Shown: positions 1 to 64,000 of the stretch, piece after piece
Layout of the letters: the number at the start of each line of letters is the position of its first letter
How positions within the stretch are numbered: position 1 is the stretch's first letter
Notes under the pieces: generated by a model
Told to the model about the DNA's origin: nothing
Seen by the model: only the letters and a program-made list of their open reading frames with translations
The model's database searches: none
Translations under genes and position numbers: made by a program
Source of the DNA: Mammaliicoccus sp. Marseille-Q6498
GTDB taxonomy: Bacteria; Bacillota; Bacilli; Staphylococcales; Staphylococcaceae
Assembly (NCBI RefSeq): GCF_946151045.1
Contig: NZ_OX267714.1
Span: 124,001 to 188,000 of the forward strand
Direction: 5' to 3'
Length of the DNA stretch: 64,000 bases

Positions 1-768
1 AGCTAATTTTGGATCGTCTTTAGGTGCATCAACTTGTAATGGCATATTTTCTTCTGCAAATAGTCCTAGTAATTTATCACTTTGGGAATTCAATAAGTCA
101 TCTTTATTTTCAACAACGTCATATCCGTCTTTAGCAAATTTATTTTTTAAATTGCCATTTTCAGAACCAAAATATTTTTCGCCGCCACCGAGAAGGACGT
201 CTACAGAGTGTTGACCGTTAATCATTTGACTATAGAACTGTTGAGCTATTTCGTCTTTTTTGTCTCTGTCATCAACATGAGAAGCGTAAGAAGCTGGTGT
301 TGCGTCTGTTAATTCTGAAGTTGCAACAAGTCCAGTTGATTTGCCATTTTCTTTAGCTTGCTCTAATACTGATTTTAGTTTCTGTTTGTTATTGTCGACA
401 CTAATTGCGCCATTAAATGTTTTTTGACCAGTACTAAAGGCTGTTGCCGCTGCTGCTGAGTCTGTTACATTTTCTTTAGAATCTTTAGGGTCAGTTTTTT
501 GTTGACCTTTTAAGTATTGATCGAAAGCTGTTTCTTCGATTTCTTTTGTATCAGGATTATCTGCAAAATGTCTATAAGCCGAATTGTAAGCAGGGCCCAT
601 GCCATCACCAACCATAAAAATAACGTTTTTAGGATTAGTTGTATTCCCGGTTACCGATACATCTGGTTCAGAACTTTGTGTTCCTGAAGCAAAAGCTGTT
701 CCGACTACAGTTGATGAAAATAAAACACCTGCAGCTATTGATGTGCTAAATTTTTTGTGAAAACTCAT
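1..768 (-). CDS. phoB: Alkaline phosphatase, partial (3' end lies outside the window)
   Basis: The minus-strand frame runs from ATG at 766-768 to the window edge, giving 256 codons with no stop. Residues 1-26 form a Sec signal peptide: basic start, hydrophobic core, then VGTAFA before SGTQ. The metal-binding Asp is in MVGDGMG (residue 55), and the nucleophile is Ser104 in the family motif DSA, followed by an Ala-rich run. These features identify the secreted, Zn/Mg-dependent phosphomonoesterase of the alkaline phosphatase family, which frees phosphate from organic esters outside the cell. A good ribosome site (AGGGGG) precedes the ATG. Two Pho-box half sites upstream suggest PhoPR control, which fits the pst operon further along the window. 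The C-terminal half cannot be judged. Confidence 0.93.
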   Translation of the reverse strand, partial: MSFHKKFSTSIAAGVLFSSTVVGTAFASGTQSSEPDVSVTGNTTNPKNVIFMVGDGMGPAYNSAYRHFADNPDTKEIEETAFDQYLKGQQKTDPKDSKENVTDSAAAATAFSTGQKTFNGAISVDNNKQKLKSVLEQAKENGKSTGLVATSELTDATPASYASHVDDRDKKDEIAQQFYSQMINGQHSVDVLLGGGEKYFGSENGNLKNKFAKDGYDVVENKDDLLNSQSDKLLGLFAEENMPLQVDAPKDDPKLA

Positions 769-844
769 AAATTCAAAATCCCCCTAATATGTATTTGTTA
801 CATATTAAACTTATCAAATGAAGATTAAATCATTATTTTTGTTT

Positions 845-861
845 TGTAATTTATTTGTAAA
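845..861 (-). promoter_or_regulatory. Putative PhoP box upstream of the alkaline phosphatase gene
   Basis: Read on the minus strand, TTTACA (861-856) is followed exactly 11 bp later by ATTACA (850-845). Weaker TTA-type hexamers lie at the same spacing further upstream (872-867 and 883-878). Direct repeats of TTTACA-like hexamers every 11 bp are the known PhoP target in Bacillus. The site lies about 80 bp before the phosphatase start. It resembles the stronger box before pstS. Assignment is by pattern only. Confidence 0.55.
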
Positions 862-992
862 TGAAATAAATATTGATAATTAAATAATAATGCGGATGGG
901 GTTGATATTTTGAGTGGGGCATTTCTTTATTGTTCACAAAAACATCATTTAGAATTACAATATAAATATGAATAATGAAGGTGTGATAAAAA

Positions 993-1490
993 ATGATATT
1001 TAAGAAGAAACAAAGTCTTTCGTCTATTTTAATATCTATTTTATTATTTTTAATTGCTTTGATTCCGCTTGTTATAAGCAATATATATTTAATTATTATT
1101 TCACTTGTATTAGTATTGCTCATTATTGTGAACATACTATTTGAAAGATACGTCATTAAAGAACATTTTTTAACGATAAGAAGAGGTTTCTTTAAATCTC
1201 AATATAACATTTTTGATATTGTACAGCTGAATATGGCGAAGTCTATAGAAGGAAATAGCATATTAGAAATCGTGTTAAAAGATGGAACAATAGAAAAAGT
1301 AAGCCCAATAGAAGAAAGAGAGTTTATCATTGCACTCATGCGTATAAACCCAAGAATAAAATTAAATAATAGCAACAGATTAAGAGAATTTGAGAAAGTT
1401 GTTAAAATCTTAAAAACTCAAGAAAACTTAAATAATATACAAAATAAAGTGCATAAGATTGCACCTTGTAATAAGGTTTGGTACATTTAA
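993..1490 (+). CDS. Membrane protein with bacterial PH-like domain (YyaB-like)
   Basis: 165 residues. Two close hydrophobic segments (about 11-30 and 32-50) form a membrane hairpin. They are followed by a soluble region of beta-strand character (FLTIRRGFFKSQYNIFDIVQLNMAKS, with LKDGTIEKVSPIEEREFI). This layout, two transmembrane helices then 'lTIRrG' and 'V.P.e..efi', matches the small YyaB-like bacterial PH domain proteins of unknown function. The C-terminal 40 residues are basic and probably disordered. It stands alone, divergent from the phosphatase gene and 35 bp before phoH. The ATG is preceded by a modest GAAGGTGTGA ribosome site. Function is unknown; the family call is moderate. Confidence 0.6.
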   Translation: MIFKKKQSLSSILISILLFLIALIPLVISNIYLIIISLVLVLLIIVNILFERYVIKEHFLTIRRGFFKSQYNIFDIVQLNMAKSIEGNSILEIVLKDGTIEKVSPIEEREFIIALMRINPRIKLNNSNRLREFEKVVKILKTQENLNNIQNKVHKIAPCNKVWYI

Positions 1491-1525
1491 AGTGTTAACA
1501 ATTCAACTTATAAAGGAGATATTTA

Positions 1526-2473
1526 ATGCCTACACTAATTCAAATCGAGAATATGGATCAAGCTCAAGCATTACTAGGTAATGGGGATGAGCACATAAAA
1601 TATATTGAAGAAGAGCTCGAGGTGGATATCTTAACACGAGGACAAGAAATAAGTGTTCGTGGTAAACGTTTAGAAAATGTTGAAAAGGCTGAAGCTGTTT
1701 TACTGAATTTACTAAAAGTCATTGAAAGTGGCGCAAGTATAACGATTAATGATGTTCAAGCAGCAGTAAAAATGGCTGAAAAAGGTACAATCGATCAATT
1801 AATCAATTTATATGATGAAGAAATCACTAAAGATAGCAATGGAAAAATTATAAGAGCTAAAACAATGGGTCAAAGAGTTTATATTAATAATATAAAGAAA
1901 AATGACTTAGTATTTGGAATTGGTCCTGCAGGTACGGGTAAGACGTTTTTAGCTGTTGTAATGGCTGCAAGAGCATTACGTTTAGGACAAGTGAAAAGAA
2001 TCGTTTTAACAAGACCAGCTGTTGAAGCAGGAGAATCATTAGGATTTTTACCTGGGGACTTAAAGGAAAAAGTAGATCCTTATTTAAGACCATTGTACGA
2101 TGGTCTACATACTGTATTAGGCACAGAGCAAACAGCACGTCTAATTGAAAGAGGAACGATAGAAATAGCACCATTGGCTTATATGAGAGGTAGAACGCTA
2201 GATGATGCTTTCGTTATTCTTGATGAAGCTCAAAATACAACACATCCACAAATGAAAATGTTCTTAACAAGACTTGGTTTTGGTTCTAAGATGGTCGTAA
2301 CTGGCGATAGAACACAAATAGATTTACCTAGAGGCGTTAAGAGTGGCTTAATTGAAGCTGATCAAAGGTTAAGTGGTGTGAAAGGGATCGCAATTTCATA
2401 TTTAGAACAAACAGATGTAGTGAGACACCCATTAGTTGGGAAAATAATCAATGCATACGAAGAGGAGAAATAA
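1526..2473 (+). CDS. phoH: PhoH-like P-loop ATPase (PhoL)
   Basis: 315 residues, the normal size. An N-terminal KH-like region (about 1-100) precedes the ATPase domain. Walker A is GPAGTGKT (133-140) and Walker B is ILDEAQ (231-236), followed by the VTGD motif. The family is linked to RNA metabolism and 16S rRNA maturation together with YbeY, and the ybeY gene follows here with its start 2 nt past this stop. Strong ribosome site AAAGGAGAT before the ATG. First gene of a compact run phoH-ybeY-dgkA-cdd-era-recO. The precise biochemical role is not settled in the literature. Confidence 0.95.
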
Positions 2474-2474
2474 T

Positions 2475-2936
2475 ATGCTAACAATGGATTTTATTGATGA
2501 ACAACAAGTTATAGATGATGATACTAAAAATCAAATCGAATCACTTTTAAGATTTGCTGCTAAAAAGGAAAGCATTACTGAAGAAGCAGAACTTTCAATT
2601 TCATTTGTCGATGAGGAAGAGATTCAAGCAATTAATCGTGATTATAGAGACAAAGACAAAGTAACCGATGTTATATCATTTTCACTTGAAGAAGATGAGC
2701 CTGAAATAGAGGGATTAGATATACCCAGAGTGTTAGGTGACATTATTATTTGTTTAGAAGTCGCTAAAGAGCAAGCTGCATCTTATAATCATAGTTTAAG
2801 TAGAGAACTTGGATTTTTAGCATTACATGGCTTTTTACATCTTCTTGGTTATGACCATATGACGCCTGAAGATGAAAAAGAAATGTTTTCTCGACAAGAT
2901 GAAATTTTAAATGAATTTGGTCTAACGCGTGAATAG
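2475..2936 (+). CDS. ybeY: Endoribonuclease YbeY (rRNA maturation factor)
   Basis: 153 residues from the ATG at 2475, chosen because AGAGGAG lies just before it. An in-frame ATG at 2451 would extend into phoH and is unlikely. The zinc-binding signature H-x3-H-x5-H is present as [11 protein letters not shown] (H118, H122, H128). YbeY is a single-strand endoribonuclease involved in 16S rRNA 3'-end processing and ribosome quality control. Its pairing with phoH upstream and era downstream (also ribosome assembly) is the usual Gram-positive arrangement. The 3' end overlaps the dgkA start by 8 bp. Confidence 0.96.
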
Positions 2937-3285
2937 ATTTTTGAATAGATTCAAATTTCCTATAGCAGGATTCTTTACGATTATAAAGAAAGATCGTAAT
3001 TTTTTATTACATTTAATATTTGCTTTAGTTGTTATGATTATAAGTTTCATATTAAATTTAAACCTTAATGAGTGGTTGTGGATTATTTTAGCTATTTTTA
3101 CTGTTTTAATTACTGAAATATTAAACACATCAATAGAATATGTTGTAGATATGTATACAGATGAATTTCATATACTCGGGAAACATGCTAAAGATACAGC
3201 CGCATTAGCTGTTTTATTTTCATCCATCATGGCTGCAATTATAGGGTTAATCATATTTTTACCAAAAATAATAAATATATTTTAA
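2929..3285 (+). CDS. dgkA: Undecaprenol / diacylglycerol kinase family protein
   Basis: 118 residues starting at GTG 2929, inside the last codons of ybeY. Three transmembrane segments (about 28-45, 50-67, 92-114) surround the family signature E-x-x-N-T-x-I-E, seen as EILNTSIE (63-70). In Gram-positive bacteria this small integral kinase mainly phosphorylates undecaprenol to feed cell-wall lipid carrier pools. No clear ribosome site is visible, so translation is probably coupled to ybeY. Length and motif fit the family fully. Confidence 0.92.
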
Positions 3286-3297
3286 GGGGAAGGTATT

Positions 3298-3702
3298 ATG
3301 GAATTTAAACAAGAATGGTACGAAGGTGCTAGAGAAGCACAGAAGAGAGCATATACACCATATTCTAAATTCAATGTTGGGGCGTATTTAATCACGAAAG
3401 ATGATAAAACGTATTACGGGGCAAACATTGAAAATGCAGCTTATCCATCAACAATTTGCGCGGAACGTTCAGCACTTGTAGCAGCAATGTCAGATGGCTA
3501 TAGACCTGGAGACTTTAAATGTATTACAATAACTGTTGATGCTGATAAACCATCATCACCATGTGGTACGTGTAGACAAGTTTTAAAAGAATTATGTGAT
3601 GATGATATGCCAGTATATTTAACAAATCAAACAGACGAAAGAATTGAAACTACTGTTAATGAATTATTACCATTAGGTTTCTCAGGAAAGGATCTAGAAT
3701 AA
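3298..3702 (+). CDS. cdd: Cytidine deaminase
   Basis: 134 residues, the usual size of the tetrameric zinc enzyme. It deaminates cytidine and deoxycytidine to uridine and deoxyuridine in pyrimidine salvage. Zinc ligands and catalytic Glu are visible as C54-A-E56 (CAERSA) and P-C89-x2-C92 (PCGTCRQ). The substrate-binding FNVGAY region (25-30) is intact. Ribosome site AAGGGGAAGG precedes the ATG. The stop is immediately followed by the era ATG with no gap, so the two are probably translationally coupled. Confidence 0.97.
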   Translation: MEFKQEWYEGAREAQKRAYTPYSKFNVGAYLITKDDKTYYGANIENAAYPSTICAERSALVAAMSDGYRPGDFKCITITVDADKPSSPCGTCRQVLKELCDDDMPVYLTNQTDERIETTVNELLPLGFSGKDLE

Positions 3703-4599
3703 ATGAATGAATTTAAATCAGGGTTTATATCAATAATAGGTAGACCTAATGTTGGTAAATCAACTTTTATGAATAAAGTTATCGGACATAAAGTTGCAAT
3801 CATGTCAGATAAAGCACAAACAACGAGAAATAAAGTTCAAGGTGTATTAACGACAGATGACTCACAAATGATCTTTATTGACACACCAGGTATCCATAAG
3901 CCTAAACATGCGTTAGGTGATTACATGATGAAAATCGCAACAAACACTTTAAAAGAAGTCGATTTAATTATGTTTATGGTTAATGTGGATGAAAGTATTG
4001 GTAAAGGTGATGAATATATCATTGAATTACTTAAACAAACGAAGACACCAGTTTTTTTAGTTTTAAATAAAATTGACTTAATTCATCCAGACCAATTGTT
4101 AGTAGAAATTGAAAAATATCAAAAAACAATGGAATTCGCTGAAATCGTACCAATTTCAGCATTAGAAGGTTTAAATATTGAAACGTTATTAGAACAATTC
4201 AAGAAATATTTAGACGAAGGACCAATGTATTATCCGAAAGATCAAATATCAGATCATCCAGAACAATTCGTAGTTGCTGAACTGATTAGAGAAAAAGCAT
4301 TACACTTAACAAATCAAGAAATTCCTCATGCTATCGGTGTAAGTGTCGATAAAATGACGAAAGCTGAAAATGAAAAAGTTCATGTCGAAGCAACTATTTA
4401 CGTTGAGCGTGATTCACAAAAAGGTATCGTCATTGGTAAAGGCGGTAAAATGCTGAAACAAATTGGACAACGTGCCCGTCGTGACATAGAAATGTTACTC
4501 GGTTCAAAAGTATATTTAGATTTATGGGTTAAAGTACAAAAAGATTGGCGTAATAAACCTAATTTCATTAAGCAAATGGGTTATCGAGAAGATGAGTAA
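3703..4599 (+). CDS. era: GTPase Era
   Basis: 298 residues. The N-terminal GTPase domain has G1 GRPNVGKS (13-20), G3 DTPGIH and G4 NKID. The C-terminal KH domain (from about 200) carries [13 protein letters not shown]. Era binds the 3' end of 16S rRNA and acts in 30S assembly and cell-cycle coupling. It starts on the base after the cdd stop. Its neighbours ybeY and phoH also act in ribosome maturation, and recO follows after 25 bp, the normal order in this family. Confidence 0.98.
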
Positions 4600-4624
4600 T
4601 AAATAGATTGGAGGCGATGATGAA

Positions 4625-5377
4625 ATGCTCTATAAACAAGAAGGTTTTGTCATTCGCTCTGTAGATTATGGTGAAAATAATAAAATTATTACAATTTTAA
4701 ACGAACATGGACATAAAGTTCCATTAATGGCACGAGGTGCTAAAAAAACAAGTCATCCTTTACAAGGGGCAACACAACCTTTTGTACATGGCTTGTTTAT
4801 TTTTTCAAAATTTAAAGGTATGGGGACATTATCGTCAGCTGATATTATAAATAGTCATAGAATGATGCAAAGCGATATTTTCAAAAGTGCATACGGCGCA
4901 TATTGCATTGAAATAGTAGATAAAGCAATTGAAGAAGAAGAACATGATGCATTTTTTTATGATTTATTATTAGGTGTATTTCAAGCTGTAGAAAAAGGTG
5001 TCGATGCAGATACAATGAGTATGATTGTCGCATTGAAATGTATGCCGAAATATGGATATGAGCCAAGATTTAATGCATGTGTCATTACAGGTGATATGGA
5101 TCAAAAACAATTGAATGCGTATAGCTTTAAATATAATGGTCCACTTAGCAATCAAGCACTTTCTAACGATGAACATGCCTTTAGAATATCAAACAGAGCA
5201 TTATACTTTATGAATTTAATGTATCAATTACCTATACAACATTTAAATAGTTTTAAAATAAACGATCAAACTAAAAAAGAAATACAAAATTTGATTGATA
5301 ACATGTACGACGAATATGTTGGGGTAGTATTTAGAACTAAAAAATTGATTAAACAACTTGAAAATTTAAAAATATAA
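4625..5377 (+). CDS. recO: DNA repair protein RecO
   Basis: 250 residues. The OB-fold N-terminus begins MLYKQEGFVIRSVDYGENNKI with the family-typical 'G.V.R..dYgE.d.ii' pattern and a following ARGAKK motif. The C-terminal part is helical. RecO works with RecF and RecR to load RecA onto SSB-covered single-stranded DNA. Ribosome site GGAGGCGATG precedes the ATG. Last gene of the phoH run; a strong bidirectional terminator follows directly and separates it from the convergent glyS. Confidence 0.95.
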   Translation: MLYKQEGFVIRSVDYGENNKIITILNEHGHKVPLMARGAKKTSHPLQGATQPFVHGLFIFSKFKGMGTLSSADIINSHRMMQSDIFKSAYGAYCIEIVDKAIEEEEHDAFFYDLLLGVFQAVEKGVDADTMSMIVALKCMPKYGYEPRFNACVITGDMDQKQLNAYSFKYNGPLSNQALSNDEHAFRISNRALYFMNLMYQLPIQHLNSFKINDQTKKEIQNLIDNMYDEYVGVVFRTKKLIKQLENLKI

Positions 5378-5380
5378 AAA

Positions 5381-5425
5381 AGCAGTGAAGCCATCTAAAT
5401 GCTAGATGGCTTCACTGCTTTTATT
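5381..5425. terminator. Bidirectional terminator between recO and glyS
   Basis: A perfect 17-bp inverted repeat (5381-5397 with 5403-5419) with a 5-nt loop, A-run on the left and T-run on the right. It can end transcription from both convergent genes. Confidence 0.93.
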
Positions 5426-5428
5426 TAA

Positions 5429-6817
5429 TTAGAATCTAACTTTTTCTGCTAAGAATGCTTCAACTTCGTCTATTGGCATACGTACTTGCTCCATAGAGTC
5501 ACGGTCACGTACTGTAACTTGATTGTCTTCTAATGAATCAAAGTCAAATGTAATACAGTATGGTGTACCAATTTCGTCTTGTCTACGGTAACGTTTACCG
5601 ATTGATTGTGATTCGTCGAAATCAATTGCGAATTTTTCGCTTAATTTTTCATATACTTTAATAGCGTCTGGTGATAGTTTTTTACTTAAAGGTAAAATCG
5701 CTGCTTTATAAGGTGCTAGAGCAGGGTGGAAACGTAATACTGTACGTTGATCTTTTTCACCTTCATTTTCTTCTTCGTATGCATCACATAAGAAAGCTAA
5801 CGTAACACGGTCAGCACCTAATGATGGTTCGATACAATATGGAATGAATTTTTCATTTGTTTCTTGATCATGATATTTGAAGTCTTCACCACTGAATTCA
5901 CTATGTTGTTTTAAGTCGAAGTCAGTTCTTGATGCGATACCCCATAATTCTCCCCAACCAAATGGGAATTTATATTCAATATCAGTTGTAGCATTTGAAT
6001 AATGACTTAGTTCATCTTCGTCATGGTCACGTAATTTAGTATTTTCTTCTTTAATACCTAAATCTTTTAACCATTTAGCAGCATATTCTTTCCAGAAATT
6101 TTGCCATTCGATTTCAGTTCCTGGTTTACAGAAGAATTCAAGTTCCATTTGTTCGAATTCTCTAGTTCTGAATATGAAGTTACCTGGTGTAATTTCATTT
6201 CTAAAAGATTTACCAACTTGTGCAATACCAAATGGTAATTTCTTACGCATAGAACGTTGAACATTTTTATAGTTCACGAAAATACCTTGAGCTGTTTCAG
6301 GGCGTAAGAAGATTTCGTTTGTTGAAGATTCAGTTACACCTTGGAAAGTTTTGAACATTAAGTTGAATTGACGAATGTCAGTCCAATTAGCTGTTCCACT
6401 TTCTGGACAAGTGATACCTTTATCATCAATTAATTGTTTCATTTCATCAAAGCTCATACCGTCAGCGATAAAGTTTTCATCGCCTTCAACGTTTTGCATG
6501 TAGTCTTCTATTAATTTATCTGCTCTATAACGGATTTTAGAATCTTTGTTATCGATCATAGGATCATTAAAGTTTGATAAATGACCTGAAGCTTCCCATG
6601 TTCTTGGATTCATTAAAATTGCAGCGTCTAATCCAACATTATAAGGTGATTGTTGAACGAATTTTTGCCACCATGCTTTTTTAATATTATTTTTTAATTC
6701 AACACCAAGTGGACCATAATCCCAAGTATTTGCTAAACCACCATAAATTTCACTACCAGGGAATACAAATCCTCTGTGTTTTGCTAACGTTACTACTTTG
6801 TCCATATCATTTGCCAT
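5429..6817 (-). CDS. glyS: Glycyl-tRNA synthetase (dimeric type)
   Basis: 462 residues, the size of the alpha2-type class II enzyme (GlyQS) that charges tRNA-Gly in one polypeptide. The N-terminus contains [20 protein letters not shown], typical of this form. Class II motif 2 is seen as [25 protein letters not shown], and the C-terminal anticodon-binding domain begins near [16 protein letters not shown]. Ribosome site AAGGAG lies 8 nt before ATG 6817. The leader carries a T-box with a GGC codon, so expression should rise when tRNA-Gly is uncharged. Confidence 0.98.
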
Positions 6818-6846
6818 AAATCATTTCACTCCTTATTTAAATTAAA

Positions 6847-7003
6847 AAAGTCCCAAGACATCAATAAATAATGCCTTGGGACGAGTATATAACCCGCGGT
6901 TCCACCCAAATTAGTGTAGCCACTCTCTTTATATAAAATTTTATAAGCCAGAACTTTTATGTTAAGCTTTCACCGACCTTAACTCGCTTTTATTTTCAAA
7001 GTT
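6847..7003 (-). promoter_or_regulatory. T-box leader of glyS with GGC specifier
   Basis: On the minus strand the leader contains the T-box sequence GGGTGGAACCGCGGG (about 6892-6906). It is followed by a terminator stem GTCCCAAGGCAT / ATGTCTTGGGAC with six T residues (ending near 6845). The T-box can pair in the competing antiterminator. A glycine codon GGC at 6949-6947 sits on the 3' side of the predicted stem I, where the specifier belongs. T-boxes sense uncharged tRNA; here that is tRNA-Gly. Exact stem I folding was done by eye. Confidence 0.93.
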
Positions 7004-7009
7004 AATTAA

Positions 7010-7038
7010 AATATAGCATGGTATGTGGCAGTAATCAA
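7010..7038 (-). promoter_or_regulatory. Promoter of the glyS T-box transcript
   Basis: On the minus strand TTGATT (7038-7033) and TATATT (7015-7010) are separated by exactly 17 bp. This places transcription start near 7003, at the head of the T-box leader. Confidence 0.6.
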
Positions 7039-7057
7039 GTAAAAACAAGTATTCAAA

Positions 7058-7087
7058 TTGAGTAAAATTTGCGAGTCGTGTTATAAT
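7058..7087 (+). promoter_or_regulatory. Promoter of ccpN
   Basis: TTGAGT (7058-7063), an 18-bp spacer and a consensus TATAAT (7082-7087) lie about 28 bp before the chosen start codon. The promoter is divergent from the glyS promoter. Confidence 0.55.
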
Positions 7088-7114
7088 TAATCTAACTGAA
7101 TTGTGTTCGAAGGG

Positions 7115-7750
7115 GTGAGAGCAATCGAATTAAATCAAAGACAAGAACAAATCGTACAAATTGTAAAAAACAACGGACCCATTACCGGTGAAAAAATTGC
7201 TGAACGATTGAATTTAACACGTGCAACATTACGCCCAGATTTAGCAATTTTAACAATGGCAGGTTACCTTGATGCGAGACCACGTGTTGGATACTTTTAT
7301 ACAGGTAAATCGAGTACTCAACTATTAAGTGATTCAATTAAAAAAATGACAATAAAAGAATCGATGGCTATCCCAGTAGTTATAGAGGAAAATTTATCAG
7401 TCTATGAAGCCATCTGTAAAATGTTCCTTGAAGATGTTGGTACGTTATTTGTAATTAATAAAGAAGGTTACTTAGTCGGAGTTTGTTCTAGAAAAGACTT
7501 GTTAAGAGCTGCAATAGGCGGTCAAAGTTTAAATGAAACGCCAGTTAGTATCAATATGAGTCGTATGCCTAATATTACAGTATGTTTAGAAGATGATTTA
7601 CTCATTTATGCTGCTAAGCTATTAATTGATAAACAAATAGATGCATTACCAGTAGTAAAAAAATTAAAAGGCGATAAAATGAAAGTCAAAGGTAGAATTA
7701 CTAAAACAACAATAACGAGAGCATTTGTTTCACTTATTGAAGATGAGTAG
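7115..7750 (+). CDS. ccpN: CcpN-like transcriptional regulator (HTH plus two CBS domains)
   Basis: About 211 residues from GTG 7115. The N-terminal winged helix contains [45 protein letters not shown], which is close to Bacillus CcpN. Two CBS domains follow ([20 protein letters not shown] and [22 protein letters not shown]). CcpN represses gluconeogenic genes during glycolytic growth. The neighbour yqfL, a regulator of pyruvate phosphate dikinase, fits a PEP/pyruvate control unit. The start is uncertain. GTG 7115 aligns with the Bacillus start but lies inside the GAAGGGGTGAG ribosome-site sequence, and an upstream GTG at 7103 has no ribosome site. Confidence 0.9.
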
Positions 7751-7764
7751 GAGGAATATTTCAA

Positions 7765-8580
7765 ATGGAAGAAATTAGAATAATAATAGCGTCTGATTCG
7801 GTAGGAGAGACAGCTGAACTTGTAGCTAAAGCATGTACTTCTCAATATAAAACAGAAGGCAACGCATTAGATATTGTAAGATTACCGTATATCGAAAATG
7901 AAAGTAATATTGACGAGGTCGTTTCATTAGCGTTAGAACAAAAATCAATCGTCGTCTATACATTAGTAAAGCCTGAAATGAGATCATACTTAAAAGAAAG
8001 ATTAGAAGAAAACAATATTAAAAATGTAGATATAATGGGTCCATTAATGAATATTTTAAGTAATGAGTTGAATGAATCACCTTTAAATGAACCAGGCAAT
8101 ATCCATAAACTAGATGAAGATTATTTTAAAAAAATCGAAGCAATAGAATTTGCAGTTAAATATGATGATGGAAGAGACCCAAGAGGTTTACCTAAAGCAG
8201 ATATTATTTTAATAGGTGTTTCAAGAACTTCAAAAACACCACTTTCTCAATATTTAGCGCATAAAAGATACAAAGTTATGAACGTGCCTTTAGTACCTGA
8301 AGTTGCGCCACCAGAAGGATTATTTGATATAGATCCTAAAAAATGTATCGCGCTAAAAATTAATCAAAAGAATTTAAATGCAATTAGAAGAGCGCGTTTA
8401 AAACAACTTGGTTTAAGTGATGATGCTAATTATGCTAAAGATGATCGCATTGAAGAAGAATTACAGTACTTCGAAGAAATTGTTGAAAAAATCGGATGTC
8501 CTGTATTAGATGTATCAGATAAAGCAATTGAAGAAACTGCGAATGATATCATTAAGATTATTACTCAACAAAACCGTTAA
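7765..8580 (+). CDS. yqfL: Pyruvate, phosphate dikinase regulatory protein (DUF299 kinase/phosphorylase)
   Basis: 271 residues, normal length. Members are bifunctional: they inactivate PPDK (or PEP synthase) by ADP-dependent Thr phosphorylation and reactivate it by phosphate-dependent dephosphorylation. The family P-loop-like motif is GVSRTSKT (151-158), preceded by [10 protein letters not shown], and the N-terminus [13 protein letters not shown] is diagnostic. Ribosome site GGAGGAAT. It follows ccpN by 14 bp, so both are probably one operon balancing glycolysis and gluconeogenesis. No PPDK gene lies in this window. Confidence 0.94.
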
Positions 8581-8588
8581 AGGGTGAA

Positions 8589-11500
<2,912 letters not shown>

Positions 11501-11533
11501 TCGGTAAAACTTCATAATATTCCCAAAAAGCCT

Positions 11534-11561
11534 TTGACAATGCCTTGTTTTAATATAAAAT
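11534..11561 (+). promoter_or_regulatory. Promoter of the cytochrome c550 gene
   Basis: A consensus TTGACA (11534-11539) is followed after 16 bp by TAAAAT (11556-11561). A second TATAAT at 11561-11566 would give an over-long 21-bp spacer. It lies about 40 bp before the start codon. Confidence 0.55.
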
Positions 11562-11600
11562 ATAATTGTATGAAGGTTTAACAAAAGGGAGGTTGTATGA

Positions 11601-11957
11601 ATGAATCGTAATCCTGTTATCCCGTTTATTCTGATTTTATTACTCGGTGTAGGATTAATTTTCTTCATGTCAGCACATGGTGCTAACAAAGAGGACGAAA
11701 AAGAGGGTAATGGCGGCGCGAAGACAGAGAAAAAATTCGACGCAGCAACTTTCGCAAAAGATAATTGTACAAGTTGTCATGGACAAAATCTTGAAGGTGG
11801 AATGGGTCCTAAACTAGCTGGTAGTTCTAAAAAAGCAGAGGATATGAAAAAAATCATCCGTGATGGTAAAGGTTCAATGCCTGCACATGACCAAGCAACT
11901 ATTTCAGATAAAGATTTAGATACACTTGTCAAATATTTGAAAGACGGAGCTAAATAA
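11601..11957 (+). CDS. cccA: Membrane-anchored cytochrome c550
   Basis: 118 residues. One N-terminal transmembrane anchor (about 6-24, IPFILILLLGVGLIFFM) is followed by a charged linker. A class I cytochrome c domain then carries heme site CTSCH (C56, C59, H60) and distal Met93 in GSMPAH. The heme domain should face outside. Bacillus cccA also lies just after sigA and has the same anchored form, supporting the name. It transfers electrons in the aerobic respiratory chain. It has its own promoter and terminator, so it is monocistronic. Confidence 0.9.
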   Translation: MNRNPVIPFILILLLGVGLIFFMSAHGANKEDEKEGNGGAKTEKKFDAATFAKDNCTSCHGQNLEGGMGPKLAGSSKKAEDMKKIIRDGKGSMPAHDQATISDKDLDTLVKYLKDGAK

Positions 11958-11960
11958 TAC

Positions 11961-11996
11961 AAAAAATCTTTTGCCTATTTGGCAAAAGATTTTTTT
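11961..11996 (+). terminator. Terminator after cccA
   Basis: A 14-15-bp stem (AATCTTTTGCC with GGCAAAAGATT, plus flanking A/T pairs), a 5-nt loop and seven T residues. The trmK ribosome site follows at once. Confidence 0.9.
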
Positions 11997-12009
11997 ATGA
12001 AAGGAATAT

Positions 12010-12681
12010 ATGATGGTCCAACTAAATAAACGATTAACGAAGGTTAGTGAATACCTAAATCACAATAAATTAGCGGATATCGGATCTGATCACGCTTATT
12101 TACCGATATATGCAATTCAAAAAGGATTAATAAAAGAAGCAATAGCGGGAGAAGTAGTTAAAGGGCCATTTTTAGCAGCACAACAAAATACAAAAGAAAA
12201 TGGTTTATCGAACGTCATTGAAATTAGATTAGGTAATGGTCTAGAAGTAATCGATGAAACGGTAGATGTCATTACAATTTGTGGTATGGGTGGACCTTTA
12301 ATTGCTCAAATTATTTCAGAAGGAAAAGATAAATTAAAACATTTTCCTGATTTAGTATTACAAGCTAATATACATGCATTGCCTATTAGGGAAGTATTGC
12401 AAAGTATAGGTTATAAAATTTATGATGAACAAATTATTAAAGATAAAAAGCATATTTACGAAATAATTGTCGCTAAAAAGGGTAAAATGGAATTAGATGA
12501 TATTCAAATGCGCTTTGGTCCAATTTTAGTAGAACGTAAAGATGAATACTTCTTTGAAAAATGGAGAAGAGAAATTAATTCTTTAGAGAAAATAAGTGAT
12601 CAATTAAAAAATCATCAAGATCAAACGAGATATCAAGAAATTAATCAACAAATTCAACAAATTAAAGAGGTGCTTACATGA
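12010..12681 (+). CDS. trmK: tRNA (adenine22-N1)-methyltransferase TrmK
   Basis: 223 residues. A Rossmann SAM-binding fold is seen in the N-terminal half: LADIGSDHAYLPI (motif I) and ITICGMGG. A coiled-coil C-terminus (about 170-223, rich in E, K and Q) is typical of TrmK. It methylates N1 of A22 in tRNA; the family is essential in some Gram-positive pathogens. Tandem ATGs at 12010 and 12013 follow AAGGAA. The last 4 bp overlap the next gene (ATGA), indicating coupling; the same pair is adjacent in other Firmicutes. Confidence 0.93.
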   Translation: MMVQLNKRLTKVSEYLNHNKLADIGSDHAYLPIYAIQKGLIKEAIAGEVVKGPFLAAQQNTKENGLSNVIEIRLGNGLEVIDETVDVITICGMGGPLIAQIISEGKDKLKHFPDLVLQANIHALPIREVLQSIGYKIYDEQIIKDKKHIYEIIVAKKGKMELDDIQMRFGPILVERKDEYFFEKWRREINSLEKISDQLKNHQDQTRYQEINQQIQQIKEVLT

Positions 12682-13769
12682 TTATTAAAGACTTGTTAAA
12701 TATAATCAATAAACATGTACCATTTTCTAGTAGTGAATCTTGGGATAATGTAGGGCTATTAATAGGTACTGAAGAAAGCGAAGTAGAAGGTATTTTAACA
12801 ACTTTAGATTGTACAGAACAAGTTGTTGATGAAGCAATTGATAAGCATATTAATACAATTATTGCGCACCATCCACTTATTTTTAAAGGTGTTAAAAATA
12901 TAAATGACACAAGCTATGGTCCTATTATTCGAAAATTAATTAAACATGATATTAATCTTATCGCACTTCACACAAATTTAGATGTTTATGCTAAAGGTGT
13001 GAGTTACATGATTGGAGATAAAATAGGTCTACAAAACATGTCGATTTTAGATAAGCAAAATGAATCATATTATAAAGTACAAATCTTTGTACCTGATGAA
13101 AATTTAGAAGCGATGAAATCAGTATTTGATGATCATGATTTAGCAAAAACGAAAGAATATAGCAATGTGTTTTTCCAATCCCAAGGAAAAGGACAATTTA
13201 AACCGACTGATCAAGCACAACCACATATTGGTGAAGCAAATAAAACGGAAGTTGTATATGAAACAAAACTAGAATTTATGATTGATGCTAAAGATAAATC
13301 GTTAGCTGAAACATTAATTTATACACATCATCCATACGAAGAACCCGTATTCGACTTCATTGAGATGAAAAAAGACGCAACAAGAGGATTAGGCATCATT
13401 GGCGAACTCAAACAACCAATGTCCGTACAATCATTTGTAGAACTTTATAAGCAAAACTTAAACATTCCAGCCGTAAGATTTATAGGCGACAAAGATAGCA
13501 CTATTAAAAAAGTCGCAATCGTCGGCGGAGCAGGAATAGAATATGCAGAAATTGCTAAAAGTAAGCAAGCAGATTTATTTATAACAGGTGATGTTAAACA
13601 TCACGAAGCATTAGATGCGATGATGGATGGCATAAATGTATTAGACGTTAATCATTATAGTGAGTATGTAATGAAAGATGGTTTGAAATTATTATTAGAA
13701 GATTGGACGAATAATTCTGTTCAAGTAAAAGCTTCTGAATTAAATACAGATCCATATCAATATATGTAA
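12678..13769 (+). CDS. Nif3-like dinuclear metal-centre hexameric protein (YqfO)
   Basis: 363 residues, the long Gram-positive form in which a PII/CutA-like domain (about 130-230) is inserted between the two Nif3 halves. Metal ligands are in IIAHHPLIFKG and LHTNLD in the N half, and in TGDVKHHEALDA and VNHYSEY in the C half. GTP cyclohydrolase 1 type 2 homologue is the usual label, but no reaction is firmly established. Structures of relatives show hexamers with a dinuclear metal site. Start overlaps trmK by 4 bp. Confidence 0.93.
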   Translation: MIIKDLLNIINKHVPFSSSESWDNVGLLIGTEESEVEGILTTLDCTEQVVDEAIDKHINTIIAHHPLIFKGVKNINDTSYGPIIRKLIKHDINLIALHTNLDVYAKGVSYMIGDKIGLQNMSILDKQNESYYKVQIFVPDENLEAMKSVFDDHDLAKTKEYSNVFFQSQGKGQFKPTDQAQPHIGEANKTEVVYETKLEFMIDAKDKSLAETLIYTHHPYEEPVFDFIEMKKDATRGLGIIGELKQPMSVQSFVELYKQNLNIPAVRFIGDKDSTIKKVAIVGGAGIEYAEIAKSKQADLFITGDVKHHEALDAMMDGINVLDVNHYSEYVMKDGLKLLLEDWTNNSVQVKASELNTDPYQYM

Positions 13770-13775
13770 ACAAAA

Positions 13776-13812
13776 AGCCACGATGAAAACTAAATGTTTT
13801 CCTCGTGGTTTC
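13776..13812. terminator. Terminator hairpin after the Nif3-like gene (first direct repeat)
   Basis: GCCACGATGAAAAC pairs with GTTTTCCTCGTGG across a 5-nt loop, followed by only three T residues (TTT) before the repeat element begins. The second copy at 14184-14221 keeps the full stem and T-run. Confidence 0.75.
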
Positions 13813-13859
13813 AGAGTGTAGATAAAGTCACTTAAAGTGAAGTTGTTGGAAGTTTTTAT

Positions 13860-14068
13860 CTCTAACTAGATTGTTTTTGTATTCTTTCTAGTTAGAAATT
13901 CTAACTAGATTGTTTGTGCAAGTCTTTCGAGTTAGAGCTAAAAACGAATGAAATTGATGTGATATTACACTTTTTTATAAGCAAAATAGCTCTTACTAGA
14001 TTGTTTTATACATTCTTTCTAGTTAGAAATTCTAACTAGATTGTTTGCTCAAGTCTTTCGAGTAAGAA
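13860..14068. repeat. Two tandem palindromic units with CTAACTAG/CTAGTTAG arms
   Basis: Units 13860-13937 and 13990-14068 share most positions. In each, the outer arms pair. Unit 1 has CTCTAACTAGA with TCGAGTTAGAG, and unit 2 has CTCTTACTAGA with TCGAGTAAGAA. The AACT/AGTT pair of unit 1 is swapped to TACT/AGTA in unit 2, a two-sided change that keeps pairing. The middle of each unit is a perfect dyad, TCTAGTTAGAA-A-TTCTAACTAGA. The same arm type recurs at 59453-59526. Confidence 0.85.
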
Positions 14069-14072
14069 TAAA

Positions 14073-14164
14073 AACCGATTAAAAATGAGACGCCTGAGGG
14101 AATAGTACAAGTCGAAGACTACAGGCTGAGACTGTACCCTAGGCAAGCGAGTTTTTAATCGGTT
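14073..14164. repeat. Structured core of the dispersed repeat, copy 1
   Basis: 92 bp. The ends AACCGATTAAAAA and TTTTTAATCGGTT are perfectly complementary. Inside, GCCT-GAGGG-GTAC can pair with GTACCCTAGGC, and AGTC-GAA-GACT forms a small hairpin. It is nearly identical to 59535-59626 and very similar to 21265-21355. Confidence 0.9.
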
Positions 14165-14183
14165 AAGTTTAACTACAAACTGA

Positions 14184-14221
14184 AGCCACGATGAAAACTA
14201 AATGTTTTCCTCGTGGCTTTT
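14184..14221. terminator. Terminator hairpin after ispH (second direct repeat)
   Basis: AAGCCACGATGAAAAC pairs with GTTTTCCTCGTGGCTT, followed by T residues. It is the full-length copy of the hairpin at 13776-13812 and can stop transcription from either side. Confidence 0.85.
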
Positions 14222-14234
14222 GTCTACTATATTA

Positions 14235-15203
14235 TTACTTCATAATTTCTACTGGTTTTGGTTTTTTAATTTTAGGTAATATTTTATCAACTGGCACATT
14301 ACTTGAAAGTGCATCAGTTGGAATATCAGTAGGATCATAGTTCTTAATATAATCAATAACTTCTTTAACAATTGGAGTAGGTGTAGATGCACCAGCTGTT
14401 ACAGCTACTGAACTGACACCTTGTAACCATTCAACTTTAAGTTCGCTTAAATCAGAAACTCGATACGCATTTGTATGTGCAATTTCTTTAGAAACTTGAG
14501 CAAGTCTATTTGAGTTATTACTCTTAGGATCACCAACTACAATTAATAAATCAGCTTGGTCTGCTTGTGTAGCAACAGCTTCTTGTCTTACTTGAGTGGC
14601 TAAACAAATTTCCTCATGAATTTCTATATGTGGGAATTTATCTTTTAATTCGTCCATAAGATGTTTAACATCCCATTGAGACATTGTCGTTTGGTTCGTT
14701 ACGATTAATTTTTGATTTTTAAGTGACTCTGGTAATGCTTGAATATCTTCTATCGTTTCAATTAAATGAACGACATCTGGTGCAACACCAACTGCGCCTT
14801 CTGGTTCTGGATGTCCTTTTTTACCAATGTAAATGACATTGTATCCATCAGCTTTAACCTTTCTGATGAGTTGATGTGTATTCTCTACATCTGGACAAGT
14901 AGCATCTATACATACAAGTCCTTTTTCTTTTGCACGTTTTTTCACTTCAGGTGAAACACCGTGAGCAGTAAAAATAACTGTACCTTCGTTAATTTGTTCC
15001 AAAATTTCTAATCTGTTTGGACCATCTAATGTGATGATACCGTCTGACTCAAATGCATCAGTGACATGTTTGTTATGAACAATCATACCAAGTATATATA
15101 TTGGACGAGGAAGTGACTTATCAAGTGAAGCATTTCTAGCAATGACCATTGCATCTACAACACCATAACAATAACCTCTCGGAGTAATTTTTATAATTTC
15201 CAT
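14235..15203 (-). CDS. ispH: 4-hydroxy-3-methylbut-2-enyl diphosphate reductase (IspH/LytB)
   Basis: 322 residues. The iron-sulfur cysteines are in GYCYGV (C12), DATCPDV (C96) and EICLATQ. The TAHGVSPEV and SNNSNRLA substrate motifs are present. It reduces HMBPP to IPP and DMAPP, the last step of the MEP isoprenoid pathway. The ribosome site GGAGGGCAATCC lies before ATG 15203. ispG (21999-23099) and dxs (54415-56292) in this window show that the MEP route is used. It is divergent from cshB and convergent with the Nif3-like gene. Confidence 0.97.
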
Positions 15204-15351
15204 GGATTGCCCTCCTTCATTAAATCTATTATAACAAGTGTCAAGTATGAATGAAACTAATTAAAATTTCAAAATAAACCTGTAAGTCTATCTTATTGTA
15301 ATAAATTACTATATAATGTATTGAGTGAAAAAGAAACGAGGAGGGTCGCTT

Positions 15352-16686
15352 ATGTCTAAGCATCCATTTGAACATTTCCAATTAGGGAATGAATTAGTAG
15401 AGGCTGTAAAAGATCTACATTTTGAACAGCCTACAGAAGTACAGCGTAGAGTAATACCAAAAATTAAAAAAGGGTCCAATATAATAGGACAATCTCAAAC
15501 AGGTACTGGTAAGTCTCATGCATTCTTATTACCATTATTTGATAAAATAGATGTTGATTTAAAAGAACCACAAATTATTATATTAGCTCCTACAAGAGAG
15601 TTAGCAAAACAATTGTACGATGCAGCATCCCATTTAGCGCAATTTAAAGAGGGAATTAAAGTTAATTTGTATATTGGTGGTACAGATAAGTCTAGAGATA
15701 TAGACAAGTCTAAAAACACACCGCAAGTCATTGTGGGTACACCAAATAGAATTGATGACATGGCTGTAGAAAGAGCATTAGATTTACATTTAGCTAAAGC
15801 AGTTGTAATCGATGAAGCAGACTTAATGATTGATTTAGGATTTATGCCTAAAGTTGATAGTGTTGCGAGTAGAGTAGATAGTTCTGCACAAGTATGTGTA
15901 TTCAGTGCTACAATACCAAAAGCTTTACATCCTTTCTTAAACAAATATCTTAGTAATCCAGAATTTGTTGAAATAGAAACGAAAACATCAAATAAAGATA
16001 ATATCGATTTTTATTTAATACCTACTAAAGGTGAAGAAAAACAAGCTAAAATATTAAAAGTTATGAAAGTCATTAATCCTTACCTTGCTATTATTTTTGC
16101 AAATAGTAGAGATAGAGCAGATGAACTTGTTGCACATTTATCTCAAGAAGGATACAAAGTTGGTGTCATTCACGGTGGATTAACGCCGAGAGAAAGAACA
16201 CAACAAATGAAACGTATTAAACAACTAGATTTCGAATTTGTTGTAGCTAGTGATTTAGCATCTCGAGGTATTGATATTGATGGTGTCAGTCATGTTATTA
16301 ATTATGACTTACCAAAAGAAATTGATTTCTTTACACACAGAGTAGGTAGAACAGGTCGTGGAGATTATAAAGGTGTCGCAATTACATTGTATACACCAGA
16401 TGAAGACGATTTAATTACTCAAATCGAGAAAAATAATTATGTCTTTAAACATGTAGATATTAAAAATGATGAATTTGTAGAAATAAAAGATAGACAAAAA
16501 AGAACAAGACGTGTTTATAAAGAAGATAATATCGAAAATTCTTTAAAACAAAAAATTAAAAGAAATAATAAAAACAAAGTTAAACCAGGTTATAAAAAGA
16601 AATTTAAGAGAGATTTAGACGAGCTGAAATTCAAAGAAAAGAAAGCTCACTCAAAACGTACTAAAAAACAAGGCAGAAAAGGATAG
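15352..16686 (+). CDS. cshB: DEAD-box RNA helicase CshB
   Basis: 444 residues from ATG 15352, chosen because GAGGAGGG lies 10 nt upstream; an in-frame ATG at 15325 would precede that ribosome site. The Q motif is FEQPTEVQRRVIP, motif I QTGTGKS, motif II DEAD, motif III SAT and motif VI HRVGRTGR. The C-terminal tail (about 390-444) is very Lys/Arg-rich. CshB-type helicases unwind structured RNA, aiding ribosome biogenesis and cold growth. The tail and downstream nfo match the Bacillus cshB-nfo order. Confidence 0.95.
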   Translation: MSKHPFEHFQLGNELVEAVKDLHFEQPTEVQRRVIPKIKKGSNIIGQSQTGTGKSHAFLLPLFDKIDVDLKEPQIIILAPTRELAKQLYDAASHLAQFKEGIKVNLYIGGTDKSRDIDKSKNTPQVIVGTPNRIDDMAVERALDLHLAKAVVIDEADLMIDLGFMPKVDSVASRVDSSAQVCVFSATIPKALHPFLNKYLSNPEFVEIETKTSNKDNIDFYLIPTKGEEKQAKILKVMKVINPYLAIIFANSRDRADELVAHLSQEGYKVGVIHGGLTPRERTQQMKRIKQLDFEFVVASDLASRGIDIDGVSHVINYDLPKEIDFFTHRVGRTGRGDYKGVAITLYTPDEDDLITQIEKNNYVFKHVDIKNDEFVEIKDRQKRTRRVYKEDNIENSLKQKIKRNNKNKVKPGYKKKFKRDLDELKFKEKKAHSKRTKKQGRKG

Positions 16687-16695
16687 GTGTCATAT

Positions 16696-17586
16696 ATGTT
16701 AATCGGATCACACGTTTCTATGAGTGGTAAGAAGATGTTGCTACAAGCAGCTGAAGAAGCAGCAAGTTATAATGCTTCAACATTTATGATTTATACTGGC
16801 GCACCACAAAATACAAGACGTAAAAAAATTGAAGATTTGAATATAGAAAATGGTAAAGCAGCTATGAAAGAATACGGCTTATCAAATATTGTCGTACATG
16901 CGCCTTACATTATCAATATTGCAAATACTACAAAGCCTGAAGTATTTAATTTAGGCGTTGAATTTTTACAATCTGAAATAGAACGAACTGAAGCACTTGG
17001 TGCTAAAGATATCGTTCTTCATCCAGGTGCTCATGTTGGCGCTGGAGAAGAAAAAGGTATTAAAAAAATTATTGAAGGCTTAAATGAAGTCTTAACAAAT
17101 AACAATGATGTTCGTATTGCTTTAGAAACAATGGCAGGTAAAGGATCTGAATGTGGTAAAACATTCGAAGAACTTGCTCAAATCATAGACGGTGTTGACA
17201 ATAATGAAAGATTATCCGTTTGTTTTGATACTTGTCACACTAATGATGCTGGATATAACGTTAAAGAAGACTTCGATGGCGTTTTAAATGAATTTGATAA
17301 AATCGTAGGTATTGATAGAATTAAAGTGTTACACGTTAACGATAGTAAAAATCCTCAAGGTGCTAGAAAAGATAGACATGAAAATATCGGTTTTGGTTCA
17401 ATAGGATACGATGCGTTACACTATATTGTTAATCATGAAGCATTTAACGATGTTCCTAAAATTTTAGAAACACCATATGTTGGAGATGACAAAAAGAATA
17501 AAAAACCACCATATAAATACGAAATTGAAATGATTAAAAATGGAACATTTGATCCAGATTTAAAAGATAAAATATTTAATCAATAA
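16696..17586 (+). CDS. nfo: Endonuclease IV (AP endonuclease)
   Basis: 296 residues from ATG 16696; an upstream in-frame GTG at 16687 abuts the cshB stop and is less likely. TIM-barrel metal ligands are seen in [62 protein letters not shown] and ILETPY, a full set for the three-zinc enzyme. It cuts DNA 5' to abasic sites in base excision repair. It follows cshB by 9 bp and ends in a good terminator. Confidence 0.97.
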
Positions 17587-17604
17587 TTGAATATGATTCC
17601 TAAT

Positions 17605-17635
17605 AAAGAATGCTATTTTTATAGCATTCTTTTTA
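17605..17635 (+). terminator. Terminator after nfo
   Basis: A 12-bp stem AAAGAATGCTAT / ATAGCATTCTTT with a 4-nt loop and T-run. Confidence 0.9.
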
Positions 17636-17637
17636 TT

Positions 17638-17652
17638 TCGTAAGCGTTACTA
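17638..17652 (+). promoter_or_regulatory. Zur-box-like operator of the zinc ATPase gene
   Basis: TCGTAAGCGTTACTA matches the 7-1-7 Zur palindrome TCGTAAT-N-ATTACGA at 11 of 14 defined positions. It directly abuts the -35 element at 17653. A better copy precedes the permease gene (19723-19737), and the operon ends in zur, which supports the call. Confidence 0.6.
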
Positions 17653-17681
17653 TTTACATTTATAATTATTCATTGTATAGT
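17653..17681 (+). promoter_or_regulatory. Promoter of the zinc ABC ATPase gene
   Basis: TTTACA (17653-17658), 17 bp, TATAGT (17676-17681), about 24 bp before the ATG. The adjacent Zur box would allow repression by zinc-loaded Zur. Confidence 0.6.
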
Positions 17682-17704
17682 ATTCTATTGACGAGGTGAA
17701 CAAA

Positions 17705-18508
17705 ATGGAAAATAGAACACCAATTTTTGAATTAAAAGATATAAGTTATAGTTATCCAAATAAATTAGCACTTACCGATATTAATATACAAATTTATAAA
17801 GGCGACTTTTTAGCTATTGTTGGCCCAAATGGTTCTGGTAAATCTACGCTATTAAAATTAATTCTAGGTTTATTACCATTGCAAAAAGGTGACATCTTCA
17901 TAAGTGGTAAAAAAATAAATCAGTATAAATCTTGGGAAGAAATCAGTTATGTTTCTCAAAAATCCAATGCGTTTAGTTCTGGATTTCCAGCTACTGTAAA
18001 AGAAGTTGTAATGAGTGGCTTAACAAAAAATAAAAGTTTATTTAAGTGGTTTAATAGTGATGATGCTAAACAAGTTGATGAAATATTAGATCGTTTAAAT
18101 ATTAGTGAATTAAAAAATGAAAATATTGCCCAATTATCAGGTGGACAACAACAAAGAACGTTTATTGCTAGAGCATTAATCTCAAAACCTAGCATTTTAA
18201 TTTTAGATGAACCTACAGTAGGAATTGATGCGAGACACGTATCTGAGTTCTATCAGTTGTTAACACAGCTTAAGGAAGAAGGTATTACAATAATACTTGT
18301 TACACATGATATCGGTGTTGTAGCAGATACTGCTAGTAAAGTGGCATGTTTAAATCAACACATTCATTTCCACGGATCAAGTGAGTCATTCAAATCACTT
18401 GATGAAGTTTCAATATCTAAAATATATGGTCATCCAGTACAATTTGTTGATCATCAACATGAAAGAGATTGTTGTGCAAATGAAGTGGTTGAAGAAGCTG
18501 TAAAATAA
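17705..18508 (+). CDS. znuC: Zinc ABC transporter ATP-binding protein (ZnuC/MreA type)
   Basis: 267 residues from ATG 17705, with ribosome site GAGGTGA; the GTG at 17696 is part of that site. Walker A is GPNGSGKST, the signature LSGGQQQR, Walker B LILDEPT, and the H-loop VTHDIG. The C-terminus has a His/Cys-rich stretch (VDHQHERDCC) that could bind metal. It powers uptake of divalent metal, most likely zinc given the Zur box upstream. The partner permease is displaced 1.4 kb downstream by an inverted TauE gene. The binding protein is not in this window. Confidence 0.88.
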   Translation: MENRTPIFELKDISYSYPNKLALTDINIQIYKGDFLAIVGPNGSGKSTLLKLILGLLPLQKGDIFISGKKINQYKSWEEISYVSQKSNAFSSGFPATVKEVVMSGLTKNKSLFKWFNSDDAKQVDEILDRLNISELKNENIAQLSGGQQQRTFIARALISKPSILILDEPTVGIDARHVSEFYQLLTQLKEEGITIILVTHDIGVVADTASKVACLNQHIHFHGSSESFKSLDEVSISKIYGHPVQFVDHQHERDCCANEVVEEAVK

Positions 18509-18519
18509 ATATATAAAAG

Positions 18520-18561
18520 TAACTAAGAGATAGGGAAGTTATTATCCCTATCTCTTAGTTA
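18520..18561. terminator. Bidirectional terminator between znuC and the TauE gene
   Basis: A 17-bp stem: TAACTAAGAGATAGGGA pairs with TCCCTATCTCTTAGTTA around an 8-nt loop. It is shared by convergent genes, so the ATPase transcript probably ends here and does not reach the permease. Confidence 0.88.
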
Positions 18562-18573
18562 TTTAAATTAATT

Positions 18574-19464
18574 TTATGATGAAACGTTATAGTTTAATGC
18601 AAGTTTCTTATTTCTAAAGAATACGTATGTTACTAATGAAATCCAAGTTAAAACGATAAGAATTTTAATAATTGTAATTGTTACTGAACTGTCTATAAAA
18701 GTACCAAGTAACACATTAGAATTTGTAAATATAATTAATCCGCCAACACCAACTGCTAGAACATTTAAAGGAACTGTTTTAACTAACCATGCTGAAATTG
18801 GAGCGGCGATTACGCCTCCAACACTTAATGAAACGACTAGTAACCAATTAATCGAACTCCAATCAAGGAAAATTAAGAATCCTAGAGAAGAGAAGATAGT
18901 AACAAAGAATTCACTTGCTGAAACGGTTCCTATTACATATCTTGGTTCTAATTTTTTGCTAGATAATAGTAGTGGCGTATTGACTGGACCCCAACCACCA
19001 CCACCAACTGAATCTAAAAATCCTGCAATTGCTGCTTGTGGAATGAGGATGAAATTAGGGATTTTATGTGCGCCTTTAACATGTTCTTTAGTGCTTGGTT
19101 TTTTAATTGTAAATTGATATAGAATATAGATACCTAAAGATAATAAAAATAGAGAGATAAATGGTTTAATATTTTCGCTATTAATATTACTTAAAAATGA
19201 TGCACCTATAAATGCAGCGATAGAACCAGGTATGGCAAGTTTTAAGACTGCGGGTTTATACACATTCTTGAATTTAAGATGTGAAGCGCCAGATGCTGCA
19301 GTAGTTAATATTTCAGAAAAGTGAACTGTAGCAGATGCAATTGCTGGTGCAACACCAAATGTAAGTAATACTGAAGAAGAGGATGCACCGAATCCCATTC
19401 CTAATGAACCGTCAACTAGTTGTGCTAAGAATCCTGCAAGGGCAAAAACAATTATTTTTCTCAT
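18574..19464 (-). CDS. TauE/SafE (TSUP) family sulfite/anion exporter-like membrane protein
   Basis: 296 residues with about eight hydrophobic segments. The family repeat GFLAQLVDGSLGMGFGAS is near the N-terminus, and its pseudo-repeat AAIAGFLDSVGGGGWGPVNTPLLL is in the middle. TSUP proteins move sulfite, sulfonates or related anions. Substrate here is unknown. It lies inverted between the two structural genes of the zinc transporter, which are adjacent in related bacteria, so it looks inserted. The start ATG 19464 follows AAGGAGTG. No sulfur-metabolism gene sits nearby to hint at substrate. Confidence 0.87.
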   Translation of the reverse strand: MRKIIVFALAGFLAQLVDGSLGMGFGASSSSVLLTFGVAPAIASATVHFSEILTTAASGASHLKFKNVYKPAVLKLAIPGSIAAFIGASFLSNINSENIKPFISLFLLSLGIYILYQFTIKKPSTKEHVKGAHKIPNFILIPQAAIAGFLDSVGGGGWGPVNTPLLLSSKKLEPRYVIGTVSASEFFVTIFSSLGFLIFLDWSSINWLLVVSLSVGGVIAAPISAWLVKTVPLNVLAVGVGGLIIFTNSNVLLGTFIDSSVTITIIKILIVLTWISLVTYVFFRNKKLALNYNVSS

Positions 19465-19896
19465 ATGTATACACTCCTTATTTATGGTATAACGTTTCAG
19501 GAATAAAATAATTTTATAGTCATATTAAACTGATTTGTTTACTCGGAATAAAGATTAAAAAATTAAGTCATGGATTCATGACAAATTTAAAATACTTATT
19601 CAATTTAATAGTTTGAATTGTTAGAAAATTATTTTTCTGATTTCTTTATACTAATGTATACATATATGAATGTCAACTTTAATTTGAAATAAAATAGATG
19701 TTTAAAGTTTTAGAGGTTGATTTCGTAATCAATACGATTTAAACTACTATAAGTGAGTTATTATTAAAGATATAAAAAAAAAGATATTTAAAATTATTTA
19801 TTGAAAGATACGAAGGAGAAAGAATATGTCGAATAAAAAATGGACTACGAAAAATAAGTTTAAAGTAGTGCTCCAATATAAAGGAGCGTGTTCCAT
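19465..19896. other. 432-bp non-coding region between the TauE gene and the zinc permease
   Basis: Very AT-rich. It holds the Zur-box promoter (19717-19745) and a short reading frame resembling a transposase start (19826-19900). An ATGTATACATAT palindrome lies near 19656-19667. Nothing else is recognised. Confidence 0.6.
19717..19745 (+). promoter_or_regulatory. Zur-controlled promoter of the permease-zur unit
   Basis: TTGATT (19717-19722), 17-bp spacer, TAAACT (19740-19745). The spacer is filled by TCGTAATCAATACGA (19723-19737), which differs from the Zur palindrome TCGTAAT-N-ATTACGA at one position and continues into TTT. Zur bound here would cover the promoter. It gives the downstream permease and zur genes their own zinc-responsive start. 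Confidence 0.75.
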
Positions 19897-19900
19897 GTGA
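19826..19900 (+). pseudogene. Possible remnant of an IS3-type transposase orfA start
   Basis: A 24-residue frame, MSNKKWTTKNKFKVVLQYKG then ACSM, with its own ribosome site GAAGGAG. 'KKWTxxxKFKVVLQ...KG' resembles the first helix of IS3-family OrfA proteins. The similarity stops at KG, exactly where the permease ribosome site AAAGGAG begins. It overlaps the permease start by 4 bp. It could equally be a chance or leader peptide. Confidence 0.35.
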
Positions 19901-20778
19901 TAGATGCTTTTTTGAATTTTGATTTTATAAGATATTCTTTCATAAGTGGAATATTAGTTGGATTAATTGCACCATTAATTGGAGCGTTTATCGTTGTTAG
20001 AAGATTATCACTTATTGCAGATGCATTAAGTCATGTTACATTGGGCGGAATCTCAATGGGTATGTTTTTAATAAGTGTCAGCCCATTTTTCGCATCTATA
20101 AACCCGATATGGTTCGGTATTATATTTTCAATAGCTGGTGCTTTACTAATAGAAGAATTAAGAACTGAATATAAACATTATCAAGAAATAGCCATCCCAA
20201 TCATCATGAGTGGGGGAATCGGCGTTAGTGTTATTTTCATTTCGTTAGCGAACGGTTTTAATCAAGATTTATTTGGTTATCTTTTCGGATCAATTAGTGC
20301 AGTAAATATAAGTGACTTATATACAATTATTTTCATAACAATTATTGTCTTGATATTCGTCATGTTATTATACAAATCACTTTTTGTATTATCATTCGAT
20401 GAAGAATATTCTAAAGTGATCGGCATGCCAAAGTGGATACAATTATTATTTATCGTTATTGTCGCTCTAGTTATTTCAGCATCTATGAGAGTAGTTGGGA
20501 TTTTACTTGTGAGCAGTTTAATGACATTGCCAGTTGCTACAAGTATGAGATTAGCAAAAGGGTTTAAACAATTAATCGCTTTAAGTATTTTATTTGGTGA
20601 AATATCAGTAATACTTGGACTTATACTTTCTTTCTATTTGAATATTTCTCCAGGTGGTATTATAGTAGCATTATTAATCATTGAATTACTTGCAAGCATT
20701 ATGTACAGTAAAGTATTGATAAAAAAAGGAGGCCATCATCTTGAAAGTAGAAGAAGCCATTCAAATATTGAAGAATGA
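19897..20778 (+). CDS. znuB: Zinc ABC transporter permease (ZnuB/MreB type)
   Basis: 293 residues from GTG 19897, 10 nt after AAAGGAG; the in-frame GTG at 19888 is too close to that ribosome site. About eight transmembrane segments are visible. The family motifs [17 protein letters not shown] near the N-terminus and [16 protein letters not shown] in the C half mark ABC-3 metal permeases. It pairs with the ATPase at 17705-18508. zur overlaps its 3' end by 38 bp, so permease and regulator are one transcript under a Zur-box promoter. Confidence 0.9.
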
Positions 20779-21154
20779 TGGACATAAATATACAAATAAA
20801 CGTCGAGACATCATTTCACTTTTTATTAACGAAGATAAATATATAACTGCAAAATATATTCAAGAAGCTTTAAAAGACGATTATGCAGGTTTGTCATTCG
20901 ATACAATATATAGAAACTTGTATTTATTTAAAGATTTAAACATAATTGAAAGCACAGAGATCGATGGAGAGATGAAATTCCGTATTGCATGTCAGAGTCA
21001 TCACCATCATCACTTTATTTGTGAGTCTTGTGGTACAACGAAGGTCATTGACTTTTGTCCTATGGAATCTATAAGACAGCAATTACCAAATGTAGAAATA
21101 AAAGCGCATAAACTAGAAGTTTATGGTAAATGTGAGAACTGTAGAATAATATAA
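20741..21154 (+). CDS. zur: Zinc uptake regulator Zur (Fur family)
   Basis: 137 residues from TTG 20741, chosen because AAAGGAGG lies 7 nt upstream. The N-terminal winged helix ([19 protein letters not shown]) is followed by the metal-binding domain with a run of five His before FICESCG. Structural zinc ligands are CESC and CENC. Fur-family identity is certain; Zur rather than Fur or PerR rests on the adjoining zinc permease and two Zur-box-like sites. It overlaps the permease gene and is probably autoregulated. Confidence 0.9.
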
Positions 21155-21160
21155 TGTACG

Positions 21161-21202
21161 AAAAAAGCAATCCAGCTTAAAAATAGGTGGATTGCTTTTT
21201 TA
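21161..21202 (+). terminator. Terminator after zur
   Basis: AAAAAAGCAATCCA pairs with TGGATTGCTTTTTT around a 14-nt loop, ending in a T-run. Confidence 0.88.
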
Positions 21203-21264
21203 ATATGGATTGTTATTAACAAGAATCGATAAAAGTGTAAATAAGGATTTATTTAAAAAACAAA

Positions 21265-21355
21265 AACGATTAAAAACGAAGACGCCTAAGCGTTTAGTAC
21301 AAGTCGAAGACTACAGGCTGAGACTGTATCCTAGGCAAGCGAGTTTTTAATCGTT
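21265..21355. repeat. Structured core of the dispersed repeat, copy 2
   Basis: 91 bp in the convergent gap between zur and the YqfW-like gene. It shares the invariant centre (AGTACAAGTCGAAGACTACA and onward to CTAGGCAAGCGAG) with copies at 14073 and 59535. The outer stem is AACGATTAAAAAC / GTTTTTAATCGTT: relative to the other copies one C on the left and one G on the right are both lost, so pairing is kept. The left modules and the direct repeats are absent here. Confidence 0.88.
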
Positions 21356-21369
21356 AAGTTTATATACTT

Positions 21370-21933
21370 TTACAGTTTCTCTAATAATGTTGAAACGTCA
21401 TACCAATTTTTAATTCTATAAATACCAGAATTAAGTTCTTTTTGATTATATGGTGTATCAAATAAAAATACTGGTATATCAAGATGATAGTTAATATCTT
21501 CAGCGTTATCTAATTTGTCTTCAAAGAAAATATCTATATTTTGATTTTTCGCTACTTCTAACTTGTTATGGCTACCTGTTAAAGTAATTTGATCAAAAGG
21601 AATCTGATGTGCTTGAAACCATTCTTTAGTAATATCTTCTAAATAGTGGTGCCTGGCACTTATATAATATAATTCATAGTCATGTTTCAATTGATTTAAA
21701 ATATCTTTAGCACCTTCTGCAACAGGAGAGTTTTGATATATATGTGATTCATTATTTTTGAACCAAGCAAACATTTCTTCTTCTTTGCATTTTAGTACAT
21801 TTGCTAAATTGTATTCACTGATATCTTCGTATTTTAATTGTTGATTAAAATCCCTTTGTAAATAGGGGACAAACGTTTTAGGACAAGTAACTGTTCCATC
21901 TATGTCTATGCCTAGTCTTGGCTTTTGATTCAT
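21370..21933 (-). CDS. Putative 5'(3')-nucleotidase, HAD superfamily (YqfW-like)
   Basis: 187 residues. HAD motif I is LGIDIDGTVT with nucleophile D9 and acid D11, followed by a cap region. Motif II is YYISARHH, and motif III/IV is near FFEDKLDNAED. It resembles the NT5C-type deoxyribonucleotidases and Bacillus YqfW, which also neighbours zur. A nucleoside-monophosphate phosphatase role is likely but the substrate is unknown. It lies 65 bp downstream of ispG on the same strand, with a hairpin between them. Confidence 0.8.
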   Translation of the reverse strand: MNQKPRLGIDIDGTVTCPKTFVPYLQRDFNQQLKYEDISEYNLANVLKCKEEEMFAWFKNNESHIYQNSPVAEGAKDILNQLKHDYELYYISARHHYLEDITKEWFQAHQIPFDQITLTGSHNKLEVAKNQNIDIFFEDKLDNAEDINYHLDIPVFLFDTPYNQKELNSGIYRIKNWYDVSTLLEKL

Positions 21934-21961
21934 AAAATCACCTTTATAATATATTTAACGA

Positions 21962-21992
21962 AAGGCACAATAATTTTAAATTATTGTGCCTT
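21962..21992. terminator. Hairpin between ispG and the YqfW-like gene
   Basis: A perfect 15-bp inverted repeat (AAGGCACAATAATTT / AAATTATTGTGCCTT) with a 1-nt centre. On the minus strand, where ispG ends, only a short T-run follows, so termination may be partial. Confidence 0.65.
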
Positions 21993-21998
21993 GTTTTG

Positions 21999-23099
21999 TT
22001 ATGCTTTTTGACTTTCTCTATCTTTTTCCATTTCTAGTGCTAATTTATCGATTTCTTTTTTAAGTTCGTCGACCATTGTTTCTTCTGGTACTTTACGAAC
22101 TGTTTTACCTTTCATAAATAAAAGGCCTTCTCCACGAGCACCGGCAATACCAATATCTGCTTCACGTGCTTCACCTGGACCGTTAACCGCACAACCTAAT
22201 ACTGCAACTTTCAGTGGTACTTGAAGCGTTGAAATATATTCTTCAACTTCATTCGCAATTGAAATGAGGTCTATTTCAATACGTCCACAAGTAGGACAAG
22301 CAATTAATGTTGCGGCATTACTTGCTAAGCCAAAAGCTTTTAATAATGATTTCGCAACTTTAACTTCTTCAACTGGATCAGCTGATAATGAAATACGACA
22401 TGTATTACCAATTCCTAGACTTAATATTGCGCCTAAACCTGCAGATGATTTAACTGTACCGTTAAATAATGTACCACTTTCTGTAATACCTAAGTGAAGT
22501 GGGTAATCGAATGCTTGAGCTGCTTTAGTATATGCTTCGATTGCTAGATTAACATCACTTGCTTTCATTGATACGATAATATCATGGAAATCTAAGTCTT
22601 CTAATATTTTAATATGGTGTAATGCACTTTCTACCATACCGTCAGCAGTAGGGTAACCATATTTTTTAATGATATGTTTTTCTAGTGATCCTGCATTTAC
22701 ACCAATTCTAATTGGAATACCTTTTTCTTTACATGCTTTAACAACTGCTTCGACTTTTTCACGTCTACCAATATTACCTGGATTGATACGAATCTTATCT
22801 GCACCATTCTCGATGGCAATTAAAGCTAATTTGTAATTGAAATGTATATCGACAACTAATGGTATATTTATTTGTGCTTTTATATCTTTAATTGCATATG
22901 CATCTTCTTCATTTGGACATGCTACACGAACTATTTGGCAACCAGCTTCTTCTAAGCGTTTAATTTCAGCTACTGTTGCTTCGACATCATGTGTTTTTGT
23001 AGTCGTCATACTTTGAATAACGACTTCATCTGAACCGCCTATTGTCAAGTTACCTACTTTAACTGGCTTAGTTTTAGTACGATGAGTAATTTCTGACAT
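21999..23099 (-). CDS. ispG: 4-hydroxy-3-methylbut-2-en-1-yl diphosphate synthase (IspG)
   Basis: 366 residues, the compact bacterial form without the inserted domain of plants. It starts with the TIM barrel ([22 protein letters not shown]). The iron-sulfur cysteines near the C-terminus are ACPTCGR and CAVNGPGEA. It converts MEcPP to HMBPP, feeding IspH (14235-15203). The ribosome site AAGGAGTC precedes ATG 23099. It is one of three MEP-pathway genes in the window. The enzyme needs reduced flavodoxin or ferredoxin. Confidence 0.97.
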
Positions 23100-23127
23100 G
23101 ATAAGACTCCTTTATATATATTAACTA

Positions 23128-23886
23128 TTATTTTAGGTTAGCACGTTTCTTTCCGTTTGGTAAGTAAAATGCTGTAACTATAACACCAACAATCATTATA
23201 CACCATGAAATGAACATTAATAAAGTGTTCGACACCACAATTCCAAATAATAAGACTAAAGTCGGTAATGTAATCACAAAAGTTATGGTTTTTAACCAAG
23301 TCATATATCGTGTTTTTTTATTCATTAATTTGCTGATAATATGACCTAATAAAGCGACAATACCTATTTTAAATGAAATACTAATGAACTGAATGATAAG
23401 GAGTAACAAGACGATGATTGCTAAGTAAAAATATTTTGAATCATTAATTGTATCTATGAATGATATTAAATCATCTTGATTATGTATTATGTTCGATAAA
23501 GACCCGTAACTTACTTCTGTATGGTCGTTGTAATTAGAAATTTTAATTTGATTTGGTTTAAAAACTATTAAATGATGATCTTGCATTTTAAAGTCCTGTG
23601 ATTTCGTAAAGATAATGGACTGTTCTTTATTTAGTTTAATGGATTTTTCTTCAGATAAATTCAATTTATTATGTTCAATTTTAAAGTTTGGAATTTCTTT
23701 AACTTCATTATGTGCTAACGTTGAAATATTTTGTGTGATTTTAAAATATTGAACTGTATTAGGTAATATTAAAATGACACTTAGCAATAATATGTGAAGA
23801 AAAATGTACCTTAATTTTGTGATTCTGAACATAGGGTATTTTTTTGGATGTTTAATGAGTCGATTAAGTTCTTTAAAATACTGCAT
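23128..23886 (-). CDS. DUF1189 family membrane protein
   Basis: 252 residues. An N-terminal amphipathic and hydrophobic region (YPMFRITKLRYIFLHILLLSVILILP, about 18-43) is followed by a roughly 115-residue extracytoplasmic domain. Three more transmembrane segments follow toward the C-terminus. The layout and the P-M-F-R motif fit the DUF1189 family (Bacillus YqgB-like), of unknown function. It lies 28 bp upstream of ispG on the same strand and may be in the same transcript. The start ATG 23886 has ribosome site AGAGGTG. Confidence 0.75.
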   Translation of the reverse strand: MQYFKELNRLIKHPKKYPMFRITKLRYIFLHILLLSVILILPNTVQYFKITQNISTLAHNEVKEIPNFKIEHNKLNLSEEKSIKLNKEQSIIFTKSQDFKMQDHHLIVFKPNQIKISNYNDHTEVSYGSLSNIIHNQDDLISFIDTINDSKYFYLAIIVLLLLIIQFISISFKIGIVALLGHIISKLMNKKTRYMTWLKTITFVITLPTLVLLFGIVVSNTLLMFISWCIMIVGVIVTAFYLPNGKKRANLK

Positions 23887-23985
23887 AAATTCACCTCTTA
23901 TGATTCAATAATAATGATAAAATACCTTTCATGCAATAATAGAAAAGACTTAACAAAATTTTTCGATTATTATTAAACAAATAAT

Positions 23986-24014
23986 TTGTTATAAAAGATG
24001 AATCTTGATAAGAT
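23986..24014 (+). promoter_or_regulatory. Promoter of sodA
   Basis: TTGTTA (23986-23991), 17-bp spacer, TAAGAT (24009-24014), about 35 bp before the ATG. No convincing Fur/PerR box is visible nearby. Confidence 0.45.
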
Positions 24015-24049
24015 AGTTTATGTAAAACAAATGAGGAGGATGATTTTTT

Positions 24050-24652
24050 ATGGCTTTTGAATTACCAAAATTACCATATGCGTATGATGCATTGGAACCA
24101 AACATCGACAAAGAGACAATGGAGATTCATCATACGAAACACCATAACACTTATGTAACAAAATTAAATGACGCAGTTAAAGGTACAGATTTAGAAAGTA
24201 AATCTATTGAAGATATTATTAAAAATCTAAACTCTGTTCCAGATAATATCCGTACTGCAGTTCAAAACAATGGTGGCGGACACTACAATCACTCATTATT
24301 CTGGGAACTATTAACACCAAACGCTTCAGAACCATCTGGAGATGTTGTTGATGAAATTAGTTCTACATTCGGTTCATTAGACAAATTCAAAGAAGAATTT
24401 GCAGCTGCTGCAGCAGGACGTTTTGGTTCTGGTTGGGCATGGTTAGTAGTAGATAACGGTGAATTAGCTATCGTTTCAACTCCAAACCAAGATAACCCAA
24501 TTTCAGAAGGTAAAACTCCTATTCTTGGATTAGACGTTTGGGAACACGCTTACTACTTAAAATACCAAAACAAACGTCCAGATTATATCAATGCATTCTG
24601 GAACGTAGTAAATTGGGATAAAGTAAACGAATTATACCAAGCTGCTAAATAA
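24050..24652 (+). CDS. sodA: Superoxide dismutase, Fe/Mn family
   Basis: 200 residues, typical length. Metal ligands are His27 (in EIHHTKHH), the second His in HYNHSLFW, and Asp and His in [16 protein letters not shown]. The GSGWAWLV motif and GGGHYNHS favour the manganese or cambialistic type over the iron-only type, but this cannot be settled from sequence alone. It dismutates superoxide in the cytoplasm. Strong ribosome site GAGGAGG. The gene has its own promoter and terminator. It precedes a class B PBP gene as in staphylococci. Confidence 0.97.
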
Positions 24653-24667
24653 TAATTTAATTTTAAT

Positions 24668-24703
24668 AAAGATGGCTTCTATCATTAGGAGTCATCTTTT
24701 TTT
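24668..24703 (+). terminator. Terminator after sodA
   Basis: AAAGATGGCTTCT pairs (with G-T pairs) with AGGAGTCATCTTT around a 6-nt loop, followed by a T-run. Confidence 0.8.
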
Positions 24704-24791
24704 ATAATATTTTAACTAATATTAATAGCATTGTTTGTTATAATCATATATGATGAAATTATTATATTAGAGTTCAAAAGGTAGGTTTAAG

Positions 24792-26837
24792 TTGTTGAAA
24801 CGAGTAAAAAAGAGATCTAAAGAAGAAGCATTTCGCCTATTAATGAATAAACGGGTCAGCCTAATTTTAGTTGTAGTCGTCGTTTTATTTTCAGTACTTA
24901 TAATTCGATTAGGTTACTTACAAATTGTTAAAGGTGGAGAATATAAGCGAACGATAGATAGTACAGAGTCAATAACGGTAAATGAGTCTGTTCCAAGAGG
25001 TAGGATTTATGATAGAAACGGTAAAGTTTTAGTTGATAATGAATCCAAGAAAGCTATTACATATACAAGAGATAGAAGAACAAGTCAGAACGACATGTTA
25101 ACAATTGCAGAAAAGTTATCTCACTTAATGAAAGTAGATACTTCAAAAATTACAAATCGAGATAAACAAGATTTTTGGATTTTAAGAAACCAAGATAAAG
25201 TTCAAAAGTTAATGAAAGATGAACAAGCATTGTTCTCTGACGGAAACATAAGTCAAGATGACTATGACAAAGCTTTATATAAGAAAGTAACTTCTAAATA
25301 CACGGATGCTTTAACTAAAAAAGACTTGCAAATTTTAGCTATTTTTAGAGTAATGAATTCTGGTGCGCAACTAAGCCCAGTTGTCATTAAAAATGACGAC
25401 GTAAAAAATGAAGAATATGCAGCTGTCTCTCAACACTTATCTGAATTACCTGGTGTCAATACGACAATGGATTGGGAAAGACGCTATCCATATGGCAATA
25501 CTTTAAAAACACTTTTCGGTACAGTATCGAGTAAAGAAGAGGGCTTACCTAAAGAACTTGTGAATGATTACTTATCAAAAGGCTATTCACGAAATGATAG
25601 AGTAGGTAAATCTTATTTAGAATATCAATATGAAGATATACTTAAAGGCTCTAAGAAAAAGATGAAATATATTACGGATAAGTCAGGTAAAATAACAAGT
25701 TCCCAAGTTGTTTCTCAAGGTTCAAGAGGTAACGATTTAGTATTAACAATTGATATAGATTTGCAAAAGAAAGTAGAAGAATATGTCGACAAACATATTG
25801 AATCTCTACGTAGACAAGGTGCTACAGACATGGACCGTGTTATGGTAGTTGTACAAGATCCAAGAAATGGTGATGTACTTGCTATGGCCGGAAGAGATGT
25901 TGATAAGAGTGGGAAAATTACTGATAATCACATTGGTAACTTCACAAGTCAATATACGGTTGGTTCATCTGTAAAAGGTGCGACACTGTTAACTGGATAT
26001 CAAAATGGCGCATTAAAAGTTGGAGATAGCATGGTCGATGAACCGTTGAAATTTAATGGTGGTTTAACGAAACGTTCTTACTTTAACCAAAATGGTAGAA
26101 AGACAATAACTGATGCAGAAGCGCTTATGTATTCATCAAACGTATTTATGTATAAGACGGCATTATTATTAGCTGGTACACCTTATCAAAGCGGCATGTC
26201 ATTGCCTTCTGATGTTGAACAAGCAGGTATAAAACTGCGTAAAGGGTTAAATCAAGTTGGACTAGGTGTTAAGACGGGTATAGATTTACCTAACGAATCA
26301 GCTGGACAAATTGAAACGATTAAAGATAATCCAGGTAACTATATTGATTTAGCAATTGGACAATTTGATACGTATACACCAATTCAGTTATCACAATACG
26401 TTGCGACAATTGCAAACGACGGTTATCGTTTGAAACCACACTTAGCTAAAGAAATTCGTAATTCGACTAATGAAGATGATTTAGGACCTATTAAAAAATC
26501 ATTCAAAGGCGAAGTCATGAATAAAGTAAATAATAGTAATAAAGAAATTAAAGAAGTTCAAAAAGGTTTTGATATGGCATTTAATAAAGAAGAAGGAACG
26601 GGGTACTCTAGTTTCCACAATACAGTAGTCAGATCTGCTGGTAAAACGGGTACAGCTGAAGTATTTAAAGATGGTAAACCTAAAGTTAATTCTACTTACA
26701 TTGGTTATGCCCCAGCTAAAAATCCTAAACTTTCATTCTCAATCACTTATACAAATCAACCTGTACCAGATCCATGGTTACCAGGTGGAGATTTAGGTAG
26801 AGATATTATTAATTACTATTTCAAAGATAAAAAATAA
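24792..26837 (+). CDS. Class B penicillin-binding protein (PBP3-like transpeptidase)
   Basis: 681 residues. A basic cytoplasmic start and one transmembrane anchor (about 21-43) precede a PBP dimerisation domain (beginning SVPRGRIYDRNGKVL). The C-terminal transpeptidase domain has active-site motif SSVK, then SSN, then KTGT. It cross-links peptidoglycan and is a beta-lactam target. The start is TTG 24792 or TTG 24795 behind AAGGTAGG. The position after sodA matches the staphylococcal pbp3 locus. It lacks the MecA-type N-terminal extension, so it is an ordinary housekeeping PBP. Confidence 0.92.
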   Translation: MLKRVKKRSKEEAFRLLMNKRVSLILVVVVVLFSVLIIRLGYLQIVKGGEYKRTIDSTESITVNESVPRGRIYDRNGKVLVDNESKKAITYTRDRRTSQNDMLTIAEKLSHLMKVDTSKITNRDKQDFWILRNQDKVQKLMKDEQALFSDGNISQDDYDKALYKKVTSKYTDALTKKDLQILAIFRVMNSGAQLSPVVIKNDDVKNEEYAAVSQHLSELPGVNTTMDWERRYPYGNTLKTLFGTVSSKEEGLPKELVNDYLSKGYSRNDRVGKSYLEYQYEDILKGSKKKMKYITDKSGKITSSQVVSQGSRGNDLVLTIDIDLQKKVEEYVDKHIESLRRQGATDMDRVMVVVQDPRNGDVLAMAGRDVDKSGKITDNHIGNFTSQYTVGSSVKGATLLTGYQNGALKVGDSMVDEPLKFNGGLTKRSYFNQNGRKTITDAEALMYSSNVFMYKTALLLAGTPYQSGMSLPSDVEQAGIKLRKGLNQVGLGVKTGIDLPNESAGQIETIKDNPGNYIDLAIGQFDTYTPIQLSQYVATIANDGYRLKPHLAKEIRNSTNEDDLGPIKKSFKGEVMNKVNNSNKEIKEVQKGFDMAFNKEEGTGYSSFHNTVVRSAGKTGTAEVFKDGKPKVNSTYIGYAPAKNPKLSFSITYTNQPVPDPWLPGGDLGRDIINYYFKDKK

Positions 26838-26860
26838 ATTTAATCGCTTATTGTAGAAGT

Positions 26861-26909
26861 AAAGACACTTCGGAAAAATTAAAACATTTTTCTGAAGTGT
26901 CTTTTTTTA
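26861..26909 (+). terminator. Terminator after the PBP gene
   Basis: A long imperfect stem, AAAGACACTTCGGAAAAAT with ATTTTTCTGAAGTGTCTTT, with a 6-nt loop and seven T residues. Confidence 0.9.
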
Positions 26910-26985
26910 TGTAAAAAAGATGTGAATAGAGAAAATGGGTCGTTTTAGTGAGTTAACAGTAACTATAAACCGTTTTCATACTAAA

Positions 26986-27024
26986 TTTACACAATATTTA
27001 CATTGGCTTTATTTGTACTTAATA
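26986..27024 (+). promoter_or_regulatory. PhoP box upstream of pstS
   Basis: Four TTA-type hexamers are spaced exactly 11 bp apart: TTTACA (26986), TTTACA (26997), TTTATT (27008) and TTAATA (27019). This is the arrangement of PhoP binding sites known in Bacillus. It lies about 60 bp before pstS, so phosphate starvation should induce the transporter. Confidence 0.8.
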
Positions 27025-27085
27025 AACAAATTGTAAAGTAAAGATGTATTAAAGATTATGGGTTTTATTAATAGGAGGATTTAAC

Positions 27086-28042
27086 ATGAAAAAATGGCAA
27101 TTAATTGGTACAACTACTGCTTTAAGTTCTGCATTAATATTAGGAGCTTGTGGGGGAGCAGCAGAAAAATCAGGTTCAGGGGAATCTAAATCTTCATCAG
27201 ATGGCAATAAATTAAGTGGTGAAGTTAAAGGTGATGGTTCATCAACTGTTGCTCCAGTAATGGAAAAAATAAACGAAAAATTCTCAAAAGACCAACCTGA
27301 TGTTTCAGTATCAATTGGTGTTTCAGGTACTGGTGGTGGATTTGAAAAATTCATAGCTGGGGAAACAGATTTTTCAAATGCTTCAAGAGAAATTAAACCA
27401 GAAGAAAAAGAAAAACTTAAAAATAAAAAAATTGATTATACAGCATTTAAAGTTGCTCAAGACGGTTTAACTGTAGCTGTTAACAAAGACAATGACTTCG
27501 TTGACGAGTTAAGCATGGAAGAGTTAGCTAAAATTTACGGTGGAGAAGCTAAGACTTGGAAAGATGTTAACCCTAAATTCCCAGACAAAAAAATTAAAGC
27601 ATTCTCACCAGACCAATCACACGGGACTTATGATTTCTTTAGTGAAGAAGTATTGAAGAAAAAAGATCTTCAATCTGAAAAGAACGCAGATACTAACGTA
27701 ATTGTTAAATCTGTACAAGATAATAAAGATTCAATCGGATTCTTCGGTTATAACTTCTATCAAGAAAACAAAGATTCATTAAAAGCTGTAAAAATCAAAG
27801 GTAAAGATGGTAAAGCACTTGCACCAAGTGATGACACAGTTACAAATGGTTCATATGCTTTAAGTAGACCATTATTCGTATACGCTAAAAACAAATCATT
27901 ACAAGATAATAAAGCATTCTACGGATTTATGGAATATGTAATTGACCAAGCACCTAAAGCAGCTAAAGATGCTGGTTATGTAGCATTAAAAGATGAAGAT
28001 TACAAAAAAGATAAAGAAGAATTAAAGAAACTTAAAAAATAA
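27086..28042 (+). CDS. pstS: Phosphate-binding lipoprotein PstS
   Basis: 318 residues. A lipoprotein signal ends in LILGAC with C22 as the lipidation site. A Ser/Gly-rich linker and the PstS fold follow. Phosphate-contacting motifs are [10 protein letters not shown] and [11 protein letters not shown], with SNASREI and SHGTYDFF. It captures phosphate outside the membrane for PstCA. Ribosome site AGGAGG. First gene of pstSCAB-phoU, under a PhoP box. A hairpin after it can make pstS more abundant than downstream messages. Confidence 0.97.
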
Positions 28043-28060
28043 TCATTAATAAATTAATGC

Positions 28061-28087
28061 AAAGGGCGTTTATATGACGCCCTTTTT
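28061..28087 (+). terminator. Partial terminator between pstS and pstC
   Basis: AAAGGGCGT pairs with ACGCCCTTT around a 7-nt loop, followed by TT and CAA. The T-run is short, so read-through into pstC is expected. This would give excess binding protein. Confidence 0.75.
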
Positions 28088-28108
28088 CAAAATGAAGGAG
28101 TCATTTGT

Positions 28109-29038
28109 ATGAAAGAACAAGCGTCAGTTCAGGAACTTATTAAACGTAATAATAACAATAAAGGTAAAGTTTTTGCTGATAAAGCAGTTCCTATTGTGTT
28201 GTTACTTATTGCTTCTGTTTCAGTTCTAACTACAATCGGGATATTGTTTACGCTTATCACTGAAACAGCAACTTTCTTTACGAGAGTTAGTCCAATTGAA
28301 TTCTTATTTTCTAAAGAATGGTCACCATTTTCTTCAAAACCATCTTATGGTATTTTCGCTCTCATATTAGGGACATTAAAAGTTACATTAGTAGCATCAT
28401 TGTTTGCTGTACCTGTTGGTTTAGGAGCTGCGCTTTATTTAAGCGAATATGCTTCTGATAGATCTAGAAGAGTTATCAAACCAATTTTAGAGATTTTAGC
28501 AGGTATTCCTACTATTGTTTATGGTTTCTTTGCCTTAACTTTTGTAACACCTATTTTAAGAGGTATATTCCCTGATTTAGGGAGTTTCAACTCGATTAGT
28601 CCAGGTTTAGTCGTTGGGGTCATGATTATTCCTATGATTACGAGTATGAGTGAAGATGCAATGAGTTCAGTTCCAGATTCAATTAAAGAAGGTGCACTTG
28701 GTTTAGGTGCTACTAAATTTGAACTAGCGACTAAAATCGTATTCCCAGCAGCATTATCTGGAATTATTGCCTCAATTGTATTAGCAGTTTCCAGAGCGAT
28801 AGGTGAAACAATGATCGTTTCACTAGCAGCAGGTAGTACGCCAGATTCTAGTTTTAGTTTGATAGGTTCTATTCAAACAATGACTGGTTTCATTGTGCAA
28901 GTTGCAACAGGTGATGCAACATTCGGTTCAGATATTTATTACAGTATTTATGCAGTTGGTTTCACATTGTTCTTATTCACATTTGTTATGAATATCATTT
29001 CACAATGGGTAACTAAACGCTTTAGAGAGGAGTATTAA
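28109..29038 (+). CDS. pstC: Phosphate ABC transporter permease PstC
   Basis: 309 residues with six transmembrane segments. The cytoplasmic EAA-type loop is seen as SIKEGALGLGATKFELATKIVFPAALSGIIASIVLAVSRAIGETM, which contacts PstB. It forms the membrane channel with PstA. Ribosome site GAAGGAG. The stop is separated from pstA by one base, so the two subunits should be made in equal amounts. Confidence 0.97.
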   Translation: MKEQASVQELIKRNNNNKGKVFADKAVPIVLLLIASVSVLTTIGILFTLITETATFFTRVSPIEFLFSKEWSPFSSKPSYGIFALILGTLKVTLVASLFAVPVGLGAALYLSEYASDRSRRVIKPILEILAGIPTIVYGFFALTFVTPILRGIFPDLGSFNSISPGLVVGVMIIPMITSMSEDAMSSVPDSIKEGALGLGATKFELATKIVFPAALSGIIASIVLAVSRAIGETMIVSLAAGSTPDSSFSLIGSIQTMTGFIVQVATGDATFGSDIYYSIYAVGFTLFLFTFVMNIISQWVTKRFREEY

Positions 29039-29039
29039 T

Positions 29040-29942
29040 ATGTCAAATGCCAATTTAATAGATCAAACTATTGTGCAAAAAAAATTGCCAGGTAGATTAA
29101 CGAAAAATAAAGTAATCAAAGGTATATTTTTCGTTTGTACATTAATCGGGTTAGTCGTATTAGCTATTTTGCTATTTGACATATTTAGAAAAGGTATTCC
29201 TTATTTAAATACTGGTTTCTTCACTCATTTCTCATCAACTACACCGAAAAGTGCTGGTGTTAAAGGCGCATTAATCGGAACACTTTGGTTAATGATGACG
29301 ATTGCACCTATTTCAATCATTCTTGGTGTAGGAACTGCGATTTATATGGTTGAGTATGCAAAGGAAAACTGGTTCACGAAATTTATAAGAGTTAATATAT
29401 CAAATCTAGCAGGTGTTCCATCAGTAGTATTTGGATTACTTGGTTTAACAATATTTGTACGTGGTGCAGGATTTGAAAGTTTATCGCTTGGTAAAACAGT
29501 AATTGCAGCAGCATTAACGATGTCGCTCATGATTTTACCAATCATAATCGTTGCTAGCCAAGAAGCGATTAAGTCAGTGCCATCTTCTATTAGAGAAGCA
29601 TCGCTAGGATTAGGTGGTACTAAATGGCAAACGATAAAAAATATCGTATTACCTGCTTCTATACCAGGTATATTAACGGGTACGATTTTGGCATTATCAC
29701 GTGCACTAGGTGAAACTGCACCTTTAGTTGTTATCGGTGTTCCAGCAATTTTAATGAAAACACCTAATAATATTTTTGAGTCGTTCCAAGCATTACCAAT
29801 GCAAATTTATAACTGGGCAAAATTACCGCAAGCTGAATTTCAATTTGTATCATCAGCTGCGATTATAGTATTGCTCATTATATTAATACTCATGAATTCT
29901 ATCGCAATATTCATAAGAAATAAGTATCAAAGAAAACTATAA
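29040..29942 (+). CDS. pstA: Phosphate ABC transporter permease PstA
   Basis: 300 residues with six transmembrane segments. The EAA loop is SIREASLGLGGTKWQTIKNIVLPASIPGILTGTILALSRALGETAP. It is homologous to PstC and pairs with it. AGAGGAG lies within the end of pstC as ribosome site. pstB follows after 26 bp with AAGAGGGG. Confidence 0.97.
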   Translation: MSNANLIDQTIVQKKLPGRLTKNKVIKGIFFVCTLIGLVVLAILLFDIFRKGIPYLNTGFFTHFSSTTPKSAGVKGALIGTLWLMMTIAPISIILGVGTAIYMVEYAKENWFTKFIRVNISNLAGVPSVVFGLLGLTIFVRGAGFESLSLGKTVIAAALTMSLMILPIIIVASQEAIKSVPSSIREASLGLGGTKWQTIKNIVLPASIPGILTGTILALSRALGETAPLVVIGVPAILMKTPNNIFESFQALPMQIYNWAKLPQAEFQFVSSAAIIVLLIILILMNSIAIFIRNKYQRKL

Positions 29943-29968
29943 TATCAGAATGAAGAGGGGTCTTATTT

Positions 29969-30808
29969 ATGACAGACGTTAAAATTAGAGATTTATCTCA
30001 AAATACAACGCCAAATGAAACGACACAAAATAACCAAATAGTTCAAGAAGATAAAAAAATCGTTTATAAAACGAATAACTTAGATTTATGGTATGGTGAT
30101 TTCCATGCTTTGAAAAATATTAATTTAGATATTGCGGAAAATGAAGTAACAGCAATTATTGGACCATCAGGTTGTGGTAAATCAACTTATATTAAAACAC
30201 TTAATCGAATGATCGAATTAATTCCAAGCGTTAAAACTTCTGGAGAAATTATTTACAGAGACAAAAACATTTTTGATAAAAAATTTAGCGTAGAAGAATT
30301 AAGAACTAATGTAGGGATGGTATTCCAAAAACCAAATCCATTCCCTAAATCAATTTACGACAATATTACTTATGGACCAAGAATCCATGGTATTACAGAT
30401 AAGAAAATTTTAGATGAAATTGTTGAACGTTCACTTAAAGGTGCTGCAATTTGGGATGAATGTAAAGACAAACTTGATCAAAATGCATACAGTTTATCTG
30501 GTGGACAACAGCAAAGAATATGTATTGCACGTTGTCTCGCTATCGAACCAGATGTAATCTTGATGGATGAGCCAACATCTGCGCTTGATCCAATTTCAAC
30601 ATTAAAAGTTGAAGAACTTGTTCAAGAATTGAAAACAAAGTATTCTATTATTATTGTGACACACAACATGCAACAAGCAGCGAGAATATCTGATAAAACA
30701 GCATTTTTCTTAAATGGTTATGTTAATGAGTTTGATAACACTGACAAAATTTTCTCAAATCCTACTGACAAGAAAACTGAAGATTACATTTCAGGAAGAT
30801 TTGGTTAA
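29969..30808 (+). CDS. pstB: Phosphate ABC transporter ATP-binding protein PstB
   Basis: 279 residues. Walker A is GPSGCGKST, the Q-loop [13 protein letters not shown] is highly typical of PstB, the signature is LSGGQQQR, Walker B is [12 protein letters not shown], and the H-loop is VTHNM. The N-terminal 30 residues are an Asn/Thr/Gln-rich extension beyond the usual start, as in staphylococci. It energises phosphate uptake. The stop TAA is directly followed by the phoU ATG (one base between). Confidence 0.98.
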
Positions 30809-30809
30809 T

Positions 30810-31457
30810 ATGGTTATTAGAGAAAAGTACGAAGGTGAACTTAATGCACTTATCCAAGATTTGTTTAAATTAGGCAAAGAAGTGTATAATATGATTGAAC
30901 AATCAGTGTCAGTGTTAAGTGATGAAGATAAGAAAAATGCAAGAGAATTAATCGCTTATGATCGTAAAATTAATCAAATGGAACATGATATTAACGAAAA
31001 AGTTGTTATGCTTATTACAAAACAACAACCAATGGCTACTGATTTACGTGTCATGATTTCAGCTTTAAAGATTGCTTCAGAACTTGAAAGAATGGCAGAT
31101 AATTCAACGAATATAGCTCAAATTAGAAAAAGAGCAGTCATAACTGATTATTTTATTCTAATGAGATTAAAAACAATGGGTAAATTAGCAATGCTTATGT
31201 TAAAAGATTTAGAAACTGCTGTTAATAATAAAGATATTTTATTAATAAAAGAAATTATTGAAAGAGATAAAGATATCGATGATTTATATAAAGAAATAAA
31301 TAATACATCTTATTTAATAGATAATGATCCGTTCATTTCGGGGCAGGCTCACCTTGCAGCACGCTATTTAGAAAGAATCGGAGACCACATTACAAATATC
31401 AGTGAAAGTTGTTATTATTACATTACAGGTAAACACTATGAACCTCTTGGAAAATAG
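30810..31457 (+). CDS. phoU: Phosphate transport regulator PhoU
   Basis: 215 residues from ATG 30810; an in-frame ATG at 30714 lies within pstB and is not used. Two three-helix PhoU repeats are visible, each with an E/DxxxD-type metal-binding helix (ALIQDLFKLGKEVYNM, ASELERMADNSTNIA, ARYLERIGDHITNISE). PhoU restrains PstSCAB and PhoR signalling when phosphate is plentiful. Translationally coupled to pstB and last in the operon. Confidence 0.95.
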   Translation: MVIREKYEGELNALIQDLFKLGKEVYNMIEQSVSVLSDEDKKNARELIAYDRKINQMEHDINEKVVMLITKQQPMATDLRVMISALKIASELERMADNSTNIAQIRKRAVITDYFILMRLKTMGKLAMLMLKDLETAVNNKDILLIKEIIERDKDIDDLYKEINNTSYLIDNDPFISGQAHLAARYLERIGDHITNISESCYYYITGKHYEPLGK

Positions 31458-31533
31458 TACTGGAATTATATAACCATAGATGGTATTATAATAAGGTCGT
31501 ATATTAATTGAAATAAGAATAGGAGGGTTCATC

Positions 31534-31683
31534 ATGCGCGTAAATGTAACTTTAGCATGTACTGATTGTGGTGAAAGAAACTACATCTCTAAAAAGAATA
31601 AACGTAATAACCCAGAGCGAATCGAAATGAAAAAATATTGTGCTCGTGACGGTAAACACACTCTTCATAGAGAAACAAAATAA
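31534..31683 (+). CDS. rpmG: Ribosomal protein L33
   Basis: 49 residues, [20 protein letters not shown] and onward, ending HTLHRETK. Three cysteines are present (CTDC and YCAR) but the fourth zinc ligand is replaced. This is the staphylococcal RpmG form rather than a full four-cysteine ribbon. Component of the 50S subunit. Ribosome site AGGAGGG. It stands alone between phoU and the folate gene, with its own terminator. Confidence 0.96.
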
Positions 31684-31694
31684 TAAAACGAATA

Positions 31695-31727
31695 AAAACA
31701 CATTGCTGATTTCAGCAATGTGTTTTT
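31695..31727 (+). terminator. Terminator after rpmG
   Basis: ACACATTGCTGA pairs with TCAGCAATGTGT around a 2-nt centre, followed by T residues. Confidence 0.92.
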
Positions 31728-31853
31728 TATTTTATTTTAAACGCTTTATATTATAAAATTAGAGGTGCTTCAACTACCGTTGTGAGTAAGTGTTATGTTA
31801 TTATTATAAGTGACAATGTTATAGTAGATTAAGTATTGGAGAGTGAAATCATC

Positions 31854-32411
31854 ATGACGAATAAAAGAATATTGAGAAGCGAAATTCTCCAAGAAATGAA
31901 ATCACAATCAATAACTCAAAAGGCAAAAAATGATAACAGTTTGTACGAACAATTATACGCACATCCTTATTATCAATCAGCAAATTCAGTTGCATTAGTA
32001 TTGAGTATGGATCACGAAGTTGATACAGGACCCATTATAGAGAAACTTTTGAGTGACAATAAAAAAATATATGTTCCATCAACTAACTATAAGAAGAAAG
32101 AAATGCACTTTCAAAGATTGTTAGATTTGGAATCCATTTCGATTGATGAAAAAGGGATTCAATATATTAACAAACAAACGGAAAAGAGTAATGAAATTGA
32201 TTTAGTCATTGTACCTGGTGTCGCTTTTAGAGAAGATGGATTTAGAATTGGCTATGGTGGTGGATATTTTGATAAATATTTATCAACTTATGAAGGTAAT
32301 ACGTTAAGTTTAGTATATCCATTTCAGTTAAGACAATTCACACCTGAAGAACACGACATACCTGTGCAAGAAATTTTATTATCAAAAGAAATAAATGGAG
32401 AAAATAAATGA
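31854..32411 (+). CDS. 5-formyltetrahydrofolate cyclo-ligase
   Basis: 185 residues from ATG 31854, 7-10 nt after TTGGAGAGTG. The C-terminal motif DLVIVPGVAFREDGFRIGYGGGYFDKYL is the family hallmark, with nucleotide-binding Lys/Arg near the N-terminus (NKRILRSEIL). It converts 5-formyl-THF to 5,10-methenyl-THF using ATP. The 3' end overlaps the rhomboid gene by 4 bp, as in the Bacillus yqgN-yqgP pair. Confidence 0.94.
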   Translation: MTNKRILRSEILQEMKSQSITQKAKNDNSLYEQLYAHPYYQSANSVALVLSMDHEVDTGPIIEKLLSDNKKIYVPSTNYKKKEMHFQRLLDLESISIDEKGIQYINKQTEKSNEIDLVIVPGVAFREDGFRIGYGGGYFDKYLSTYEGNTLSLVYPFQLRQFTPEEHDIPVQEILLSKEINGENK

Positions 32412-33856
32412 ATAAATTAAATCAAATGTGGAAATCAATATATTATTTAGTATATACGGACGGTTATACAATTTTATCAATTGATGATGAAAATGATGAA
32501 GTATGGTTAACGCATGAATCTAAAAAAATAGTGAAAAGGTTTATACATAAAACACCAACACATCAAGAAGTGGACTTTGATTTTGAAAAAACAACAGATC
32601 ATTTAGGTGAATTAATAGAATCAGTTGGTTTTAGTTTTGAACAATTTGATATATATTATGTAACAGATAAAGCAATGGACTTTACTGAGTTCAATCATCA
32701 TAAACGTCCTAAAATTAGATACTACGCTTTAAGTGAAGCTGAAGACTTTCAAAAAGTGACGTCACATATAGTTGCTAAACAACAAATTAAGCGATCTAAT
32801 ACTTCAGCCGTTACAACGTATAAAAACAAGTTATTAAACGCGAGTTTTATTGATAAATTCATGTTGAAGTTTTCACCAGTCACATATATTTTACTTGCTA
32901 TAAACGTCATCGTTTGGTTATCTTTAGTACTTGTTTTTAACCACTTTTCGCAGATAAATCTAGTAGATTACGGTGGTTTAGTACACTTTAACGTAGTACA
33001 CGGCGAATGGTATCGATTAGTTACTTCTATGTTCTTACACGCAAGCTTTACACATTTAATGATGAACATGTTCTCTTTAATCATCTTCGGGAAATTAATT
33101 GAAGGTGCTCTAGGTTCACTGAAAATGGTGATTATCTATGCATTCTCAGGCATATTTGCAGGTTTATTATCTTTAAGTATAGATACTCAATCTATATCAA
33201 TTGGTGCGAGTGGGGCTATATTTGGATTAATAGGCGCATTTATCGTGTTCTTATTTACAAGAAAAAATACAAATAAACAATTTGTATTTCAAACACTTAT
33301 TGGAATAGCAATTATATCTTTAATGGCAGTATTTATTGATAACGTTAATCATTTTGCACATTTAGGTGGTTTCATCGGTGGTGGCTTATTAATGTACATT
33401 ATTTACCGTTGGATGAACCATGATAAAAAGAAATGGTATTATATTGGCGGATTAATTTTACTGTCTATTATACTTATCGTTATCATTTTTAGTAGACAGC
33501 AACATTATATTTATGATGAATTAACGAAAGATTCAATGGAACAAGGAAACTTTGATAAAGCTGAAACGATGGTAAAACAAATTAAGGAAAAACACTTTGA
33601 ATCAGATGAGACTTATATATTAAGTGGCTTAATCATAGCGAATAATAAATCTTTAGATGAAGCAATTATAGAGTGGGAAAAAGGTTTAAAAGCATTTCCT
33701 AAATCAGGTTCTTTAAATTATCAAGTCGCACTTGGTTATCGTGCAAAAAATGACTATGATAAAGCCATTAAATTTATTGATAAAGCTGTAAAACTTGATC
33801 CTAATAATAAAGATTACAAAACACTTAAAAAAGAAATTACTGCATTTAGGAGTTAA
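32408..33856 (+). CDS. gluP: Rhomboid intramembrane serine protease with C-terminal TPR repeats (GluP/YqgP-like)
   Basis: 482 residues. A cytoplasmic N-terminal domain (1-150) precedes seven transmembrane segments. The catalytic Ser268 is in GASGAIFG and the catalytic His318 in HLGGFIGG. The oxyanion region HASFTHLMMN (211-220) is present. The C-terminus (about 370-482) has at least two TPR-like repeats. In Bacillus the orthologue cleaves membrane proteins, including the magnesium transporter MgtE with FtsH. Followed by a YqgQ-like protein and glucokinase, the same neighbours as in Bacillus. Confidence 0.94.
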   Translation: MNKLNQMWKSIYYLVYTDGYTILSIDDENDEVWLTHESKKIVKRFIHKTPTHQEVDFDFEKTTDHLGELIESVGFSFEQFDIYYVTDKAMDFTEFNHHKRPKIRYYALSEAEDFQKVTSHIVAKQQIKRSNTSAVTTYKNKLLNASFIDKFMLKFSPVTYILLAINVIVWLSLVLVFNHFSQINLVDYGGLVHFNVVHGEWYRLVTSMFLHASFTHLMMNMFSLIIFGKLIEGALGSLKMVIIYAFSGIFAGLLSLSIDTQSISIGASGAIFGLIGAFIVFLFTRKNTNKQFVFQTLIGIAIISLMAVFIDNVNHFAHLGGFIGGGLLMYIIYRWMNHDKKKWYYIGGLILLSIILIVIIFSRQQHYIYDELTKDSMEQGNFDKAETMVKQIKEKHFESDETYILSGLIIANNKSLDEAIIEWEKGLKAFPKSGSLNYQVALGYRAKNDYDKAIKFIDKAVKLDPNNKDYKTLKKEITAFRS

Positions 33857-33859
33857 TAT

Positions 33860-34051
33860 ATGGAAAATTTATATGATGTACAGCAGTTGTTAAAGAAATT
33901 TGGCTACATTATTTATTTTAAAGATGAAGAAGATAGACTTGAAATGATGGAACAAGAAATTAAAGCGATGTATAAAGCGATGTTAATTTCAAAAGAGACA
34001 TTTTTACAAGCAAGGTTAATAATTAATCAGAGAAGGATTGAAAACAAATGA
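33860..34051 (+). CDS. YqgQ family small protein (DUF910)
   Basis: 63 residues, [20 protein letters not shown] and onward. The helical bundle matches Bacillus YqgQ, a possible single-strand nucleic-acid-binding protein by structure only. It is placed between gluP and glucokinase as in Bacillus and overlaps glcK by 4 bp. No function is established. Confidence 0.88.
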
Positions 34052-35019
34052 CACATATTTTATCAGCAGACATTGGTGGGACAACATGTAAGTTAGGTAT
34101 ATTTGATGAATCATTAAATATCGTTGAAAAATGGGAAATTACAACGAACAAAACTGGAGAAGGTATTTTAGAAAATATTTACGAATCTTTCGCTGGTCAT
34201 TTAAAAAGAAGAAATATAGATATAGATAAAGTTATCGGTATGGGTATAGGCGTTCCAGGTCCAATTGATTTTGAAAACGGCGTTGTAAATGGTGCAGTCA
34301 ATTTGAACTGGACTGGTAATATTGAAGTAAGAAAGCATATGCAAGAATATTTTAATGGTCCAGTTTATGTTGATAACGATGCAAATGTAGCTACTTTAGG
34401 TGAAAAATTTAAAGGAGCTGGACAAAATGAAAGTGACGTCGTTTGTATTACACTAGGAACAGGTGTAGGCGGCGGAATTGTATCTAACGACGAATTATTA
34501 CATGGCCATAATGGTTCTGCAGCTGAAATCGGACATTTTGTAGTGGATCAAAAGAAAAGATTTCAATGTAATTGCGGAATGAAAGGTTGTTTAGAGACGG
34601 TTGCATCTGCAACAGGCGTAGTGAATTTAGTTCATCATTATTATCCAAACATCAACTTAAAATCTAGTATTCATGATTTAATATCATGTAAAAATGTTAC
34701 TGCGAAAGACGTATTTGATGCTGCAAAAGATGGCGATGAATTTAGTAGATTTATTATAGATAAAGTTGCTGGATATATTGCTTATGCAGCAAGTGTTATT
34801 AGTGTCATGAGTAATCCGAAATATATTATAATTGGTGGCGGCGTGAGTAAAGCTGGCGATATTCTAATCAATTATATAATTAAACATTATAAAAAAATGA
34901 CTTTTAGACCTGCACAAGAAGATACACATATTGTTGTTGCGAAATTAGGTAATGAAGCAGGAATAATTGGTGCAGCAGGTTTAATTAAAACATACGTAAT
35001 TGAGAAGGAGGAAGCATAA
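34048..35019 (+). CDS. glcK: Glucokinase (ROK family)
   Basis: 323 residues. The phosphate-binding [15 protein letters not shown] is at the N-terminus, the sugar-binding region is [12 protein letters not shown], and the catalytic region is GTGVGGGIV. The ROK zinc motif [10 protein letters not shown] is complete. It phosphorylates glucose to glucose-6-phosphate, mainly for sugar that enters without PTS or from polymers. It is coupled to its neighbours by overlaps (4 bp upstream, 1 bp downstream). Confidence 0.96.
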
Positions 35020-35333
35020 TGGCAATAGTTGACGTAGTAGTGATTCCGGTTGGAACTGAAGGACCAAGTGTGAGTGAATATATTGCAGATATACAGCTGA
35101 TTTTAGAAAAACATAAAGAAGCTGGAAAGATAGACTTTCAACTAACCCCAATGAATACATTAATTGAAGGCGATCTTCAAGATTTATTTACTGTAATTCA
35201 AGAAATTCATGAAAGCCCATTTAATAAAGGGTTAGATAGAGTTTGTACCAATATTAGAATTGATGACAGAAGAGATAAATCTAGAAAAATGAACGAAAAA
35301 TTAGATTCTGTTAATAAGCATTTAAACAAATAA
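35019..35333 (+). CDS. MTH1187 family thiamine-binding protein (YqgV)
   Basis: 104 residues. Ferredoxin-like fold with VVVIPVGTEGPSVSEYI at the start and LTPMNTLIEGD in the middle, typical of the MTH1187/YkoF-like family that binds thiamine or its hydroxymethylpyrimidine part. The start ATG 35019 shares a base with the glcK stop; ribosome site GGAGGAAGC. Physiological role unknown. It ends the gluP operon before a strong terminator. Confidence 0.88.
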   Translation: MAIVDVVVIPVGTEGPSVSEYIADIQLILEKHKEAGKIDFQLTPMNTLIEGDLQDLFTVIQEIHESPFNKGLDRVCTNIRIDDRRDKSRKMNEKLDSVNKHLNK

Positions 35334-35354
35334 AGGTTAAAATAGTTTTCGATA

Positions 35355-35407
35355 CAAAAGAGGACAAGCCTGATAAACTAATGTTTTATCAGATTTGTCC
35401 TCTTTTG
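35355..35407. terminator. Bidirectional terminator between yqgV and the DUF2759 gene
   Basis: A 23-bp imperfect stem (35355-35377 with 35385-35407), carrying the arm AGGACAAGCCTGA / TCAGATTTGTCCT. The same type of arm is seen at two other terminators in the window. Confidence 0.9.
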
Positions 35408-35440
35408 CAGAAAGTAAATAAATCGTTTTAGAAACTTTCC

Positions 35441-35680
35441 TTAATGATGTAAAATTGGATATCCATAAGTAAAGATTGTAGCTAATGAGAAGAAACCAAA
35501 TGCTACTACAGTAATTGCACCAAAAAGAATGCCTAAAACATTTTTGTTTTTGAATGCTGATATCAAACCAAATATTCCGAGTATAAATACAGCTAGCATT
35601 AATAATGAAAAGATATTAACACCGATGTGAATTTTCACTCCAAATAAATCGAATAGTTCACCTGTGTCGATAAATGGCAT
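35441..35680 (-). CDS. DUF2759 family membrane protein (YqgW-like)
   Basis: 79 residues from ATG 35680 (MPFIDTGELFDLFGVKIHIG); longer in-frame starts extend through the divergent promoter and are unlikely. Two transmembrane segments (about 22-42 and 48-70). It matches the small DUF2759 proteins found next to yqgX in Bacillus. A GGGGG stretch upstream serves as ribosome site. Function unknown. Confidence 0.8.
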   Translation of the reverse strand: MPFIDTGELFDLFGVKIHIGVNIFSLLMLAVFILGIFGLISAFKNKNVLGILFGAITVVAFGFFSLATIFTYGYPILHH

Positions 35681-35776
35681 TCCAATACCCCCAATACAAA
35701 TTTCAATTATTATCATGTTAATTGTATAATTAATATGTGAGTTTGTCGAGATACTTTTTAAAAGAGGTGGAAAAAA

Positions 35777-36409
35777 ATGAAAGTACATATATATCCTTTA
35801 GGACTACTAGAAACAAATTGTTATATAATCGAAGGAGAACAAGAATTATTAATCATTGATCCGGGAGATAACGGACAGTTTATAAATGAACGTATTAAAG
35901 CTTTTAATAAAAAATTAAGTGCTATTTTATTAACACATGCACACTTTGATCATATAGGTGGAATTGATGAAGTAGTTAAAGAACATGATGTGAAAGTATA
36001 TGTTCATAAAATAGAGAAATCATGGTTAACAGATACTGCAAAGAATGGTTCAAAACAATTTTCAGCTCATGGGTTACCTCAAGTTGTACAACATTCAGTA
36101 CCAACAGAAATAGATGAAGGTAGCCATGTAATCGGGGAATTCGAATTTGAATCACTGTTTACACCAGGTCATTCACCAGGAAGTCTTAGTTATGTTTTTG
36201 ATGATTTTGCTGTAGTAGGTGACACATTATTTAAAGGCGGTATTGGTAGAACAGATTTATATCGAGGAGATACTGAAACGTTAATCAATTCAATTGAAGA
36301 AAAATTATTAGAATTAGATCCTTCAACTACTGTATTTCCAGGTCATGGTCCGGATACGACAATTGGTGAAGAAGAAATGTCAAATCCATATTTAAATGGT
36401 TTTAGTTAA
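35777..36409 (+). CDS. Metallo-beta-lactamase-fold hydrolase (YqgX, GloB-like)
   Basis: 210 residues. Complete metal site: THAHFDHIGG, then His in FTPGHSPGSLSY, Asp in VVGDTLFKGGIGRTDL and His in FPGHGPDTTIGEE. This short form lacks the C-terminal domain of true glyoxalase II, so hydroxyacylglutathione or bacillithiol-thioester hydrolysis is only a guess. Ribosome site AAGAGGTGG. Divergent from the DUF2759 gene. Confidence 0.9.
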   Translation: MKVHIYPLGLLETNCYIIEGEQELLIIDPGDNGQFINERIKAFNKKLSAILLTHAHFDHIGGIDEVVKEHDVKVYVHKIEKSWLTDTAKNGSKQFSAHGLPQVVQHSVPTEIDEGSHVIGEFEFESLFTPGHSPGSLSYVFDDFAVVGDTLFKGGIGRTDLYRGDTETLINSIEEKLLELDPSTTVFPGHGPDTTIGEEEMSNPYLNGFS

Positions 36410-36411
36410 AT

Positions 36412-36449
36412 AAAAAAATGCATTACACTTTTGTGTAATGCATTTTTTT
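36412..36449. terminator. Bidirectional terminator between yqgX and the DUF2626 gene
   Basis: A perfect 17-bp stem, AAAAAAATGCATTACAC / GTGTAATGCATTTTTTT, with a 4-nt loop. Confidence 0.93.
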
Positions 36450-36696
36450 ATTCGTGATGTCCGAAACTTGGTTCTAATAAGAATGTAGAATAATACGTAA
36501 ATCCAACGAAACATACGACTAAATATAAAGCGAATATATACATATACATTCTTTCTGTTAGCTTTAAGTACCCCAATAATACGAAAAAGCCTGTTTGAGC
36601 TACGAAGAAATATGCCATCATATCCATCCCACCGACATAAAACATAGTAGCAAATATAGCAGTCCAGAAGCCTAGAGTTTTAAAAACTTTATCCAT
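36448..36696 (-). CDS. DUF2626 family membrane protein (YqgY-like)
   Basis: 82 residues from ATG 36696 (MDKVFKTLGFWTAIFATMFY), which is where Bacillus YqgY begins; an upstream in-frame ATG at 36735 precedes the GAGGGGG ribosome site and is less likely. Three hydrophobic segments, with the conserved LTERMYMYIF and GFTYYS motifs. Function unknown. Its place just before comGA is the same as in Bacillus. Confidence 0.85.
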   Translation of the reverse strand: MDKVFKTLGFWTAIFATMFYVGGMDMMAYFFVAQTGFFVLLGYLKLTERMYMYIFALYLVVCFVGFTYYSTFLLEPSFGHHE

Positions 36697-36847
36697 CTTC
36701 TTACGAACCCCCTCTGTGTTTACTTTCTTATTCATACTAATTATAAAGTTACTAACAATAAAAGTAAATAGGCTTTATGGCAAAATATATTATCCGAATT
36801 AAGTAATTTTTTACTTTAGATACGTTTATATAAAGTAGGAGGAGATT

Positions 36848-37750
36848 ATGGAAACTTTATTTAAAACTATTATTAACGATGCTACTATTTCAAACGCAAC
36901 TGATATTCATTTTATACCTGAGAAGGATGACAGCATTATAGTTCAAATGAGGGTGAATGGTGATAATCATTTATATGACATTCATCTTGATACACAATTA
37001 TATAATCGTTTATTAATTTATATGAAGTTCATTTCTCAGTTAGATGTGAGTGAAAGAAACAAAGCTCAAAGTGGACAATTTATTTACGAGGGAACTATCA
37101 ATTTATATTTAAGAATTTCTACTATACCTCTTAGTTTAGGCATCGAGTCTTGTTCTATTAGGTTAACGCCACAATTTTTTGATGGAGAAAGAATGGAAAG
37201 TCGTAACCAAGATTTTGAAACGATTAGAAATGAAATGTATCAGTCAGAAGGGTTATTTCTATTTACTGGTCCTACAGGTTCAGGCAAATCAACATTGATG
37301 TATGAATTACTTTATGATTTAAAGCACAATTTGAACAAACACATTATTACGATTGAAGATCCCGTCGAACAAACATTAGATGGCGTTGTTCAAGTATCAG
37401 TTAATGAGAAAGCAAATATTACTTATCAAAATTCATTTAAAGCGATTCTAAGATGCGACCCTGATGTCATTATGATTGGTGAGATAAGAGATGAAATAAC
37501 AGCTAAACAAGTTATTCAAGCGAGCCTAAGTGGACATCTTATACTCTCAACGATGCACGCTAGAGATAATTTAGGCGCCATTTATAGATTATTAGAACTT
37601 GGCATAACTAATGAACAAATTAAGCAAGGCATTGCTTGTATTGCGAATCAAAGATTAGTTAAACAAGAATTAGGAGAGCGATTAAGAGAAATGTCCTATA
37701 TATTTAGTCATGATATTAATGCTTATTTGGCGGAGAGTGCTAATGAATAA
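36848..37750 (+). CDS. comGA: Competence pseudopilus assembly ATPase ComGA
   Basis: 300 residues, the short GspE/PilB form without the N1 domain. Walker A is GPTGSGKS, the Asp box is ITIEDPVE, Walker B is MIGEIRD, and the His box is LSTMHARD. It drives assembly of the ComGC pseudopilus that pulls DNA to the cell wall. Ribosome site AGGAGGAG. A ComK-box-like A4-N5-T4 pair is not clearly visible upstream. First of seven overlapping comG genes. Confidence 0.96.
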   Translation: METLFKTIINDATISNATDIHFIPEKDDSIIVQMRVNGDNHLYDIHLDTQLYNRLLIYMKFISQLDVSERNKAQSGQFIYEGTINLYLRISTIPLSLGIESCSIRLTPQFFDGERMESRNQDFETIRNEMYQSEGLFLFTGPTGSGKSTLMYELLYDLKHNLNKHIITIEDPVEQTLDGVVQVSVNEKANITYQNSFKAILRCDPDVIMIGEIRDEITAKQVIQASLSGHLILSTMHARDNLGAIYRLLELGITNEQIKQGIACIANQRLVKQELGERLREMSYIFSHDINAYLAESANE

Positions 37751-38780
37751 AGGGTGTATTTTAAAAAAGGATAACGTTTTATTTCTATCTCGATTATCAG
37801 ATATGTTGAAACAAGGTTTTACATTGATGGAATGCATTCAATTGCTATCAGACCAATTTCCACAACTCAATAAAAATCAAATCAATTCTAAACTAGTTGA
37901 AATAGTGAGAAATACAGGACAATTACACGAAATACTAACTTATCTCAATTACCCTCAAGTTATCATAACGCAAATATATTTTGGAGAACAATATGGAAAT
38001 TTAATAGAGACAATTGATCATTCCATAATGTATTTGAAGAAGATAGAAGAAGTGAGAGGAAAGTTTATTAAAACAATACAATATCCAGCACTATTATTTT
38101 TTATATTTTTTATGTTACTTATAGCTGTAAATCAAACAATCATTCCACAATTTAGTGAAATTTATCAGTCAATGAATGTAGAGATTTCTACATCTTTGAA
38201 GATATTAACCATCATATTCTCATATTTACCAACAACGATCATATCCACATTTTTATTACTACTACTTATAATACTTTTAATTTATTTAAATTACACAGGA
38301 AGAGATGTTTCTAAAAAGATTGTCTTTTTTAATAAGATACCAATTATAAACGCTTATGTTTCTATGTATCGCTCCTATAGACTTTCAAGAGATTTTTCAT
38401 TTTTTATTCAAAATGGTATTAATCTTCATAAAATCATTGAAATATATATGTTTCAAACAAAAGATGAATTGCTGAAATATATTGGCTTATTTATCAATCG
38501 TTCGATGGAATCTGGAGATGCATTTCCTGATGCTATTAAAAATTTAGGATGTTTTGATAATACGTTAATACATTATATAAAACATGGAGAAAACAAATCG
38601 AAATTAGATTTAGAGCTATATTACTTTAGTATCTTTATGCTCGATAAATTAGAAAAAACGATCATTCAACATTTGAAATGGATTCAACCCATTGTTTTTG
38701 GAACATTAGCATTACTAATCGTCACATTATATTTAATTATTATATTACCGATGCTTCAAATGGTTGAAGGAATAAAATGA
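37743..38780 (+). CDS. comGB: Competence pseudopilus membrane platform ComGB
   Basis: 345 residues from ATG 37743, after GCGGAGAG; it overlaps comGA by 8 bp. GspF-type architecture: cytoplasmic domain (TLMECIQLLSDQFP), a transmembrane segment near 115-135, a second close pair near 160-185, a second GspF repeat, and a C-terminal transmembrane segment (about 320-340). It anchors the ATPase and pseudopilins at the membrane. Confidence 0.94.
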   Translation: MNKGCILKKDNVLFLSRLSDMLKQGFTLMECIQLLSDQFPQLNKNQINSKLVEIVRNTGQLHEILTYLNYPQVIITQIYFGEQYGNLIETIDHSIMYLKKIEEVRGKFIKTIQYPALLFFIFFMLLIAVNQTIIPQFSEIYQSMNVEISTSLKILTIIFSYLPTTIISTFLLLLLIILLIYLNYTGRDVSKKIVFFNKIPIINAYVSMYRSYRLSRDFSFFIQNGINLHKIIEIYMFQTKDELLKYIGLFINRSMESGDAFPDAIKNLGCFDNTLIHYIKHGENKSKLDLELYYFSIFMLDKLEKTIIQHLKWIQPIVFGTLALLIVTLYLIIILPMLQMVEGIK

Positions 38781-38793
38781 AAGGATGTTTTAC

Positions 38794-39111
38794 ATGAACA
38801 AATTTAAATTTTTAAAAAAAGATGAAGGTTTTACTTTAATCGAGATGCTAATCGTACTTTTAATTATCAGTATACTGTTGATTATTATTATACCTAACAT
38901 TAGCAAACAGTCTGAAACTGTTAAAACTACAGGCTGTAAGGCACAAGTTAAAATGGTTGCTGGTCAAGTTGAAGCTTACACGCTGAAACATGATGCGAAA
39001 CCAAGTTCTATAAATGATTTAGTTAACGAGGGATATATAAATGAAAAACAGTTAACGTGTAAATCTGGAGAAAGCATTTCAATTCAAAACGGAGAAGTTG
39101 TTTCGAATTAA
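38794..39111 (+). CDS. comGC: Major pseudopilin ComGC
   Basis: 105 residues from ATG 38794; ATG 38785 overlaps the AAAGGATG ribosome site. The class III prepilin signal is DEG|FTLIEMLIVLLIISILLIIIIP with Glu at +5, cleaved by ComC-type peptidase. Cys residues at about 47 and 92 may form the stabilising disulfide. It forms the filament. Confidence 0.95.
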   Translation: MNKFKFLKKDEGFTLIEMLIVLLIISILLIIIIPNISKQSETVKTTGCKAQVKMVAGQVEAYTLKHDAKPSSINDLVNEGYINEKQLTCKSGESISIQNGEVVSN

Positions 39112-39539
39112 TGTGTAATAAAGGTTTTACTTTAATCGAAATGATTTTTGTAATGTTTATACTGAGTTTGATTATATTAATAACGATGAATGTAACAGTA
39201 AATTCTGTAGATAAAGTAGGTTTGACGAATGGCATAGCCGATTTTGAAACTAAATTAGAATATTTGGAGACAAAATCGCTTTCGACTAAAAAGCCTATAT
39301 TAGTTTGGTTTAAGCCAGATGCAGATAAAATATTTTATCAAATTGAGAAAAACAATATACAAACACTAAGTTTATATAAAGGTCGCATATCAAATGACAA
39401 TAAATTTAATACATTAGTGTTTGATGGTGAGGGCAATACTAATCAGTTCGGTACATTAAAACTCAATTTCAATAATAAGAATTATAAAGTTGTATTTCGT
39501 ATTGAAAAAGGGAGATATAAAATTGTTGAAGAACAATAA
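39111..39539 (+). CDS. comGD: Minor pseudopilin ComGD
   Basis: 142 residues. Prepilin signal NKG|FTLIEMIFVMFILSLIILITM at the very N-terminus. Its ATG shares one base with the comGC stop. The body is rich in beta-strand character. Probably part of the tip-initiating complex with ComGE-GG. Named by order and motif; sequence conservation in this family is low. Confidence 0.9.
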   Translation: MCNKGFTLIEMIFVMFILSLIILITMNVTVNSVDKVGLTNGIADFETKLEYLETKSLSTKKPILVWFKPDADKIFYQIEKNNIQTLSLYKGRISNDNKFNTLVFDGEGNTNQFGTLKLNFNNKNYKVVFRIEKGRYKIVEEQ

Positions 39540-39804
39540 AGGTTATGTACTGATTGATTTAATGCTCTCAATTTTTATCATTATATTGTTAGGTGGTACA
39601 TTATTACCATTAGTTTCAACGTTGAATAAAAATTTAGAAAAACAGCATAAACAAATTAAACTCTATCAAACACTTTATCAAACTGTTCAATCGAAAGATC
39701 ACCAATACAAATTTGATATTAATAAAACGAAGTATATTAACACTAATGAAAAAATATGTTTGGAAGATGTAATAAATCATGAGAAAGTTTGTATTCAAAA
39801 ATAA
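39523..39804 (+). CDS. comGE: Minor pseudopilin ComGE
   Basis: About 93 residues from TTG 39523 (or the next codon, TTG 39526), 6-9 nt after GGGAGAT. Prepilin-like signal NKG|YVLIDLMLSIFIIILLGGTLLPLV, in which the usual +5 Glu is Asp. It overlaps comGD by 17 bp and comGF by 26 bp. The start is chosen by ribosome site and by the length of the leader in relatives. Confidence 0.82.
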   Translation: MLKNNKGYVLIDLMLSIFIIILLGGTLLPLVSTLNKNLEKQHKQIKLYQTLYQTVQSKDHQYKFDINKTKYINTNEKICLEDVINHEKVCIQK

Positions 39805-40213
39805 TAATGGATTCACTATGATAGAAATGCTTTTATCTTTATCTTTTTTGTTGATCATTCTTGTTTTAATACCGTTGTTAATAAAAAGTATTTATGTATT
39901 TAAGGAAAATGCGTTTAATCATAGTGATTATGAAATGATAATGTTTCGAAAAGACTTAGCAGATGAAAGTAAAGATACTAAAATCGATATTAATGATTTC
40001 CATCGTAAAATTAAATTCTCTCGCGGCAATTCGTCAGTAGAATATACTTTGATGAATTCCAAAATATATAAAAGTATAAACGGTAAAGGAAACATAACAC
40101 TATTAAATAACGTAGAAAACTTTAAATTAAGAAGAATCAATGAAAATTCGATTCTTATCAATATTGACATTAGAACAGGAGGTAAAATCATACATGAAGA
40201 AATATACATTTAA
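39779..40213 (+). CDS. comGF: Minor pseudopilin ComGF
   Basis: 144 residues. Signal NNNG|FTMIEMLLSLSFLLIILVLIPLL with +5 Glu. The soluble part ends with ILINIDIRTGGKIIHEEIYI, and the GG-F-E-I type ending is typical of ComGF. It overlaps comGE by 26 bp and comGG by 20 bp, so tight coupling is expected. Confidence 0.9.
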   Translation: MRKFVFKNNNGFTMIEMLLSLSFLLIILVLIPLLIKSIYVFKENAFNHSDYEMIMFRKDLADESKDTKIDINDFHRKIKFSRGNSSVEYTLMNSKIYKSINGKGNITLLNNVENFKLRRINENSILINIDIRTGGKIIHEEIYI

Positions 40214-40370
40214 TAATAAAGGATTTATTTTACCTTTTTTATTAGGTATGTTGTTTTTATACTCTACCTTTTTATCTTTTTACTTAGTTCAATATAGTTA
40301 CAAACTAAGAATTTATAATAACTTAGAGCAATACTACAAACAAGAAATCAAGATTTTATTAAATAAATGA
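40194..40370 (+). CDS. comGG: Short ComGG-like pseudopilin
   Basis: 58 residues from ATG 40194 behind AGGAGGT. The leader NNKG|FILPFLLGMLFLYSTFLSFYL resembles a prepilin but has no +5 Glu, as is usual for ComGG. It is about half the length of Bacillus ComGG, retaining only the signal helix and about 25 further residues. Last gene of the comG operon. The call rests on position and signal. Confidence 0.7.
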   Translation: MKKYTFNNKGFILPFLLGMLFLYSTFLSFYLVQYSYKLRIYNNLEQYYKQEIKILLNK

Positions 40371-40447
40371 ATAATTGTCTTTTTATTTTCTGAATAATGA
40401 GATAGAATGATATTTAAGTTGAATGTAGTAACTAAGGAGTAGATACA

Positions 40448-40957
40448 ATGTCAATAGTGTTAGTTGGTTTTATGGGTGTTGGCAAAACTACTATAGGGCG
40501 CGTTTTAAGCGACCATTATAATATTCCGTTAGTAGATATAGATTCATACATTGTTGAAACGACACAACTCACCATTCCTGAAATATTTGAAAAGTACGGT
40601 GAACAGCATTTTAGAAATTTAGAAATGCAATCGTTGAAAGAATGGTTAGATAAGGATGTTATTATTTCAACTGGTGGTGGAATTTTAGACTCAGAGTTAT
40701 CTAAAGAGATTTTAAGAGGAAACCAAAATACCTTTTGGTTAAAGTGTGACGTTGAGATTCTATATAATAGAATTAAACTCGATCAAAATAGACCAAATGC
40801 GAATGGGAAATCTTTAAAAGAATTAAAAGCCTTGTATTCAAAACGAGAATTAAGTTATAATGAAATCGCATTCAAACAAATAGATGCAGATAGACCTATA
40901 GAAGTCGTTGCAAACGAGATTATAAAATCTTTAAATGCAAATATATTTTGCGAATGA
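40448..40957 (+). CDS. aroK: Shikimate kinase
   Basis: 169 residues. Walker A GFMGVGKTTIGR (7-18), the shikimate-binding region DIDSYIVE and FRNLE, and the STGGGIL motif are all present. The lid arginine is in DQNRPNANG. It phosphorylates shikimate in the chorismate pathway. Ribosome site AAGGAG. It lies between comG and the glycine riboswitch, the normal Staphylococcaceae position. Confidence 0.95.
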   Translation: MSIVLVGFMGVGKTTIGRVLSDHYNIPLVDIDSYIVETTQLTIPEIFEKYGEQHFRNLEMQSLKEWLDKDVIISTGGGILDSELSKEILRGNQNTFWLKCDVEILYNRIKLDQNRPNANGKSLKELKALYSKRELSYNEIAFKQIDADRPIEVVANEIIKSLNANIFCE

Positions 40958-40959
40958 TC

Positions 40960-41057
40960 AAAGTTAGAGAGAATGAATGAAATATTCATCGCCGAAGGAG
41001 CAAACCATTTTTGAGTGAATCTCTCAGGCAAAAGGATAACTTTGTGACGCATTCCTG
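40960..41057 (+). ncRNA. Glycine riboswitch, apparently one aptamer
   Basis: The gcvT-element consensus is clear: GAGAG, ATCGCCGAAGGAGCAAAC (40989-41006) and CTCTCAGGCAAAAGGA (41021-41036). The flanking CAAAGTTA (40960-40967) and TAACTTTG (41037-41044) are perfect complements that close the structure. Only one full aptamer is seen; 41045-41069 could be a reduced partner. A terminator follows, then gcvT, so glycine should switch transcription of the cleavage operon on. Confidence 0.93.
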
Positions 41058-41070
41058 AAGAGTACTTCAA

Positions 41071-41100
41071 CAGGGTAGCTAAAGCTACCCTGTTTTTTTT
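41071..41100 (+). terminator. Riboswitch expression-platform terminator
   Basis: CAGGGTAGC pairs with GCTACCCTG around TAAA, then eight T residues. It lies between the aptamer and gcvT, so it is the regulated terminator and also ends the aroK transcript. Confidence 0.92.
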
Positions 41101-41127
41101 ATACATAATGAGAAGGGAAGATGAATA

Positions 41128-42216
41128 ATGTCTACTGAATTAAAGAAAACGCCATTGTATCAAACTTATGTTGATCAAGGTGCAAAAGTTATTGATTTTT
41201 CAGGCTGGGCTTTACCAGTTCAATTTTCAAGCATTAAAGAAGAACATAATGCAGTTAGAAACGAAGTAGGTATTTTCGATGTTAGTCACATGGGAGAAAT
41301 TTTAGTAACTGGGGAAGATGCATTTAAATTTGTTCAATATGTTTTAACTAATGATGTTTCAAATTTAACTGAAACTAAAGCACAATATACAACACTTTGT
41401 AATGATTTAGGTGGCGTTATTGATGACTTAGTTGTTTATAAATTAGCAGATTCAGTTTACTTATTAGTTGTAAATGCAGGAAATAGTGATAAAGATTTTG
41501 AATGGCTGAAACACATTGATGGATACAGTGTAAATGTAGAAAACAAGTCTTCTGAATATGGTCAATTAGCTATCCAAGGACCTAAAGCAAGAGATATTAT
41601 TCAAAACTTAGTTGACCTTGATGTTAGCGATATGAAAATGTTTGAATTCAAACAAGATGTTAAATTGTTTGGAAAAGACGTTATTTTATCACAATCTGGT
41701 TACACAGGTGAAGATGGTTTTGAAGTATATTGTAAAGCTGAGGATACTAAAGAAATTTGGGATGGTTTCATAAATGAAGGTGTAACACCATGTGGATTAG
41801 GTGCACGTGATACTTTAAGATTAGAAGCTGCTTTACCATTGCATGGACAAGACTTATCTGAAGACATCACGCCTTATGAAGCGGGTATTGGATTTGCAGT
41901 TAAGCCATTAATTGAAGAAGACTTCATAGGTAAATCTGTATTAAAAGATCAAAAAGAAAACGGCACTAAAAGAAAATCAATCGGTATTGAAATGATTGAA
42001 AAAGGAATTGCTAGAACTGATTACGAAATACTTGATTTAGATGGTAATAAAATTGGTTACGTTACGTCAGGTACGCAATCACCATCTACAGGAAAATCTA
42101 TCGCAATGGGCTTAATAGAGAAAGACGCGTTCGAACTTGAAAAAGAAATTTTAATTCAAGTCAGAAAAAGACAAGTCAAAGCAAAAATCGTTAAAAAATC
42201 ATCTTTTAAATCATAG
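41128..42216 (+). CDS. gcvT: Glycine cleavage system T protein (aminomethyltransferase)
   Basis: 362 residues. The folate-binding core is [32 protein letters not shown], and the catalytic region [16 protein letters not shown] is intact. The [18 protein letters not shown] motif is also present. It transfers the methylene group from aminomethyl-lipoyl-H protein to tetrahydrofolate. First gene of gcvT-gcvPA-gcvPB behind a glycine riboswitch. The H protein gene is not in this window. Confidence 0.97.
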
Positions 42217-42227
42217 GAGTGAAGAAA

Positions 42228-43571
42228 ATGGGTCATCGTTATATTCCTTTAACTGAAAAGGATAAATCAGAAATGTTAGATGTAATTGGTGTAAAGTCAG
42301 TAGATGAATTATTTACTGATATACCAGAATCCGTAAGATTCGATCAACCTTTAAAGATTAAAGAAAAGAAATCAGAAACGACTTTATTAAGAGAATTATC
42401 AAAGATAGCTAATAAAAATATTACGAGTGAGACACATGCTTCATTTTTAGGCGCGGGTGTTTACGATCACTATATTCCAACTGTTGTAGATCATGTTATT
42501 TCAAGATCAGAATTTTACACAGCTTACACACCTTACCAACCTGAGATTTCTCAAGGTGAATTACAAGCAATTTTTGAATTTCAAACTTTGATTTGTGAAT
42601 TAACGGGAATGGATGTTGCCAATTCTTCAATGTACGATGGGGGAACAGCTTTTGCTGAAGCGGCTGTATTAGCTGCTGGTCATACTAAGAAGAAAAAAGT
42701 AATCGTATCTAAATCTGTTCATTATCAATCTGTGGAAGTATTAAAAACATATACAAAAGCTCAAGATATTGAAGTTGTTGAAGTAGATTTAGATGGAACA
42801 GTAACGGATTTAGAAAAATTAAAAGCTGCTATAGACGATGATACAGCTGCAGTTTGTGTTCAATATCCAAACTTCTTTGGTTCATTAGAAGATTTAGAAG
42901 CTATTCAACAATTAATAGAAGATAAAAAAGCATTGTTTATTGTCTCAAGTAATCCTTTAGCTTTAGGTTTGATTACACCACCAGGAGATTTTGGTGCAGA
43001 TATCGTAGTTGGTGATGCGCAAGTATTCGGTATTCCAGCACAATACGGTGGACCACATTGTGGATACTTTGCTTCAACTAAGAAATTGATGCGTAAATTA
43101 CCTGGTCGTTTAGTAGGACAAACGCAAGACGATAAAGGAAATAGAGGCTTTGTATTAACATTACAAGCTCGTGAACAACATATTAGAAGAGATAAAGCGA
43201 CATCAAATATTTGTTCGAATCAAGCGTTAAATGCATTAGCTGCTTCAGTTTGTATGAGTGCGCTTGGTAAAAATGGCGTTTACGAAATGGCAGAATTAAA
43301 CATGGAAAATACAAACTATATGAAGAATAAAATGAAAGAAAAAGGTTTTGAAGTACTTGATGGTATTTCATTTAACGAATTTGTAGTTAAATTTGATCAA
43401 CCTATTTTAGACATTAATGAAAAATTATTGCAAGAAGGATTTATAGGTGGTTTTGACTTAGGTTTTGTAGATCATAATTTAAAAAATCATATGTTAATTG
43501 CTGTTACAGAATTAAGAACTAAAGATGAGATTGATACATTTATTGAAAAAGTAGGTGAATATAATGCGTAA
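42228..43571 (+). CDS. gcvPA: Glycine dehydrogenase (decarboxylating) subunit 1
   Basis: 447 residues from ATG 42228 behind AGGAGTG; the GTG at 42219 falls within that site. This is the N-terminal half of the P protein, present as a separate polypeptide in Gram-positive bacteria. Typical features are [10 protein letters not shown], the [13 protein letters not shown] loop and the [17 protein letters not shown] region. It lacks the PLP lysine, which lies in gcvPB. It overlaps gcvPB by 8 bp. Confidence 0.97.
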
Positions 43572-45039
43572 ACCATCAAGTGAATTAATTTTCGAGCGCT
43601 CTAGAAAAGATAGAATTGCATATTCATTACCTTCTAAAGAAGTTGAAACTCAAAACGTACAAAATATTTTAGGTGATAAATTTACTAGAAAACAAAAAGC
43701 AGAATTGCCAGAAGTAAGTGAATTAGATTTAATGAGACATTATACGGAACTTTCTAATAAAAACCACGGTGTAGATACTGGTTTTTACCCATTAGGTTCA
43801 TGTACGATGAAATACAATCCTAAAGTAAATGAAAAAGTTGCCAGAATGTCTGGTTTCGCTAATGCACATCCATTACAAGATGAATCAACTGTCCAAGGTT
43901 CTTTAGAAATTATTTATGATTTACAAGAACATTTAAAAGAGATTACTGGAATGGATGAAGTAACATTACAACCTGCAGCTGGTGCACACGGTGAATGGAC
44001 TGCTTTATTAATGATAAAAGCATACCATGAATCAAATGGTGATTTTAACCGTACTAAAGTTATCGTTCCAGATTCAGCACACGGTACGAATCCGGCATCT
44101 GCTAAAGTGGCTGGTTTTGATACGGTTACTGTTAAATCTAACGAAAAAGGTTTAGTAGATATTGAAGATTTAAAACGTGTAGTAGGTGATGACACTGCTG
44201 CAATTATGTTAACGAATCCTAACACTTTAGGATTATTTGAAGAAGATATTTTAGAAATAAGAGAAATTGTTCATAAAGCCGGCGGAAAACTTTACTATGA
44301 TGGTGCAAACTTAAATGCGATTATGAGTAAAGTTAGACCAGGAGATATGGGATTTGACGCAGTTCATCTTAATTTACACAAAACGTTTACTGGTCCACAT
44401 GGTGGAGGAGGCCCTGGTTCAGGTCCTGTAGGTGTTAAATCAGATTTAGTACCTTTCTTACCAAAACCAACCGTTGTGAAAGAAAATGACGTATTTAAAT
44501 TCGAACATGATATTCCTCAATCAATTGGAAGAGTAAAACCATTCTTCGGAAACTTTGGAATATATTTAAGAGCATATACTTATATTAGAACAATGGGGCC
44601 AGATGGTCTTAAAGCTGTATCAGAAACAGCTGTATTAAATGCTAATTACATGCTTAGAAGATTGCAAGATCATTTCGATACACCATATACACAACACTGT
44701 AAACACGAATTTGTAATAAGTGGTTCAAGACAGAAAAAATTAGGTGTAAGAACGTTAGATATAGCAAAACGTTTGTTAGACTTTAATTTCCATCCACCTA
44801 CAATTTACTTCCCAATCAATGTGGAAGAATGTATGATGATTGAACCAACAGAAACAGAATCTAAAGAAACGTTAGATGCGTTCTGTGATACTTTAATTCA
44901 AATTGCGAAAGAAGCGGAAGACAATCCTGAAATCGTACTAGATGCACCACATACAACTGTAATAGGTCGTTTAGACGAAACACAAGCAGCTAGAAAACCA
45001 GTCTTAAAATTTGAATTACTAAAAGAAGAAAAAGCATAA
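43564..45039 (+). CDS. gcvPB: Glycine dehydrogenase (decarboxylating) subunit 2
   Basis: 491 residues from ATG 43564, which overlaps the end of gcvPA. The PLP-binding lysine is in [18 protein letters not shown]; other family motifs are [13 protein letters not shown] and [11 protein letters not shown]. With gcvPA it decarboxylates glycine and loads the aminomethyl group on lipoyl-H protein. It ends in a bidirectional terminator shared with the rhodanese gene. Confidence 0.98.
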
Positions 45040-45044
45040 TAAAT

Positions 45045-45080
45045 AAAAAGGGCTAAGACATAAACGTCTCAGCCCTTTTT
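45045..45080. terminator. Bidirectional terminator between gcvPB and the rhodanese gene
   Basis: AAAAAGGGCTAAGAC pairs with GTCTCAGCCCTTTTT with one mismatch and a 6-nt loop. Confidence 0.92.
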
Positions 45081-45082
45081 AT

Positions 45083-45463
45083 TTATTTGGATTTAACTTT
45101 CCCAGTCCACTTTTTATATCCGCCTTTAAGCATATACAAATCGGTATACCCTTTTTTCTTCATTATTTTTGCAGCTCTATAGCTTGCTATACCGTTAGCA
45201 TCGCAAAAATAAATAGGTTGATCTTTACGTAATCCCTGGTATCTTGTGCGGAAAACACTCATTGGAATGTTTCTTGCTCCAATAATATGACCATAATCAA
45301 AGTCGGCTTTTTCCCGTAAGTCTATTACTTGTGCCTTCCTTAATCCATTGTGAAACTCATTCTGATCTAATTCTGTAACTGCGCGCTTGTTTAAAAAATA
45401 GTTAATTGCCATATAAATGATAATAAAAACTAGGATGATAAGCGCGATGTACCAATAATTCAT
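45083..45463 (-). CDS. Membrane-anchored rhodanese-like protein (YqhL)
   Basis: 126 residues. One N-terminal transmembrane helix (about 3-22) and a single rhodanese domain with the EKADFDYGHIIGARNIPMS motif. The active-site loop begins with Cys in YFCDANGIASYRAA. Its charge differs from thiosulfate sulfurtransferase loops, so the sulfur substrate is open. Ribosome site GGAGGCA. Divergent from lipM, the same neighbour as in Bacillus. Confidence 0.9.
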   Translation of the reverse strand: MNYWYIALIILVFIIIYMAINYFLNKRAVTELDQNEFHNGLRKAQVIDLREKADFDYGHIIGARNIPMSVFRTRYQGLRKDQPIYFCDANGIASYRAAKIMKKKGYTDLYMLKGGYKKWTGKVKSK

Positions 45464-45582
45464 GGTCTGATGCCTCCTAATTCAAGTCGATATTACTATT
45501 ATAAGATTTCTTGTGAGATTTATCAAAATATTTTTGCTAAAATAGTAAAGTATATAGAATTAATTGAATAGGAGTTTTCAAT

Positions 45583-46413
45583 GTGAAAGAAACTTGGCAC
45601 TTTATTAATACAAAATCAAATGACCCATATTACAATATGGCAGTGGACGAAGCACTCATGAATTTTGTGAGTAGAGGGGAAATCGATCCAGTTATAAGAT
45701 TTTACACATGGGATCCAGCTACTTTATCAATAGGTTATTTTCAAAAATTAACAAAAGAAATTGATATAGAGAAAGTTAAAGAAAAAGGTTACGGTCTTGT
45801 TAGACGTGCTACAGGTGGTAGAGGTGTATTACATGACAAAGAGTTAACTTACAGCGTTATAGTACCTGAAACGCATCCAAACATGCCTAAAACCGTTACA
45901 GAAGCATATCGCGTTATATCAGAAGGTTTGTTACAAGGTTTTAAAGCATTAGGGTTTGATGCATACTTCTCAATTCCAAAAACTAAAGAAGCAAGAGATA
46001 AATTAAAGACCCCTAGAAGCTCAGTATGTTTCGATGCACCAAGTTGGTATGAACTAGTAGTTGAAGAAAGAAAAATAGCAGGAAGCGCGCAAACTAGACA
46101 AAAAGGCGTCATACTACAGCACGGTTCAATTCTGCAAGACATAGATGTAGATGAATTATTTGATATGTTTATTTATAAAAATGATCGTCTGAAAGATAAA
46201 ATGAAAGCAGCATTTGTTGATAAAGCAATAGCTATCAATGATATTGCAGACCGTCATATTACATTAGAAGAAATGGAAGAAGCATTTTATGAAGGCTTTA
46301 AAAAAGGGCTAGATATAGAATACAAACCATTAGAATTTACGGATGCACAATTAGCAGAAATTAAAAACATTGAAGAAAAATACAAATCCGACGAATGGAC
46401 ATATAGAAAATAA
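45583..46413 (+). CDS. lipM: Octanoyltransferase LipM (lipoate biosynthesis)
   Basis: 276 residues from GTG 45583 behind AGGAG. The conserved [18 protein letters not shown] region and the catalytic Cys in [13 protein letters not shown] mark the LipM class, which moves octanoate from ACP to the H protein GcvH. The gcv operon lies directly upstream, so lipoylated-enzyme assembly and glycine cleavage sit together. The product also serves the bkd complex at the window end. Confidence 0.95.
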
Positions 46414-46442
46414 AAAAGAGGCCAGCTGGTGGCCTCTTTTTT
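46412..46442. terminator. Bidirectional terminator after lipM
   Basis: AAAAGAGGCCA pairs with TGGCCTCTTTT around a short loop, with A- and T-runs on either side. Confidence 0.92.
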
Positions 46443-46653
46443 ATTTGTTTCTCCGTTTTTGTTTACGCATTGCTTTTTTATATTTCCTTTGATCTGGTGT
46501 TAAGAAGAAGAAATAATAAATTAAATAGAGTATTAAACCGAATATAATAAACGAAATAATCATTTTAACGAATCCTAAAATGAATACGTCTAAATTCATA
46601 ATTAACCCAAACAGAGCTATAGCAATAATTAAATAAAATAAAACTTTTTTCAT
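46441..46653 (-). CDS. Small membrane protein of SA1362 type
   Basis: 70 residues. Two hydrophobic segments (about 4-23 and 27-50) are followed by a strongly basic tail (RKYKKAMRKQKRRNK). Size, topology and genomic place between lipM and a lipoprotein gene match a conserved staphylococcal protein of unknown function. The ATG 46653 has ribosome site AAGGTGAG. Confidence 0.75.
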   Translation of the reverse strand: MKKVLFYLIIAIALFGLIMNLDVFILGFVKMIISFIIFGLILYLIYYFFFLTPDQRKYKKAMRKQKRRNK

Positions 46654-46708
46654 AGTATCTCACCTTAAGTTATTAGTCTATTCAATATAGCATATTTCAA
46701 TGCTTTCC

Positions 46709-47299
46709 TCACTTAATTTGACCTATTTGTGTTTTCAAACTATTTAGCTTTTTAATTGATTTATCGATCGCTTTTTTATCGCTATCATTATAACCATTTT
46801 TTAAATCTTTAAATGCAGATTCAAAACCTGTAGATAATTTTAATAGTTCTTTATGCAAATCTGTATAATCTTTCGGTATTGTCTTGTCTTTTAATTCATC
46901 TTTGTAATCGGATGTGATGCTTTGTTGATGATTATATATGTCCTCTAATTCAGATTTTATCTTTTCATTGTTGAATTTAGACGTAATGTTATCGTTGATT
47001 TTGTTGTAGCGTGTGATGTTCGATTTCGTTTCATTTACAAACTGCGTAGATGATTTTAAATATTGTGTTGTAAATTGTGATGACGATTCTTTTTCAATCT
47101 GTTTGATTTCACTTTTTAATCTATCTTCAGTTTGTTTATAAGTTTGTTTTTTATCCTCAAGGTCTAAAATTTCTTGTTTATGTTTTCTGTTGTCGCTTTT
47201 GAGTGATGACTTTTTCTGTTCTAGTTGTTTAACTTTATCGTTACCACATGCTGATAACACTACTGTACTTGCCATTATCGTAATTATTATTTTTCTCAT
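46709..47299 (-). CDS. Coiled-coil lipoprotein (YkyA-like, putative cell-wall binding)
   Basis: 196 residues from ATG 47299 (MRKIIITIMASTVVLSACGN), where VLSAC is the lipobox. A long coiled coil rich in K, E and Q follows (about 20-80), then a helical domain. The layout matches the YkyA family of putative cell-wall-binding lipoproteins. An in-frame ATG at 47314 precedes the GGGAG ribosome site and is less likely. Molecular role unknown. Confidence 0.8.
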   Translation of the reverse strand: MRKIIITIMASTVVLSACGNDKVKQLEQKKSSLKSDNRKHKQEILDLEDKKQTYKQTEDRLKSEIKQIEKESSSQFTTQYLKSSTQFVNETKSNITRYNKINDNITSKFNNEKIKSELEDIYNHQQSITSDYKDELKDKTIPKDYTDLHKELLKLSTGFESAFKDLKNGYNDSDKKAIDKSIKKLNSLKTQIGQIK

Positions 47300-47397
47300 G
47301 ATATTAACTCCCAATGTTTTACTATGAAAAATTTAAACTATGTATGCTATTATTTTAATGTATATAGAATTATTGTACAAATAGAAAGGGGATAATT

Positions 47398-48453
47398 ATG
47401 AAAATTAAAAATTTAAGAAAAGTTATGAATCAAAAAGGTTTGGATGCTGTTGTTGTATTATCACCCTATAATAGAAGATATCTTTCTAATTTTACAGGTT
47501 CGAGTGGCAGTTTATTAATTACTATGGACGCAGCATTTTTAATAACTGACTTTCGATATATTCAACAAGCTACTTCACAATCAAAAGATTTTGAAATAGT
47601 AAATCAATCTGGTCCAATGATCGGGAAAATTAACGAAATGATTAAAGAAGGTAAATTATCTCATGTTGGTGTTGAAGCTGATTTAATTTCTTATAATGAA
47701 TATCAAGCTTTAAATACAACAAACGTTGAACTCTCTTCAATTGAAGGTGTTATAGAAGCGATTCGTATGATAAAAGATGATTTTGAAATTCAACAAATTC
47801 AAAAAGCTGCTGATATTGCAGATGAAACGTATGAACATATTTTAAAATGGGTTAAACCGGGTATGACAGAAAATGAAGTAAACAATGAAATGGAAATGTT
47901 TATGAGAAGTAAAGGTGCTACATGTTCATCATTTGATACTATTGTTGCTTCAGGTCATCGTGGCGCATTACCACATGGTGTGGCGAGCAACAAAGTGATT
48001 GAAGAAGGTGACATGATTACATTAGATTACGGTGCGTTATATGAAGGATACGTTAGTGATATCACGAGAACATTTGCTATTGGTGAACCGAAAGAAGAAA
48101 TGAAAAAAATATATAATATCGTGTTAGAGTCTCAACTTGCATCTTTAGAACAAATTAAACCAGGTATGACAGGTAAAGAAGCAGACACAATTGCTCGAGA
48201 TATTATCAAAAGTTATGGTTACGGAGATCAATTTGGACATTCTTTAGGACACGGCATAGGTTTAGAAGTACATGAAGGTCCTGGATTATCACAAAAATCA
48301 GATTTCGTACTAGAAGAAAACATGTGTATTACGATTGAACCGGGTATATATGTAGAAGGACTTGGCGGCGTTAGAATAGAAGATGACGTATTAGTTACAA
48401 AAAATGGCTTACAACGCTTTACTAAATCTTCAAAAGACCTTATTATTTTATAA
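47398..48453 (+). CDS. M24 family aminopeptidase (Xaa-Pro peptidase, YqhT)
   Basis: 351 residues. A creatinase-type N-domain (1-125) precedes the pita-bread catalytic domain. Metal ligands are Asp in TLDYGALYEGYVSDITRTFA, His in GHSLGHGIGLEVHEGPG, Glu in CITIEPGIYVEG and Glu in GVRIEDDVLVT. It removes N-terminal residues before proline. The next gene is efp, whose product rescues proline-stretch stalling; the pair is conserved. Confidence 0.94.
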   Translation: MKIKNLRKVMNQKGLDAVVVLSPYNRRYLSNFTGSSGSLLITMDAAFLITDFRYIQQATSQSKDFEIVNQSGPMIGKINEMIKEGKLSHVGVEADLISYNEYQALNTTNVELSSIEGVIEAIRMIKDDFEIQQIQKAADIADETYEHILKWVKPGMTENEVNNEMEMFMRSKGATCSSFDTIVASGHRGALPHGVASNKVIEEGDMITLDYGALYEGYVSDITRTFAIGEPKEEMKKIYNIVLESQLASLEQIKPGMTGKEADTIARDIIKSYGYGDQFGHSLGHGIGLEVHEGPGLSQKSDFVLEENMCITIEPGIYVEGLGGVRIEDDVLVTKNGLQRFTKSSKDLIIL

Positions 48454-48478
48454 GAAGGTATAAATAGGAGGAAAACGA

Positions 48479-49036
48479 ATGATTTCAGTTAATGATTTTA
48501 AAACAGGTTTAACAATAAAAGTTGAAAACGGAATTTGGAAAGTAATGGATTTCCAACACGTAAAACCAGGTAAAGGTGCAGCTTTTGTTCGTTCAAAATT
48601 AAGAAACTTAAGAACGGGTGCTATCCAAGAGAAAACATTTAGAGCTGGAGAGAAAGTAGAAAAAGCTCAAATTGATAATGCTCGTATGCAATATCTTTAT
48701 GCAAACGGAGATAGCCACGTGTTTATGGATAACGCAACATATGATCAACTAGAATTACCAGAAGAAAGCTTGAAATATGAACTTAAATTTATAAAAGAAA
48801 ACATGGAAGTTCAAATTCAATCATATGAAGGCGAAACAATTGGTATCGAATTACCAAACACAGTTACATTACAAGTTACTGAAACTGAACCTGGTATCAA
48901 AGGGGATACTGCACAGGGTGCTACTAAACAAGCAACTGTTGAAACTGGTTATAGTTTAAACGTTCCATTATTTGTTAATGAAGGTGACTTACTTATAATT
49001 AATACAACTGATGGAAGTTATGTTTCAAGAGGTTAA
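48479..49036 (+). CDS. efp: Elongation factor P
   Basis: 185 residues with the three beta-barrel domains. The modification-site loop is [13 protein letters not shown], with Lys at the tip (about residue 32). The C-terminal motif is [19 protein letters not shown] prevents ribosome stalling on polyproline. Ribosome site GGAGGAAAACG. It lies 25 bp after the M24 peptidase gene. Confidence 0.98.
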
Positions 49037-49079
49037 TAAGTTTTATTCATTCTAAATGAACATGTATAGAACTAAGTAC

Positions 49080-49134
49080 AACGATGGACAAACCTGAAAA
49101 TCATAAGATTTTAATCGGGTTTGTCCATTGTTTT
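49080..49134 (+). terminator. Terminator after efp
   Basis: TGGACAAACC (49085-49094) pairs with GGTTTGTCCA (49118-49127), with further pairing inside (AAAATC / GATTTT) and a T-run. It belongs to the same arm family as 35355-35407. Confidence 0.85.
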
Positions 49135-49225
49135 GCCAAAACTCAGTAAATAAAGTAAAATCAAATTTTTTATATTGCTAAACAATATTAATACAATATC
49201 ATTTATAAATAAAAACGAAAATCTC

Positions 49226-49254
49226 TTGAATTGGTATGACCACTAAAGTAAAAT
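49226..49254 (+). promoter_or_regulatory. Promoter of accBC
   Basis: TTGAAT (49226-49231), 17-bp spacer, TAAAAT (49249-49254), about 43 bp before the accB start. A further TATAAT at 49263 lacks a well-placed -35. Confidence 0.5.
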
Positions 49255-49296
49255 GTATGAAGTATAATGAATTTGAATTTAAAAGGAGTTTTTCAA

Positions 49297-49749
49297 ATGA
49301 ACTTGAAACAAATTAAAGAACTTGTTGATTTATTAGACAATTCTTCTTTAACTGAACTTGATATTAATGATAAAGATTTTAAATTGACATTAAAAAAAGA
49401 AATTAAACAAGAAGTTATTTATAATCAAGCACCATCAAATATGAATGTTGAACAACAACCTTCTACTAATCAATCTGTTCCACAACAACAAGCAACTGAA
49501 CCTGAAGTTGATAACGGAATAACAATTAATGCTCCAATGGTAGGTACTTTCTATAAATCTCCATCTCCTGATGAAGGACCATATGTTCAAGTAGGATCTC
49601 ATGTAGATGCAGACTCAACAGTTTGTATATTAGAAGCTATGAAATTATTTAATGAAATTCAAGCAGAAGTATCTGGTGAAATTACTGAAATTCTAGTTGA
49701 AGACGGACAAATGGTAGAGTATGGCCAACCGTTATTTAAGGTGAAGTAA
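49297..49749 (+). CDS. accB: Biotin carboxyl carrier protein of acetyl-CoA carboxylase
   Basis: 150 residues from ATG 49297 behind AAAGGAG; an in-frame upstream ATG at 49267 precedes that site. The N-terminal dimerising helix (KQIKELVDLLDNSSLTELDI) is followed by a Gln/Pro-rich linker (about 50-75). The biotinyl domain has the modified lysine in ILEAMKLFNEI. It carries CO2 between AccC and AccAD in fatty acid synthesis. Confidence 0.97.
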   Translation: MNLKQIKELVDLLDNSSLTELDINDKDFKLTLKKEIKQEVIYNQAPSNMNVEQQPSTNQSVPQQQATEPEVDNGITINAPMVGTFYKSPSPDEGPYVQVGSHVDADSTVCILEAMKLFNEIQAEVSGEITEILVEDGQMVEYGQPLFKVK

Positions 49750-49750
49750 T

Positions 49751-51109
49751 ATGAAAAAAGTATTGATAGCAAATAGAGGGGAAATTGCGGTAAGAATCAT
49801 TAGAGCTTGTAGAGAATTAAATATACAAACGGTCGCAATTTATTCAGAAGCTGATAAAGATGCCTTACATACTCAAATAGCTGATGAAGCATACTGTGTT
49901 GGACCGACACAATCTAAAGATTCATATTTGCATGTACCTAACATTATCTCAATTGCCAAATCAACAGGTTGTGACGGTATTCATCCTGGTTACGGATTTT
50001 TAGCTGAAAATAGTGACTTCGCAGAAATGTGTGAAGCATGCCAAATTAAATTTATAGGCCCTAGTTATAAATCTATTCAAAAAATGGGTATTAAAGATGT
50101 TGCTAAAGAAGAAATGATTAAAGCAAATGTACCTGTTGTACCTGGTAGTGAAGGTTTAGTCGATACTGTTAAAATTGCTAAAAAATGTGCAAAACAAATC
50201 GGTTATCCTGTAATTATTAAAGCTACAGCTGGCGGTGGCGGTAAAGGTATCAGAATCGCTCGTAATGAAGAAGAATTAGTTACAGGTTTTAGAATGACAC
50301 AACAAGAAGCAGAAACTGCTTTTGGTAACAAAGGACTATATTTAGAAAAATTTATCGAAAACTTTAGACATATCGAAATACAAATTATTGGTGATTCTCA
50401 AGGTAATGTTATTCATTTAGGAGAACGTGATTGTACTATTCAACGTCGTATGCAGAAATTAGTAGAAGAATCTCCTTCACCTGTATTATCTGAAAAGATG
50501 CGTAAAGAAATGGGTGAAGCTGCTATAAGAGCTGCAAAAGCTGTTGAATACGAAAATGCAGGAACGATTGAATTTATTTATGATCTAGATGAAGATGCGT
50601 TTTATTTCATGGAAATGAATACGCGCATACAAGTTGAACATCCTGTAACTGAAATGGTAACGGGTATGGATTTAGTTAAATTACAATTACGAGTTGCTAG
50701 TGGAGAAGCACTACCATTAACTCAAGAAGAAGTTGATTTATCTGGACATGCAATCGAATTTAGAATCAATGCAGAAAGTCCATTTAAAAAATTCATGCCA
50801 TCTCCAGGTAAAATAAATCAATATTTAACGCCAGGCGGTTATGGTGTAAGAATTGATTCAGCATGTTACACAGGATATACTATACCACCTTACTATGATT
50901 CAATGGTTGCAAAGCTTATTGTATATGGTAAAGATAGAACAGAAGCCATTCAAATTGGTAAAAGAGCATTGACTGAGTTCTTAGTAACTGGTATTGATAC
51001 GACGATCCCATTCCACTTAAGATTATTGGAAAATGATATTTTTGAATCAGGTATTTTTAATACCAATTTCCTAGAGATTCATGATATTATGAATAATGAA
51101 GATAATTAA
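49751..51109 (+). CDS. accC: Biotin carboxylase subunit of acetyl-CoA carboxylase
   Basis: 452 residues. An ATP-grasp enzyme with KVLIANRGEIAVRIIRACRE at the N-terminus. The Gly-rich loop is KATAGGGGKGIRI, and the metal site is FMEMNTRIQVEHPVTE. It carboxylates biotin on AccB using bicarbonate and ATP. One base separates it from accB, so production is stoichiometric. Confidence 0.98.
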   Translation: MKKVLIANRGEIAVRIIRACRELNIQTVAIYSEADKDALHTQIADEAYCVGPTQSKDSYLHVPNIISIAKSTGCDGIHPGYGFLAENSDFAEMCEACQIKFIGPSYKSIQKMGIKDVAKEEMIKANVPVVPGSEGLVDTVKIAKKCAKQIGYPVIIKATAGGGGKGIRIARNEEELVTGFRMTQQEAETAFGNKGLYLEKFIENFRHIEIQIIGDSQGNVIHLGERDCTIQRRMQKLVEESPSPVLSEKMRKEMGEAAIRAAKAVEYENAGTIEFIYDLDEDAFYFMEMNTRIQVEHPVTEMVTGMDLVKLQLRVASGEALPLTQEEVDLSGHAIEFRINAESPFKKFMPSPGKINQYLTPGGYGVRIDSACYTGYTIPPYYDSMVAKLIVYGKDRTEAIQIGKRALTEFLVTGIDTTIPFHLRLLENDIFESGIFNTNFLEIHDIMNNEDN

Positions 51110-51121
51110 GGAGGGATTCAA

Positions 51122-51481
51122 ATGGCTAAAACAATTGAAAATGATAAGCCTTCTTTAGGTAAGATTGAGATAGCACCAGAAGTAATTGAAGTCATAGCAA
51201 GTATAGCTACAACAGATATTAAAGGTGTCTCTCATATGCAATCTGTTTTTAACAAGAATTCTTTAGAAAAATTCGGGAAAAAGAATTTCGGCAAAGGAAT
51301 AAAAGTCGACATAAAAGATGATGGTATTTATATTAATGTATATTGTTCATTTGATTATGGAACTAAAATTTCTGAAACAGCTAGAAAAGTCCAATCCGAA
51401 ATTAAACATGCTTTAAATACGATGACAGCATTAACACCAAAAGAAGTTAATGTACATATCGTCAATATACACTTTCAATAA
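51122..51481 (+). CDS. Asp23/Gls24 family protein (YqhY)
   Basis: 119 residues. The central DUF322 motif is IEIAPEVIEVIASIATTDIKGVSHM, ending with PKEVNVHIVNIHF. Bacillus YqhY, in the same place after accC, is linked to control of acetyl-CoA carboxylase activity. A related role is likely here by context. Ribosome site AAGGAGGG. The spacer before nusB holds a perfect palindrome. Confidence 0.92.
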   Translation: MAKTIENDKPSLGKIEIAPEVIEVIASIATTDIKGVSHMQSVFNKNSLEKFGKKNFGKGIKVDIKDDGIYINVYCSFDYGTKISETARKVQSEIKHALNTMTALTPKEVNVHIVNIHFQ

Positions 51482-51496
51482 TAAACAATGATTAAT

Positions 51497-51520
51497 TAAG
51501 AGGATGCGCGCATCCTCTTA
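51497..51520. terminator. Perfect 24-bp palindrome between yqhY and nusB
   Basis: TAAGAGGATGC directly joins GCATCCTCTTA through GC, forming a GC-rich hairpin without a long T-run. It may be a weak attenuator, an RNA processing site or a stabilising 3' end. Confidence 0.6.
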
Positions 51521-51539
51521 TTCTTTGAAGGAGAAGAAT

Positions 51540-51929
51540 ATGAAACGAACAGAATTAAGAGAAATAGTTTTTAAAACTTTATACCAATTAGAAAACAATA
51601 AGACCGAATTAACAGTAGAAGAAGCGATTGCTTATTTAGTAGAAGACTTTAAAGGCGAACAGTATCTATATGTTAAAAACTTTGTTAAAGAAGTAATTGA
51701 AAAACGTGAAGAATTAGATGATATTTTCAAACCTCATTTAAAAAATTGGACACTAGAACGATTATTGAAGACAGACAGAATTATATTAAGAATGGCAACT
51801 TATGAAATAAACTATACAGATACACCTCAAAAAGTCGTGTTTAATGAAGCGGTTGAAATTGCTAAAATTTATAGTGATGATGAACATTATAAATTTATCA
51901 ATGGTGTTTTAAGTAGATTATCAAACTAA
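51540..51929 (+). CDS. nusB: Transcription antitermination factor NusB
   Basis: 129 residues from ATG 51540 behind GAAGGAGAAG; an in-frame upstream start at 51504 would run through the palindrome. All-helical NusB fold with KRTELREIVFKTLYQLE at the start. The RNA-binding region is FVKEVIEKREELDDIFKPHLKNWTLERLLKTDRIILRMATYEI. It joins NusE to bind boxA in rRNA antitermination. It starts a run nusB-xseA-xseB-ispA. Confidence 0.96.
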   Translation: MKRTELREIVFKTLYQLENNKTELTVEEAIAYLVEDFKGEQYLYVKNFVKEVIEKREELDDIFKPHLKNWTLERLLKTDRIILRMATYEINYTDTPQKVVFNEAVEIAKIYSDDEHYKFINGVLSRLSN

Positions 51930-51944
51930 TAAAGAGTGATATAA

Positions 51945-53270
51945 ATGGATAAATATTTATCAGTAACAGCTATAACTAAATATATTAAATATAAATTTGA
52001 TCAAGACCCTCATTTACAAAACGTATTTATTAAAGGTGAAATTTCAAATTTTAAGCGTCATTCAAGTGGACACCTTTATTTTGCATTAAAAGATGATAAA
52101 GGTGTATTAAGTGCGATGATGTTTAAATCAAATGCTAGTCATTTATCCTTTAATCCTAAAGAGGGTGACCAAGTACTTGTAGAAGGTCGTATTAGTTTAT
52201 ATGAATCAAGAGGCTCATATCAAATCTATGTCCAATCTATGCAATTAGATGGAATAGGCTTGTTATATGAGAAGTTTGAAGCATTAAAAAAGGAATTAGC
52301 TGAAAAAGGTTACTTCAATTCAGAACATAAATTGAGTATCCCTAAGTATCCTCGAAAAATAGCAATTCTAACTGCTTCGACTGGTGCTGCGATTAAAGAT
52401 ATTTGTTCAACTCTTGATAAACGTTACCCACTTGCTGAACAAGTATTGATTAGTACATTGGTTCAAGGTAAAGAAGCTAAGGATAATATCATTAACAATA
52501 TTAAACAAGCGGATTCTTTAGGTGTTGATGTTATTATCGTTGGTCGTGGCGGTGGTTCAATTGAGGATTTGTGGAGTTTTAACGAAAAAGAAGTTGTTGA
52601 AGCGATATACAATTGTTCTACGCCAATTATTTCTGCTGTAGGTCATGAAACGGATACAACGTTAAGTGATTTTGTTAGTGATGTAAGAGCTGCAACGCCT
52701 ACTCAAGCCGCAGTTATAGCGACACCTGATATTAATGCATTGTATCAACTTATTACAAATGCTCGTCAATATTTAACGAAACACATAACACAAACGATAC
52801 AACGTGATAGACAAAATTTAAATCAACTTTCATCATATTATAAATTAAAAACACCTTCGTTATTATATGATCAAGAGACACAACTTTTAGATGATTATCA
52901 AAAGCAATTAAATCGAAATTTGGAAAAAACAATCGTACGAAACAAACATCGTATTGATATACTTCAAAATAAATTGAGAATTGGTCCAATTTCTAATAAA
53001 ATAAATCAATATAAGCAGGACTTTAAACGTTTAGATCATGAGCAAACACAACTGATGAATCGAATTATTCTACAAAAAAAGCAATTGCTCACAAGTAAAT
53101 TGACGCAATTAGATGCATTGAGTCCAACTCAAACAATGCTTAGAGGTTATTCTATCATCGAAAAAGATGATAAAATAATTACAAGTAAAGAAGATTTAAA
53201 AATAGAAGATGATATTACTATTAACTTAAAAGATGGTAAAATAAAAGCTAATGTAAAAGAAATTAGGTGA
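51945..53270 (+). CDS. xseA: Exodeoxyribonuclease VII large subunit
   Basis: 441 residues. An N-terminal OB fold ([24 protein letters not shown]) precedes the catalytic core with [18 protein letters not shown] and [19 protein letters not shown] long coiled-coil middle (about 265-380) follows. It degrades single-stranded DNA in repair. The stop overlaps the xseB start by 4 bp. Confidence 0.97.
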
Positions 53271-53494
53271 CGATAGTGGCTAAAGAACAAAACTTTGAAG
53301 AAATGATGGTTGAATTAGAAAAAGTAGTAGGCAAATTAGATGAAGAAAATATTTCATTAGAGGAGTCTATTGAACTTTATCAACGAGGAATCGAATTAAG
53401 TACTAAATGTGAAACAAAACTAAAAGAAGCTGAAGATAAAGTGAATAAATTAGTCGAAAAAGAAGGTAATTCGAATGAATCAGATCATGAATAA
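53267..53494 (+). CDS. xseB: Exodeoxyribonuclease VII small subunit
   Basis: 75 residues, starting at GTG 53267 in the ATGA-type overlap (GTGA) with xseA. The two-helix coiled coil [35 protein letters not shown] is diagnostic. Several copies wrap each XseA. Its 3' end overlaps ispA by 20 bp. Confidence 0.95.
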
Positions 53495-54353
53495 GTATGT
53501 TGTTAAATTTAATGAATCACTAGAAAAAACACAATTAAATCCAGTCGTTGATACTCAATTAGAAACAAGTATGCGTTATTCTTTGTCAGCAGGGGGTAAA
53601 CGTATTAGACCTGTGTTACTTTTAATGACACTTTCTATGTTAAATACCGATATCAATAAAGGCATGGAGACGGCAAAAGCTCTAGAAATGATTCATACTT
53701 ACTCACTTATACATGATGATTTACCAGCAATGGATAACGATGACTATAGAAGAGGTATCGAAACAAATCATAAAGTTTATGGTGATGCTACAGCGATACT
53801 TGCTGGTGATGCCCTTTTAACAAAAGCTTTTGAACTCATCACGAAAGATACAAACCTCATTCCAGAAGATAAAGTTAAATTAATTAGATTGCTTTCTGAA
53901 TCTGCAGGCCATCAAGGTATGGTTGGTGGGCAAATGTTAGATATGGCTAGTGAAAACAAAGAAATTTCATTAGATACTTTACGCAAGATTCATAGATATA
54001 AAACAGGTGCACTTATACGTTTTTCTGTAGTTGCAGCATGTACAATTGCTAATGTGAATAGTAAAACATTCTTATTATTAGATTCATTTAGCCAAGAGTT
54101 AGGGTTAATTTTTCAAATAAAAGATGATTTATTAGACATTGAAGGTGATTTTGATAAACTAGGTAAAGCTATAGGTAGTGATGAAACGAATAATAAAAGT
54201 ACTTATATTTCTATATTAGGGAAAACAAATACAAAAATAGCATTAGAACAACATGTAAATCAGGCATTATATTTACTTGAACAACTTGAAGGTCAATATA
54301 ATGTTGATGAGCTAAAATCAATTACAAAGTTATTCGCAAATAGAGAAAATTGA
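53475..54353 (+). CDS. ispA: Farnesyl diphosphate synthase
   Basis: 292 residues. The first Asp-rich motif is DDLPAMDND and the second is DDLLD, followed by [14 protein letters not shown]. The [11 protein letters not shown] motif binds IPP. The region before the first Asp-rich motif, SLIHDD, suits a short-chain (C15) product. It condenses IPP with DMAPP and GPP, using the IPP made by the MEP genes of this window. The start ATG 53475 follows GAAGG. dxs lies 61 bp downstream. Confidence 0.95.
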
Positions 54354-54414
54354 TTTTAAATGCGTTCATAATTTGTGATGAAGTATAGGAAATAGGGCTA
54401 AAGGTGGTAAGACA

Positions 54415-56292
54415 ATGGATGTTTCAAAAATACAAAATCCATCCTTTATAAAAGGAATGTCTAATACTGAACTTGAACAATTAAGTGAAGAGATTAGAAA
54501 GTTCTTAATTGAAACTTGTTCAATTACAGGTGGACATATTGGAGCAAATTTAGGTGTAGTAGAGTTAACGCTAAGCTTGCATAAACATTTTAATAGTCCA
54601 ACAGATAAAATTATTTGGGATGTAGGGCATCAAGCATATATTCATAAAATATTAACTGGTAGAGGACATGAGTTTAATTCATTAAGACAATATAAAGGCT
54701 TATGTGGATTTCCTAAAATGCGAGAATCAGAACATGATGTATGGGAAGCTGGACATAGTTCTACTTCTTTATCTGCAGCTATGGGGATGGCTAAAGCTCG
54801 TGATATTTTAGGTGGATCTAATCATGTTGTTCCAGTTATAGGTGATGGTGCATTAACAGGTGGTATGGCACTTGAAGCACTTAATCATATCGGACATGAT
54901 AAAACAAATCTAACAATTATTCTAAATGACAATGAAATGAGTATCGCACCTAATGTAGGTGCAATGCACAATATGTTTGGACGAATTAGAACAAACCATA
55001 ATTATAATAGATTTAAATTTGATGCAGAAAGCTTCATTAGTAGATTGCCTGGTGGCGATAAATTAAGAGATTCTGCTGATAAAATTAAAGACAGTTTAAA
55101 ATATTTAGTTGTTGATGGTATATTCTTCGAAGAATTAGGTATTAAATATATTGGACCGGTTGACGGTCATAATTTTAAAGAACTTGATGAAGCAATATGT
55201 GCATCGAAACAAATTAACAAACCTGTAATCATTCATGTTGTAACTAAAAAAGGTAAAGGCTATAAACCTGCCGAAATAGATACAATAGGAACTTGGCACG
55301 GCTTAGGGCCATATAAACTTGAAACTGGTGAAGTTATCAAAGGTAAAACTGAAGGTCCAGCATGGAGTGCTTTAATGAGTGATGAAGTGTTGAGTTACGC
55401 TAAGAAAGATAAACATATTGTAGCGATAACACCAGCGATGCCTGTTGGTTCTAAATTGACGAAATTCCAACAAGAACTGCCAGAACAATTCTTTGATGTA
55501 GGTATAGCTGAACAACATGCTGTAACTATGGCTGCAGGATTAGCTACTCAAGGTATGAAACCGTATGTTGCTATATATTCAACATTTATGCAACGTGCTT
55601 ATGATCAATTATTACATGATGTTGATAGACAAAACTTAAATGTCTTGTTTGGTGTAGATCGCTCAGGATTAGTTGGTGCTGATGGTGAAACACATCAAGG
55701 TGTATTCGATATCGGTTTTCTAAGTCAATTCCCTAATTTCACAATTATGATGCCTAAAGATGGGGACGAAGCTAAAGAAATGGTTAAAACTGCTTTTGAA
55801 ACAGACCATGGACCTATGGCAATTAGATACCCTAGAGGCAATGCGCCAAGTTTAGATGAAAGTAAACAACATGAAATATTAGAAATAGGCTCTTGGACTA
55901 AAGAACGTGAAGGTATTGATATATCACTTATAAGTTATGGTCCAACAGTTGAATTAATAACAGAAGTAGCTGATGATTTATTAAAAGAAGGTATCAATGC
56001 TAACGTTATTAACGCAAGATTTATTAAACCTATGGATGAAGAAATGCTTCATGAATTAGGTCAGCTTAATAAACCAATTCTTACTGTTGAAGAATCAATG
56101 TTAACAAGTGGATTAGGTAGTAAAATTGCTACATTTATAAAAGATAATGATTATAATAATAAATTACGTAGAATCGGTATAAACGATGAATACATTGAAC
56201 ATGGCGATGTTAATTTACTATTAGAAGATATCGGTATTTCTGCAGCAAATATAAAAGCATTAGCAAAATCATTAATAGATAATCAAAAATAA
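54415..56292 (+). CDS. dxs: 1-deoxy-D-xylulose-5-phosphate synthase
   Basis: 625 residues. The thiamine diphosphate site is [35 protein letters not shown], preceded by [15 protein letters not shown]. The C-terminal half has [15 protein letters not shown] and [15 protein letters not shown]. It joins pyruvate and glyceraldehyde-3-phosphate, the first MEP-pathway step. Ribosome site AAAGGTGG. Its place after xseAB-ispA is as in Bacillus. S. aureus-type staphylococci use mevalonate and lack this gene, so it is a strong lineage marker. Confidence 0.98.
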
Positions 56293-56337
56293 ATACGTTT
56301 AATATAAGAATATATAAATGATAAACATCTTAAATTT

Positions 56338-56380
56338 GGACAAACTTGAAGAGCGAAAGCTTTTTCCTCAAGTTTGTCTA
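56338..56380 (+). terminator. Terminator after dxs
   Basis: GACAAACTTGA (56339-56349) pairs with TCAAGTTTGTC (56368-56378), followed by a T-rich but interrupted tail. It belongs to the GGACAAAC arm family also seen at 35355 and 49085. Confidence 0.7.
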
Positions 56381-56463
56381 TATTTATGGCTAGAAAATGT
56401 ATTATATTATTTTTATATTTATAGAATGTAGCGCTTACATTACTATTTTTACAAATTTTATGC

Positions 56464-56488
56464 TATTATTAATGTATAAATATTCATT
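56464..56488 (+). promoter_or_regulatory. Extended -10 promoter and ARG box of argR
   Basis: TGCTATTAT gives an extended -10 (hexamer 56464-56469). Directly after it, AATGTATAAATATTCATT (56471-56488) matches the ARG box WNTGAATWWWWATTCANW with one mismatch. A repressor bound here would block transcription start, suggesting argR autoregulation. Confidence 0.65.
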
Positions 56489-56504
56489 AGTTGAGGTGTA
56501 TGAC

Positions 56505-56957
56505 ATGGCAAATAAAACTATGCGTCAAATTAAGATAAGAGAAATTATTTCTAACGAACAAATAGAAACACAAGAAGAATTAGTTAGACGTTTAAATGAG
56601 CATGATTTGAATATCACGCAAGCTACAATTTCACGTGATATAAAGGAATTACAATTAATTAAAGTTCCAGCTCCTTCTGGTCAATACATTTATAGTTTAC
56701 CAAGAGATAGAAAATATCATCCCATTGATAAACTCGGTAGGTATTTAATGGATTCATTTGTAAAAATTGATGGAACTGATAATTTATTAGTTTTAAAGAC
56801 TTTACCGGGGAATGCACAATCTATAGGTGCAATTATTGACCAAATAGATTGGAAAGAAGTATTAGGTACAATTTGTGGTGATGATACATGTTTAATTATA
56901 TGTAAAGATAAAGAATCTGGAGAAGTCATCACAGATAGAATTTTCAATATGCTTTAA
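56505..56957 (+). CDS. argR: Arginine repressor ArgR/AhrC
   Basis: 150 residues from ATG 56505 behind GAGGTG; a long in-frame extension back to 56397 overlaps the promoter and is not used. The N-terminal winged helix ends in [19 protein letters not shown]. The C-terminal hexamerisation and arginine-binding domain has [12 protein letters not shown] and [15 protein letters not shown]. It represses arginine biosynthesis and activates catabolism. It precedes recN as in Bacillus, but the tlyA-type gene that usually separates dxs and argR is missing. Confidence 0.96.
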
Positions 56958-56974
56958 AGGAGATTTAATAAACT

Positions 56975-58645
56975 ATGTTACAAGCACTTACAATTAAACA
57001 ATTCGCTATAATTGAATCATTAGAAATAAATTTTTCAGATGGATTAACTGTGTTAAGTGGTGAAACGGGAGCAGGTAAATCAATCATCATAGACGCTATT
57101 GGTCAGTTGGTAGGTGCTAGAGCATCACAAAGCTTTGTTAGACATGGTGAGCAAAAAGCAACAATCGAAGGCGTATTTGATATTGATAATGTACCAAACG
57201 TAAACGAAATTTTACGGGAATTAGATATAGATTTTGATGAAGATTTTCTTTTCGTTAAAAGAGAAATCTTTGCATCAGGTAAAAGTTTATGTAAATTAAA
57301 TAATCAAAATGTTACATTATCTGATTTAAAACTTGTGATGCAAGAATTACTGGATATTCATGGTCAGCATGAAACGCAAGTATTATTAAAGCCTAAATAT
57401 CATCTTACGTTATTAGACAATTATGCAGACGGTAAATATCAAAAGGAATTTGAAAATTATCAATCAGCATTTCAATCTTACCGAACTAAAAAACAAGAAC
57501 TTGAAAAGTTAGAATCTCAAGATCAAGCTTTATTACAAAGATTAGATTTGATAAAATTCCAACGAGATGAATTACAAGATGCAGATTTAAAAGAGGATGA
57601 ATTAGACTTTTTAAATCAAGAAATTAAAAAACTTCAAAATCACGAGAAAATCAATGAAAGTCTGAATAAAGCTCACCTATTATTAAGTAGTGAAGAAAAT
57701 ATTACAGATAAAATATATGAACTGAATCAAGAAATACAACACATTAATGACATAATACCAGACAAATATGCTTCTTTTAGCGAAGAATTAGATCAGATGT
57801 ATTATACTTTGGAAGATTATAAACATGAATTATATAATGAATTAACTTCTAACGATTTTGACGAGTCATTATTAAATGAATATGAATCAAGATTAAACGT
57901 TTTAACAGACTTAAATAGAAAATATGGTAAAAGTATTCCAGAACTGATTAAATATAGAGATAAAATTGATGACGAAATTTATAAAATAGAAAACTATGAA
58001 CAAAGTACATCTCAACTTAGAGAAGAAATTCAAGATTTATATCAGAAAGTAATGGATTACGGGAAACAACTATCTAGCAAAAGAAGAAAAGTTGCATTAA
58101 AACTAAGAGATAAATTGGTTGAAGAAGTTCAGAATTTGCACATGAAAGATGCGAATATAGAAATAGCATTTACTAAAACGCCGCCAAACAAATCAGGTTT
58201 AGAAGAAATTGAATTTCTAATTAGCCCAAATAAAGGAGAACCACTGAAGAGTTTGAATAAAATAGCTTCTGGTGGTGAACTTTCAAGAATTATGCTTTCA
58301 CTTAAAAGTATATTCGTATCATCTAGAGGGCAAACTGCTATTTTGTTTGATGAAGTCGATACAGGTGTATCAGGACGTGTTGCTCAAAAAATGGCAGAAA
58401 AAATGTATCAAATATCACAATCTCTTCAAGTCATATGTATTTCTCATTTGCCACAAGTGGCAGCAATAAGCGATAATCATTTATATATTACTAAAGAAAC
58501 AGTTAACGATCGTACAATTACATCTATTAAACAACTAGATGGAGAAGATAAAATTGATGAGATTGCTAGAATGATTTCTGGTGTTGAAGTTACTGAATTA
58601 ACTAGACAACATGCTAAAGAAATGATTGTCCAGAATAAAAAATAA
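56975..58645 (+). CDS. recN: DNA repair protein RecN
   Basis: 556 residues. An SMC-like protein with Walker A SGETGAGKSIIIDAI near the N-terminus, DIHGQHETQ (Q-loop region), and a long coiled coil (about 150-370). The C-terminal signature is ASGGELSRIMLSLK with Walker B AILFDEVDTGVSG. It acts early at double-strand breaks. Ribosome site AAAGGAGA. The next gene is the Spo0A-like regulator with a 24-bp gap; Bacillus has spoIVB between them. Confidence 0.97.
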   Translation: MLQALTIKQFAIIESLEINFSDGLTVLSGETGAGKSIIIDAIGQLVGARASQSFVRHGEQKATIEGVFDIDNVPNVNEILRELDIDFDEDFLFVKREIFASGKSLCKLNNQNVTLSDLKLVMQELLDIHGQHETQVLLKPKYHLTLLDNYADGKYQKEFENYQSAFQSYRTKKQELEKLESQDQALLQRLDLIKFQRDELQDADLKEDELDFLNQEIKKLQNHEKINESLNKAHLLLSSEENITDKIYELNQEIQHINDIIPDKYASFSEELDQMYYTLEDYKHELYNELTSNDFDESLLNEYESRLNVLTDLNRKYGKSIPELIKYRDKIDDEIYKIENYEQSTSQLREEIQDLYQKVMDYGKQLSSKRRKVALKLRDKLVEEVQNLHMKDANIEIAFTKTPPNKSGLEEIEFLISPNKGEPLKSLNKIASGGELSRIMLSLKSIFVSSRGQTAILFDEVDTGVSGRVAQKMAEKMYQISQSLQVICISHLPQVAAISDNHLYITKETVNDRTITSIKQLDGEDKIDEIARMISGVEVTELTRQHAKEMIVQNKK

Positions 58646-58669
58646 AATGATTTGATAGGGTGTTTAGTA

Positions 58670-59383
58670 ATGGTTATTAAAATCGCAATAATTGAAGATT
58701 CGAAAGCGTACGTCAGCGAAATGGCAGAGTATTTAAAAACACATGATATAGAAATCGTTAATATAGGATACAATGGTAAAGAAGCTCTAGAAATATTAAA
58801 CGGAGAAGCTTTCGATGTTCTTTTATTAGATTTAATTTTGCCTCATATTGATGGAATGACTTTATTAAAACAATATATTAAACCTAATAAAAGCTACAAA
58901 GTCATTTGTATGAGTGCTTTTGTTAGTGATAGTGTATTGAAAGAATCAGTCGCTTTAGGAGTAGACTATTTCCTAATTAAACCAGTTGAATTTGATGTTT
59001 TATTAAATACTATATATCGTGTATTAGAAACAGGTGAATCTAATATTGCAGATGTTGATGCAATGGATTTACTTTTAGAAAAGATTGGCTTTTCATATAA
59101 CTTGAACGGTTATAAATACATTAAATACGGTGTACATTTATTGTTACAACACTCACGTAACATGCAAATTACAAAAGAACTATATCCACTTATTTCAGAA
59201 CACTTTAATGTACAACCTAACAATGTAGAAAGATCTATAAGACACGCTATAAAATTAGCTTGGGATAAAGACTTAAAAACATACTGGTACAATAAAGAAA
59301 AAGCATACGTTCGTCCAACAAACGGAGAACTGATGATGCATTTATATCAAGTGAATAAAAATATACAAAACAAAGAAAGCTAA
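58670..59383 (+). CDS. spo0A: Spo0A-like response regulator
   Basis: 237 residues from ATG 58670 behind TAGGGTG. The receiver domain is complete: acidic pair E9/D10, phospho-acceptor D54 in LLLDLILPHIDG, S82 and K104 in LIKP. After a short linker (about 119-130), the C-terminal effector domain has the Spo0A hallmark NNVERSIRHAIKLAW (recognition helix, residues 184-198) and a closing RPTNGELM. Bacillus Spo0A is about 30 residues longer, mostly in the linker. Position after recN is the spo0A locus, but spoIVB is absent. In spore formers it is the master switch for sporulation and biofilm; here its targets and kinase are unknown. The last codons lie within the repeat element. Confidence 0.9.
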   Translation: MVIKIAIIEDSKAYVSEMAEYLKTHDIEIVNIGYNGKEALEILNGEAFDVLLLDLILPHIDGMTLLKQYIKPNKSYKVICMSAFVSDSVLKESVALGVDYFLIKPVEFDVLLNTIYRVLETGESNIADVDAMDLLLEKIGFSYNLNGYKYIKYGVHLLLQHSRNMQITKELYPLISEHFNVQPNNVERSIRHAIKLAWDKDLKTYWYNKEKAYVRPTNGELMMHLYQVNKNIQNKES

Positions 59384-59669
59384 CAAATCACGATTTGTTA
59401 GCACAGACTGTCAACAAAGCCACTTAATGTGAATCTGTTGGCAGTTTTTTGCGCTAACTAGCTTGTTTTCAAACTCTTGCTAGTTACAGATTCTAACTAG
59501 CTTGTTTTATATTTCTTGCTAGTTAGACTGTAAAAACCGATTAAAAACGAGACGCCTGAGGGAATAGTACAAGTCGAAGACTACAGGCTGAGACTGTACC
59601 CTAGGCAAGCGAGTTTTTAATCGGTTAAGTTTATCTACAAAGAAAGCTAACAAATCACGATTTGTTAGC
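59370..59669. repeat. Composite intergenic repeat element, copy 3, flanked by 33-nt direct repeats
   Basis: The 33-nt sequence at 59370-59402 (covering the last codons of the spo0A-like gene and part of its terminator) is repeated exactly at 59637-59669. Between them lie: a left module with a stem ACTGTCAAC / GTTGGCAGT and T-run (59407-59450), two hairpins with CTAACTAGC / GCTAGTTA arms (59453-59526), and the 92-bp core (59535-59626). The same order of modules occurs at 13776-14216. Confidence 0.87.
59535..59626. repeat. Structured core of the dispersed repeat, copy 3
   Basis: 92 bp, almost identical to 14073-14164, with the same AACCGATTAAAAA / TTTTTAATCGGTT outer stem and invariant centre. 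Confidence 0.9.
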
Positions 59670-59677
59670 TTTCTTCT
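59641..59677. terminator. Terminator between the spo0A-like and DUF2627 genes
   Basis: AGAAAGCTAACAAATC pairs with GATTTGTTAGCTTTCT around ACG. This is the complete hairpin; the upstream copy at 59374-59402 lacks the last part of the right arm. It overlaps the 3' end of the DUF2627 gene. Confidence 0.85.
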
Positions 59678-59933
59678 TTTCATTATTCTTATGTTTATTA
59701 TTCTTCAAAAAATATTCTTGTGCTCTTTTATTTTTCTTTTCACGATGTAATATATAACCACCAATAAAAATAATGCCGAAAACAAAAAATATGAATCCTA
59801 GTAAAAATTGTAGCCAAATAAAATGTAATGGTGCGAAGAGTACACCGAATACTGCGTCTCTCATCCATTTGATTCCTAAGCCAGCTAATATTCCAGGGAT
59901 AACTAAAATAAGCAATGCAATGTATTTTTGCAT
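59655..59933 (-). CDS. DUF2627 family membrane protein (YqzF-like)
   Basis: 92 residues. Two transmembrane segments (about 4-21 and 38-62) precede a highly basic, Asn/Lys-rich C-terminal tail. The GIKWMRDAVFG motif is typical of DUF2627 proteins, which lie between spo0A and the bkd genes in Bacillus as here. Function unknown. The stop lies within the terminator arm. Confidence 0.85.
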   Translation of the reverse strand: MQKYIALLILVIPGILAGLGIKWMRDAVFGVLFAPLHFIWLQFLLGFIFFVFGIIFIGGYILHREKKNKRAQEYFLKNNKHKNNEKKKANKS

Positions 59934-60054
59934 AAGTTTAAAACTCCTATTGATTAATTATTTTAATTATATATGAGTTAGTGAAAGAAAGTAAACATTG
60001 AAAATATGGAATATTTATCATAATTTTATTATGATAAAGCTAGGAGGGGTAAAA

Positions 60055-60945
60055 ATGCTATTTAAAGATATGATAAATAAAGGCCAAAATATTAATGCTA
60101 CCATTGCAGTTTGCAAATCTAATGATGAAGGGGTAATTAAATCGATCATTAAAGGTATCAAAAATACTAAAGCAAATTTTATTTTATTTGATGAAGAACC
60201 TCAAGACGAATTGATTAGATCATTTAATTTAAGTCATGAAGAATTTAAAAGAATACAAATTATACAAACTGAAGATAGAGAACATACTGTGTCAGAATGT
60301 GTAAAAGCTGTTCATGATGGAAAAGCTGACCTAATTATGAAAGGCTTAATGTCTACTTCGACAATATTGAAAGAAGTATTAAAAGATAAATATAATTTAA
60401 AAATGAATCGTAGGATGAGTCATATTGCGCTCTTTAACATTCCTGAATATCATAAAATGTTAACTATATCGGATGTCGCTATGAATATAGCACCTGATAA
60501 AGATGCAAAAATAGACATTACGAATAATTTGATTGAAAATTTACAAAAGATAGGTATACAAAATCCTAAAATAGCTGTCTTATCTGCGATTGAAGATGTT
60601 AATCCAAAAATGCAATCATCCGTCGATGCTAAAGCAGTCGCAGATTATTTTAAAAATAAAGCAATAGAAGCAGAAGTTGAAGGTCCACTAGCTTTTGATG
60701 CTGCAATTAATAAAAGAGCTTCTATTATCAAAAATATAGATTCAAATATTTCGGGTAATATTGATGGTGTCGTTGTTCCACAAATAGAAAGTGGTAATAT
60801 ATTATACAAATCACTAGTGCATCTATCAAATGCAGATGTGGCTTCTGTAATTATTGGTGCAAAAATACCAATAATTTTAACATCTCGATCCGATTCTTCT
60901 AAAGATAAATTTCATTCAATTTGCTGTGCGTTAACGCTAGTTTAG
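60055..60945 (+). CDS. ptb: Phosphate butyryl/branched-chain acyltransferase
   Basis: 296 residues from ATG 60055 behind AGGAGGGG; an in-frame upstream ATG lies at 59998. The fold shared with phosphotransacetylase is seen in ADLIMKGLMSTSTILKEVLK, PEYHKMLTISDVAMN and VEGPLAFDAAI. It makes acyl phosphate from branched acyl-CoA (isobutyryl-, isovaleryl-). With buk it produces ATP and free acid. It starts the bkd cluster, but a promoter with cre site lies between it and bcd. No bkdR activator gene is present. Confidence 0.93.
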   Translation: MLFKDMINKGQNINATIAVCKSNDEGVIKSIIKGIKNTKANFILFDEEPQDELIRSFNLSHEEFKRIQIIQTEDREHTVSECVKAVHDGKADLIMKGLMSTSTILKEVLKDKYNLKMNRRMSHIALFNIPEYHKMLTISDVAMNIAPDKDAKIDITNNLIENLQKIGIQNPKIAVLSAIEDVNPKMQSSVDAKAVADYFKNKAIEAEVEGPLAFDAAINKRASIIKNIDSNISGNIDGVVVPQIESGNILYKSLVHLSNADVASVIIGAKIPIILTSRSDSSKDKFHSICCALTLV

Positions 60946-61054
60946 TATATTATAATAATAAAAAGATAAAACTACTCTTCTTATTTATATGAATAAAGTG
61001 CTTACATTACTTTTATAGTACCTTATTTTGAATATTCTCAAAATTTTTACTTTT

Positions 61055-61068
61055 TGAAAGCGCTATCA
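61055..61068 (+). promoter_or_regulatory. cre site upstream of bcd
   Basis: TGAAAGCGCTATCA fits the CcpA operator consensus TGWAARCGYTWNCW at every position. It lies about 17 bp before the -35 of the bcd promoter, so carbon catabolite control is expected. A weaker relative with three mismatches lies near 60994. Confidence 0.8.
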
Positions 61069-61084
61069 TTTCGCTACAATTTAT

Positions 61085-61112
61085 TTGATAAATAAAACAA
61101 TTGATGTAAAAT
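61085..61112 (+). promoter_or_regulatory. Promoter of bcd
   Basis: TTGATA (61085-61090), 16-bp spacer, TAAAAT (61107-61112), about 42 bp before the start codon of bcd. Confidence 0.55.
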
Positions 61113-61154
61113 TAGAAATGTAGAAAATATAAAAAGAATGAAAAGGGGATTATT

Positions 61155-62255
61155 ATGTTATTTGAAACAATAGAGAAATACGATTATGAGCAAATTGTTT
61201 TTTGCCACGATAAAAGTTCTGGGTTAAAAGCGATTATTGCAATTCATGATACAACTTTAGGACCTGCGCTTGGTGGTTGTAGAATGTGGCCATACAAAAG
61301 TGAGGAAGAAGCAATTAATGATGCCCTACGTCTTTCAAGAGGTATGACTTATAAAAATGCAGCGGCTGGTTTAAATCTTGGTGGTGGTAAAACAGTTATT
61401 ATCGGGGATCCAAAAAAAGATAAATCAGAAGCTTTATTTAGAGCACTAGGTAGATATGTAGAAAGTTTAAATGGTAGATATATTACTGCAGAAGATGTTG
61501 GAACGACTGAAGCTGATATGGATATTATATTTGAAGAAACGGATTATGTTGTCGGTTTATCTGAAAGTCATCAATCAAGTGGTAATCCAAGTCCTAAAAC
61601 TTCATTAGGTGTATTTGTATCAATGAAACGTGCAGCTAAAGAAGCTTTCGGTACAGATGATTTAAATGGTAAAACAGTAGCAGTTCAAGGTGTCGGTCAT
61701 GTTGCATATGACTTATGTAAATATTTACATGAAGTTGGCGCAAAATTAGTCGTTACAGATATTAATCAAGAAGCTGTAGATAGAGTCGTTAATGATTTTA
61801 ATGCTACAAGTGTTTCTATAGACGAGATTTATGATGTGGATGCTGACATCTTTGCACCATGTGCATTAGGTGGCGTGTTAAACGATGACACAATCAAGAG
61901 ACTAAAAGTTAAAGTTGTTTGTGGTAGTGCTAATAATCAACTTGAAGATATTAATGTTCACGGCGAACAATTAGAAAACAAAGGTATCGTGTACGCACCT
62001 GATTTCGTAACAAACTCTGGTGGTGTAATCAATGTTGCAGATGAACTTGATGGATATAATGAAGTTCGTGCTACTGCTAATATTGAAAAAATATATGACC
62101 AAATTGATAAAGTATTTGAAATAAGTAAACGTGATAAAATTACTACAGCGAGAGCAGCAGAAATTTTAGCTGAAGAACGTATCGATCAACTTATGAGAGT
62201 TAGAAGTAATTTCTTAAAATCTGAAAGATCAATTATTTCAAGGGGCAAAAATTAA
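61155..62255 (+). CDS. bcd: Branched-chain amino acid (leucine/valine) dehydrogenase
   Basis: 366 residues. The catalytic Lys region is [47 protein letters not shown]. The NAD-binding site is [17 protein letters not shown]. The C-terminal AANNQL motif is changed to SANNQL. It oxidatively deaminates Leu, Val and Ile to keto acids, which enter the downstream dehydrogenase complex. Ribosome site AAAGGGG. The stop overlaps buk by one base. Confidence 0.95.
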
Positions 62256-63316
62256 TGAAAAAAATTCTTGTACTTAATTTAGGGAGCACTTCATCTAAGG
62301 TAGCTTTATTTTCTGAATATAATATGTTATATGAAGATGTTATGAGACATGATATGGATCAAACTAATCTTCCACTAATTGATCAAGTTTCTTTTAGACT
62401 TGAAAGTATAAAGAACTCATTACAACAACATAATATTTCTCTACAAACGATAGATGCTATCGCTTGTAGAGGTGGTGTGTTGAAACCTATTGAAGGTGGA
62501 ACATATTTAATTAATAATATCATGTATCAAGATTTGAAATCATTTAAGTATGGATTTCATGCATCAAACTTAAGTGGTGTAATAGGTTATGAACTAGCAA
62601 ATAATCTTGGTATTAAATCATACATAGTCGATCCAGTAGTAGTGGATGAATTAATACCTGAAGCAAGAATAACCGGTATTAAAGGTATTGAAAGAAAAAG
62701 TATATTTCATGCATTAAATCAAAAATCAGTAGCAAAACAATATGCAGCTGATAATCAAGTGAATTATGAAGATATCAATGTTATAGTTGCTCATTTAGGT
62801 GGGGGCATTAGTGTTGGTGCACATAAAAAAGGAAGAGTCATTGATGTGAACGATGGATTATTAGGAGAAGGACCGCTCAGCCCAGAAAGAGCTGGCTCAA
62901 TTCCAAATGATGCATTAATTCAATGGGCGTTAGATCATCAATTCGATTCTAAAGAAGCAAATCATCAATTAAGTAAAAATTCAGGTCTATTATCATATTT
63001 TGGAACAAACGATTGTAGAAAAGTAGAAGAATTAATGAACAATGGTGATAAAACAGCAAAATTAGTATTAGATGCGATGGGTTATCAAATCGCTAAAGCA
63101 ATAGGTTCTTGTGCCGTTTCACTTGAAGGAAAAGTAGATCAAATTATAATAACTGGTGGATTAAGTTATTCTGAATATTTAATTAATAAAGTAAAACAAT
63201 ATGTATCTTGGCTACAAAATGTTACTATATACGAAGGAGAAAAAGAAATGCACGCCTTAAATGTTGGCGTTTTGGACCTTTTACACGGTAAAATTAGTAC
63301 CAAGTCATATGAATAA
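62255..63316 (+). CDS. buk: Butyrate / branched-chain fatty acid kinase
   Basis: 353 residues. ASKHA-fold kinase with VLNLGSTSSKVALF at the N-terminus, VAHLGGGISVGAHKKGRVIDVNDGLLGEGPLSPERAG in the middle and IIITGGLSYSE near the end. It transfers phosphate from acyl phosphate (made by ptb) to ADP. In the bkd route this saves energy from branched-chain amino acid breakdown and feeds precursors for branched fatty acids. Confidence 0.95.
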   Translation: MKKILVLNLGSTSSKVALFSEYNMLYEDVMRHDMDQTNLPLIDQVSFRLESIKNSLQQHNISLQTIDAIACRGGVLKPIEGGTYLINNIMYQDLKSFKYGFHASNLSGVIGYELANNLGIKSYIVDPVVVDELIPEARITGIKGIERKSIFHALNQKSVAKQYAADNQVNYEDINVIVAHLGGGISVGAHKKGRVIDVNDGLLGEGPLSPERAGSIPNDALIQWALDHQFDSKEANHQLSKNSGLLSYFGTNDCRKVEELMNNGDKTAKLVLDAMGYQIAKAIGSCAVSLEGKVDQIIITGGLSYSEYLINKVKQYVSWLQNVTIYEGEKEMHALNVGVLDLLHGKISTKSYE

Positions 63317-63327
63317 GGAGTAATACT

Positions 63328-64000
63328 ATGTCTAAAGAATATGATTTAGTGATTCTTGGTGGCGGAACAGCAGGATATGTATCAGCTATACGTGCATCAC
63401 AACTAGGTAAAAAAGTAGCAATCGTTGAAAAATACAAACTTGGAGGCACTTGTCTACATAAAGGTTGTATCCCAACTAAATCCTACTTAAAAACAGCAGA
63501 AATTATGAGATACATTAATCACTCAAGTAACTATGGCATTAAACATGCATCTGCAGAAATAGATATGAAAGATGTTGTTGATAAGAAAAATGAAACAGTT
63601 TCTACAATGTACAGTGGCGTACAAAGTTTAATGAAAAAATATAAAATCGACATTTATGAAGGTAACGGTAGAATTTTAGGTCCTTCTTTATTTTCTCCAC
63701 AAGCTGGTACTGTCTCAGTAGAATATGATAATGGTGAATCTGAACTTTTAGTTAACCATCATGTTTTAATTGCTACTGGATCTAGTCCTGTAGAATTACC
63801 ATTTTTAAAATTCAACAATGAAACAATTATTTCAAGTGATGATATGATGCAATTAACGTCACTACCTAAAAATATTTTAATTATTGGTGGAGGCGTTATT
63901 GGATTAGAATTTGCTTCACTTTTAAATGATTTAGGTGTTGAGGTTACTGTAGTTGAAGCAGGAAAATCAATTATACCGAATGAACAACTTGAAATAAGTA
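63328..64000 (+). CDS. lpdV: Dihydrolipoyl dehydrogenase, E3 of the branched-chain keto-acid complex (partial)
   Basis: 224 codons from ATG 63328 (ribosome site AAGGAG) to the window end. The FAD-binding start LVILGGGTAGYVSAIRASQLG and redox disulfide CLHKGC are visible, as is the NAD-binding ILIIGGGVIGLEFASLL. It re-oxidises lipoamide on the E2 subunit. The bkdAA-bkdAB-bkdB genes are expected just beyond the window, as in Bacillus. Confidence 0.95.
   Translation, partial: MSKEYDLVILGGGTAGYVSAIRASQLGKKVAIVEKYKLGGTCLHKGCIPTKSYLKTAEIMRYINHSSNYGIKHASAEIDMKDVVDKKNETVSTMYSGVQSLMKKYKIDIYEGNGRILGPSLFSPQAGTVSVEYDNGESELLVNHHVLIATGSSPVELPFLKFNNETIISSDDMMQLTSLPKNILIIGGGVIGLEFASLLNDLGVEVTVVEAGKSIIPNEQLEIS

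Follow-up and report, generated by a model that had tools for sequence, protein, structure and literature searches.

The phosphorelay of Bacillus subtilis is built from four kinds of component, the kinases KinA-E, Spo0F, Spo0B and Spo0A, and its spo0A gene is autoregulated. Spo0A is commonly regarded as the sporulation switch. In Bacillus, Spo0A also runs biofilm formation, competence and replication control, as passages of PMC3485338 describe. Clostridia, according to parts of PMC3533761, are without Spo0F and Spo0B orthologues and phosphorylate Spo0A directly. Among them, C. difficile sporulates, and passages of PMC3485338 report that its Spo0A likewise conserves the DNA-contacting residues and recognizes a target core of TGTCGAA.

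Two described systems combine Spo0A with an absence of sporulation. Within the family Staphylococcaceae, the non-sporulating Macrococcus caseolyticus has been reported to carry Spo0A (PMC3533761, 2012; PMC5325327, 2017; both in part), which answers the question, left by an earlier note on this DNA, of whether such a gene had been described. Besides Spo0A, the consulted parts of PMC3533761 name only Spo0M, SpoVB, SpoVG and Jag and do not mention relay partners. In another family, the asporogenous Exiguobacterium sibiricum encodes spo0A, kinA, kinB, spo0B and a Spo0F homologue (parts of PMC2615787, 2008) and has thus likewise retained a phosphorelay without the downstream sporulation operons. 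Related surveys are silent on the subject: PMC3734008 counts PAS/PDC proteins in Staphylococcus and, in the parts consulted, connects the loss of these proteins with motility, sporulation and adaptation to the host, with the term Spo0 absent; a word search of PMC6136694 returns no mention of staphylococci; and neither Spo0 nor phosphorelay occurs in a genus-wide genomic study of Macrococcus (PMC10400458) or a Macrococcus review (PMC13304753). No published description of a relay in Mammaliicoccus or Macrococcus was found among the matches listed. Spo0A in M. caseolyticus and the phosphorelay of asporogenous Exiguobacterium are thus already known; what appears new is a probable phosphorelay kept by these non-sporulating cocci, with unusually clean evidence for its retention and joint loss.

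Here we describe a spo0A gene of Mammaliicoccus sp. Marseille-Q6498 within a window of 64,000 nucleotides, the whole stretch of DNA analysed, together with its probable relay partners elsewhere on the genome. The same four kinds of component as in B. subtilis are present. As in other Bacilli, the neighbourhoods of spo0B and spo0A and the active-site and recognition-helix residues are kept. Unlike B. subtilis, this lineage has a single evident orphan kinase, of KinD type; lacks SpoIVA, spoIVB and a promoter gap before spo0A; shows no excess of 0A boxes over chance expectation next to the relay genes; and has a Spo0A with a shorter linker and a shorter loop behind the recognition helix.

Mammaliicoccus encodes a divergent Spo0A orthologue under purifying selection

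The spo0A product (Table 1) matches the Pfam domain Spo0A_C at 75 bits against a cut-off of 25. Its top NCBIfam model by far is TIGR02875, the Spo0A equivalog, at 149.4 bits (runner-up 60.4), below that model's cut-off of 200. By domain and place the protein is an orthologue of Spo0A, as the earlier note had proposed, and it is not filed as a sporulation equivalog.

Table 1. Features around spo0A and at the presumed efp-accB junction, in window coordinates
Feature	Position	Strand	Description
efp-accB gap (flanking gene names presumed)	49037..49266	.	230 nt; too short for spoIIIA operon
argR/ahrC-type arginine repressor (presumed)	56505..56957	+	likely first gene of argR-recN-spo0A unit; start codon chosen by eye
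recN	56975..58645	+	directly upstream of spo0A
recN-spo0A gap	58646..58669	+	24 nt; no intergenic promoter room
spo0A	58670..59383	+	237 aa: receiver (~3-120), short linker, Spo0A_C DNA-binding domain (~135-225)
Recognition-helix segment NNVERSIRHAIKLAW	59219..59263	+	residues 184-198
Terminator-like hairpin, T-rich tail	59479..59501	+	downstream of spo0A

The receiver residues that the note had listed as intact (E9, D10, D54, S82 and K104) are all present and are invariant across four Mammaliicoccus sequences, and D10, D54 and K104 are found in all 23 Staphylococcaceae sequences compared. In the segment NNVERSIRHAIKLAW, which we take to be the DNA-contacting helix, E187, R188, I190 and R191 are kept in 23 of 23 sequences of the family alignment and H192 in 22. 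How Spo0A contacts the bases of the 0A box is described in passages of PMC3485338.

Outside these sites the family has diverged. A set of 89 positions is near-invariant in the Spo0A proteins of 30 other Bacilli; of these, 31 are conserved in 21 or more of the 23 Staphylococcaceae sequences, a gap that is overstated because the comparison set consists of the 30 best scorers among matches in 207 genomes and is a strict yardstick. Losses include many positions of the first effector helices and the FG of the loop that follows the recognition helix, which is shorter in the Staphylococcaceae alignment. One idea is that a shortened sigma-A contact loop could be a sign of Spo0A acting as a repressor only. 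In a structure model the effector half is of modest confidence (mean pLDDT 74.9) and the linker falls below 50; fold comparison covered the receiver alone.

Within Mammaliicoccus, the median dN/dS of Spo0A is 0.084 (28 pairs, 27 with finite dS), and the gene is under purifying selection. Its reading frame is open in 23 of 24 genomes; in the 24th (G005) it ends at the contig end, and this sequence was left out of the alignment and the tree. In the tree, built without the divergent Spo0As of the groups f19, g72, g99 and G197, the Staphylococcaceae sequences group together with full support on a single long branch, separate from the 30 other Bacilli.

spo0A is probably cotranscribed with argR and recN

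The gap between recN and spo0A measures 2-29 nt in all 23 testable genomes, this one included, which bears out the placement of spo0A directly behind recN that had been noted earlier. Judging from this spacing, argR, recN and spo0A probably form one transcription unit. Terminator-like sites number 5 in 56300-60100 (0.8 expected in shuffles). A promoter-like site lies inside recN at 58448-58477 (10 of 12 positions), where spo0A may possibly have a promoter of its own; such sites number 12 in total, vs 23.3 in shuffles.

SOS control via recN was considered as a candidate and set aside: GAACNNNNGTTC is found 0 times in the window (0.45 expected), and the relaxed Cheo box occurs at chance level (11 matches vs 9.2 expected) and lends no support to SOS control. 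Two pairs of 33-nt direct repeats lie behind spo0A. One pair (59370-59402 and 59637-59669) is identical and contains a palindrome, resembling terminator-like hairpins; the second occupies 59454-59486 and 59493-59525.

Sporulation genes are missing

A search for SpoIVA returned no match in any of 108 Staphylococcaceae genomes and detected the B. subtilis control; two of the 14 control genomes, those of B. subtilis and Thermotoga maritima, matched, one of them over the cut-off. This agrees with the remark in the earlier note that cocci of this family are not known to sporulate, and on these grounds we rejected sporulation in disguise. A SpoIVB-type motif is found upstream of spo0A in 28 of the 30 other Bacilli loci, which were chosen as the best-scoring Spo0A matches, and none is found in the window; spoIVB had rightly been reported missing. 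B. subtilis keeps its spoIIIAA-AH operon between efp and accB, and the interval between the genes that we take to be efp and accB here has no room for it (Table 1). Going by this gene content (SpoIVA, spoIVB, spoIIIA), the Spo0A described here would not be an initiator of sporulation. In keeping with this, M. caseolyticus is without sigE, sigF, sigG, sigK, spoIIE and other genes (parts of PMC3533761), and Macrococcus is characterized as non-sporulating in the consulted parts of PMC13304753.

Candidate relay partners are encoded at distant loci

The earlier note had proposed a search of the genome for relay homologues, and this search identified a receiver at the Spo0F locus, a Spo0B-type protein and a KinD-type kinase. 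The genome encodes 14 response regulators and has 17 HATPase_c matches. By coordinates, a HATPase match lies no more than about 2.2 kb from 12 of the 14 regulators; Spo0A and a lone receiver of 122 aa are the two that lack a nearby kinase. Five HATPase matches are unpaired. One is a 498-aa histidine kinase of KinD type, and the other four are, by their size, presumably gyrase/topoisomerase subunits, MutL and RsbW.

The lone receiver has the DDE, D and K residues of the active site. In this genome its gene is situated between pyrG/ywjG-type genes and fbaA (names that we assign by assumption). B. subtilis spo0F occupies the same place in a pyrG/ywjG-fbaA order, a neighbourhood that the two organisms thus presumably share. 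By sequence, Spo0F is not the closest PDB match: 3a0u, which we take to be a Thermotoga response regulator, ranks first at 69 bits and Spo0F fourth at 57, and no Spo0F-specific model appears among the Pfam matches listed or the best 25 of 91 NCBIfam matches. We use the name Spo0F because of place and co-distribution. Median dN/dS is 0.178 across 21 pairs from seven of the eight Mammaliicoccus genomes, the frame-broken one having been dropped. In that genome, M. stepanovicii (G021), the frame of spo0F is interrupted at about codon 10 (L106, around 1480-1510), the only such case among the 24; the relay may be broken and the gene a pseudogene in this one species, or the break may be a draft error.

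The Spo0B-type protein (185 aa) matches a single family, Pfam SPOB_a, at 45.7 bits (cut-off 28.1), and carries an RHD motif with a candidate phosphoacceptor histidine and no kinase ATPase. In PDB searches up to an E value of 1 it matches only Spo0B chains, weakly (E 0.007), with RHD aligned. The gene order rplU-ysxB-rpmA-spo0B-obg (the last name presumed), inspected in three Staphylococcaceae loci (L065, L060 and L174), matches two other Bacilli loci that encode SPOB_a proteins. The protein is fast-changing, with a median dN/dS of 0.301 (28 Mammaliicoccus pairs); sequences were read in 17 of 24 genomes, the other seven being without a locus.

The kinase matches the NCBIfam KinD model NF053867 over residues 2-489 of 498 with 228 bits and misses the cut-off of 775; it is KinD-type and is not filed as a KinD equivalog. 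A profile was built from 18 orthologues out of 24; it matches 4jgo, a solved structure of the KinD sensor (E 1.7e-16), and in its catalytic part the best PDB match is ZraS (7.8e-49), followed by sporulation kinase B (2.4e-44). Median dN/dS is 0.127 (28 Mammaliicoccus pairs). At 23 of 24 loci (L129-L152) the kinase gene and a gene for a TrkH/KtrB-type potassium transporter converge, the G005 locus ending earlier, and in 21 of 24 a divergent gene lies upstream, metallophosphoesterase-like in the Mammaliicoccus loci; the TrkH and metallophosphoesterase names are our assumption.

Four genes share one distribution across Staphylococcaceae

Spo0A_C is found in 24 of 108 Staphylococcaceae genomes, comprising 24 of 24 outside the genus labelled g5 and 0 of 84 within it. 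From its 84 species we infer that g5 is Staphylococcus, the genus of S. aureus, which the earlier note had reported to lack the gene; one g5 regulator is close to ArlR chains (S. aureus). The carriers are all eight Mammaliicoccus genomes (M. stepanovicii, M. lentus and M. sciuri among them), nine of g2, six of g3 and the single genome of g4. These last three genera would include Macrococcus, with M. caseolyticus among the g2/g3 genomes. Across the whole order the domain occurs in 24 of 157 genomes, with 0 of 49 in the other families.

The lone receiver, the full-length kinase and the short Spo0B-type protein each show this distribution too, being present in all of these 24 genomes and absent from all 84 of g5. 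The receiver is found in 24 of 24 at E values of at most 6.2e-28. In g5, 11 of 84 genomes reach an E of 1e-15, all through regulators of 221-255 aa with E values of at least 1.2e-17. The kinase aligns in all 24 from query residue 1 or 2 to at least 488 (E at most 1.2e-60); no g5 genome does better than 3.7e-28, with above-threshold kinase catalytic parts in 84 genomes and alignments that start at query residue 165 at the earliest among the matches listed. Short SPOB_a proteins, in frames of 133-221 aa, are present in 24 of 24 non-g5 genomes, vs SPOB_a matches in 19 g5 genomes that all fall in frames of 437-568 aa except for one 27-aa frame.

Because the genes lie at distant loci, this exact co-distribution is what one functional unit would be expected to show. 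It may reflect a single joint loss in one clade, since the 84 negative genomes form one genus. The reading offered in the earlier note is thus upheld as to orthology and selection, and its picture of a lone regulator in one species is not, as the candidate relay partners are kept in 24 of 24 genomes.

Outside the family, the groups f19, f6 (g72 and g99) and f27 (G197) have intermediate Spo0A_C matches, with E values of 1e-20 to 1e-39 vs 1e-42 to 1e-46 in most rows, and may be additional non-sporulating lineages whose Spo0A is relaxed. The f19 matches (about 1e-30 to 1e-33, vs 1e-17 to 1e-23 in Staphylococcaceae) may come from Exiguobacterium.

No enrichment or conservation of 0A boxes in the regions tested

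In the window, TTTGTCRAA is absent (4.0 expected) and TGTCGAA occurs 5 times vs 6.6 expected. Within 300 nt upstream, 0A boxes are present at 0 of 24 spo0A genes (3.3 expected; the G005 stretch counted here is 79 nt), 5 of 23 spo0F genes (4.6), 0 of 17 spo0B genes (3.4) and 1 of 24 kinase genes (3.1). Across four Mammaliicoccus genomes, TTTGTCGAA occurs 29, 35, 24 and 32 times, vs 35, 50, 36 and 53 for the reversed pattern, and is the rarer in all four. Such sites might be avoided because Spo0A is at work, which could account for this scarcity and for the absence of TTTGTCRAA.

A comparison of the surroundings of all 120 TTTGTCGAA matches placed 31 in 12 position-conserved clusters and left 89 single. 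Two clusters are common to all four genomes, one inside obg and one upstream of a membrane protein gene that we presume to be of the TerC family. We rejected the latter as a 0A box because it sits in a manganese riboswitch (RF00080, E 7.4e-11 and 44.1 bits, slightly short of the gathering threshold of 45; scored in L220 only). The riboswitch site maps to L220 7258-7395 (-), near 840.3 kb of C3 in this genome, and includes a perfect TTTGTCGAA that mimics a 0A box; its sequence is conserved in L247, L262 and L281.

Footprinting covered 151 orthologous intergenic regions from 380-400 kb of the four genomes. TGTCGAA is conserved in all four at one site only, overlapping the start codon of a gene that we take to be mreC, and by our reading it is coding and not a regulatory box. 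Conserved TTGTCAA and TGTCAAA matches mostly look like -35 boxes, and no conserved promoter 0A box was found in the sampled regions of the four genomes. Either the targets are few or degenerate, or the specificity has moved; many 0A sites in Bacillus are degenerate (passages of PMC3485338). The search for 0A boxes, itself proposed in the earlier note, supports none of the roles in competence, biofilm or stress suggested there.

Discussion

We consider it likely that spo0A in these cocci is vertically inherited and stands last in a retained phosphorelay of Bacillus type whose output is not sporulation. Co-distribution, orphan status and homology suggest that the four proteins form one relay controlling transcription. 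The kinase, located in the membrane and equipped with an extracytoplasmic sensor of KinD type, would autophosphorylate and pass the phosphate to the lone receiver Spo0F, from which it would move to the histidine in the RHD motif of Spo0B and on to D54 of Spo0A. Phosphorylated Spo0A would then dimerise and bind DNA via a recognition helix of the usual type. Because non-spore-forming relatives keep the presumed relay and Staphylococcus lost all four genes, the relay probably controls a non-spore output, and since the spore programme is gone, the regulated genes would be vegetative or stationary-phase ones. With no intergenic promoter and probable cotranscription with argR and recN, control of Spo0A would be exerted by phosphorylation rather than by autoregulatory feedback via 0A boxes. 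Against a relay stands the failure of Spo0A and the kinase to reach their NCBIfam cut-offs (149 of 200 and 228 of 775). Further points against it are the possible single loss behind the co-distribution, the lack of autoregulatory 0A boxes above chance, the ranking of 3a0u before Spo0F and of ZraS before any sporulation kinase in the PDB matches, the interrupted spo0F of M. stepanovicii and the fast change of Spo0B.

We lean, by a little, towards a more specific history, in which the relay, with a single KinD-like sensor as its input, was kept and converted to a general vegetative or stationary-phase regulator in animal-associated cocci, with spo0A autoregulation lost and the target set perhaps changed or much smaller, and later disappeared as a whole when Staphylococcus arose.

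It is unlikely that the components instead went separate ways, with some other kinase phosphorylating Spo0A and the lone receiver, Spo0B-like protein and orphan kinase working in other pathways. Such an arrangement would fit the direct phosphorylation of Spo0A in clostridia (parts of PMC3533761) and a Spo0F candidate that is not closest to Spo0F by sequence. It is opposed by the identical distribution of all four genes in 108 genomes and by the lack, in this genome, of any other unpaired regulator or other evident unpaired kinase. To our knowledge, moreover, Spo0B has no use besides Spo0F-to-Spo0A transfer.

Still less probable is that spo0A and the relay are functionless relics of sporulation loss. 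The missing sporulation genes, the lack of conserved 0A boxes in the regions and genomes tested and the broken spo0F frame of one species are what a relic might leave. The selection test (median dN/dS of 0.084) disfavours this account, as do spo0A frames open in 23 of 24 genomes with the 24th cut by a contig end, active-site aspartates, lysine and recognition helix kept across four genera, and the retention of four genes together in 24 of 24.

We give little credence to the idea that spo0A or the relay was acquired horizontally from a Bacillus-like donor once sporulation had been lost. The absence of Spo0A_C from all 49 genomes of the order's other families could be read in this way, against which three of the genes lie at conventional, mutually distant loci and, in a tree without the other divergent Spo0As, those of Staphylococcaceae share a single long branch with full support, separate from 30 other Bacilli. 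Hidden sporulation under untried conditions, to which an initiation relay that looks complete might point, is effectively refuted by the search for SpoIVA (0 of 108, B. subtilis control detected), the lack of spoIVB before spo0A and of room for spoIIIA between efp and accB, the missing sigE, sigF, sigG, sigK and spoIIE of M. caseolyticus (parts of PMC3533761) and the non-sporulating description of Macrococcus (parts of PMC13304753).

A phosphorelay apparently retained in Mammaliicoccus and its relatives marks a clear regulatory difference between Staphylococcus, which has entirely lost an apparent four-step relay, and its nearest relatives, which carry it. A lineage with the relay and without the spore programme separates the other roles of Spo0A from sporulation, and, if our reading is true, these cocci would offer a naturally spore-free setting in which to study the roles of Spo0A besides sporulation.
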